Positions 1 to 35,165 of a stretch of 35,165 nucleotides of DNA are shown piece by piece. Position numbers and translations under genes: made by a program. Origin of the DNA: an uncultured Flavobacteriales bacterium (GTDB taxonomy: Bacteria; Bacteroidota; Bacteroidia; Palsa-965). The notes below the pieces were generated by a model. That model worked only from the letters and a program-made list of their open reading frames with translations, was not told where the DNA came from and did not search any database. Each line of letters opens with the position of its first letter. Position 1 is the first letter of the stretch. The stretch covers positions 1 to 35,165 of the forward strand of contig CAIQQJ010000054.1 in assembly GCA_903873905.1 (NCBI GenBank). Direction: 5' to 3'.

Positions 1-793
1 GAAGGATTGGGAAGTTCAAAAATTCAACAATACGATTACACTTGGATACGAACATCCTTACACCTATCACCATGGTAATGGAAATATTCAATTAAATCTG
101 CGTTCCACTGCCATAGGAAGTGATTATGATTATCATTATTTATCAATGAATGTTTTGAATAAAAATGATCTTGGAAGAATCAACATCAATACAAGAACAT
201 TTGCGCAAATTGGCACAGGAAAAAACTGGGCAAGTGAATCGATGTTGTATGGAGCAGGTGCAAATCCGGAAGCAATGATGGATAATAAATACACACGCTC
301 CGTTGCATTTTTCCCAAGCGATTGGGGTGGATTTGGTAGCGATGTGAATCATTTCCAAGCTGGCGGTGGATTGGACCTTCGCGGTTATGCTGGATACGCG
401 ATGCCACAATACGATTGGTATGGCGGCGTACGCAACACCTACAAAGGCACAACAGGTTATGCAGAAAATGTTGAAGTTGAATTCCAGGAACTGTTCCATT
501 TCATTGGAAGGAAATTGCCAAAAGTAAATTCCGTTTTAGGATTAACCACTTACCTATTCGGCGATGTTGGCGCAATGAATTTCAATTTCTCGAATGAAGG
601 ATTGGCCATGAGTGATGTGCGTGCTGATGCCGGCGTGGGATGCGCACTTACCATCAAACGTTTTCCTCCTTTGCAATTGGTAAAACCATTAACCATTCGA
701 TTTGATATGCCGTTGTTTTTAAACGCAACTCCATACAATTCTCCTGATTATATTCAAATGCGTTGGGTGATTGGAATCAATCGATCGTTCTAA
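1..793 (+). CDS. C-terminal part of an outer-membrane beta-barrel protein, possibly an M1-peptidase-like barrel fusion (5' partial)
   Basis: The reading frame is open from base 2 through the left edge, so this is the 3' end of a longer gene and the ATG at 146 is internal. The visible 263 residues alternate polar and aromatic or hydrophobic residues, with many Gly, Asn and Tyr, and end in Arg-Ser-Phe. A C-terminal Phe is typical of proteins inserted in the outer membrane by the BAM complex. Stretches such as GAGANPEAMMDNKYTRS and GGGLDLRGYAGYA resemble, from memory, the barrel that follows the catalytic part of large Bacteroidota M1-like peptidases. The catalytic part lies outside the window, so the enzyme assignment is weak while the barrel assignment is good. 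No SD or terminator was recognised. Confidence 0.6.
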   Translation, partial: KDWEVQKFNNTITLGYEHPYTYHHGNGNIQLNLRSTAIGSDYDYHYLSMNVLNKNDLGRININTRTFAQIGTGKNWASESMLYGAGANPEAMMDNKYTRSVAFFPSDWGGFGSDVNHFQAGGGLDLRGYAGYAMPQYDWYGGVRNTYKGTTGYAENVEVEFQELFHFIGRKLPKVNSVLGLTTYLFGDVGAMNFNFSNEGLAMSDVRADAGVGCALTIKRFPPLQLVKPLTIRFDMPLFLNATPYNSPDYIQMRWVIGINRSF

Positions 794-880
794 AAGCAGA
801 AATTAGTAATGATGCTATAAGATTAACATCACTCTTGTCAGTTTACCAATAGAAAATAAATGTAACCCAATTAATAAGGT

Positions 881-888
881 TAATTTTG
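881..888 (+). promoter_or_regulatory. Bacteroidota-type -7 box (TAATTTTG)
   Basis: TAATTTTG matches the TAnnTTTG -7 consensus of the Bacteroidota primary sigma factor and lies 14 nt before the methyltransferase ATG. No clear TTTG -33 element was seen at the usual distance, so this is a motif match only. Confidence 0.35.
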
Positions 889-902
889 ATTAAAGTATTT
901 AA

Positions 903-1817
903 ATGGATTTAGATTTTGAAATGACAGACTGCCTAGTCTGTGGTGAAAATGATTTTGAAACAGTTTCGCAGAAAGGCCAATTCGGTCTTCCTACGAACGT
1001 GGTGATTTGTAAAAAATGCGGTTTTTCCTATCTCAATCCAAGATGGACGAAGGAGCGATATGACAAATTTTACGCTGTAGAGTATGACCGTTACTACAGA
1101 CCGGAAGTGCTTACACAGAATGATGAGAATTACCGATACGAGCCCGTCAAAAAAATATTAGCACGTTTCAATGACCGCAACATCCAACCAAAACTCGATC
1201 ATGTTTTGGATATTGGTTGTGGAATGGGGCACGCATTAATTTATTTAAGAAAAAACAAATTTCCTACTGGCAGTTACGATGCAATTGAGCCTTCTGAAAA
1301 TTGTAAAGGTTATTTGCTGGAAAATGGAATAAATTATTTGAGCAACGATGTTTTTTCAGGATGGGAAAAATCTGCAGCAGGAAAATATGATTTGATAATC
1401 ATGCGCCATGTCCTTGAACATTTCCATGAACCGTTTGACGTTTTGAAAAAAGCACAGGAAGCATTGTCGGACAATGGGATTTTATTTGTGGCTGTCCCCA
1501 ATTCGTTTTACCCGACCAAACCCTTGAGAAAACATTTCTTCAGAGTTGTTCATATCAGTTATTTTTCAAAAGTATCTCTTGCTAATTTGTTGAGGAAAGC
1601 AGGATTGGAAATTCAGGAAATTGTGGATGGTGACAAATACGAGATAAGTGAAATTTTTGCCATTTGTAAAAAAGGAAAGGCCGTAGATTTCACACCTGAT
1701 GCGATTCAATTTGATTTACAAAAAAAGAAATATTCCGAAGCTGGCAAGAATGATTGGTACTATGAAATCAAATCATCTGTGATTTCTGGTTTAAGAAAAA
1801 TTCATTTACTCAAATAG
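903..1817 (+). CDS. Class I SAM-dependent methyltransferase with N-terminal zinc-ribbon-like motif
   Basis: This 304-residue protein starts with a four-cysteine motif (CLVCG at residues 10-14 and CKKCG at about 36-40), as in sugar- and glycan-modifying methyltransferases that carry an N-terminal zinc-binding domain. A Rossmann-fold methyltransferase follows: VLDIGCGMGHAL near residue 102 is the SAM-binding motif I, and LIIMRHVLEHFHEP is the typical post-motif with the HVLEH signature. The likely substrate is a nucleotide sugar or glycan, because a flippase and a polysialyltransferase-like gene follow directly; this is inference. The ATG lies 14 nt after a TAnnTTTG box. The next gene begins 6 nt after the stop, so the two are probably cotranscribed. 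Confidence 0.85.
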   Translation: MDLDFEMTDCLVCGENDFETVSQKGQFGLPTNVVICKKCGFSYLNPRWTKERYDKFYAVEYDRYYRPEVLTQNDENYRYEPVKKILARFNDRNIQPKLDHVLDIGCGMGHALIYLRKNKFPTGSYDAIEPSENCKGYLLENGINYLSNDVFSGWEKSAAGKYDLIIMRHVLEHFHEPFDVLKKAQEALSDNGILFVAVPNSFYPTKPLRKHFFRVVHISYFSKVSLANLLRKAGLEIQEIVDGDKYEISEIFAICKKGKAVDFTPDAIQFDLQKKKYSEAGKNDWYYEIKSSVISGLRKIHLLK

Positions 1818-1823
1818 AAAAAG

Positions 1824-3317
1824 TTGGGCATTATAAAAAAGCAGGGTGTAATTAACACTGTTCTTGTTTACACAGGGACATTAATTGGCTTTGTGAGTTT
1901 GCTTTTTATACAACCTGTTTTTCTATCGAAGGAAGAACTCGGTCTCACAAGAATGATTCTTGGGTTTGCAGCAGTGATGTCGATTTTATTTTCATTTGGA
2001 ATAAGTGCAGTTACGATCAGATATTTGCCAAGGGCTTTCGGAAAAGATCATAAACACAGGGGATTTTTTGGATTCGTTTTAATTTACACTACAATTTCTG
2101 TCATCGTTGGACTGATAGTTTTATTGGCAGCAAAAGGACTCATCTTTCGTTTTTATGCAAATGGGTCGCAACAATTTGTTCAGCATTTCAATTTTGTCAT
2201 TTTACTTACCATCATCAACGCCTACATCTTAGGACTGAATTCCTATTGCATAGCGCTGCTCAAAACCACCTTCACCACTTTCCTCAATGATGTTTTATCA
2301 AAAATACTTTTCATTGTAATCATCTTCCTGCATTTTTGGGGCTATCTCAATCTTGAACAATTCCTGTTTGCATTCTGCATGACGTATGGCATTACCTGCA
2401 TTCTTCTGATCGTAAATATTTTCTTCATCGATCGGCCAGGCTTTGTTCCCGATCACAAATACATTCAGGAAAATATCGGTTTTCGCCCAATCATCAGATA
2501 TGGAATTATCATTACTGTCACAGCAATGAATTCTGTTGGATTAAAATATCTTGATACTCTTTTTGTAGGGGCAATTTCAGAAGGTCATGCAGGAATTTAT
2601 TCCGTCGCAGCTTTTATAGGCTTGATGATTGAAATGCCACTCAATGCCTTGGAACGAATTGCAAATCCATCCATCGCACATGCAATGGCGTCTAAAAACA
2701 TGAAGGAGATAAAAAACATTTATTATCTCTCATCACGATTCTTACTCTTGTTGGGTGGCTGGCTTTTTATCATGGTCATCTCCAACATCCATGATTTGTT
2801 GACCTTCCTGCCGACCGATTATCGCGAAGGTGCGCTTGTGACTGTATTTATTTCATGTGGTGCATTAATAAACATGGCAACTGGAATTAATTACCCAATA
2901 CTGGTTAATTCAGATAAATACATTTGGGGATCGGTGTTTAATATTTCTCTGCTCGTAATGACTGTTGTTGGTAACATTCTACTCATTCCAATAATAGGAA
3001 TGTTAGGAGCCGCAGTGACGTCATTTGCTGCAAGTTCCATTTATAATATTTTGAAATTCCTTTTCATCAAAAAAAGATTTCAGCTTCAGCCATTCGATTT
3101 AAAATCACTTTATGTTTTTCTGCTCATTCTTCTTTTAGCTGTCGCAGGATATTTTGTACAACTTAATTTCTTGCCCGTCTTTTCAATAATGACAAAAGTG
3201 ATTATTCTTTCACTCATTTATTTTGGCATCGTAATCATTTCAAAATGGGTAAGCGATTTGTACCAATATGTTCCGGCTTTCCTGAAAAATAGATTTAAAT
3301 TTTTCAACGAAAATTAA
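1824..3317 (+). CDS. Wzx-type polysaccharide/O-antigen flippase (MATE/MOP superfamily)
   Basis: A 497-residue membrane protein with about 12-14 hydrophobic helices spread over the whole length, the layout of lipid-linked oligosaccharide flippases of the MOP superfamily. These move undecaprenyl-linked sugar units across the inner membrane. The start is a TTG at 1824. I prefer it because the first residues (MGIIKKQGVINTVLVYTG) match the characteristic N-terminus of Bacteroidota flippases, and no in-frame ATG precedes the first helix. It sits 6 nt after the methyltransferase and 1 nt before the glycosyltransferase-like gene, forming a three-gene run. The substrate cannot be read from the sequence; the neighbouring nonulosonate genes suggest a glycan containing that sugar. 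Confidence 0.88.
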   Translation: MGIIKKQGVINTVLVYTGTLIGFVSLLFIQPVFLSKEELGLTRMILGFAAVMSILFSFGISAVTIRYLPRAFGKDHKHRGFFGFVLIYTTISVIVGLIVLLAAKGLIFRFYANGSQQFVQHFNFVILLTIINAYILGLNSYCIALLKTTFTTFLNDVLSKILFIVIIFLHFWGYLNLEQFLFAFCMTYGITCILLIVNIFFIDRPGFVPDHKYIQENIGFRPIIRYGIIITVTAMNSVGLKYLDTLFVGAISEGHAGIYSVAAFIGLMIEMPLNALERIANPSIAHAMASKNMKEIKNIYYLSSRFLLLLGGWLFIMVISNIHDLLTFLPTDYREGALVTVFISCGALINMATGINYPILVNSDKYIWGSVFNISLLVMTVVGNILLIPIIGMLGAAVTSFAASSIYNILKFLFIKKRFQLQPFDLKSLYVFLLILLLAVAGYFVQLNFLPVFSIMTKVIILSLIYFGIVIISKWVSDLYQYVPAFLKNRFKFFNEN

Positions 3318-3318
3318 A

Positions 3319-4488
3319 ATGGGGAAGGATAAGGAAATTCGAATTTTTCTCACACCATCGCATATCTGCACGGTTTACTTGAGCATGCTCGCTAGGGAAA
3401 CAAAAACAGAAGACCAGATCGACATTTTATTCATTGATGCAAGCAGACGCAAACAAGGCCTCATCAATGTAATTACTGAAACTTCAAAACTGCACAATTG
3501 GAATTTATTTCATGACTTTTCGATTGTAGAAAGTGAAGAACTTGATTACACTCCTTCTACACGTAAATCATTTACGAGAAAAATAAAAAATTGGCCGATC
3601 GTAAAAAATATTTACAACTTTTTACTTCAGCGTCATTTCAAAAGTGTTGATCAAAAATACAGAACTGAATTACAACACCTTCTTGCCGACTATTCAATTG
3701 CAGATGCAAAGGTTAGTTTCTTCATGCTCACACAAACCTATTTGAATCGTCCCTTACAGCAGCTGTTTCCAAAAGCAAGCATCAATTATGCTGAACATGG
3801 AATAGGAGATTATTACCACATTCTAGATCCAAATATTTCAAAAGGGAATTTTTATTGCGTTTTTTCAGAAGCCTACAAACGATATTTGGAAAAAACAGGC
3901 CATTCAACAGATTGGGTAAAAGCCTTGCCTCAAATTGCCTCCTTCCCCACTCTTGCAGGTGAATTGTTGGTCAATTACAATAAGTCAATTCGTTTGGATC
4001 AATTAATTGTTCCAGAAAAACCCTGCGTGTTTGTTTTGTTGGAAGCAGTAGATATGTATCAAGTCAATTATTCTTTCTGGACGGAATATCTTGATCAAAT
4101 ATTTTCACAACTTGAAACTCCAGGAAAATACCATTACCTCTTGAAACCACATCCTATGCAATCGGAGGCATCTTTGATTGCAACAAAAAAACATCTAGAA
4201 GATTTAGGCTACTCGTACACATTGTTAAATCATCCTACATTGATCAATGCGAGTGCAGAAGTTATTTTTTCATTTTGGAAAGACAAAACAGAACACGTTT
4301 TCTGTTTATTCTCATCAGGCTGTTTCTATCTTTCAAAATTATATGCGGGAGAAAAAATAAAATTCTGGTATTCCACAGCATTCATGAGTAAGCATCTTGG
4401 AAATGCTCCACCGCAATTCTATAAATCATTTACAGAATCACGAAAAATGATTGAGGAAGTTTTTGCTGAAAATTGCATTCCGTTTTGA
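3319..4488 (+). CDS. Polysialyltransferase/sialyltransferase-like glycosyltransferase (candidate nonulosonate transferase)
   Basis: This 389-residue soluble protein has no signal peptide. Three features recall bacterial sialyl- and polysialyltransferases (GT38/GT52-like GT-B enzymes): an acidic-Gly-type motif YAEHGIGDYYH near residue 158 (family form D/E-D/E-G), an HP motif LLKPHPM near residue 275, and a Ser-rich motif CLFSSGC near residue 331. In those families these act in catalysis and CMP binding. The middle residue of the first motif is His instead of an acid, so the match is imperfect. The gene starts 1 nt after the flippase and lies opposite CMP-nonulosonate and NeuB-type genes, which makes a CMP-sugar donor plausible. 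It could instead be another GT-B enzyme. Moderate confidence. Confidence 0.55.
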   Translation: MGKDKEIRIFLTPSHICTVYLSMLARETKTEDQIDILFIDASRRKQGLINVITETSKLHNWNLFHDFSIVESEELDYTPSTRKSFTRKIKNWPIVKNIYNFLLQRHFKSVDQKYRTELQHLLADYSIADAKVSFFMLTQTYLNRPLQQLFPKASINYAEHGIGDYYHILDPNISKGNFYCVFSEAYKRYLEKTGHSTDWVKALPQIASFPTLAGELLVNYNKSIRLDQLIVPEKPCVFVLLEAVDMYQVNYSFWTEYLDQIFSQLETPGKYHYLLKPHPMQSEASLIATKKHLEDLGYSYTLLNHPTLINASAEVIFSFWKDKTEHVFCLFSSGCFYLSKLYAGEKIKFWYSTAFMSKHLGNAPPQFYKSFTESRKMIEEVFAENCIPF

Positions 4489-4514
4489 GCGTTAAGTAAG
4501 CGGCTTCAACCTTT

Positions 4515-4546
4515 CTCCGAACTCATAACTTCTGGACTCCGAACTA
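4515..4546. repeat. Degenerate 8-nt-period array between convergent genes
   Basis: Four successive 8-mers, ctccgaac, tcataact, tctggact and ccgaacta, lie between the glycosyltransferase stop and the SDR stop and run into the SDR stop codon. No strong terminator is seen between these convergent genes. Confidence 0.5.
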
Positions 4547-5314
4547 CAAGGACCATCCATCATCCACAACAATATTCTGACCATTCACATAAGTGGATGC
4601 ATCAGACAGTAAGAACACGAGCGTTCCACAAATATCCTTTGGACTCAACATACCTTTTGTGTTTCCAAACGCATTGTAGTGCTCAATAAAAGATTCTGGT
4701 TGATTATTTTCTATGCCTCCTGGAGAAATAGAATTGCAGCGGATATTTCTTCCTTTATAATATCTCGACATGTACTTTGTTAAATGAATAATTCCAGCTT
4801 TCAAGACGGAATATTCAACGGGCATTGTCATTGGTGTTCCTTCGTAAATTTCAAAACGGGGAGCAATTACACCGTAAATGGATCCCATGTTAATAATGTT
4901 TCCTTGTTTTCTATTGGTAAAATATTGCCCGAAATGTTTTGATGCCAGAAAATATCCACCCACATGCATGCCCACATTTTCAACAAAATCGTGATAGGTG
5001 ACTTCTTCTACAATATTGCCGTAATTTTTATTTCTAGGATAAGCATTATTAACAAGCGCATCAATAAAACCGAATTCATTGTGCACCGAGCTAATCAAAA
5101 CCTGCAGTGAAGAATCCGATGTTACATCAACCGGCAAATAAATTGCACGACCATCAAAACGCTTGTGCAGATCTTCTGCAACTGGTCTTCCTTCAGCTTC
5201 ATTCTTTTCTGCAACAATTACTGTTCCTCCTGCAGCACAAATAGCTTCGCAGAAAACACGACCGAGCAAACCTGCTCCTCCAGTAACGACAATAACTTTT
5301 CCGTTGAGTTCCAT
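4544..5314 (-). CDS. PtmA-like SDR-family oxidoreductase of a nonulosonate locus
   Basis: A classical short-chain dehydrogenase of about 256 residues. Visible motifs are TGGAGLLG (dinucleotide binding), NNAY in place of NNAG, an active-site Ser in the GVIAP region, YSVLK (the YxxxK pair), and SPGGIENNQP followed by SDASTYVNGQNIVVDDGW. The last two resemble PtmA of Campylobacter flagellin-modification (legionaminic) loci. I chose the ATG at 5314, 1 nt after the preceding stop; a TTG at 5326 would overlap the upstream gene and adds only four residues. It is the last gene of the minus-strand nonulosonate operon. Its exact reaction is unknown, but an SDR beside an aminotransferase suggests oxidation followed by transamination (inference). 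Confidence 0.8.
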   Translation of the reverse strand: MELNGKVIVVTGGAGLLGRVFCEAICAAGGTVIVAEKNEAEGRPVAEDLHKRFDGRAIYLPVDVTSDSSLQVLISSVHNEFGFIDALVNNAYPRNKNYGNIVEEVTYHDFVENVGMHVGGYFLASKHFGQYFTNRKQGNIINMGSIYGVIAPRFEIYEGTPMTMPVEYSVLKAGIIHLTKYMSRYYKGRNIRCNSISPGGIENNQPESFIEHYNAFGNTKGMLSPKDICGTLVFLLSDASTYVNGQNIVVDDGWSL

Positions 5315-5315
5315 A

Positions 5316-6053
5316 TTATTTTTCAATTTCTAAAATTGACCAGTTCAATAAATATCCTGCAGAAAACTGTAATCGTCCTTTATCAGTATTGACAGTATAG
5401 GTTCCAATTCCTTTTCCATCAAATGAAAAATCCATATCAGGAATGAATTCATGCAATGAAAATGATTTTACATTTTTATCCAGCCATTTTGAAACTGTTT
5501 TCGCTGAATAAGTATTATAGGAAAATGCTAATCCCAATTCTCCATTAGGACGAGTATGATCAAGCAATTTTGCATAAATATCAACGTCGTGATGAAGATT
5601 GAAAAGGGAGCTCGCATAAATTTTTCCACCAGGTTTGGTAATGCGAATCAATTCACTCAATGCCTTTTCTGGTTCATCTAACCATGATAAAGTCTGCCAA
5701 CAACAAACAAGATCGAATTTATTATCAGGAAAATTTGACAGCTCATAAATATTCCCAAGCACATAGGAACAAGCATCACCATTCAACTCTTTCGCGAGTT
5801 TTAGTCCATCTTCATTATAATCGGAAAGCGTAAAATGAGCATTGGGGAATATTGAACGCAGGTGAAAAGAAAGTGTTCCACCACCACATGCGATATCTGC
5901 AATTTCAGAAAATGTTTTTCCGGAATCTTTCAAAAGTTTCTCCAGAAATTTCTGTTGCTCCGTTTTTACAATCGATTTGGTATAATATTTTATCGTCTCC
6001 TCGCCGCTAGCCTGAAGTGCCTTCACATAATCTTTTCCTTTTTCTTCGCTCAT
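5316..6053 (-). CDS. Class I SAM-dependent methyltransferase
   Basis: The protein has 245 residues with the SAM-binding motif IADIACGGGTLSF near residue 53, an acidic motif II (LSDYNEDG), and the later motif KFDLVCCWQTLSWL, as in Methyltransf_11/25 families. The ATG at 6053 is chosen because it lies 1 nt after the upstream stop; a GTG at 6089 would overlap that gene by 35 nt. The spacing to both neighbours is 1 nt, so translation is probably coupled within the operon. The context suggests methylation of the nonulosonate or an attached acyl or amino group, as some flagellar and LPS sugars carry; the substrate is inference. Confidence 0.82.
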   Translation of the reverse strand: MSEEKGKDYVKALQASGEETIKYYTKSIVKTEQQKFLEKLLKDSGKTFSEIADIACGGGTLSFHLRSIFPNAHFTLSDYNEDGLKLAKELNGDACSYVLGNIYELSNFPDNKFDLVCCWQTLSWLDEPEKALSELIRITKPGGKIYASSLFNLHHDVDIYAKLLDHTRPNGELGLAFSYNTYSAKTVSKWLDKNVKSFSLHEFIPDMDFSFDGKGIGTYTVNTDKGRLQFSAGYLLNWSILEIEK

Positions 6054-6054
6054 G

Positions 6055-7398
6055 CTAATTGTATTTTCGGAAAACAGGTTTAATGGCACGACCTACCAAA
6101 TGTTTTTCTATCCCATCCGTTAGAGCCGCTTTATACACTTTCAAGGATTTTTCTACAGCGGAAAGTGTCAAATCCAATTCCGTTTCGCCATGAGAATAGG
6201 AAAGTGCAACCCATGGAATCAACACTCCGTTCTTAATCATTTCTTGAGAAAAAAGAGTCCTGAATTCAAGCGAAGCATTTCCCTCTTTGTCTCTTGTAAA
6301 ATAATAAGGAGAACAGGCAAATCCTTCTGCACTAAAATGTTTTTCAATTCCAAGATTTTGAGAAATGGAATTTATTCCCGTGATGAATTTCTTACCGTAT
6401 TCCCAAAGATGAGAAGTCACATCTAACTTTTTATAAACATCAATCGTTTTGATGAATGCGCCAAAAGCAGACATTTCCGAACCATGAGTTGTGGAAATTA
6501 GAAATACTCGCTCTGCTCCTTCTTCCTTAATTCCTCCCAGATTCATGATTTCCTTTTTACCAATCAAGGCAGCGAGTGCAAAACCATTCGCCATTCCTTT
6601 TCCGAATGTCGCAAGATCTGGTTCAATATCGTAAACCTTCATTGCACCTTGCAAATCCCAACGAAAACCTGTGATCATTTCGTCGAGAATAAAAACTGCA
6701 CCATTCTTTTTACAAAGTGCTTTCACTTGATGAAGAAAACTTAATGTTTTATCATCACATCCTTTTTTATTGAGCATCAATTTTCCATCACCTGCACAAG
6801 GGGAAAGATAAGTTGCAGGTTCAAGAATGACGCAGGAAATTTCATTTGGATGTTCTGCAAATAATTTTTCAAGAGAAGCAATGTTATTGTAATTGAATCT
6901 AAGACTGAGCGATTTATTTTCTTCAGGAATTCCCTTGTTCATTGGTGTTGTACCAATAAACCAATCATCATAAGTGAAAAACGGATGTTCCGCACACATG
7001 GCTACGTATTTGCGACCTGTGTAGGCACGCGCCATTTTCACGGCAGCTGTGGTAACGACAGAACCATTCTTTGCAAATTTTACTTGATCAGCCCATGGAA
7101 AAAGATCGATCATCAATTCCGCAGCTTCCAATTCTGTCAAGGAAGCTCGTGTCAAATTATTTCCCTTTCTGATTTCAGCAATTCCTGCTTCAGAAATTTC
7201 ATCGTAATTATATCCGAGCGTAACAGAACGCAATCCCATTCCATAATCGAGAAATTTATTTCCATCGGCATCCCATATGTAAGCACCTTTTCCATGAGAA
7301 AGAATTTGTGGAGCATTCACAGGGTATTGATCATCACCACGACTGTAGGTGTGTGCCCCGCCAGGAATTACTTTGTTTAAACGATCACTGTAGTTCAT
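6055..7398 (-). CDS. Class III PLP-dependent aminotransferase (glutamate-1-semialdehyde aminomutase-like)
   Basis: About 447 residues. It begins with RLNKVIPGGAHTYSRG, the N-terminal signature of glutamate-1-semialdehyde aminomutase relatives, followed by WDADGNKFLDYGMG, NGSVVTTAAVKMARAYTGR, FILDEMITGFR (PLP-contacting Asp) and TFGKGMANG, whose Lys near residue 266 is the expected Schiff-base lysine. A true HemL has a more canonical KVIGGG segment, and this gene lies in a sugar locus, so it is more likely a sugar or acyl-precursor aminotransferase or mutase. The ATG at 7398 is preferred to a TTG at 7422. The next gene follows after 1 nt. Together with the PtmA-like SDR it could install an amino group (inference). 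Confidence 0.8.
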   Translation of the reverse strand: MNYSDRLNKVIPGGAHTYSRGDDQYPVNAPQILSHGKGAYIWDADGNKFLDYGMGLRSVTLGYNYDEISEAGIAEIRKGNNLTRASLTELEAAELMIDLFPWADQVKFAKNGSVVTTAAVKMARAYTGRKYVAMCAEHPFFTYDDWFIGTTPMNKGIPEENKSLSLRFNYNNIASLEKLFAEHPNEISCVILEPATYLSPCAGDGKLMLNKKGCDDKTLSFLHQVKALCKKNGAVFILDEMITGFRWDLQGAMKVYDIEPDLATFGKGMANGFALAALIGKKEIMNLGGIKEEGAERVFLISTTHGSEMSAFGAFIKTIDVYKKLDVTSHLWEYGKKFITGINSISQNLGIEKHFSAEGFACSPYYFTRDKEGNASLEFRTLFSQEMIKNGVLIPWVALSYSHGETELDLTLSAVEKSLKVYKAALTDGIEKHLVGRAIKPVFRKYN

Positions 7399-7404
7399 AA
7401 TGAA

Positions 7405-7440
7405 GGAAATTCCAAAAAGCAAAAAACAAATTTCAAAAAA
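7405..7440. repeat. A-rich 8-nt-period array, left arm beside the four-helix-bundle gene
   Basis: Degenerate 8-mers (ccaaaaag, caaaaaac, aaatttca) lie just upstream of the aminotransferase start. A T-rich array of opposite polarity lies at 7890-7926 on the other side of the small four-helix-bundle gene. The pairing is imperfect. Confidence 0.35.
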
Positions 7441-7453
7441 TATTTGAGAAGAT

Positions 7454-7888
7454 TTAGATTTTGACTTTTTGATTTATAATTCTTTTGTTGATTATTGCAG
7501 TTAAAATTCTTTTCAATTCTTCTGATTCCCTAACTAATTCTTGTCATTCATTTTCCAATTCAATTTTCTCATCCAAATCCAACAAACGCAACCAATAATT
7601 AGATTCTTTAGCCTCCCTTTTTGAAATACGAACCTTCATTAAAAAATCTTTTTCTATAAGAAACTCATTTGCCTCAATATAATTTGCTCCAATTGACCCG
7701 GAAGATCTTATTAATTGTTTGAGGTATTCAATATTCCAAAAAGACTTGTCAATTTTTTTTACGTAATACCTAACATTTTTTGCAAAAGCAAATGTTCTTT
7801 CCTCTAAGTCATAGACAGGCCTTTTCTCCTCCTTAACAAAAGATTCAAAACAATTCTCTTCATGCTTGTAATCATTCGACTTGTGCAT
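7454..7888 (-). pseudogene. Four-helix-bundle (23S rRNA intervening-sequence-type) protein with in-frame TGA stop
   Basis: Residues such as YDLEERTFAFAKNVR, IRSSGSIGANYIEANE and SKREAKESNYWLRLL are diagnostic of the small four-helix-bundle family first seen in 23S rRNA intervening sequences. The frame from the ATG at 7888 stops at a TGA (7546-7544) after 114 residues. The same frame then continues through QELVRESEELKRILTAIIN to a TAA at 7456-7454. That extension is the last helix expected in this family, so the TGA looks like a nonsense mutation in a 144-residue gene. The gene interrupts the nonulosonate operon between the CMP-sugar synthetase and the class III aminotransferase and is bracketed by AT-rich arrays, as if inserted. 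The function of the family is unclear. Confidence 0.8.
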
Positions 7889-7889
7889 C

Positions 7890-7926
7890 TTTTGAGCTTT
7901 GAATTTTAATTTTTGTGATTTGAATT
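7890..7926. repeat. T-rich 8-nt-period array, right arm beside the four-helix-bundle gene
   Basis: It contains ttgaatttt-type units, runs into the stop codon of the CMP-sugar synthetase, and is of opposite polarity to the array at 7405-7440. Confidence 0.35.
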
Positions 7927-8652
7927 TTATTCCAACTTACCTTCTTGTTTTGCTTTCAATAATGTCTCGATAATCATAAAATCAACTTTATCATCCACTT
8001 CGAACGATTTCCATTTCGGCATTTCAAAACCCAATGTTTTTTCGTGGTAAAAAGATTTTCTTTTACGAAGTGATTCCGCTTTTGAGATGTACATGCTTCC
8101 TTCGAAGAAAAACACATCGTCTATTTCCTGTCTTCGCTTGAAAATAAAATTTTCACCAGCATAAGAAGAGATGAAATTATTTTCATCCTTCAATGCGAGG
8201 AATGCAGGATGTGTACTTTCCGTTTTGCAAACACCTACAACACTTTCTGCTCCATTCGTTTTCATTAACAAATTCAAAGCAGAAAGAATATCATCGACTG
8301 AACGTTGGGGAGAAGTTGCTTCCAACATGCAGAGAAAATCAAATGTTTCCCCTTGTTTTTCAAAAAAATCGAGTGCATGCAAAACAACATCCATGGAAGT
8401 TGAAGTGTCTTGCGCTAATTCTGCTGGACGCATAAACGGCACATCGGCGTTGTATTGTAACGCAACATCAGAAATGGATTTATCATCCGTAGAAACAACA
8501 ACTTTCCCATTCACACTTTTTGCTGCCAAAAGTGCAGTTTCAATGGTCCAGGCAATTAAAGGTTTGCCCAACATTGGTCGGATATTTTTACCGGGAAGGC
8601 CTTTGCTTCCACCACGAGCAGGAATAAGAAATAAGACTTTCGGTTCAGACAT
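7927..8652 (-). CDS. neuA: CMP-nonulosonate (acylneuraminate) cytidylyltransferase
   Basis: A 241-residue protein with the N-terminal CTP-binding signature IPARGGSKGLPGKN (residues 11-24), then KPLIAWTIE, VVVSTDDKSI and LEATSPQRSVDDI, all hallmarks of CMP-sialate/CMP-legionaminate/CMP-pseudaminate synthetases (NeuA, LegF/PtmB, PseF). It couples CTP to a nine-carbon alpha-keto sugar acid to give the CMP donor used by a transferase. The family is clear but the sugar is not; the symbol denotes the family. The start overlaps the end of the upstream CBS-aminotransferase gene by 8 nt, indicating tight operon organisation. It lacks the extra C-terminal hydrolase domain seen in some NeuA proteins. 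Confidence 0.9.
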   Translation of the reverse strand: MSEPKVLFLIPARGGSKGLPGKNIRPMLGKPLIAWTIETALLAAKSVNGKVVVSTDDKSISDVALQYNADVPFMRPAELAQDTSTSMDVVLHALDFFEKQGETFDFLCMLEATSPQRSVDDILSALNLLMKTNGAESVVGVCKTESTHPAFLALKDENNFISSYAGENFIFKRRQEIDDVFFFEGSMYISKAESLRKRKSFYHEKTLGFEMPKWKSFEVDDKVDFMIIETLLKAKQEGKLE

Positions 8653-10117
8653 TGACGTTGAGCTTACGCGTATTGTAAATGGCAGAGACTGAATTGAGAA
8701 TACTGTTTTGCTCTTCAGCAGAAATTGTAACCGAAGAAGGAAGACTTATTCCATTTCTGGAAACATGATTCGTCACCGGAAATGTTTGTCCCTGTTTTAT
8801 ATATTGAACATAAGGAGGCATTTCATGAAGCGGATAAAAAACAGGACGAGTTTCAACACCATTCTTCATTAGTTTCTCAATCAATTCATCTCGTGATACG
8901 CCACCATTTGGATCAATGATACAGGTGTACAACCAATATCCATTGAAAGCCCAATCTTTTTCAGGTGGCAATGTAATTGCTTTATGTTGTGAAAGTCCCG
9001 AATTAAAAACTGCAGCCATTCCTCTCTTTGCATTCACAAATTCATCTAGACGTTCCAACTGCGCACAACCAATGGCTGCTTGAATATTTGTCATCCGGTA
9101 ATTGTATCCAACGAAATCATGCCAATATCTTTTTGATTTTGACATGCCATGGTCACGCAATACCATTGCTTTATTACAAACTGTTTCGTCCTTAAACAAA
9201 ACCATTCCACCTTCTCCAGTGGTTATTGTTTTATTTCCAAAAAAGCTAAAAGTGGCGGCATCACCAAAAGTTCCTACGTGTTGGCCTTTGTATAATGCTC
9301 CCAATGCTTCTGCACAATCTTCAATAACCAATAAGTTGTGTTTTTTCGCAATTGCCATTAACTCATCCATGTGACATGGATGGCCGTAAATATGCACGGG
9401 CATGATGGCTTTTGTTTTCGACGTAATTAATTTTTCAACTGCTGCAGGAGAAAGTGTCCATGTTTCAGGATCAATATCAGCCATAACAGGAGTAGCTCCA
9501 GTATAAATTACGCCATTGATAGAAGCGGCAAAAGTCAAATCGGGAACAATTACTTCATCACCTTCACCAATTCCCAATGCAACAAGTGCCAAATGAATAG
9601 CGACAGTTCCATTACTAACTGCAACCCCAAATTTCATATCGGAATATTCCGCAAAAAGTTGCTCGAATTTTTTCACATATGCACCTTGTGAGGAAATCCA
9701 ACCAGTAGTAATACATTCCGTAACATATTTCAATTCATTTCCTGAAAGCAATGGTGTCATTACTGGAATACGATGTGCGCGAGTGAAACTTGCGTAATCA
9801 ACTGGAATATTATTTTCATCCACCAAAGGAATATGACGGATGCGCTCGGAAATTTTTGATTGAATCTGATCGATTGGAGTGGTTACTGGTAATGCAGTGA
9901 ATTTTGTTTGCATAACATCTTTCACTCTGCTATCAAGACTTTTTCCTTCTATTAAAGCGCGACGAATGTCTCCATCAGTAACAACACCTATTAATTTTCC
10001 GGATGCATCAACCACAAAACAAGTTCCTTGTGCGTTGGTATCTATTATTTTCAGTGCTTCTTTTACTGTTTTTTCAGAGGTAATAAGAAGTTCTTGTATT
10101 TCTGGACTATGGCTCAT
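8645..10117 (-). CDS. CBS-domain pair fused to DegT/DnrJ/EryC1/StrS sugar aminotransferase
   Basis: A 490-residue fusion. Residues 1 to about 120 form two CBS motifs (FVVDASGKLIGVVTDGDIRRAL and, more divergent, a second unit ending IRHIPLVDENNIPVDY). This pair is like that preceding the nucleotidyltransferase in PtmE-type proteins. From about residue 121 a complete DegT-family aminotransferase follows: GWISSQGAYVKKFE, SNGTVAIHLAL, EDCAEALGA, and FFGNKTITTGEGG with the PLP lysine near 294. Such enzymes (LegC, PseC) place the 4-amino group on a UDP-4-keto-6-deoxy sugar. The CBS pair may sense a nucleotide or the CMP-sugar product (inference). The next gene overlaps by 8 nt. The fusion to an aminotransferase is unusual to me. 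Confidence 0.88.
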   Translation of the reverse strand: MSHSPEIQELLITSEKTVKEALKIIDTNAQGTCFVVDASGKLIGVVTDGDIRRALIEGKSLDSRVKDVMQTKFTALPVTTPIDQIQSKISERIRHIPLVDENNIPVDYASFTRAHRIPVMTPLLSGNELKYVTECITTGWISSQGAYVKKFEQLFAEYSDMKFGVAVSNGTVAIHLALVALGIGEGDEVIVPDLTFAASINGVIYTGATPVMADIDPETWTLSPAAVEKLITSKTKAIMPVHIYGHPCHMDELMAIAKKHNLLVIEDCAEALGALYKGQHVGTFGDAATFSFFGNKTITTGEGGMVLFKDETVCNKAMVLRDHGMSKSKRYWHDFVGYNYRMTNIQAAIGCAQLERLDEFVNAKRGMAAVFNSGLSQHKAITLPPEKDWAFNGYWLYTCIIDPNGGVSRDELIEKLMKNGVETRPVFYPLHEMPPYVQYIKQGQTFPVTNHVSRNGISLPSSVTISAEEQNSILNSVSAIYNTRKLNVNV

Positions 10118-10180
10118 CGAAATGTTGATTTACGGAAGGCCAAAGTTACTAAAAACAGAAGGGAAAAATACCAAATCCAG

Positions 10181-10216
10181 GTGTTTTTGACACTAAGACA
10201 CAAAGGCACAAAAGTC
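10181..10216. repeat. Degenerate 8-nt-period array (acactaag/acacaaag/gcacaaaa)
   Basis: Three or four consecutive 8-mers lie directly beyond the stop of the GNAT/TIM-barrel gene on the minus strand. A related array lies at 19152-19176. Confidence 0.5.
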
Positions 10217-11479
10217 TCAGGAAAACAGCAGCTTTTCCATTGCTCCCAGTTCATCCGACGTCTGCTTCCGCACTTCCAACACATGAACACCATTTTCAAT
10301 TTGATTCATCAATGGTAAAAACCAATAATCGCTTCCAAAAGCTTGGTTATTATCCAACAAACCATCGTTGTCGCTATGATGAATACAGCGAACAAAAGGA
10401 AGAATTTTTTTCGTTGCGGCAAGGAGGTCAAAATCCAAAGTCTTTGAGGAAACTTTCAAATGTGCCGTATCCAACAATATTCCCACACGTGGATCAGAAA
10501 TATCATTTATCATCTCCAACATTTCCCCTGCCTCTACATTCAGCAAGGGATTTGCACCATTTTCATAAACATTCATTTTTGCAAGCACATTGTTTTCCAA
10601 TAAAAATCCTGTTGGCAAATCAGCTGTTAGGTCCAACACTTCCCGAATGGATTCCAGAAACAAATCCCAATGTTTCGTTCGATCAAATGTTTTGACACGT
10701 GCCAATTGCTGACCAAGTTCTGTAGGTTTCGGATCCACACAAAAACCGGCATGGGCTGAAAAGAAAGGTGCACCAACCGCGTGACTCAATCGAATACCAT
10801 GAACACAAAACTGAATTGAATTGCTGCGAATTTCTTCATCTCCGCTTCCAAGATTCAGTACAAAAGGAATTTCAGGAGCAGGAAAATAATTATGCGCAAA
10901 ACGTTTTATCGGAGCATCAAGAAATACTTGTTCCATATCAGCACGAAAAGGCATTCCAGATGAGAATTCCAAAATGAAATTATTTTCCTTCGCAATTGAA
11001 ATAATTTCTTCGGCCGGTTTTCCCATGAAGGCAAGAGAACTCATAACCGCTTGTTGCAATACAGGAGCTTTCCATTCGTAAAATCCGTAAGTGTCTTTTT
11101 TCTCAACAAGTTTGAATCCGAATTCTAGATATAATTTAATTGCGGCCTCATTTATATGATCAACTGACAATTTCACTTTTGGTAAACCCAAAGCAAGAGC
11201 AGATTCCATTAAACGCTGCATCATTTTTTTCCCGAATCCTTTTCCTCGCGCATGATCTGCAACTGCAATTCCTAACCAAATTGTATCAACTTCCTTATCG
11301 AGATGTCCATAGGCCTCTACAGCTCCATCTTCAACAATCACCCAAGTGTAAACGTGGTTTTTTACAATGGAAAGTGGACGTGATGAAAAATATCGGAATG
11401 TATCCAATGATTTTCCTGCATGAGCAATAAATTTCTCAAGCAAATCTGTATTCGAAATAGTTACCCTTGTAAACTTCAT
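10217..11479 (-). CDS. GNAT acetyltransferase fused to sugar-phosphate isomerase/epimerase-like TIM barrel
   Basis: This 420-residue protein has two domains. The first 140 residues or so are a GNAT fold, with the acetyl-CoA pyrophosphate loop ARGKGFGKKMM near residue 78 and the later motif NEAAIKLYLEFGF. From about residue 150 follows an AP-endonuclease-2/xylose-isomerase-like TIM barrel, with LEFSSGM, FCVHGIRLS, LLENN, GILLDTAHLKVS and CIHHSDNDG, where Glu, Asp and His residues fit a metal-binding site. The gene starts 7 nt after the NeuB stop and precedes the CBS-aminotransferase. A role in N-acylation of the amino sugar plus an isomerase or epimerase step is plausible, but neither substrate is known. 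PseH is also GNAT-type, so a pseudaminate-like route is possible. Confidence 0.78.
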   Translation of the reverse strand: MKFTRVTISNTDLLEKFIAHAGKSLDTFRYFSSRPLSIVKNHVYTWVIVEDGAVEAYGHLDKEVDTIWLGIAVADHARGKGFGKKMMQRLMESALALGLPKVKLSVDHINEAAIKLYLEFGFKLVEKKDTYGFYEWKAPVLQQAVMSSLAFMGKPAEEIISIAKENNFILEFSSGMPFRADMEQVFLDAPIKRFAHNYFPAPEIPFVLNLGSGDEEIRSNSIQFCVHGIRLSHAVGAPFFSAHAGFCVDPKPTELGQQLARVKTFDRTKHWDLFLESIREVLDLTADLPTGFLLENNVLAKMNVYENGANPLLNVEAGEMLEMINDISDPRVGILLDTAHLKVSSKTLDFDLLAATKKILPFVRCIHHSDNDGLLDNNQAFGSDYWFLPLMNQIENGVHVLEVRKQTSDELGAMEKLLFS

Positions 11480-11486
11480 AAATTTT

Positions 11487-12509
11487 TCAACTTGTCAACT
11501 TCCCAACCAAAACTTCAGTAAAAGGTTCATCTTTTTTCAAATCAGCCAGCAATTCTTTCCCAATTAATTGCTCAAGATATTTCGGTGATAATCCATTTGC
11601 TGGACGCTTGAAACCGAAATGTTCCGTTTTGAGAATAGTTCCGCGTTGTAAATCCATTTTCGCCACTAGGCTTCTTCGCATGCCATAGGTATTTTTCACT
11701 TCGGCAGCAGAAGGTTTCTTTATTCCATCACCCAAACATTTTTCAATATTTCGAATTCCCTCAATCAATTCTCTAAATTCTTTTGGTTCAAGTGAAGAGG
11801 AGTGATCCGGGCCAGGTAAATTTTTATCGAGTGTAAAATGTTTTTCAATTACTTCAGCACCCAACGCAACGGCGGCAAAACAAGCATGATTATTTGGAAC
11901 ATGATCGGAATAACCAACGTGGATTTTCAATTCATCACGCATTGTCAACATTCCTCGAATATTTGTGTCTTCGATATTACTCGGATAATCCGTGTTGCAT
12001 TGTAATACAACCAAATCCCTATTTCCAGTTTCATGAATCGCTTTTACGGCTTCTTTTACTTCTGCCATTGTCGCCATTCCAGTGGAAATAATCATTTGTT
12101 TTCCAAATGAAGCTACATATCTCAGGAAAGATGTTTCTACCAATTGTCCAGAAGCAATTTTAAATCCATCTACACCAATACTGTTCAACAAATCGGCATC
12201 CTCTGGATTATAGGGAGTAGACAGAAATCTGATTCCTTTTTTATCGCAATGCTCTTTAATTGTTTTAAATGCATCACGATTCAATTCGAGTTTCTTCAAC
12301 ATTTCAAATTGCGATTCATTTTTATCAGTTACATCCAACTGATAATTTGCTTTAGGAGAATTGGCCGTAACAATCTGTTCCGCTTTGAATGTCTGAAACT
12401 TCACACAATCAACACCCAACTCCACAGCCTTATCGACCAGCTGCAAAGCCATTTCAAGACTTCCATTGTGATTTACGCCAGCCTCGGCAATTATGAAAAC
12501 TTTTCCCAT
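11487..12509 (-). CDS. neuB: NeuB-family nonulosonic acid synthase (N-acetylneuraminate/legionaminate/pseudaminate synthase)
   Basis: A 340-residue protein of standard NeuB length. It opens with FIIAEAGVNHNGS, then VDCVKFQTFKAEQIV, FLSTPYN, GFKIASGQ, ISTGMATMAEV, LQCNTDYPS, VGYSDH and AEVIEKHFTLDK, which cover the PEP- and metal-binding TIM barrel. The last 60 residues, including RRSLVAKMDLQRG and KRPANGLSPKY, form the SAF (antifreeze-like) domain. It condenses PEP with an N-acyl hexosamine-type sugar to form the nine-carbon acid. The specific sugar (Neu, Leg or Pse) cannot be decided by eye. It is the first gene of the minus-strand operon. Confidence 0.93.
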   Translation of the reverse strand: MGKVFIIAEAGVNHNGSLEMALQLVDKAVELGVDCVKFQTFKAEQIVTANSPKANYQLDVTDKNESQFEMLKKLELNRDAFKTIKEHCDKKGIRFLSTPYNPEDADLLNSIGVDGFKIASGQLVETSFLRYVASFGKQMIISTGMATMAEVKEAVKAIHETGNRDLVVLQCNTDYPSNIEDTNIRGMLTMRDELKIHVGYSDHVPNNHACFAAVALGAEVIEKHFTLDKNLPGPDHSSSLEPKEFRELIEGIRNIEKCLGDGIKKPSAAEVKNTYGMRRSLVAKMDLQRGTILKTEHFGFKRPANGLSPKYLEQLIGKELLADLKKDEPFTEVLVGKLTS

Positions 12510-12514
12510 GAAAT

Positions 12515-12522
12515 CAAAGGTA
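12515..12522 (-). promoter_or_regulatory. Possible -7 box for the nonulosonate operon
   Basis: On the minus strand this reads TACCTTTG, an exact TAnnTTTG match, ending only 5 nt before the NeuB ATG. If used, transcription would start at or near the ATG. No clear -33 element was seen. Confidence 0.3.
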
Positions 12523-12603
12523 GGAAGTGTTTTTCAATGAAAAGCGCAATGTGCCTACAAGAGCCTGTTCATGGTGATTTCTGTTTAGGATCATGTTTTT
12601 GCA

Positions 12604-12619
12604 TGGCACGTTTATTGCA
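12604..12619 (+). promoter_or_regulatory. Sigma-54 (RpoN) type promoter
   Basis: TGGCACGTTTATTGCA fits the -24/-12 consensus TGGCACG-N4-TTGCA exactly, with GG and GC at the required spacing. The next plus-strand gene is the cytochrome c fusion, whose ATG is 235 nt further on, leaving a long leader. Confidence 0.55.
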
Positions 12620-12853
12620 AATCTTAGTTGTACAGATTTTCGTAAGTTTGATAGCGTTTACTGAATGAAGTTTAATGGTATTCAACAATGCTTCCTGAAA
12701 ATGTAATGCACTATGAAAAAATATTATTACTCCTAATATTGCAAACAAAATTCAGAACCTGAGATTCAAAAAAATCTCGACATTCAAAAAACGAGGAAAA
12801 CAAATAACATAACAATAAAATAGAAAACCAATTATTCAATAAAATCAACAGCC

Positions 12854-13792
12854 ATGAAAAATAAATTTAGAATATCATTGATTCCAATGATAGCATTGAT
12901 TTCATCTTCTCTCCTACTTTCTCTCACTTATTTTCAAGGGAAGAATTGGGTGGTTCCTGATGCTTCAAAAAAAATGAAAAACCCTGTCGCTGCGACAGCA
13001 GACAATTTGAAATCGGGAAAAGCCCTCTATGCAAAGAACTGCAAATCGTGTCACGGTACAACAGGAAAGGGTGATGGTACAAAATCGAAAGACTTAAATA
13101 CTCCTTGTGGCGATTTTGCAGATAAAGGTTTCCAGGCACAAACAGATGGTGCAATTTTCTATAAAATAAAAGAAGGAAGAGAAGATATGCCTTCTTTTAA
13201 AAAGAGCATTACTGAAGACAATGACATTTGGACTCTCGTGAATTATGTGAGAACATTTGGAGTTGGAACAAAGCCTGTTGAAGATCCAAAGAAACCTGCT
13301 GACGATCCAAAAAAACCAGCAGATGATCCAAAGAAACCTGCAGATGATCCAAAAAAACCTAATGACAAACCTGTGGTTGGTAAAAAAGATAGTGCCATGG
13401 TTGTAATTGATACCACATCCGCACCTGAAAAAACACAAATTGAACAAGTGTTGAAACAATATGAAAAAGCACTTAATTCTTCCGATACAGTAGCAATTGC
13501 TGCACTATATACCTCCGATGGAGTATATATTCCTGCGAACGGAGCAACGGCAATTGGAACAGCCCAAATAAAAGCTTCCTACAAGCAACTTTTTAATTCA
13601 TCTACCATGAATGAAAAATATTCCCTTGAAGAAATAAGACAAGTTGGTGATATCGCTATCATCAGAGCTACTTTCAAAGGTGAGCGTACTTTTTTGGGAT
13701 TCAATCAGAAAATTTCTGAAGAAAACAGAGAATTGATTTTATTGAAAAAGGTAAATGGTAATTGGAAAATTTATCGTTGCATGTCCAATTAA
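12854..13792 (+). CDS. Secreted class I cytochrome c fused to a SnoaL/DUF4440-like domain
   Basis: A 312-residue protein with an N-terminal membrane/signal segment (residues 5-27). Next is a mono-haem cytochrome c domain with CKSCH near residue 63 and a likely distal Met in REDMPSF. A linker of four DDPKKPA-type heptads (about residues 144-171) is followed by a domain of about 120 residues starting near EKTQIEQVLKQYEKALNSSD. Its pattern (AALYTSDGVYIPANG, then GNWKIYRCMSN at the end) is the NTF2-like SnoaL/DUF4440 fold. Haem attachment implies export to the periplasm. Electron transfer is expected for the first part; the C-terminal part may bind a ligand or be an enzyme. The gene stands alone, with a sigma-54-like site upstream and a strong terminator downstream. 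Confidence 0.8.
   Translation: MKNKFRISLIPMIALISSSLLLSLTYFQGKNWVVPDASKKMKNPVAATADNLKSGKALYAKNCKSCHGTTGKGDGTKSKDLNTPCGDFADKGFQAQTDGAIFYKIKEGREDMPSFKKSITEDNDIWTLVNYVRTFGVGTKPVEDPKKPADDPKKPADDPKKPADDPKKPNDKPVVGKKDSAMVVIDTTSAPEKTQIEQVLKQYEKALNSSDTVAIAALYTSDGVYIPANGATAIGTAQIKASYKQLFNSSTMNEKYSLEEIRQVGDIAIIRATFKGERTFLGFNQKISEENRELILLKKVNGNWKIYRCMSN
13283..13366 (+). repeat. Four 21-bp in-frame tandem repeats encoding the DDPKKPA linker
   Basis: Four units beginning gatccaaa(g/a)aaacc differ at a few positions and encode the Lys/Pro/Asp linker between the cytochrome and NTF2-like domains. The copy number could vary without a frameshift. Confidence 0.85.
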
Positions 13793-13829
13793 TTTCAAAT
13801 TCATTTCTAGAATTCCGATTTTTACCAAT

Positions 13830-13860
13830 GAAAAAGCCTCAGAAATTCTGAGGCTTTTTC
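13830..13860. terminator. Bidirectional rho-independent terminator
   Basis: GAAAAAGCCTCAGAA and its perfect complement TTCTGAGGCTTTTTC are separated by a single A, giving a strong stem with T-runs on both strands. It lies between the convergent cytochrome c and M1 peptidase genes. Confidence 0.92.
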
Positions 13861-13876
13861 ATTTTACACAATTGAA

Positions 13877-16321
13877 TTACTTTAAGATATTTCCCAAAAT
13901 ATTTTTCTGCCAATCATTCCAAGCTTGTGCTGCAACATAATCAGCAATCATTTTTCGATAGCGATCTTGACCGTAAAAACTATTCAGAACATCACCACAT
14001 GGATTTGCCAAACGGGTATTTGGACTGAACGTTGCACCAATTAGATTTTTCATCAAAGGCTCGCAGAAATAATCAAGACGTTTTAAGGCTTGCGCTGCAT
14101 TTACACGCGTGCGGAATTCATATGACATACTTGTGTACGCAACCAATTTATCCATTGAAGCCTTATCCATTTCGTCACGTGATTTCACTTCAAGCCATTT
14201 TATTTCAACATTTTTACCAGTCGTTCCAATGATACCAGCCGTTACTTGAAGATAATGACTTGTGTTCTGTGGGTATTGAAAAGAAAGTTTATCCAATGCA
14301 TTCATCACAGTTTCATAGGATGGAGAAGTAAGTAATTTCTCATAATCAGAAACCATGTCAGTTGAAATTACTGTTGTGTTATTGATGACAGCTCGTTGCA
14401 TCCTCACATCTTTATCAACAATTGCGGAGCGAACAATATCTCGTGAGCCTTTATCGCTGTCGTTAATAAGTTGGCGAATGATTTCGCTTTTGATGGCATG
14501 AAAAGTTTCCTTCGCATACACCTTACGTAAAATTTCGCGTTTGTCAGCCAATGGGAATTTGTCCATTGCCACAAGTGCATCATAACGATCCAACATATTT
14601 GGTGCATCCATTGCTTGGTTTTTCAACCAATCCAATGACTTATCAAATTTTACTTTTTTCAGCACTTCATTATTCGGATCAAACAAGGCGTAAGCAACGG
14701 TTTTTCCTGCAGGATTTGCAATGTCAACTGTTTGTTTTTTGTCTTGAATCCACTTCTGAACTCGATCCATTGTTCCATCGGTATAATGAACTTCAAACCA
14801 AATCGGCATTTTGAAAAGGCCAACGACATCTTTCATTTGTTGTACTTGTTCAACCGTAAAACGCGTGAAATGTTTTCCATTCGCCGCCAAATCTTCTGCA
14901 CCAACATTATAAGAAGGTTCGCCTCCATGATAAACCCATTCTTCCCAGAACCAATGCAAATTCATTCCTGTTGTTTCTTCGAATGAAGAAAGTAAATCAT
15001 CAGACGTCACATTACCATAATTATGTTTGTCTAAATAATTTTTAATCGCACGATTGTAAGCATCCCTTCCTCCTACTACATTCTTCAACATGCTCAACAC
15101 AAAAGATCCTTTTGGATAATGGCGTGCAGAACCTGCTTGTGAATGAGCAATTGGAAAATCATTTTTTTCTCCTTCAGAAAGTGCAGAATTTTGATCATTG
15201 CGTCTTTGCCAATTAAAATGATCGTCACCAAAAACACTCTGTTCAAATAGCGCGTCGTAATACGTTGCAAAACTTTCCTGAAGCCAATGATGCGCATCGC
15301 TTTTCGCCGTAACAAAATCGCCGAACCATTGATGTGCTAATTCATGTGCATTCACACTCACATATCCACGATCCCAATCACTGCGTTCATCCACAACAAG
15401 GAAATCTCCATATACTGTTGCAGAAACATTTTCCATTGCACCATACATGAATTCCTGAACTGGAATTTGAGAATAGGAAGGCCAAGGATATTTCACACCA
15501 ATTTCCGATTCATAAAAATCGATCATCTGTTCGCTATACTTGTAAGTTGGTTCAACCCGTTCTTTCCAATCGGGATAATAATACAAATGCATTGGCACAC
15601 CAGATTTCGATTTTGTTTCCTTGATTGCATAATCTCCAATTCCAAGCATGATGAGATACGGAGCATATGGTTTCAACAATTGATAATGCCAAGTTTTCGT
15701 ACCGTCCTTATTGCTTTTTTCTTCAACTTTATTTCCATTCGATAAAACCTTATACGCAGCATCCATTGTCACAATCATATCTGTTGTGATTTTATCATTC
15801 ATCTCATCGTACATAGGAATCCAATTGCGATTATCAATTCCTTGCCCTTGTGACCAAATTTGTTTCCTGCAAAGTCCTGCCGGATCATTCCATCCAACAA
15901 AATATAATCCATGACGAGGTGTGGCTTCATAAACCAAGGTCATGCTGTCTTTTTCATTTACCAATAAAGTTTTACCCGTGCGAATCCATGTTCCTTGATC
16001 TTCTGTACGATAAGTCACAGATTTACCATTGACAGAAGCTTCCAAAATTTTTATTCCTGGGCCATCCACCCAAATTGAATCAACCGTTTGACGAAGTGGG
16101 GTAAAACGGTGCGTCACTTTTCCTTTCACAAGACCCGCTTTACAATCGAAAGAAATTTCCAAACGCATGTGAATGAAATCCACAAAATGTTCACGTGGTG
16201 CCCAACCAGCATCATCGAGATAAGTTCTTTTTTCGCCATTATAAACTTCTTCAGCAACAAATTGGGCAGATGCTGTCACAACAATAGAAATGGCGGTAAA
16301 AAGTGACAATATTTTTTTCAT
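13877..16321 (-). CDS. Secreted M1-family metallo-aminopeptidase
   Basis: 814 residues from the ATG at 16321, chosen because it gives a signal peptide (MKKILSLFTAISIVVTASAQ); the frame is open further upstream to 16450 but that stretch is not signal-like. YGAMENVSATVYG near residue 294 is the exopeptidase motif, and HELAHQWFGD near 325 followed 18 residues later by Glu (LQESFATYY) is the zinc site HEXXH-18-E. The C-terminal 350 residues or so are helical, as in the HEAT-like domain of the family. It should trim peptides in the periplasm or outside the cell. Transcription is ended by the shared terminator. A TAAACTTG sequence 24-31 nt upstream of the ATG is one base from the -7 consensus. Confidence 0.93.
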   Translation of the reverse strand: MKKILSLFTAISIVVTASAQFVAEEVYNGEKRTYLDDAGWAPREHFVDFIHMRLEISFDCKAGLVKGKVTHRFTPLRQTVDSIWVDGPGIKILEASVNGKSVTYRTEDQGTWIRTGKTLLVNEKDSMTLVYEATPRHGLYFVGWNDPAGLCRKQIWSQGQGIDNRNWIPMYDEMNDKITTDMIVTMDAAYKVLSNGNKVEEKSNKDGTKTWHYQLLKPYAPYLIMLGIGDYAIKETKSKSGVPMHLYYYPDWKERVEPTYKYSEQMIDFYESEIGVKYPWPSYSQIPVQEFMYGAMENVSATVYGDFLVVDERSDWDRGYVSVNAHELAHQWFGDFVTAKSDAHHWLQESFATYYDALFEQSVFGDDHFNWQRRNDQNSALSEGEKNDFPIAHSQAGSARHYPKGSFVLSMLKNVVGGRDAYNRAIKNYLDKHNYGNVTSDDLLSSFEETTGMNLHWFWEEWVYHGGEPSYNVGAEDLAANGKHFTRFTVEQVQQMKDVVGLFKMPIWFEVHYTDGTMDRVQKWIQDKKQTVDIANPAGKTVAYALFDPNNEVLKKVKFDKSLDWLKNQAMDAPNMLDRYDALVAMDKFPLADKREILRKVYAKETFHAIKSEIIRQLINDSDKGSRDIVRSAIVDKDVRMQRAVINNTTVISTDMVSDYEKLLTSPSYETVMNALDKLSFQYPQNTSHYLQVTAGIIGTTGKNVEIKWLEVKSRDEMDKASMDKLVAYTSMSYEFRTRVNAAQALKRLDYFCEPLMKNLIGATFSPNTRLANPCGDVLNSFYGQDRYRKMIADYVAAQAWNDWQKNILGNILK

Positions 16322-16514
16322 GATTTTTTTTGTGTTTGCAGGCGCAAGTTTACGGAAATTGTAAGCGATGCTGATTAATTTTTGGTGAATGGGTTGATGA
16401 AAAGGATGAATGGTGGAAAACAGACCATTAAATGAGCATAGAATCTGCAAGGCTCAATTTATAAATCAAACTCTCCTTTTATTGGATGGAAATTGACAGC
16501 TCACTTTTTGCTTT

Positions 16515-16544
16515 TTGAAAAATTAAAACTGAGCAATTTTTCAA
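16515..16544 (-). terminator. Weak AT-rich hairpin after the S41 peptidase gene
   Basis: TTGAAAAATT and AATTTTTCAA form a perfect 10-bp stem with a 10-nt loop just beyond the S41 stop. It is AT-only apart from one pair per arm and has no long T-run, so a terminator role is uncertain. Confidence 0.3.
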
Positions 16545-16547
16545 TAA

Positions 16548-17975
16548 CTATTTCCTGACCAAACTCAAAGCAAATTCCATTATTGCATCATGGACTCCAA
16601 TAATGTCAGCGAGATTATTTTTTACAAAATAATCCGGCATAGTTCCATGACCATCATTTTCATTGATGTTTCGAATGACTGTTGCTTCCGTTCCAACAAA
16701 GCATACGATACGCGTATGAGGCAAAACTAATTTAGAATCAAAAATTCTCCCACCACAAATTGTGCGATTGCCTCCTGTTTCTTCTCCAACAAAAATGGCT
16801 CGCTTATAACGGCTCAACACGGAAGCAAATTCACCAGAGGCAGAAAAACTTCCACCGTTAATTAGCACAATAATCTTTCCCTTGAAAGCATTTTTCAATG
16901 GAGAAAATGAGCCTTTCCCAAAACCTACTACCCTGCATTTGGCAAGTCGATTCCAATGATGTCCAGGATTGAAACGTCTTGTTTGCAAAGTTCCTTCAGC
17001 ATATACAAACCGATCTTTCATGATATGCTGCAAGAGATATCTGGAAAAAACTGGATTTCCACCACCATTATCGCGAACATCAATGATAAGCGTTTCAGAT
17101 TTTGCCGAATCAATTTTCAGAAACATTTTATCAATGACTTTTTTGAAATGCAAATGGTATTGTTTCTTCAGCAAATCAGCATCAAAAGTCTGCACACTCA
17201 AAATTGCCGTTTTGGAAAGCGAATCAAAACGAAGTTGTATGCCAGTTCTAATTCTTTGTGCTGCAACATTGGCTGCATATTTTGTTTTTGCCACTTTCAA
17301 AATGGAATCAATTGGCATAGCTGACAAGTTAGTTGTTACTACAGCACCTTCCTTTGTAACATAAGCAACCGAATAATTAGTTGGAAACCCGCTGAGGAAA
17401 CCAAAAAATCCGCGGAAATAAGTATTCATTATCCATTCTGGCAATGTCGTGTTTTCACCATCACGAACCATGCGCAGCAAAAAATCATTCCTGATTTGTG
17501 TTGCAGATTTTCCATTAATGCTAAGGATTTCTGCACCGTCAAATAGTGAAGTGTCTTTCGAGTAATTTTTATCAGCATAAAGTTTTCCATCAAATGAACT
17601 GATGTGCAATGGTAAATATGCTTGGTATTTATCAGCATAATTACCTATGGCTTCACCGGGAGAAATGAGATTGTGTCCATCCTTTATAAAGGAACAAATG
17701 GGTGTGATGTAACTGAAGAATTCATAAAAATTCATTGGCTTAGTAATGCCGCTAAACATACTGTCAAAAACTACATCCATTCGTTGTTTCGAGGTGTACA
17801 AATAAAGATTGGGTTGTTTTTTTTCAATTCCTCTTCGAAGAGCAGTGAAATCTTCTTGCAATTCTTGAACTGAATAAATTTTTTCAGGATTAAAATGCTT
17901 TAACTTCTTCTTGGTAACAAAAGAGGAAATCAAAATGACAAATAAAATTGTGGTGAAAAATCGTAATGATCTCAT
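16548..17975 (-). CDS. S41-family peptidase (tail-specific/C-terminal-processing type)
   Basis: 475 residues with an N-terminal hydrophobic segment (residues 5-20) acting as signal or anchor. The C-terminal half carries the S41 core: TLIIDVRDNGGGNP near residue 297, KIIVLINGGSFSASGEF near 370 with the nucleophile Ser, and FVGEETGGN. A PDZ-like part is suggested by GAEILSINGKSATQI near residue 147. It probably cleaves proteins or peptides in the periplasm. Its ATG overlaps the lysA stop in an ATGA, so it is translationally coupled to lysine biosynthesis genes, although no functional link is obvious. Confidence 0.88.
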   Translation of the reverse strand: MRSLRFFTTILFVILISSFVTKKKLKHFNPEKIYSVQELQEDFTALRRGIEKKQPNLYLYTSKQRMDVVFDSMFSGITKPMNFYEFFSYITPICSFIKDGHNLISPGEAIGNYADKYQAYLPLHISSFDGKLYADKNYSKDTSLFDGAEILSINGKSATQIRNDFLLRMVRDGENTTLPEWIMNTYFRGFFGFLSGFPTNYSVAYVTKEGAVVTTNLSAMPIDSILKVAKTKYAANVAAQRIRTGIQLRFDSLSKTAILSVQTFDADLLKKQYHLHFKKVIDKMFLKIDSAKSETLIIDVRDNGGGNPVFSRYLLQHIMKDRFVYAEGTLQTRRFNPGHHWNRLAKCRVVGFGKGSFSPLKNAFKGKIIVLINGGSFSASGEFASVLSRYKRAIFVGEETGGNRTICGGRIFDSKLVLPHTRIVCFVGTEATVIRNINENDGHGTMPDYFVKNNLADIIGVHDAIMEFALSLVRK

Positions 17976-19129
17976 AATGGTAAATACATCGTCTCTTCCC
18001 GTTCTCTCAAATTATATCCGCTCGCCATCACTTCTCCATACGCTCCCGCAGTTCGAATCGCAATCAAATCACCACGTTTTACTTCGGGAAGATCCAATGC
18101 CTTTCCAAAACAATCAGAAGATTCACATACAGGCCCCACAACATCATAACGTAAATCCGTTGCGCCTGGAGATGGTGTGAGGTTTTCAATTTTATGATAG
18201 GCTTGATAAAGAGCTGGACGAATTAATTCTGTCATTCCTGCATCGAGAATTGCAAAATTGGTTTGCACACCTTTTTTCACATACAATACGCGCGAAATTA
18301 ATGTGCCACATTGGCCAACGATTGAACGACCCAATTCAAAATGGATTTGTTGTCCTTGACGAACTTCCAAAAATTTCGCAAAAATTTCGAAGTATGTTTT
18401 GAAATCGGGAACAAGGTTATTTTCCACATCGTGATAATCAACTCCTAAACCACCACCGACGTTGATGTGTTTCAAAATAATTCTTCTTGACGCAAACCAT
18501 TCCTGAATTTCATTCACGCGTGTACAAAGCGAACGGAAAACATTGAGATCCGTAATCTGTGAACCTATATGAAAATGCAAACCAATCAATTCTAGTTGCG
18601 GATATTGTTTCATAGCCTCAATGACTTCGGGCAATTCATGAATGTTTATTCCGAATTTATTTTCTTCGAGGCCAGTGGTAATGTAATGATGCGTATTCGC
18701 ATGCACATTCGGATTTATACGTAAAGCAACTCTAGCTGTTTTATTTGCGTCACGAGCGAATTGCGCGATGACTTCCAATTCCGGCAATGATTCACAATTG
18801 AAACAAAAAATGTCATTCGCAATTGCAAATCGGATTTCAGTGTCATTCTTCCCCACTCCAGCGAAAACAATTTGATCTGGAGTAAAACCACTTTCCAATG
18901 CGCGTTTGATTTCATTTCCACTCACGCAATCAGCACCCATTCCCGATTTCAAAATACGATCAAGAATTTCGCGATTTGAATTTGCTTTTAGTGCATAATG
19001 AACGTGATAATTATATTGGGAAGATGCAGCATTCATTGCGGCCAACGTTTTTTCGAGTAGACCAAGATCATACACGTAAAATGGTGTTGGGTGATTTTGA
19101 AAAAGCGCTATTCGTTGTTGTGAAAACAT
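17972..19129 (-). CDS. lysA: Diaminopimelate decarboxylase
   Basis: A 385-residue fold-type III PLP enzyme. Diagnostic segments are TPFYVYDLGLLEKT, HYALKANSN (the PLP lysine), GADCVSGNEI, VFAGVGKNDTEI, GLHFHIGSQI, INVGGGLGVDY, ELGRSIVG and GPVCESSDCFGK. It performs the last step of lysine biosynthesis, meso-diaminopimelate to lysine. The upstream neighbour is aspartate kinase, the first step of the pathway, separated by 47 nt. The stop overlaps the start of the S41 peptidase by 4 nt. No anomalies seen. Confidence 0.96.
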   Translation of the reverse strand: MFSQQRIALFQNHPTPFYVYDLGLLEKTLAAMNAASSQYNYHVHYALKANSNREILDRILKSGMGADCVSGNEIKRALESGFTPDQIVFAGVGKNDTEIRFAIANDIFCFNCESLPELEVIAQFARDANKTARVALRINPNVHANTHHYITTGLEENKFGINIHELPEVIEAMKQYPQLELIGLHFHIGSQITDLNVFRSLCTRVNEIQEWFASRRIILKHINVGGGLGVDYHDVENNLVPDFKTYFEIFAKFLEVRQGQQIHFELGRSIVGQCGTLISRVLYVKKGVQTNFAILDAGMTELIRPALYQAYHKIENLTPSPGATDLRYDVVGPVCESSDCFGKALDLPEVKRGDLIAIRTAGAYGEVMASGYNLREREETMYLPL

Positions 19130-19151
19130 TTTAGAATGAAGTTAAAAGCCA

Positions 19152-19176
19152 CGGAGACACGTAGGCACAGAGGATA
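19152..19176. repeat. Degenerate 8-nt-period array (cacggaga/cacgtagg/cacagagg)
   Basis: Three 8-mers sit in the short gap between lysC and lysA, ending at the lysC stop. They resemble the array at 10181-10216. Confidence 0.5.
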
Positions 19177-20493
19177 TTATAAATTAAAAAGACCTTTATT
19201 TAATGCATGAAGCGTTTCTTTTTTTCGACTTGATTCAACCAAAATGGAAACGTTGTTTTCACTTCCGCCGTAAGAAATCATGCGAATGGGAATATTTTTC
19301 AGCGCATCGAAAATTTTCACGGCATAACCTTGTTTGGCTTGCTTGAAACTTCCAACAATACAGACAATGGTTTGCTCCTTGTCCACTTCAACAATTCCAA
19401 AACTTTTCAGTTCATCCACAATTTCATCGAGATGGCTTGGATTATCAATCGTAACAGAAACGGCCACCTCAGAAGTGGTGATCATATCAATTGGAGTTTT
19501 GTACCGCTCGAAAACCTCAAATACGTTTCTCAAGAATCCATAAGCCAACAACATCCGACCCGATTTTATTTTTATTGCAGTGATTCCATCTTTCGCAGCA
19601 ACTGCAGTAAAACGATCTTCCTTTGCATCGGCACCAATCAGGGTTCCTTTTGCTTGAGGTTCCATGGTGTTCAACAAACGCACAGGAACATTTCTCTTTT
19701 GCGCTGGAAGAACACATGTAGGATGCAAAATTTTCGCACCGAAATAAGCCAACTCGGCCGCTTCATCAAAAGTCAATTCGTGAATCGGAAAAGTTTTTTC
19801 AACAATGCGTGGATCGTTATTGTGCATGCCATCGATATCAGTCCAAATCTGAACTTCTTCTGAATGTAAAGCCGCTCCAATTAATGTTGCTGTATAATCA
19901 CTGCCTCCGCGTTTCAGATTATCAATTTCACCAAAAACATTTCTGCAGATGTAACCTTGCGTGATGAAAAGTTTTATTCCCTGATATTTTATTAATTCTG
20001 CTTGCAAATGTTTTTCGATGTAATCCAAATCTGGTTCATCGTTATTGTCAATGCGCATGAAATTCAAGGCAGGAAGCAAAACCGATTTAACACCCTTCTC
20101 TTCGAGATAGAATTGAACCAAAGCTGTACTTAACAATTCTCCTTGTGCAAGAATTGCCTTTTCCTCATTCGCAGTAAACAAGTCGATCGTGAAATTTTGC
20201 AAATATTCAAAATGCTCGACCACCAATTCAGTTCCCTTTTTCTTTCCCATTTCGGAAGAAAAAAGTTCTTCAACTACTTTATTATAGTTGGTCTCAAGAT
20301 TAGAAATTAATGTTCTCGCCTTATTGTTATCCTTGGAATAAAGTGCATTTGCAATTTCAACAAGACTGTTGGTCGTTCCCGACATGGCAGAAAGCACAAC
20401 AATTTTTTCCTGATCATTAACGATCAATGATAAAAGCGATTTAATACGCTCGGGACTTCCAACCGAGGTACCTCCGAATTTTAATACGTGCAT
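19177..20493 (-). CDS. lysC: Aspartate kinase (monofunctional aspartokinase)
   Basis: A 438-residue aspartokinase. It begins VLKFGGTSVGSPERI (nucleotide-binding KFGGTS), followed by LSTALV, RGGSDYTATLIGAAL, WTDIDGMHNNDPRIV and FGAKILHPT, which together define the kinase domain. The last 130 residues form a pair of ACT domains (ITAIKIKSGRMLLAYGFL and IVCIVGSFKQ), the usual site of lysine or threonine feedback inhibition. It phosphorylates aspartate as the entry to lysine, threonine and methionine synthesis. No homoserine dehydrogenase domain is fused. It is first in the lysC-lysA-S41 run. Confidence 0.95.
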   Translation of the reverse strand: MHVLKFGGTSVGSPERIKSLLSLIVNDQEKIVVLSAMSGTTNSLVEIANALYSKDNNKARTLISNLETNYNKVVEELFSSEMGKKKGTELVVEHFEYLQNFTIDLFTANEEKAILAQGELLSTALVQFYLEEKGVKSVLLPALNFMRIDNNDEPDLDYIEKHLQAELIKYQGIKLFITQGYICRNVFGEIDNLKRGGSDYTATLIGAALHSEEVQIWTDIDGMHNNDPRIVEKTFPIHELTFDEAAELAYFGAKILHPTCVLPAQKRNVPVRLLNTMEPQAKGTLIGADAKEDRFTAVAAKDGITAIKIKSGRMLLAYGFLRNVFEVFERYKTPIDMITTSEVAVSVTIDNPSHLDEIVDELKSFGIVEVDKEQTIVCIVGSFKQAKQGYAVKIFDALKNIPIRMISYGGSENNVSILVESSRKKETLHALNKGLFNL

Positions 20494-20527
20494 GGGTCAA
20501 TTATTGGAGGTCGAAGATAAGCAATAG

Positions 20528-20650
20528 AGGGACTAGGGGCTTAGGACTTGTGACTTGGGATTATGAATTAATCAAAATAATACAATAGAATTAGATACTC
20601 ACAATCCTCTTCAGTTTATCCAAGCCACTTGTCATAAGCCCCAAGTCCCT
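20528..20650. repeat. Inverted pair of 8-nt-period arrays between lysC and gldF
   Basis: The left arm is 20528-20560 and the right arm 20619-20650. Read as complement, the right arm matches the left at 26 of 32 positions, in blocks agggact(a/t), ggggctta, (g/t)gac..gt and g(a/g)cttgg. About 58 nt separate the arms in this 250-bp divergent region. Confidence 0.65.
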
Positions 20651-20718
20651 TACCATCAATTGTGCAAAAGGATGTTAAAAGGTTTTTTTAGAATGAAATC
20701 TATTGCGGATTTAACCGT

Positions 20719-20726
20719 TATTTTTG
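20719..20726 (+). promoter_or_regulatory. -7 box (TATTTTTG) upstream of gldF
   Basis: Exact TAnnTTTG match ending 17 nt before the gldF ATG. A convincing -33 box was not found. Confidence 0.4.
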
Positions 20727-20743
20727 GGCACCCCAATTAAACT

Positions 20744-21481
20744 ATGTATTCACTCTTCGTCAAAGAAATCCGCAGTTTCCTTTCTTCCCTCATCGGGTAC
20801 ATTGTGATTGTGGTTTTTCTTCTTGCCATCAGCCTTTTTATGTGGATTATCAAAGGCGAAACGAATGTGTTGGACAGTGGTTATGCAAACATTGACACCT
20901 TATTTGCAATTGCTCCATGGGTTTTCCTTTTTCTTATTCCTGCCATTACCATGCGTTCTTTTGCAGATGAGAAAAAAACAGGGACCATTGAATTGCTGCT
21001 TACTCGTCCGCTTACTGATCTTCAAATTATTCTTGCAAAATATTTTGCCGGCCTCACCCTTGTGTTGATTGCATTGATACCGACACTCGTATATTATTAC
21101 AGCGTTTATAAACTCGGCTCTCCTGCTGGGAATATAGATTCCGGTGGAACATGGGGTTCTTATGTTGGTTTGTTATTGCTCGGCTCTTCCTTTGTTTCAA
21201 TTGGAATTTTCGCTTCTTCACTTACCGATAACCAAATCATTTCCTTCATTCTTGCACTCGCACTTTGTTTTTTCTGCTATACCGGATTTGAACAAATCAG
21301 TTCTCTTTCCTTATTCGGAAAGGCAGACACTTTTATTCAAGCATTGGGAATTAATCTTCATTACAATTCACTTGCACGTGGAGTAATTGACACACGCGAT
21401 GTTGTCTATTTTGTAAGCTTCAACGCATTTTTTGTTTTGCTAACAAAGACCGTATTGGAAAGCCGCAAATGGCAGAAATAA
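20744..21481 (+). CDS. gldF: Gliding-motility-type ABC transporter permease GldF
   Basis: A 245-residue ABC-2 type permease with six hydrophobic segments. FADEKKTGTIELLLTRPL near residue 77 is the typical cytoplasmic loop of this family, and the N-terminus MYSLFVKEIRSFLSSLIGYIV matches Bacteroidota GldF. GldF forms an inner-membrane ABC complex with GldG and the ATPase GldA, needed for gliding in Flavobacterium johnsoniae but also present in non-gliding species. gldG follows after 42 nt. The ATPase gene is not in the window. Confidence 0.92.
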   Translation: MYSLFVKEIRSFLSSLIGYIVIVVFLLAISLFMWIIKGETNVLDSGYANIDTLFAIAPWVFLFLIPAITMRSFADEKKTGTIELLLTRPLTDLQIILAKYFAGLTLVLIALIPTLVYYYSVYKLGSPAGNIDSGGTWGSYVGLLLLGSSFVSIGIFASSLTDNQIISFILALALCFFCYTGFEQISSLSLFGKADTFIQALGINLHYNSLARGVIDTRDVVYFVSFNAFFVLLTKTVLESRKWQK

Positions 21482-21523
21482 ATTTTGACTTTCAACATTA
21501 GACATTTGACTTCATACTGAACA

Positions 21524-23275
21524 ATGAGTACAAAAAATAAAAAACGATCCGATTTAATCAACCTCACATTGGGGCTGTTTATTGTTGTGATCGTCAATGT
21601 ACTTTCTCAATATGCTTTCACTCGCTTGGATCTGACATCTGAAAAAAGATATACACTTTCGACTAGCACAAAAGAAATGTTGGGTAAACTGGATGACCTG
21701 GTTTATTTCAAAGTTTACCTCGAAGGCGATTTTCCGCAAGGTGCTGGCGATTACAAACGACTGCGTGATGAAACAAAAATAATGCTCGATGAATTTCGAG
21801 CTTATGCAGGAGACAAAATTCAATATGAATTCATTGATCCAGGTGAAAATCCTGATCCGAAAGAAAGAGAGAAATTTCAGAAACAACTTTACAGCGAAGG
21901 ATTAATTCCTCACATAGAAAATTTCACTGACGATAATGGCGCACAAGTTGTGCAAAGACTTTTTCCTTGGGCAATTGCCTCTTATCATGGACTGAATGTA
22001 TTGGTTCCTTTGATGGGAAGTAATACGCCAAAACCAAATGAAGTTCAGTTAAATCATTCTGTTGAAGGTTTGGAATATGAAATTTCCAATGCGATGCGCA
22101 AATTACAAATGCATGTCAAACCGAAAGTTGCCATTACTATGGGACATGGAGAACCGGACACTTTGGAATTAAATGATCTTGTAAAAAGTCTACGTGAATA
22201 TTATGATGTTGATTTTGTAAAGTTCAATGGCAATCTGAATGCATTCCGCGATACCATGCAAAAGGCAGATCAGATTTTCAATAAATACAAAGCGGTAATT
22301 GTTGACGGTCCAGACTCTGCATTTACACCAGAAGAATTATTCATTCTCGATCAATTTGTGATGTATGGAGGAAAAGCCTTATTTCTGATTGATCCTGTTT
22401 ACACCAGCATGGATAGTTTGTCCATGACCGGAATGACACTTGGAATTCCTCGCCAACTTGGAATCGAAGAATTGACTTTCCGTTATGGCGCAAGATTAAA
22501 TACCACACTTGTTGAAGATTTATATTGTGCCGATATCGCGATTCCGCAAGAAGGTCCGCAAACGCAATTTGTTGCAGCGCCGTGGTATTATTCTCCTACA
22601 ATTTTGCCATCGGAAAACAATCCCATTGTTAAAAATCTGGACCGCATAAAATTTGATTTCCTAAGTACAGTTGATACGGTTGAAACTTCAGCAAATATCA
22701 AGAAGACAATTCTTATTCGGACTTCCGATAAATCGCGTTACCAGCGCACTCCCACTCGCATCAGTTTGCAAATGGCAATGGTGGAACGCGATCCTAGAAG
22801 TTTCAATAAACCAAATGAACCTGTCGCGGTTTTGTTGGAAGGAAAATTCGATTCTTATTTCAAGAATAAATTTTTGCCTGATACCATCAAGAACAGTAAA
22901 CTCATAGGCTACAGAGCACAAGGAGATAGCTCGAAAATTATTGTTGTTGGTGATGGTGATGTGGCTCGCAATCCGATTTACAAAGGAAAACCGCTTCCTC
23001 TCGGACTTGATTTAATGAATCGCATGAACAGAAATTTTTATGCCAATAAGGATTTCTTGCTCAATTGCATGAATTATCTCTGTGATGATAAAGGTTTGTT
23101 ATCCGTTCGTTCACGTGAAGTGACGCTGCGTTTGTTAGATCGCGGAAAAATTAAAGATCATAGACTGAAATGGCAAATGATCAATACACTCGTTCCTGTT
23201 GCTTTGATAATTGCCTTTGGATTTCTAAGATTCTACTTGCGAAGAAGGAAATATGGCACAATTGTCTCAAGCTAA
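21524..23275 (+). CDS. gldG: GldG, partner subunit of the Gld ABC transporter
   Basis: A 583-residue protein with one N-terminal helix (residues 10-30) and one near the C-terminus (TLVPVALIIAFGFLRFYL). Between them is a large extracytoplasmic domain with LTSEKRYTLSTSTKEML at its start and VAITMGHGEPDTLELNDL and AVIVDGPDSAFTPEEL in the middle, the signature of GldG/ABC-type auxiliary transport components. It follows gldF at the same spacing and strand as in other Bacteroidota. The role in gliding or in another envelope process is not settled by sequence. Confidence 0.93.
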   Translation: MSTKNKKRSDLINLTLGLFIVVIVNVLSQYAFTRLDLTSEKRYTLSTSTKEMLGKLDDLVYFKVYLEGDFPQGAGDYKRLRDETKIMLDEFRAYAGDKIQYEFIDPGENPDPKEREKFQKQLYSEGLIPHIENFTDDNGAQVVQRLFPWAIASYHGLNVLVPLMGSNTPKPNEVQLNHSVEGLEYEISNAMRKLQMHVKPKVAITMGHGEPDTLELNDLVKSLREYYDVDFVKFNGNLNAFRDTMQKADQIFNKYKAVIVDGPDSAFTPEELFILDQFVMYGGKALFLIDPVYTSMDSLSMTGMTLGIPRQLGIEELTFRYGARLNTTLVEDLYCADIAIPQEGPQTQFVAAPWYYSPTILPSENNPIVKNLDRIKFDFLSTVDTVETSANIKKTILIRTSDKSRYQRTPTRISLQMAMVERDPRSFNKPNEPVAVLLEGKFDSYFKNKFLPDTIKNSKLIGYRAQGDSSKIIVVGDGDVARNPIYKGKPLPLGLDLMNRMNRNFYANKDFLLNCMNYLCDDKGLLSVRSREVTLRLLDRGKIKDHRLKWQMINTLVPVALIIAFGFLRFYLRRRKYGTIVSS

Positions 23276-23505
23276 TTTCCTCAAAACACCAAATTTCAAC
23301 CGCTTATTGATTTGCGGCAACCAGTAAACATTTATTAGCAGAATTTCCATTTCCAATTACGATATTTACATCCTACAATATCCTCAGTCACTTTTAATTC
23401 TAGAATTCAAAAAAAATAAAAAACCAATACTTTTTTCAGTAATAATTTGAAAAATTGAATTGAGTTTTTGAAAGGTTGAATCATAGGGTTATTGAATTCA
23501 AGATT
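23276..23505. repeat. 230-bp gap with an 8-nt-period array before the DUF4340 gene
   Basis: The first 170 nt hold nothing recognised. From about 23455 to 23497 the sequence runs in 8-mers ending ttg (ttgaattg, agtttttg, aaaggttg, ggttattg), reaching to just before the DUF4340 ATG. Confidence 0.4.
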
Positions 23506-24573
23506 ATGAATCGCAACAAAATTGCACTTGTCATTGCACTTGTCCTCGGAGCATTAACCTTTTGGCTCATTTCGAAGCAAGGAAAAAGTAGCATCAAAGC
23601 TGAACTCCGAGATTTCGCTGTGCAGGATACCGCCTCTATTACAAAAATATTTCTTGTCGATAAGGCAGCAAAGCAAGTTACGCTCACACGTGAAGCAGAT
23701 GGACGTTGGAAATTGGATGGTAAATATTATGCAAGACCAGATGGAATCAAAAATCTTTTGGTGACCATTCACGATTTATCTGTTCGTGAACCTGTTGGTT
23801 TGAAAGCTCAGGAAAATGTGATCAAGGAACTTGCAACCGGTTCTACCAAATGTGAAATTTATGCAGGCGACAAGCTGCTCAAACAATATTATGTGGGAAG
23901 TGAAACCGCTGACATGATGGGAACCTACATGTTGTTGAGTGACATCAGCGACCCAGACAACATTGTAAATTCTTCTGAACCATTCATCATGGAAATCAAA
24001 GGGTTTAACGGATATCTAACAACGCGCTATTTTACAAACAAATCGGAATGGCGTGATCGTACTGCTTTTCATTATTTCGTTCCTGACATTCATTCCATTT
24101 CCATTCAGCATGCTGGGGATCCTGCAAATTCATTCACAATCACACAATCTGCAGGTAACAATGTTTTTAGTTTGCAGAATATGAAGGGCGACAAACTTCC
24201 TTTCGACACCATTGCAATCAAACAATTTGTGTCTTATTTCGGAAATATCGGTTTTGAAAATTTCGCGAATGATATGCCGAAACATGAAATCGATTCCATT
24301 ACACATTCCGTTCCAGCGCACATCATCACTGTAATTGACGGGTCCAACAAAAAAACCGAAATCAAAATGTTTCTGAAGAAGAACAAAGGATTTGCACCAG
24401 ATGATACAACTGCCGCAAAACCACCTTTGTATGATGCCGATCGAATGTTCGCATTAATGGAAACCACCGGTGATTTTGTGATTGTCCAATATTATGTTTT
24501 CGGCAAATTATTGCAAACTCCAGATTATTTTATGCCAGGCAAATCTGCAAAAGCGCCTAGCAAAAAAAAGTGA
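23506..24573 (+). CDS. DUF4340-family protein next to the Gld transporter genes
   Basis: 355 residues from the ATG at 23506; a TTG at 23476 would only add ten residues encoded by the intergenic array. An N-terminal helix (IALVIALVLGALTFWLI, residues 5-21) anchors it, and the rest is extracytoplasmic. Features such as ITKIFLVDKAAKQVTLTREADGRWKLDG and LLVTIHDLSVREPV match DUF4340, a repeat domain often encoded beside GldG/ABC-2 transport genes. It probably works with the GldFG complex (inference from context). The C-terminal residues KAPSKKK are basic. Confidence 0.82.
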   Translation: MNRNKIALVIALVLGALTFWLISKQGKSSIKAELRDFAVQDTASITKIFLVDKAAKQVTLTREADGRWKLDGKYYARPDGIKNLLVTIHDLSVREPVGLKAQENVIKELATGSTKCEIYAGDKLLKQYYVGSETADMMGTYMLLSDISDPDNIVNSSEPFIMEIKGFNGYLTTRYFTNKSEWRDRTAFHYFVPDIHSISIQHAGDPANSFTITQSAGNNVFSLQNMKGDKLPFDTIAIKQFVSYFGNIGFENFANDMPKHEIDSITHSVPAHIITVIDGSNKKTEIKMFLKKNKGFAPDDTTAAKPPLYDADRMFALMETTGDFVIVQYYVFGKLLQTPDYFMPGKSAKAPSKKK

Positions 24574-24616
24574 TGGGGCAATCGAAATAGTCCTCAAAGA
24601 ATTTTATCTTTTCACC

Positions 24617-24648
24617 TGTACCTCGTCCCTTGTCCCCCGTCACTCTTG
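24617..24648. repeat. Degenerate 8-nt-period array (tgtacctc/gtcccttg/tcccccgt/cactcttg)
   Basis: Four 8-mers lie between the DUF4340 gene and dnaN. No inverted partner was seen. Confidence 0.45.
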
Positions 24649-24710
24649 TGATTGTTTAAAAGTTGTTCAATAATTACATTTTTCTACCCGACAGAGGCCG
24701 CCAAAAGGGA

Positions 24711-24718
24711 TAATTTTG
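24711..24718 (+). promoter_or_regulatory. -7 box (TAATTTTG) for dnaN
   Basis: Exact TAnnTTTG match located 29 nt before the dnaN ATG; no clear -33 box. Confidence 0.4.
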
Positions 24719-24747
24719 CACGTTAACAAGCAATTACATTTTAGCCT

Positions 24748-25890
24748 ATGAAATTCATCGTCTCCAGTTCTGCCCTTCTGAAACAAGTACAAATGCTTAG
24801 CGGGGTGCTGAATTCCAGCAACACTTTGCCTATTCTCGATAATTTTCTTTTTGAAATCGACAAGGGTTCATTAACCATTTCAGCTTCTGATTTGGAAACA
24901 ATTATTTCCACCCAACTGAAGGTGGAGTCGAAAGACACAGGCAACGTTGCTGTTCCGGCAAAATTACTGATCGAAACACTTAAGTCATTTCCTGAACATC
25001 CACTCACATTTTCTATTGATAAAAAACGTTTCGCGATCGAAATTTCTTCCGATTACGGTAAGTATAAAATCACAGGACAAAATGGGGATGAATTTCCAAA
25101 AGCTCCTGTTGTCGATGGTGGTTCTTCCATTGAAATGGAATCTGCCGTTTTAGGTCGCGCAATTTCAAAAACATTATTTGCTGCAGGAAACGATGAACTT
25201 CGCCCTGTTATGTCGGGTGTATTTGTTCAATTTTCCCCAGAAGGAACAACTTTCGTTGCGACCGATGCGCACAAATTGGTTCGTTACCGTCGCACTGATG
25301 TGAAATCAACTGGAAGTGCATCTTTCATTCTTCCTCGCAAACCACTTAACCTTTTGAAAAATATCCTCACAGGACTTGATGGAATTGTTCGTGTGGAATA
25401 CAACGCCACCAATTCACGTTTCTCTTGGGGAATTGCTCCAGACGGAACTGTTGGATCAACATTGGTGTGCCGACTTATTGATGGAAAATATCCAAACTAT
25501 GAAGCGGTAATTCCAAAAAACAATCCGAATAAATTGACGGTTGATACAAGTTCGCTTCTTGGAAGCATTCGTCGTGTTTCTATTTTTGCGAATAAAACAA
25601 CACATCAAGTGCGTTTGAAAATTGCGGGAAGTGAATTGAATATTTCAGCAGAAGATTTGGATTTCTCCAATGAAGCCACTGAACGTTTGACTTGCTCTTA
25701 CGCTGGTGATGATATGGAAATCGGTTTCAACTCCAAATTCTTGGCTGAAATGCTTACCAATATCGGAAGTGATGAAGCGCTTATTGAAATGTCAGCTCCT
25801 AATCGTGCGGGAATTCTTATTCCATCCAATAATGGAAAAGATAATGAAGACACCTTGATGTTGGTAATGCCTGTAATGCTTAATAATTAG
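24748..25890 (+). CDS. dnaN: DNA polymerase III beta subunit (sliding clamp)
   Basis: A 380-residue protein, close to the usual 370 residues of bacterial clamps. It begins MKFIVSSSALLKQVQMLSGV and contains NTLPILDNFLFE, RPVMSGVFVQFSPEGTTFVATDAHKLVRY and the C-terminal LMLVMPVML, covering the three clamp domains. It encircles DNA and tethers the replicative polymerase. It follows gldF-gldG, the neighbour arrangement I know from Flavobacterium. It has its own -7 box upstream and a hairpin with a T-run downstream. Confidence 0.97.
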   Translation: MKFIVSSSALLKQVQMLSGVLNSSNTLPILDNFLFEIDKGSLTISASDLETIISTQLKVESKDTGNVAVPAKLLIETLKSFPEHPLTFSIDKKRFAIEISSDYGKYKITGQNGDEFPKAPVVDGGSSIEMESAVLGRAISKTLFAAGNDELRPVMSGVFVQFSPEGTTFVATDAHKLVRYRRTDVKSTGSASFILPRKPLNLLKNILTGLDGIVRVEYNATNSRFSWGIAPDGTVGSTLVCRLIDGKYPNYEAVIPKNNPNKLTVDTSSLLGSIRRVSIFANKTTHQVRLKIAGSELNISAEDLDFSNEATERLTCSYAGDDMEIGFNSKFLAEMLTNIGSDEALIEMSAPNRAGILIPSNNGKDNEDTLMLVMPVMLNN

Positions 25891-25894
25891 TGGT

Positions 25895-25953
25895 GAGTTT
25901 TGAGTGTTTAGTTCTGAGATTGAATAGTTCTCAGAACAAAATACTCCGAACTA
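25895..25953. repeat. Inverted pair of 8-nt-period arrays after dnaN
   Basis: The arms 25895-25919 and 25929-25953 are complementary at 20 of 25 positions, with a perfect inner part gttctgaga/tctcagaac and a loop of about 9 nt. The pair begins 4 nt after the dnaN stop. Confidence 0.65.
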
Positions 25954-25990
25954 ATAACCTATAAAGGTTCCAAATGTGATGATGAAGAAG

Positions 25991-26021
25991 GAGTTGCCTC
26001 AAAAGGGTGACTCTTTTTTTT
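25991..26021 (+). terminator. Rho-independent terminator after dnaN
   Basis: GAGTTGCCT pairs with GGGTGACTC (some G-U pairs) around a CAAAA loop, followed by eight or more T. Confidence 0.75.
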
Positions 26022-26041
26022 GAAAAATAAATTCAGATAAA

Positions 26042-26440
26042 ATGAAGCAAGACAACTCGAAAAATCAATCCTTCTCATTCAGAAAGCGTATTGCATCATT
26101 CCGTCACGCTTTCAATGGAATTCGATTGGCGATTTCCAATGAACATAACATGCGCATCCATTTGTTTGCAGCGCTCCTTGCAATAGGTGCCGGATTCTAT
26201 TTCCAACTCACTTTCGGCGAATGGATTGTTTTGGTCTTTGCTATTGGATTTGTATTTGCTGCAGAACTTTTTAATTCCGCAATCGAATCAATCGCCGATT
26301 TTATTTCACCAGGACATCATATTGCTATTGGCAAAATAAAAGATCTTGCCGCTGGAGCTGTTCTTGTTTCTGCAATTGCAGCCATCATTGCAGGTATTCT
26401 TATTTTCTGGCCGCACATCAAATTACTTATGAAAATATAG
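26042..26440 (+). CDS. dgkA: Diacylglycerol kinase family protein (DgkA-type, possibly undecaprenol kinase)
   Basis: A 132-residue integral membrane protein with three hydrophobic helices. FAAELFNSAIESIADF near residue 78 is the family's active-site ELxNTAIE motif, with Phe in place of the usual Leu/Val, and KIKDLAAGAVLVSAIAA is the conserved KDxAAAAVL segment. NEHNMRIHLFAAL precedes the first helix. Enterobacterial members phosphorylate diacylglycerol, and Gram-positive ones undecaprenol; which applies here cannot be told. It follows the dnaN terminator, so it probably has a separate promoter, though none was seen. Confidence 0.9.
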   Translation: MKQDNSKNQSFSFRKRIASFRHAFNGIRLAISNEHNMRIHLFAALLAIGAGFYFQLTFGEWIVLVFAIGFVFAAELFNSAIESIADFISPGHHIAIGKIKDLAAGAVLVSAIAAIIAGILIFWPHIKLLMKI

Positions 26441-26475
26441 AAGTTGGTCTTTGAAAACGATAGAATGATACGATT

Positions 26476-26832
26476 TCAGAAATTTCCAATACTCAACATC
26501 ACCAGCGTACACGCCTCTACTACTTCAATTCCTTTTGCTTTTGCCAATACTTCCAATTCCGGGTTTTCAGCGCCTGGATTGAAAATAATTCTGCTTGGCT
26601 TTAAAGACAACACGTAATCGTAATAATCCTTTTGATTTTTCGGTCCAACGTACATGGTGATCGTATTTACATGCTCAACAACAGGTTTTCCTGCCAAAAT
26701 TTTCACGCCCTCAATATTTCCTTCTTTCAATCCAACGGGAACAACTTCATGTCCATGATTTAATAAGGAACGAACAGCTTTGTTGCTATATCGTTCTGGA
26801 TTTTCTGATGCTCCGAGTACTAGGGTTTTCAT
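26476..26832 (-). CDS. CoA-binding domain protein
   Basis: A 118-residue single-domain Rossmann protein. VLGASENPERYSNKAVRSLLNHGHEVVPVG at the N-terminus is the CoA-binding domain pattern also found in succinyl-CoA synthetase alpha subunits, and IIFNPGAENPELEVLAKAKGIEVVEACTLVML ends it. Stand-alone copies are common and of unknown role. The start overlaps the stop of the MFS transporter gene by 4 nt, so translation is probably coupled. Confidence 0.85.
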   Translation of the reverse strand: MKTLVLGASENPERYSNKAVRSLLNHGHEVVPVGLKEGNIEGVKILAGKPVVEHVNTITMYVGPKNQKDYYDYVLSLKPSRIIFNPGAENPELEVLAKAKGIEVVEACTLVMLSIGNF

Positions 26833-28055
26833 TCTGCAGGTTCTAAATAATCTAAATCTTTACCATACGTCTCATCCAATTTCGATGCAGAAAAGAATGC
26901 GAGTACCAATACAATTCCTCCCACAACAGCTGCGCCAGTCCATGATCCGTTTGTTGCAGATCCTATGGAAACATAACCAATACTCATGAGGACAGTCAAG
27001 CCCCGAACAATATTGGGAACTGTGGTTGCAACCGTTGCACGCATGTTGGTTCCGAATTGTTCAGAAGCAATTGTAACAAATACTGCCCAATATCCTTGTG
27101 CAACACCGAGAACAAAAAGCACAACATAAAAAACGGTATTACTAACTCCATAACACGAAAAGAAAATTGCAACCGTAATGCATAATGCAACAAGTGAAAT
27201 GTACAGTGCTTTTTTTCGTGATCGTAACCATTGACTAATAAAGCCGGTGAGGAAAGAACCTACAGAAGCACCCATGTAGTGCCACATCACAGATTGCCCT
27301 CCTTCCACTACTCCTTTCACATGAAAAACATTTGAACCGAATTTATCGGCATCCTTGATTAATATTCCAATCACGAACCAAACAGGAACTCCTATGAGAA
27401 TACAATACAGATATTTCAGTGCGCGTTTTTTATTGGTAAACAGACTGATGAAACTTCCTCGTTTTGCATTGTGTTTTTTTGCCTTATCGAACATGGAAGA
27501 TTCATTAACGGAAATTCGCATCACGAGTAAGGCTAAACCGAGTCCGCCGCCAACAAAGTAGGCTTCTCTCCAACCGAAAAAATGAGTGATCAAGAATCCA
27601 AGTGCGGCTCCTGCAATTCCCACTCCAGAAACAATTGCTGTTCCATATCCGCGTGATTCTTTCGACATTACTTCCGAAACCAAAGTGATTCCGATTCCGA
27701 GTTCTCCCGCAAGACCAATGCCTGAAACAAAACGTAAGATTTCATACTGCTCCAAATTTTGCACAAATCCATTTGCAATGTTGGCAAGTGAATAAAGTAA
27801 AATTGTAAAAAATAAAGTCGATAATCTTCCGCGTTTGTCACCCAAAACTCCCCAAATTATTCCACCAATCAACATTCCAATCATTTGAATGTTTAACAGC
27901 GTTGCTCCTTTGTCTTCAGGAATATGAAGGTCGAGCAAACTTTGTTTTTTTACAATCAGAAAAAGAATGAGATCGTAGATGTCAACAAAATAGCCAAGCG
28001 CTGCAACTAAGATTAGCAGACTAACTTTTCGGGAATAGGTTCTTTCTTGGATCAT
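26829..28055 (-). CDS. MFS transporter
   Basis: 408 residues from the ATG at 28055, with about 12 hydrophobic helices. WGVLGDKRGRLSTLF after helix 2 is the MFS motif A (GxxxDRxGR), and RFVSGIGLAGELGIGITLVSEVM is the helix 4-5 motif of sugar- and metabolite-type symporters. The frame is open upstream to 28253, but that part is translated from an 8-nt tandem repeat (PITQLPN-like) and is not believable as protein, so the ATG before YSRKVSLLIL is chosen. Substrate unknown. The downstream CoA-binding gene overlaps by 4 nt. Confidence 0.88.
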   Translation of the reverse strand: MIQERTYSRKVSLLILVAALGYFVDIYDLILFLIVKKQSLLDLHIPEDKGATLLNIQMIGMLIGGIIWGVLGDKRGRLSTLFFTILLYSLANIANGFVQNLEQYEILRFVSGIGLAGELGIGITLVSEVMSKESRGYGTAIVSGVGIAGAALGFLITHFFGWREAYFVGGGLGLALLVMRISVNESSMFDKAKKHNAKRGSFISLFTNKKRALKYLYCILIGVPVWFVIGILIKDADKFGSNVFHVKGVVEGGQSVMWHYMGASVGSFLTGFISQWLRSRKKALYISLVALCITVAIFFSCYGVSNTVFYVVLFVLGVAQGYWAVFVTIASEQFGTNMRATVATTVPNIVRGLTVLMSIGYVSIGSATNGSWTGAAVVGGIVLVLAFFSASKLDETYGKDLDYLEPAE

Positions 28056-28096
28056 AGATAAGGATAAAGATAGTGATTGGTGATGAAGGGATGAAG

Positions 28097-28181
28097 TGAT
28101 TGGGTGATTGGGTGATTGGGTAATTGGGTGATTGGGTGATTGGGTGATTGGTAATTGGTAATTGGGTAATTGGGTAATTGG
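28097..28181. repeat. Tandem array of 11 units of 7-8 nt (TGATTGGG/TAATTGGG)
   Basis: Units are seven or eight bases, all fitting T(G/A)ATTGG(G). The array sits 42 nt upstream of the MFS ATG. It is the longest and most regular of the window's short arrays and is likely to vary in copy number. Confidence 0.9.
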
Positions 28182-28316
28182 TATAAAAAATCCATTCGAA
28201 AAATTCGCGTAATCCGCGGCGAAATATTTGTGATTGGTGAATTTAAATTTCAATAATCGATCTTCAATGATTTTTTGTCAAACAGAGTAGCCGACGTAGG
28301 AGGCGTATCGAAGACT

Positions 28317-28390
28317 CGCGTGAGGGATTGCAACAGAAAGCCCGACCCTCCCAACCCCAACAATTCTGTTGGGGGGATTGGGGGCACGCC
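28317..28390 (+). repeat. GC-rich dispersed element, copy 1 (core inverted)
   Basis: The element opens with cgcgtgagggat, has gaaagcccg at 28336-28344, and closes with cacgcc. Its 40-bp core at 28345-28384 is the exact reverse complement of 33160-33199 in copy 2, while the flanks have the same orientation. The minus strand carries four G-runs (GGGGTTGGGAGGGTCGGG). Confidence 0.85.
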
Positions 28391-28419
28391 CAAAAATTAC
28401 TTTATGGTATCTTTACAAG

Positions 28420-29412
28420 ATGCGAAAGGTGTTCACATTCATTGCATTTTTATTTTCATCTGTTTGTTTCGCACAAAATGATTCGCTGAATAAATTCTCA
28501 ATTGTTCATTTAAATTCAGTACCTACAATTTTAAAAAAATCTGATTCTGTAAATCCAAAACAAACTTTTTTTCAACCGGCATTTTCGTTCAATAAGAAAA
28601 GAACAATTGGAGTCATCACTGGAGAAACTGTCATTGCTTCAGGTTCACTTATTGCGTTGAGTCAATTATGGTACAAAGATTATCCGCAATCTTCTTTTCA
28701 TTTTTTCAATGACAATTCCGAATGGTTGCAAATGGATAAATGCGGTCATACAATAACTGCTTATGTAGTTGGAAAAACAGGAATGCGTTTATTGGAATGG
28801 AGTGGCGTAAAACGCAACAAGGCAATTTGGTTTGGGGGATTAACAGGATTTGCCTACCAAGGTGTCATTGAAATTTTTGATGGATTTTCTTCGCAATGGG
28901 GATTTTCCATTGGAGACATTTCTGCGAATGCAGCAGGTTGTGGAATTTTAATTGGTCAGGAATATTTATGGAAAGAACAAAGAATAAGTCTGAAATACAG
29001 TTTTCATAAGAGCACATATCCACAATATCGTCCGAATCTTCTTGGGAAAAATTGGAATGAACAAATTTTGAAAGATTATAATGGCCAAACCTATTGGTTG
29101 TCGGTGAACATTGCGTCCTTCCTTTCGGACCAAACTAAATTTCCAAAATTCTTGAATCTAGCTTTTGGTTATGGCGCTGATGGAATGACTGGAGGAAAAT
29201 CAAATCCGATTCTGTACAATTCAGTCGGCAACATGATTTCATTTGAGAGAACCCGACAATATTATTTGTCAATGGATATTGACCTAACAAAAATAAAAAC
29301 ACATTCTCCATTTCTGAAAACAGTTTTTGAAACCATTGGTTTTTTGAAAATCCCAGCACCTGGAATTGAGTTGAAACAGAATCATTTGACTGGCCATTGG
29401 TTAATGTATTGA
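28420..29412 (+). CDS. DUF2279-family protein, exported
   Basis: 330 residues from the ATG at 28420, giving a signal peptide (MRKVFTFIAFLFSSVCFAQ). The core WLQMDKCGHTITAYVVGKTG near residue 104 and GFAYQGVIEIFDGFSSQWGFSIGDISANAAG near 148 match DUF2279 as I know it, a family of predicted periplasmic or membrane-associated proteins in Bacteroidota and Proteobacteria. His and Asp/Glu residues are conserved-looking, but no reaction is known. It stands alone, divergent from the MFS gene, and the GC-rich element ends 29 nt before its ATG. Confidence 0.78.
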   Translation: MRKVFTFIAFLFSSVCFAQNDSLNKFSIVHLNSVPTILKKSDSVNPKQTFFQPAFSFNKKRTIGVITGETVIASGSLIALSQLWYKDYPQSSFHFFNDNSEWLQMDKCGHTITAYVVGKTGMRLLEWSGVKRNKAIWFGGLTGFAYQGVIEIFDGFSSQWGFSIGDISANAAGCGILIGQEYLWKEQRISLKYSFHKSTYPQYRPNLLGKNWNEQILKDYNGQTYWLSVNIASFLSDQTKFPKFLNLAFGYGADGMTGGKSNPILYNSVGNMISFERTRQYYLSMDIDLTKIKTHSPFLKTVFETIGFLKIPAPGIELKQNHLTGHWLMY

Positions 29413-29524
29413 AATGTATTCTCTCTTTTTACTACAATTCATTGCATCATTTTATCGATTACTTTTGAGACAATGAACAATCATTAATATCATCTCTTAA
29501 GAAACTTTTCTTTAATCAAGACCA

Positions 29525-29752
29525 TTGTCCACATTCATAACCATAGCCACATTCAACTACGCGCATGAAACCGTTATTCCAAAAGCAAAACTGGAATCGG
29601 AAGGGATATTGTGTTTTGTGAAGGATGAGTTTACAATGTACCTGCAACCGTTTTTCGCCTCAACGAGTGGTGGAATAAAACTTCAAGTCAACCATGAAGA
29701 TGCCGAAGAAGCTATTCAGATTCTGAAAGATGCGGGATATTTAATTGAATAA
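29525..29752 (+). CDS. DUF2007-family small protein
   Basis: 75 residues starting at a TTG; no ATG is available, and the first residues STFITIATFNYAHETVIPKAKLESEGI fit the family start. The pattern of an LxSEGI turn, a central GG(I/V)KLQV strand and ILKDAGY at the end is that of DUF2007, a ferredoxin-like fold described as a putative signal-transducing protein. It stands alone between DUF2279 and the convergent GT2 gene. Confidence 0.8.
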   Translation: MSTFITIATFNYAHETVIPKAKLESEGILCFVKDEFTMYLQPFFASTSGGIKLQVNHEDAEEAIQILKDAGYLIE

Positions 29753-29780
29753 AAATTCAAAATTCAGAACTCAAAATTAA
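29753..29780. repeat. Short 8-nt-period array (aaaattca/aaattcag/aactcaaa)
   Basis: The 28 bp between the convergent DUF2007 and GT2 stop codons consist almost entirely of these units. No other terminator was seen. Confidence 0.5.
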
Positions 29781-30746
29781 TTAGGCAATTCCCTCACCCA
29801 CTTTTTTCTCAATCAAATACGTATTTCTATCAGGGGAATTTCTTGCCAATAATTCCGCAATGAAACCTGCAAGAAAAAGTTGTGTGCCAATAACCATTGC
29901 CACCAAGGAAATATAAAACCAAGCACTTTCCGTAACACGCGGTGCGATTGCATGATTGTGATAAACAATCCACAATTTATTTATTCCAAGATATGCCGCT
30001 GCGAAAAACCCAAGGATGAACATAAAGGTTCCGTTCAATCCGAAAAAGTGCATGGGTCGCTTTCCAAATTTTGTAACGAAGGAAATGGAAAGCAAATCGA
30101 GGAACCCATTAACAAAACGTTCGATGCCGAATTTCGTTGTGCCGTATTTTCTCGCCTGATGCGCAACACTTTTCTCTCCGATATTGGTAAAGCCCGCTCG
30201 TTTTGCAATCACAGGAATGTAACGGTGCATTTCCCCATACACTTCAATGCTTTTCACTACATCATTTCGGTAAGCTTTTAATCCACAATTAAAATCGTGC
30301 AATTTTATTCCCGACATTTTTCTTGTCGCGGCATTGAACAATTTTGTAGGAATAGTTTTTGTGATTGGATCGTATCTTTTTTCTTTCCACCCGGAAACGA
30401 GATCAAATCCATCTGTGGTAATCATCTTGTACAAATCCGGAATTTCATCCGGAGAATCCTGCAAATCCGCATCCATGGTTATGATTACATTTCCACGTGT
30501 GGCTTCAAATCCAGTTTGTAAAGCAGCAGATTTTCCGTAATTGCGTCGAAATTTAATTCCTTGCACATTCGGATTTTTCGCTGAAAGATTTTCAATTACT
30601 TTCCAAGATTTATCCTTGCTTCCATCGTCGACAAAAACAATTTCATAGGAAAAATTATTCGCTTTCATCACACGATCAATCCAATCGTGCAATTCAGGAA
30701 GTGATTCTTCCTCGTTAAAAAGTGGAATGACTACAGAAATATCCAT
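29781..30746 (-). CDS. Family 2 glycosyltransferase, DPM1/GtrB-like, with two C-terminal TM helices
   Basis: 321 residues. DISVVIPLFNEEESLPEL at the start, EIVFVDDGSKDKSW, ITMDADLQDSPDEIP (DxD) and KLHDFNCGLKAYR are the GT2 signatures shared with dolichyl/polyprenyl-phosphate sugar transferases. Two helices near residues 236-255 and 275-298 anchor it in the membrane. It should transfer a sugar from a nucleotide donor to polyprenyl phosphate at the cytoplasmic face. Its ATG shares a base with the TAA of the DUF4199 gene (TAATG), so the two are translationally coupled. Confidence 0.92.
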   Translation of the reverse strand: MDISVVIPLFNEEESLPELHDWIDRVMKANNFSYEIVFVDDGSKDKSWKVIENLSAKNPNVQGIKFRRNYGKSAALQTGFEATRGNVIITMDADLQDSPDEIPDLYKMITTDGFDLVSGWKEKRYDPITKTIPTKLFNAATRKMSGIKLHDFNCGLKAYRNDVVKSIEVYGEMHRYIPVIAKRAGFTNIGEKSVAHQARKYGTTKFGIERFVNGFLDLLSISFVTKFGKRPMHFFGLNGTFMFILGFFAAAYLGINKLWIVYHNHAIAPRVTESAWFYISLVAMVIGTQLFLAGFIAELLARNSPDRNTYLIEKKVGEGIA

Positions 30747-31276
30747 TAAATGGCAGATGAATTTTGTTGATCGTCAGAAGGCAATGCTGAATCCTTTTTC
30801 ATGATTGCAGCTACAATCAGGTTGATGATGGTGTAAAAAAACATTCCACCAACGAGTCCCATTATTGCGGCAACGCCAGGCTGTGTAAATTTCCTTGCGT
30901 ATTTCATTCCCATCTCAATTTGTTCAGGTGGCATTCCTTTCGCTTCCATAAGTGCTTCCTGTTTCAACATTTGGCTTTCCATAAAACCTGGGGCTATGTA
31001 GGAAAAAAACACATAGGTCCAAATAACCATTACCAAACTGTAATACAGTGCAAAAAAAGTGGAATATCCCATTGTTTTACCATAGGAAAGCAATCCGGCA
31101 TTTTGTTTATCGCGCCAGTCCTTTATCGCGTAAACCAGAATTCCGGTAAACAAAACATAGGAAATATAGCTCCATGCAGTATTTGTTATTCCAGCCAAGT
31201 AAATCGCCAACGAATAACCAATTACTGCAATTGCAGCAGCCATTGAATACATTAAAGCATGTTGATGTTTGTTCAT
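30746..31276 (-). CDS. DUF4199-family membrane protein
   Basis: 176 residues from the ATG at 31276 (a TTG at 31297 adds seven residues). Four hydrophobic helices with the GLLSYGKTMGYSTFFALYYSLVMVIWTYVFF segment and a C-terminal IMGLVGGMFFYTIINLIVAAIMKK are typical of DUF4199, a Bacteroidota family usually encoded directly before a GT2 glycosyltransferase, as here. It may help or regulate that enzyme (context only). Confidence 0.85.
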   Translation of the reverse strand: MNKHQHALMYSMAAAIAVIGYSLAIYLAGITNTAWSYISYVLFTGILVYAIKDWRDKQNAGLLSYGKTMGYSTFFALYYSLVMVIWTYVFFSYIAPGFMESQMLKQEALMEAKGMPPEQIEMGMKYARKFTQPGVAAIMGLVGGMFFYTIINLIVAAIMKKDSALPSDDQQNSSAI

Positions 31277-31320
31277 GTGTAGTGAATTAGAGAGCAAATA
31301 TAAGAGAATGATACAATGAA

Positions 31321-31344
31321 GTTGAAAAGTTGAAAAGTTGAAAA
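31321..31344. repeat. Three perfect gttgaaaa repeats (left arm)
   Basis: The complement of this array lies at 31412-31469, about 67 nt away, so the two can pair into a long hairpin just upstream of the SRP RNA. Confidence 0.85.
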
Positions 31345-31411
31345 GCTCCTTTGTTGAGAGAAAAATACGTGCAAACTATCCATTTTAATAAACATTCACA
31401 TTTCCAAGACT

Positions 31412-31469
31412 AACTTTTCAACTTTTCAACTTTTCAACTTTTCAACTTTTCAACTCTTCAACTCTTTTC
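31412..31469. repeat. Seven-unit aacttttc array (right arm)
   Basis: Five perfect aacttttc units are followed by aactcttc and aactcttt. The array ends 3 nt before the SRP RNA -7 box and covers the place of its -33 region. Confidence 0.88.
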
Positions 31470-31471
31470 CC

Positions 31472-31479
31472 TACATTTG
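31472..31479 (+). promoter_or_regulatory. -7 box (TACATTTG) of the SRP RNA gene
   Basis: Exact TAnnTTTG match ending 4 nt before the first paired base of the SRP RNA. The expected -33 region is occupied by the tandem array. Confidence 0.6.
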
Positions 31480-31483
31480 TCCC

Positions 31484-31578
31484 GGGTAAGTCTTATACAA
31501 CCAGCTCCTGTTGACTCCCCCAGGACCGGAAGGTAGCAAGGGTAAATGGTTGAGCGGTGTGATGTAAGTAGCTTACCC
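31484..31578 (+). ncRNA. ffs: Bacterial signal recognition particle RNA (small type)
   Basis: The diagnostic apical loop reads CAGGACCGGAAGGTAGCAAG (31521-31540), with the GGAA tetraloop and the Ffh-binding symmetric loop. GGGTAAG at 31484 pairs with CTTACCC at 31572-31578 to close the hairpin. Inner stem strands CCAGCTCCTG and AGCGG/GGTTGAG fit the rest. The length of about 95 nt is normal for the small bacterial type. It scaffolds Ffh for cotranslational targeting to FtsY. Six T residues after the 3' end act as terminator. Confidence 0.93.
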
Positions 31579-31586
31579 ATTTTTTG
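31579..31586 (+). terminator. T-run ending the SRP RNA
   Basis: The closing stem of the SRP RNA is followed by ATTTTTTG, a minimal intrinsic terminator. Confidence 0.55.
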
Positions 31587-31679
31587 TGCCTTATAGTGAA
31601 CAAAAGACCTCTAAAGAAATGAATTTTGACAGGTTATGAAATTCCCCTTATAAAAGCATCTTTTAATAAACCTCCCGTG

Positions 31680-32390
31680 ATGCGCCTTTCAATTTTCACA
31701 CTAATTTTCTTTCAGCTTTTTTCAAATCCTGTTGTTGGCCAAAACAGTTCGAGCAAGGATACTGTCACACTACACAGACTAATTAATATTGCCGATTCAA
31801 TTGTGTCGGCACATACAGGAGAAAATAATTTTCATTTATATTATGAATTTGCCCCTGAATATTCGCTCATCTATTGCGATACGCTTGGCAATAATACTGT
31901 GAGTACTTGGAACCAAAACTCCATTGATCGAGGTACTTCATTTGACTTGTGTTATAAAATAAAGGGCAACCGCTTCTCCTTTCAAGGGATTCATGTTTAT
32001 TTAAACAGGGATGGATCGGAACAGCAGAAATTTTCAAGCAATCCGATTATTCCAAAATTTGTCAATGGAAAATCACCAACATTCATTTCCAGAAATGAGG
32101 CTAATGCAATTGCAATGCAATACGGATTGAAAGACACCTTTGGGCTTTTCTGTGAATTGAAATTGATTCCACAAAAAGATTCTGTCTCATCTGTTTTTCG
32201 ATTGCACATTATTTTCAACACAGCATCAAGTCGTCCTCCAGAAAAAAATGGGGACTCGTATTATTTTCAAACCCTTTTAATTGTAAATCCGTGGACAAAA
32301 AAGGTGATTGCAGCAAGTAAAAAGGAAGTCAAATTACCAATGGAAATTCCACCGGTGGAAGTCATTGAAAAAAAGCCACCTGAACAATGA
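31680..32390 (+). CDS. Secreted protein of unknown function
   Basis: 236 residues from the ATG at 31680, chosen because it gives a signal peptide (MRLSIFTLIFFQLFSNPVVGQ); a TTG at 31626 would place 18 unsuitable residues before it. I do not recognise a family. The mature part has YYEFAPEYSLIYCD, IKGNRFSFQGIHVYLNRDG, a FVNGKSPTFISRNEANAIAMQYGL helix and VNPWTKKVIAAS, which together suggest a small beta-rich domain with a PepSY-like flavour (weak). It ends in a Pro/Lys-rich tail (IPPVEVIEKKPPEQ). No operon partner. Confidence 0.65.
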   Translation: MRLSIFTLIFFQLFSNPVVGQNSSSKDTVTLHRLINIADSIVSAHTGENNFHLYYEFAPEYSLIYCDTLGNNTVSTWNQNSIDRGTSFDLCYKIKGNRFSFQGIHVYLNRDGSEQQKFSSNPIIPKFVNGKSPTFISRNEANAIAMQYGLKDTFGLFCELKLIPQKDSVSSVFRLHIIFNTASSRPPEKNGDSYYFQTLLIVNPWTKKVIAASKKEVKLPMEIPPVEVIEKKPPEQ

Positions 32391-32391
32391 G

Positions 32392-32470
32392 AAATGGAAT
32401 ATCGAAGTGTTTCAAACTTAAATTACTTCGATATTCGGAGTTCGATATTCTACATTCGCTATTCAAAAAT
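32392..32470. repeat. Inverted imperfect array (ttcgatattc units) after the secreted protein gene
   Basis: Three 14-nt units beginning ttcgatattc or ttcgctattc lie at the right, and a complementary aatatcgaag segment lies at the left near 32399-32408. Confidence 0.5.
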
Positions 32471-32475
32471 GGTTT

Positions 32476-33024
32476 ATGAAAATTTCCACATTTAATATAG
32501 CATCTCCCCGGCTCTACCTTCGCACCTACGCACTTGCGGATGCGAAATCACTTTTTCAATTGGTGGATGAGAACAAAAAAATGCTTTCCGATTATTTTCC
32601 AATGACGGTTGAAGGCAACACTTCCGTCATGGCAAAACGCAAATACATCTTGGAAAGAAATGCAGATCGGAAATCGGGGAAACATTTATTTGCAGGAATA
32701 TTTACATTGGATAAAAAACTGATTGGACAAATTCTTGCCAAGGATATCAATTGGCGCGTTCCTAAATGTGAGTTGGGTTATTTTCTGGATAAGGATTTTA
32801 TTGGAAAAGGATTGGGTTCTGAAGCGGTGAATTTATTCAGTACCTATTGTATTGAAGAATTGGGCATAGCAAAAATCACATTGCGTATTGAGCCGAGTAA
32901 TATTGCATCAAAAAAATTGGCAAAGAATTGTGGGTATGAACTTATTGGAATTGCCAAGAATGATTTCCGATCTACAACTGGGAGATTGATGGATTGTGAG
33001 ATTTGGGAAAAGATAAAAAAATGA
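32476..33024 (+). CDS. GNAT-family N-acetyltransferase (RimJ/RimL-like)
   Basis: 182 residues. SPRLYLRTYALADAKSLFQLV near the start and CELGYFLDKDFIGKGLGSEAV near residue 100 (acetyl-CoA-binding loop), followed by ITLRIEPSNIASKKLAKNCGYELIG, give the classic Acetyltransf_3 pattern of RimJ/RimL relatives, which acetylate protein N-termini or other amines. Substrate unknown. The stop codon is itself the first bases of an 8-nt-period array. No neighbours in the same transcription unit. Confidence 0.88.
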   Translation: MKISTFNIASPRLYLRTYALADAKSLFQLVDENKKMLSDYFPMTVEGNTSVMAKRKYILERNADRKSGKHLFAGIFTLDKKLIGQILAKDINWRVPKCELGYFLDKDFIGKGLGSEAVNLFSTYCIEELGIAKITLRIEPSNIASKKLAKNCGYELIGIAKNDFRSTTGRLMDCEIWEKIKK

Positions 33025-33060
33025 TGTGCAGATTTCAGATATGCAGATGTGCAGATTGGT
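33023..33060. repeat. 8-nt-period array (gatgtgca/gatatgca), left arm
   Basis: Units gatgtgca, gatttca, gatatgca and gatgtgca start inside the GNAT stop codon. The complementary array is at 33257-33291. Confidence 0.7.
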
Positions 33061-33105
33061 TTCTGGTTTAGTGTTTCTTTTCCTGTTTACTGGTCAATGT
33101 TTTTT

Positions 33106-33244
33106 CGCGTGAGGGATAGTAGTGCCACATAGTGGTCCCTTCGGGAGAAAGCCCGGATCCCCCCAATCCCCCCAACAGAATTGTTGGGGTTGGGAGGGTT
33201 GGGAGAGGACTTGTAACGGATAGCCCGACCTGTAAGGGCACGCC
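33106..33244 (+). repeat. GC-rich dispersed element, copy 2
   Basis: It opens with cgcgtgagggat, has gaaagcccg at 33147-33155, a 40-bp core at 33160-33199, a second tagcccgacc module at 33221-33230, and closes with cacgcc. The core is the exact reverse complement of the copy 1 core, and the plus strand shows GGGGTTGGGAGGGTTGGG, a G-quadruplex-type motif. The arms gcgtg and cacgc are complementary, so the whole element can fold. Confidence 0.85.
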
Positions 33245-33256
33245 AAAATAATTTTC

Positions 33257-33291
33257 ATCGGCACATCAGCATATCAGCACATTTGCACATC
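33257..33291. repeat. 8-nt-period array (atcggcac/atcagcat), right arm
   Basis: Four units in opposite polarity to 33023-33060. The two arms bracket the GC-rich element. Confidence 0.7.
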
Positions 33292-33346
33292 ATTTCCTCT
33301 GAATAACTTGTTAAATACTTCTCGAAAATTGTCCGAGGGCAAAACG

Positions 33347-33354
33347 TATTTTTG
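33347..33354 (+). promoter_or_regulatory. -7 box (TATTTTTG) for fsa
   Basis: Exact TAnnTTTG match 24 nt before the ATG, with a TTG at 33329-33331 as a possible -33 part at slightly short spacing. Confidence 0.45.
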
Positions 33355-33378
33355 TTCTCCAATAAAAAGACAAATACT

Positions 33379-34032
33379 ATGAAATTTTTCATCGACACAG
33401 CAGATCTCGCACAGATTAAAGAAGCTCAAGACCTTGGCGTTTTGGATGGCGTAACTACAAACCCATCTCTGATGGCGAAAGTTGGAATTTCCGGCGAAGC
33501 TGCAGTGACTAAACATTACATAGACATCTGCAACATTGTGACAGGTGATGTTTCTGCGGAAGTTATTGCTACGGATTTTGATGGTATGGTAAGAGAAGGT
33601 GAAAAATTGGCTGCTCTTCATAAGCAGATTGTGGTAAAAATACCAATGATCAAAGACGGCATAAAAGCGATAAAATATTTTTCCTCGAAAGGAATTCGCA
33701 CGAATTGCACGCTTGTTTTTTCTGCAGGTCAAGCACTTTTAGCAGCTAAGGCAGGAGCAACTTATGTCTCCCCTTTCATTGGTCGTCTTGATGATATTTC
33801 TACAGACGGATTGAATCTCATTTCTGAAATCCGTTTGATTTATGATAATTACGGTTTCAATACTCAAATTCTTGCCGCTTCTATACGTCACCAAATGCAT
33901 ATCATCGACTGCGCGAAATTGGGTGCGGATGTTGCCACTTGTCCATTGAGCGCCATCCTTGCTTTGCTCAAACATCCATTGACAGATAATGGTTTGAAAC
34001 AATTTTTGGAAGACGCCAAGAAATTCGCATAA
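33379..34032 (+). CDS. fsa: Transaldolase of the fructose-6-phosphate aldolase (FSA/TalC) type
   Basis: 217 residues from the ATG at 33379, the normal length of the short FSA/TalC subfamily. MKFFIDTADLAQIKEAQDLGVLDGVTTNPSLM at the start, IVVKIPMIKDGIKAIK with the Schiff-base lysine, TNCTLVFSAGQALLAAKAGATYVSPFIGRLDD and the later GADVATCPLSAI are all diagnostic of the family. It is annotated as transaldolase in many genomes; Tyr or Phe near the catalytic Lys decides aldolase versus transaldolase activity, which I did not resolve. A frame upstream to 33352 is open but lies on the promoter. Confidence 0.93.
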   Translation: MKFFIDTADLAQIKEAQDLGVLDGVTTNPSLMAKVGISGEAAVTKHYIDICNIVTGDVSAEVIATDFDGMVREGEKLAALHKQIVVKIPMIKDGIKAIKYFSSKGIRTNCTLVFSAGQALLAAKAGATYVSPFIGRLDDISTDGLNLISEIRLIYDNYGFNTQILAASIRHQMHIIDCAKLGADVATCPLSAILALLKHPLTDNGLKQFLEDAKKFA

Positions 34033-34036
34033 GAAA

Positions 34037-34141
34037 TTTTGAATTCTAAATTTTGAAATGAAATTTTCGCCTGTGTGAATTAGATTCCAAACCTTGAAGA
34101 TTAATTTTGCCCTGAAGGAATTTAAAATTTAGAATTCAAAA
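34037..34141. repeat. 18-bp perfect inverted repeats between fsa and the YciO-like gene
   Basis: TTTTGAATTCTAAATTTT (34037-34054) and its exact complement (34124-34141) bracket 69 nt that include a possible -7 box TAATTTTG at 34102-34109. The arms continue as degenerate attcaaaa units. Confidence 0.8.
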
Positions 34142-34154
34142 TTCAAAACTTTCC

Positions 34155-34778
34155 ATGTTACTACGAATAAATCCCGACAAGCCAGATTCTGAATCTATTC
34201 GAAAGGCGGCTGCTGTTTTGCGGGCTGGAGGCATTATCATTTATCCAACGGATACGGTTTATGGAATTGGTTGCGATATAACACAACCGAAGGTGATTGA
34301 AAAATTATGCCAATTCAAGGGCGTAAAACTTGCTGATGCTAATTTCTCCATCATTTGTCACGATCTTTCCCATCTTTCCGATTATGCAATGCCCATTTCA
34401 ACATCGGTTTTCCGTGTTTTGAAAAAAGCCTTGCCGGGTCCGTATACCTTCATTCTTGCCGCGAATAATAATGTTCCGAAAATTTTCCAAAGCAAGAAAA
34501 AATCGGTTGGAATTCGTGTTCCTGCCAATCTGATTGTGCAAGCCATTGTGAAGGAACTGGGAAATCCGATTGTTTCCTCCTCTCTTCACGATGAAGAAGA
34601 TGAAATGGTAGATTATTATGCCGATCCTGAATTAATTTATGAAAAATATCAGGACAAGGTTGAATTGGTTGTGAACGGCGGTTACGGAAACATTGAAGCC
34701 TCGACAGTTATTGATTTGACGAAGGGTGAATTCTTGGTAGTGCGGAAGGGTTTGGGAGAAGTTGACAATTTGTGGTAG
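34155..34778 (+). CDS. Sua5/YciO/YrdC-family protein, YciO-like (L-threonylcarbamoyladenylate synthase type)
   Basis: 207 residues, matching the length and layout of E. coli YciO more closely than TsaC. IRKAAAVLRAGGIIIYPTDTVYGIGCD covers the nucleotide-binding start of the family, ALPGPYTFILAAN and KKKSVGIRVPAN the core, and NGGYGNIEASTVIDLT near the end the last strand. Family members make threonylcarbamoyl-AMP for tRNA t6A; YciO's own role is less certain. It lacks the C-terminal Sua5 domain. An 8-nt-period array begins 10 nt after the stop. Confidence 0.88.
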   Translation: MLLRINPDKPDSESIRKAAAVLRAGGIIIYPTDTVYGIGCDITQPKVIEKLCQFKGVKLADANFSIICHDLSHLSDYAMPISTSVFRVLKKALPGPYTFILAANNNVPKIFQSKKKSVGIRVPANLIVQAIVKELGNPIVSSSLHDEEDEMVDYYADPELIYEKYQDKVELVVNGGYGNIEASTVIDLTKGEFLVVRKGLGEVDNLW

Positions 34779-34788
34779 AGGGGAAATT

Positions 34789-34828
34789 GAGATTCGAAGA
34801 TTCGAGGATTTAGGAATCCATTGATTTA
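34789..34828. repeat. 8-nt-period array (gagattcg/aagattcg/aggattta)
   Basis: Five 8-mers follow the YciO-like gene and end just before the terminator of the minus-strand gene. Confidence 0.6.
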
Positions 34829-34829
34829 G

Positions 34830-34865
34830 AAAAAAAAGCCCGTCAAAGCTTATGCAGTGACGGGC
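34830..34865 (-). terminator. Rho-independent terminator of the minus-strand right-edge gene
   Basis: On the minus strand GCCCGTCA pairs with TGACGGGC around a 12-nt loop and is followed by eight T. The stem overlaps the last codons and stop of the gene. Confidence 0.8.
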
Positions 34866-35165
34866 GGTGCGGAGAAGGAGGGATCAGGTCGAACACCTTT
34901 GAGGAGGATTTCGAGATTTTGAGTGGTGTTATAATTGTAATGGGAAAAAGTTTTTGTATTTCCCATTACAATTGCACAAGAGGCGTTAAAGGTGTTTTTT
35001 GATTTATTTGCTCTATAAATACTTCTTACCAGTTGCAAGGCATCACGCTTCATATCCTGGCCAAGGGTATATTTATAATCTTTAGGAAAATCTTTAGTGT
35101 ATTCAAATATCTTTAAAATCAATTTATATGTATCCCTGTAAACAGGTAAATCATAGTATAGAGCC
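34850..35165 (-). CDS. Avd-like four-helix-bundle protein, rearranged 3' half (5' partial)
   Basis: The frame is open through the right edge, so a TTG at 35122 is not the start. The first visible 57 residues contain YYDLPVYRDTYKLI, FEYTKDFPKDYKYTLG and LVRSIYRANKSKN. This closely follows the start of the Avd/four-helix-bundle family that accompanies diversity-generating retroelements. The next two helices of the family are missing. Instead 47 residues (AIVMGNTKTFSHYNYN through GVRPDPSFSAPPVTA) are encoded by sequence full of inverted repeats. It looks like a truncated or recombined gene; a short functional variant cannot be excluded. Any reverse transcriptase would lie outside the window. Confidence 0.6.
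   Translation of the reverse strand, partial: ALYYDLPVYRDTYKLILKIFEYTKDFPKDYKYTLGQDMKRDALQLVRSIYRANKSKNTFNASCAIVMGNTKTFSHYNYNTTQNLEILLKGVRPDPSFSAPPVTA
34892..34996. repeat. Nested inverted repeats inside the Avd-like gene
   Basis: Outer arms AACACCTTT (34892-34900) and AAAGGTGTT (34988-34996) enclose perfect 14-bp arms ATTGTAATGGGAAA (34934-34947) and TTTCCCATTACAAT (34959-34972) with an 11-nt loop. The unit is 105 bp and starts where similarity to the Avd family is lost. No target duplication was seen. Confidence 0.75.

Follow-up and report, generated by a model that had tools for sequence, protein, structure and literature searches.

What is an avd-like reading frame doing at the very end of a contig, with a 3' half that no longer resembles avd and with the rest of a retroelement nowhere in view? 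The window, by which we mean the whole stretch of DNA that was analysed, is one entire contig (35,165 bp) of a 3.93-Mb assembly that is divided into 181 contigs and rated 100% complete; its relatives point to the Bacteroidia. An earlier note had proposed, from the letters alone, that its right end might be the edge of a diversity-generating retroelement (DGR), a bacterial element that introduces mutations into its own target genes and has avd as an accessory gene. The features considered here are listed in Table 1.

Table 1. Features of the window.
Feature	Position	Strand	Remarks
DGR avd 5' half, codons 1 to ~57	34993..35165	minus	by homology; first two bases of the ATG off contig
Non-homologous tail of the frame, FNASCAIVMGN...GVRPDPSFSAPPVTA-stop	34850..34992	minus	past the junction; without matches
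Stretch of 105 bp, ends formed by 9-bp inverted repeats AACACCTTT/AAAGGTGTT	34892..34996		arms 34892-34900 / 34988-34996
Perfect 15-bp inverted repeat, 11-nt loop	34933-34947 / 34959-34973		one copy in genome
GC-rich terminator-like hairpin, 8-bp arms, T8 behind	34830..34865	minus	arms 34838-34845 / 34858-34865; overlaps the stop codon
sua5/yrdC, L-threonylcarbamoyladenylate synthase	34155..34778	plus	TIGR00057, 4.7e-54; ordinary convergent neighbour
Bacteroidales small SRP RNA	31477-31582	plus	RF04183, 101.5 bits
Intergenic 17-bp perfect inverted repeat, 3-nt loop	13827-13863		probably a bidirectional terminator

The frame begins as a DGR avd gene

The minus-strand frame at the contig end comprises 104 codons and stays open from 35165 until the stop codon at 34850-34852; the contig has as its last base the G of the avd start codon, ATG. 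Residues 12-57 matched the Pfam family bAvd (1.7e-8; 7-52 of the 107 profile positions covered) and residues 6-58 matched NCBIfam DivGenRetAVD (4.5e-8), both with scores below the curated cut-offs because half of the domain alone is present. Identity to the avd genes of DGR loci reached 93% for amino acids (residues 1-57) and 88% for nucleotides. Across 80 such loci the match nearly always spanned residues 1-57 and stopped there. The 5' half of the frame is a genuine DGR avd, as the earlier note had supposed for its N-terminal part.

A full Avd is a four-helix bundle of about 108-128 amino acids; here it is incomplete, homology reaching no further than codon ~57 out of ~114. The cut protein would retain about two of its four helices, and a working Avd should not form. 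The remaining half has neither stops nor frameshifts, and its Ka/Ks relative to related genes was 0.02-0.04 over 55 codons (0.036 against the stub at locus L065, described below), a pattern that points to strong purifying selection until recently. Such a low ratio in a clean frame implies either that the truncation is young or that the avd stub is still constrained for another reason.

The junction and the unrelated tail

DNA identity with intact avd genes ended abruptly at avd nt 165-175, corresponding to window positions 35003-34993, so that the 3' half has indeed been replaced. The tail beyond this junction gave no convincing match in its own genome, in 59 relatives, in about 100 avd loci, or in phages or plasmids, and a phage or plasmid source was dropped for lack of a match in either. 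That it might instead be what remains, at the 3' end, of a native gene facing sua5 was rejected too: genomes of the same genus had no match to it, and synteny downstream of sua5 is not conserved within the genus.

The G-V/F-R-P stretch ahead of the terminal hairpin had been likened to the end of a DGR variable region (VR) or template (TR), a comparison that was not supported. Aligned to a bank of about 60 TRs the tail scored 16.0, where genuine VRs mostly score 50-120 and the shuffled tail had a mean of 12.6 and a maximum of 18.2, with 8 of 200 shuffles reaching 16.0. Moreover, VRs among the avd relatives end in ...VRAVRAF-stop followed by a ACCGCGAAGCGGTC-type hairpin, and these ends are located upstream of avd. 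The 'GVRP' at this position is most likely a coincidence of sequence, and the tail was rejected as a VR or TR end.

The inverted repeats in the tail are real. The perfect repeat first described as 14 bp measures 15 bp; dinucleotide shuffles of the region contained inverted repeats of 11 bp at most (200 shuffles), and the folding z-score was -5.9. The 9-bp repeats and the GC-rich hairpin at the end of the frame were both confirmed. The hairpin sits between the avd stub and the convergent sua5; its loop of 12 nt exceeds the limit of 8 set in the terminator scanner, which did not list it. The 105-bp stretch bounded by the 9-bp repeats begins at the avd junction and encloses the 15-bp repeat, which makes it MITE-like in shape. 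No second copy of the 15-bp palindrome was found in the genome at up to 3 mismatches, so it was rejected as a dispersed repeat, and no target-site duplication was seen at the 105-bp stretch. With terminal repeats present, a single-copy palindrome and no duplication, the stretch falls short of a MITE.

Most related avd genes belong to DGR cassettes

When 84,980 species genomes were scanned, 80 loci were retrieved as closest relatives. All 80 were DGR-type avd genes, most of them lying between a VR target and a TR with its reverse transcriptase (RT). In most relatives the order was a Lcl_C-type target ending in ...VRAVRAF, a hairpin, avd, TR and RT, with the TR ~480-660 nt after the start of avd and an RT carrying GLPIGNLTSQ-type motifs. 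VR and TR differed mainly at adenines (22 of 23 mismatches at L052, 18 of 19 at L055 and 19 of 21 at L080).

Cassettes with Lcl_C/DUF1566 targets were found in Bacteroidota, Chlorobiota, Methylococcales, Legionellales and Spirochaetota (for example L054, L055, L056 and L073). The window resembles them in its avd 5' half, which is ~80-93% identical in amino acids to an avd that, in the cassettes, comes after the VR target and its hairpin; it differs in that avd breaks off at codon ~57, neither TR nor RT follows, and the target side is out of view. The relatives are spread over Bacteroidota, Chlorobiota, Gammaproteobacteria and Spirochaetota, which is consistent with horizontal spread. No close avd was found in the same-genus or same-family genomes searched, suggesting that the DGR was probably acquired. 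A viral origin was rejected: IMG/VR gave one distant avd relative alone, and matches to phage records were below 60%.

No other DGR components were found in the assembly

The earlier note had proposed a search for an RT and for near-repeats, and both searches of this assembly were negative. A DGR-RT query gave no match, while the positive controls (genomes G042 and G111) were matched in the same search. No near-repeat of 34780-35165 and no TR with adenine-specific differences was present in the assembled genome, nor was there a DGR-type target elsewhere in the assembly. Searches with bAvd and avd returned this locus and distant four-helix proteins; the avd 3' half turned up nowhere else. These results, in which both RT and TR are missing, refute a complete DGR in this assembly but not a remnant of one; of the proposed retroelement edge, the part that stands is a DGR remnant, its relatives being DGR-type avds in every case. 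Given an assembly in 181 contigs, an RT might conceivably lie on an unbinned contig.

Two other proteins of the genome were considered and rejected. The sole RVT_1 match was a retron-like RT on contig C25 (1-1011, minus strand) with QGSPTSP, YADD and VTG motifs, and it was rejected as the DGR RT; on this 4.1-kb contig it adjoins a gene for a DnaB-helicase-like ATPase, an arrangement that suggests a phage or mobile island. A Lcl_C protein on contig C61 was examined as the missing target. Both of its Lcl_C domains lie within a larger protein that has a C-terminal sorting-type domain and no VR end, and no avd lies behind it.

Truncated avd genes recur behind VR targets

Cut avd stubs directly after VR targets turned out to recur, with ~20 independent junctions. 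The arrangement of VR target, hairpin, avd 5' fragment and unrelated DNA was seen at L065, L070/L074, L084, L088, L108, L149, L152, L153, L155 and L160, and the window fits the latter part of this description, with an avd 5' fragment that is followed by unrelated DNA and no TR or RT behind. The cut fell at avd nt 165 in L065, 192 in L070/L074, 182 in L084 and 194 in both L088 and L108. The genome scan gave further stubs at L095 (cut at nt 224, with a stop) and L094 (two stubs), as well as short decayed stubs in Chlorobiaceae, cut at about nt 125. Stops or frameshifts were present in other stubs or avd genes (L095, L127, L139, L152 and L153).

In a class-wide survey, for which 395 Bacteroidia genomes were drawn evenly and searched with full-length avd, 23 genomes gave an avd match and in ~9 of them the copy was truncated, so that such loss looks common. 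Besides this genome the stubs came from G393, G321, G278, G113, G141, G281, G230 and G196. A VR precedes nearly all stubs; none that was convincing was found at the class-survey stubs L146 and L144. No DGR-type RT was found in 12 stub genomes, this one included, in searches that matched the G042 and G111 controls.

The closest counterpart is L065, from the Flavobacteriales MAG RH-15aug16-345. Its avd is cut 4-10 nt from the window junction, and TR and RT are absent both nearby and from its genome. It differs in that the upstream VR target is visible, with 32 of its 36 differences from the nearest TR at adenines, and in a tail unrelated to that of the window. A single inherited event was rejected on account of the offset junctions and unrelated tails; as far as the sequences tell, the two junctions probably arose independently.

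Two routes to stubs are visible. In Chlorobiaceae, stub-tagged VRs on three contigs differed mainly at adenines from the TR of an intact DGR on that contig (25 of 27 mismatches at L083:8973, 21 of 23 at L091:6992 and 21 of 24 at L092:8649), which marks the stub-tagged target as a remote target diversified in trans. The second route is deletion, represented by the 12 stub genomes that gave no such RT and by loci in which avd is fused straight to RT (from avd codon ~59 to RT codon ~175 in L130, and from codon 15 to codon ~265 in L074:7478). The window most likely belongs to this second group.

Chlorobiaceae loci occurred in pairs (L083:4998 and 8973, L091:2976 and 6992, L092:4998 and 8649, L071:4998 and 7191), each consisting of a target locus with full-length avd and a second VR target with a decayed avd stub of ~125 nt, behind which lies the start of a common ATPase-like gene. 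Separately, L138 (G274:C1, 1501-1836) has an intact full-length avd that follows a VR target, and its genome, assembled in 7 contigs, gave no DGR RT, indicating that loss of TR and RT can precede loss of avd.

Origin of the truncated avd

The reading that we favour, with a probability of roughly two in three, is that the window ends in the relic of a degraded DGR from which the avd 3' half, TR and RT have been deleted. The ancestral order on the minus strand would have been a target gene with its VR, a hairpin, avd, TR and RT. A deletion or rearrangement would then have removed the last two together with the avd 3' half and fused codon ~57 of avd with chromosomal DNA unrelated to it, through which the frame would continue by chance to the terminator-like hairpin. 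As the contig ends in the avd ATG, the target and VR that precede avd in relatives would be expected just past the contig end, and we propose that they are frozen because the template and the enzyme that rewrite the VR are gone. This left side is reconstructed from the relatives, since target and VR fall outside the window and the assembly holds no DGR-type target; the deletion and the loss of function are likewise inferred. The clean frame of the stub and its very low Ka/Ks also speak against this reading, which then needs either a recent loss or a stub that is still constrained. The avd 5' half, the abrupt junction, the absence of RT and near-repeat from the assembly and the recurrence of this anatomy elsewhere are direct observations.

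Alternatively, a target with its VR, hairpin and 5' avd fragment might have been copied from a complete DGR that is still in the genome, and be diversified in trans. The Chlorobiaceae VRs behave in this way (L083, L091 and L092), a stub and an intact RT occur together in genome G396 (L070), and remote variable proteins are documented in cyanobacteria (PMC7517822) and in Thiohalocapsa (PMC10907252). An assembly of 3.93 Mb that is rated fully complete and has no DGR RT, no TR-like near-repeat and no DGR-type target argues against such a satellite here; we regard it as unlikely, and as less likely than a deletion relic.

The junction might also be a chimeric join, made by the assembler at a repeat, that set avd beside unrelated sequence while an intact avd lies elsewhere. 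The break is less than 175 bp from the contig end, where assemblers fail, and DGR cassettes contain repeats (VR and TR). The avd sequence in which the junction lies is unique, however; the genome yielded no other avd 3' half, and near-identical anatomy occurs deep in long contigs (L065 in 176 kb and L108 in 187 kb), all of which makes an artefact very unlikely. Highly improbable, finally, is a MITE-like insertion at avd codon ~57 with later loss of the rest: the 105-bp stretch does begin at the junction with inverted-repeat ends, L116 does carry an insertion in avd and in Thiohalocapsa MITE-like arrays took the place of DGR parts (PMC10907252), but the genome gave one copy of the palindrome, no target-site duplication is present and avd does not resume on the far side.

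The L116 insertion (4124-4347) is 200-odd bp long, has inverted ends GGGCACCTCTAAAA/TTTTAGAGGTGCCC and splits avd at codon ~48; an AGAAG-like duplication accompanies it, with VR, TR and the remainder of avd retained on both sides.

Clustering of the junctions

Half of the independent stub junctions (10 of 20) fell within avd nt 161-194, a 34-nt interval, with a post hoc scan p of 0.002; the window junction aside, all nine class-survey junctions lay no further along than nt 194. The sample was partly gathered by homology to this stub and the region is A-rich, which leaves the clustering a lead only. That DGR target modules preferentially come away, whether by being copied elsewhere or by losing their machinery, at a boundary marked by the segment from the VR hairpin to about avd nt 160-195, and that the stub is more than debris, is a long shot. 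If it were true, a cis element or a site prone to recombination may lie in the DNA directly 3' of the VR.

Implications for DGR targets

Several reports describe DGRs that have come apart. In cyanobacteria, variable proteins are dispersed and the machinery removed (PMC7517822). Thiohalocapsa has degenerate DGR loci with MITE-like hairpins in place of RT or TR, and trans diversification (PMC10907252). Treponema denticola isolates without RT and TR still hold target genes (PMC4891356). Roux et al. (2021) noted that their own survey was blind to remote targets (PMC8144416). The window resembles Thiohalocapsa PB-PSB1 in that machinery is missing or pseudogenised and hairpin-rich, MITE-like sequence replaces components, and differs in that the remaining VRs of PB-PSB1 were shown, some of them diversified in trans, while no VR or RT is visible here. 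Like the T. denticola isolates, it has remnants of a DGR whose core was lost; avd is absent from the main text of that paper. We found no paper in the open-access literature that names avd stubs as a footprint. The loss of DGR parts and the existence of remote targets were already known; what is new here is the recurrence of avd stubs after VR targets.

Taken on its own, this window is of small significance. Surveys that start from the RT overlook targets that have lost their machinery or lie apart from it, and an avd stub directly behind a VR is a simple tag by which orphan or remote targets of this kind can be found in sequence data. Avd stubs also let one ask whether deletion of the DGR core routinely 'freezes' hypervariable proteins.
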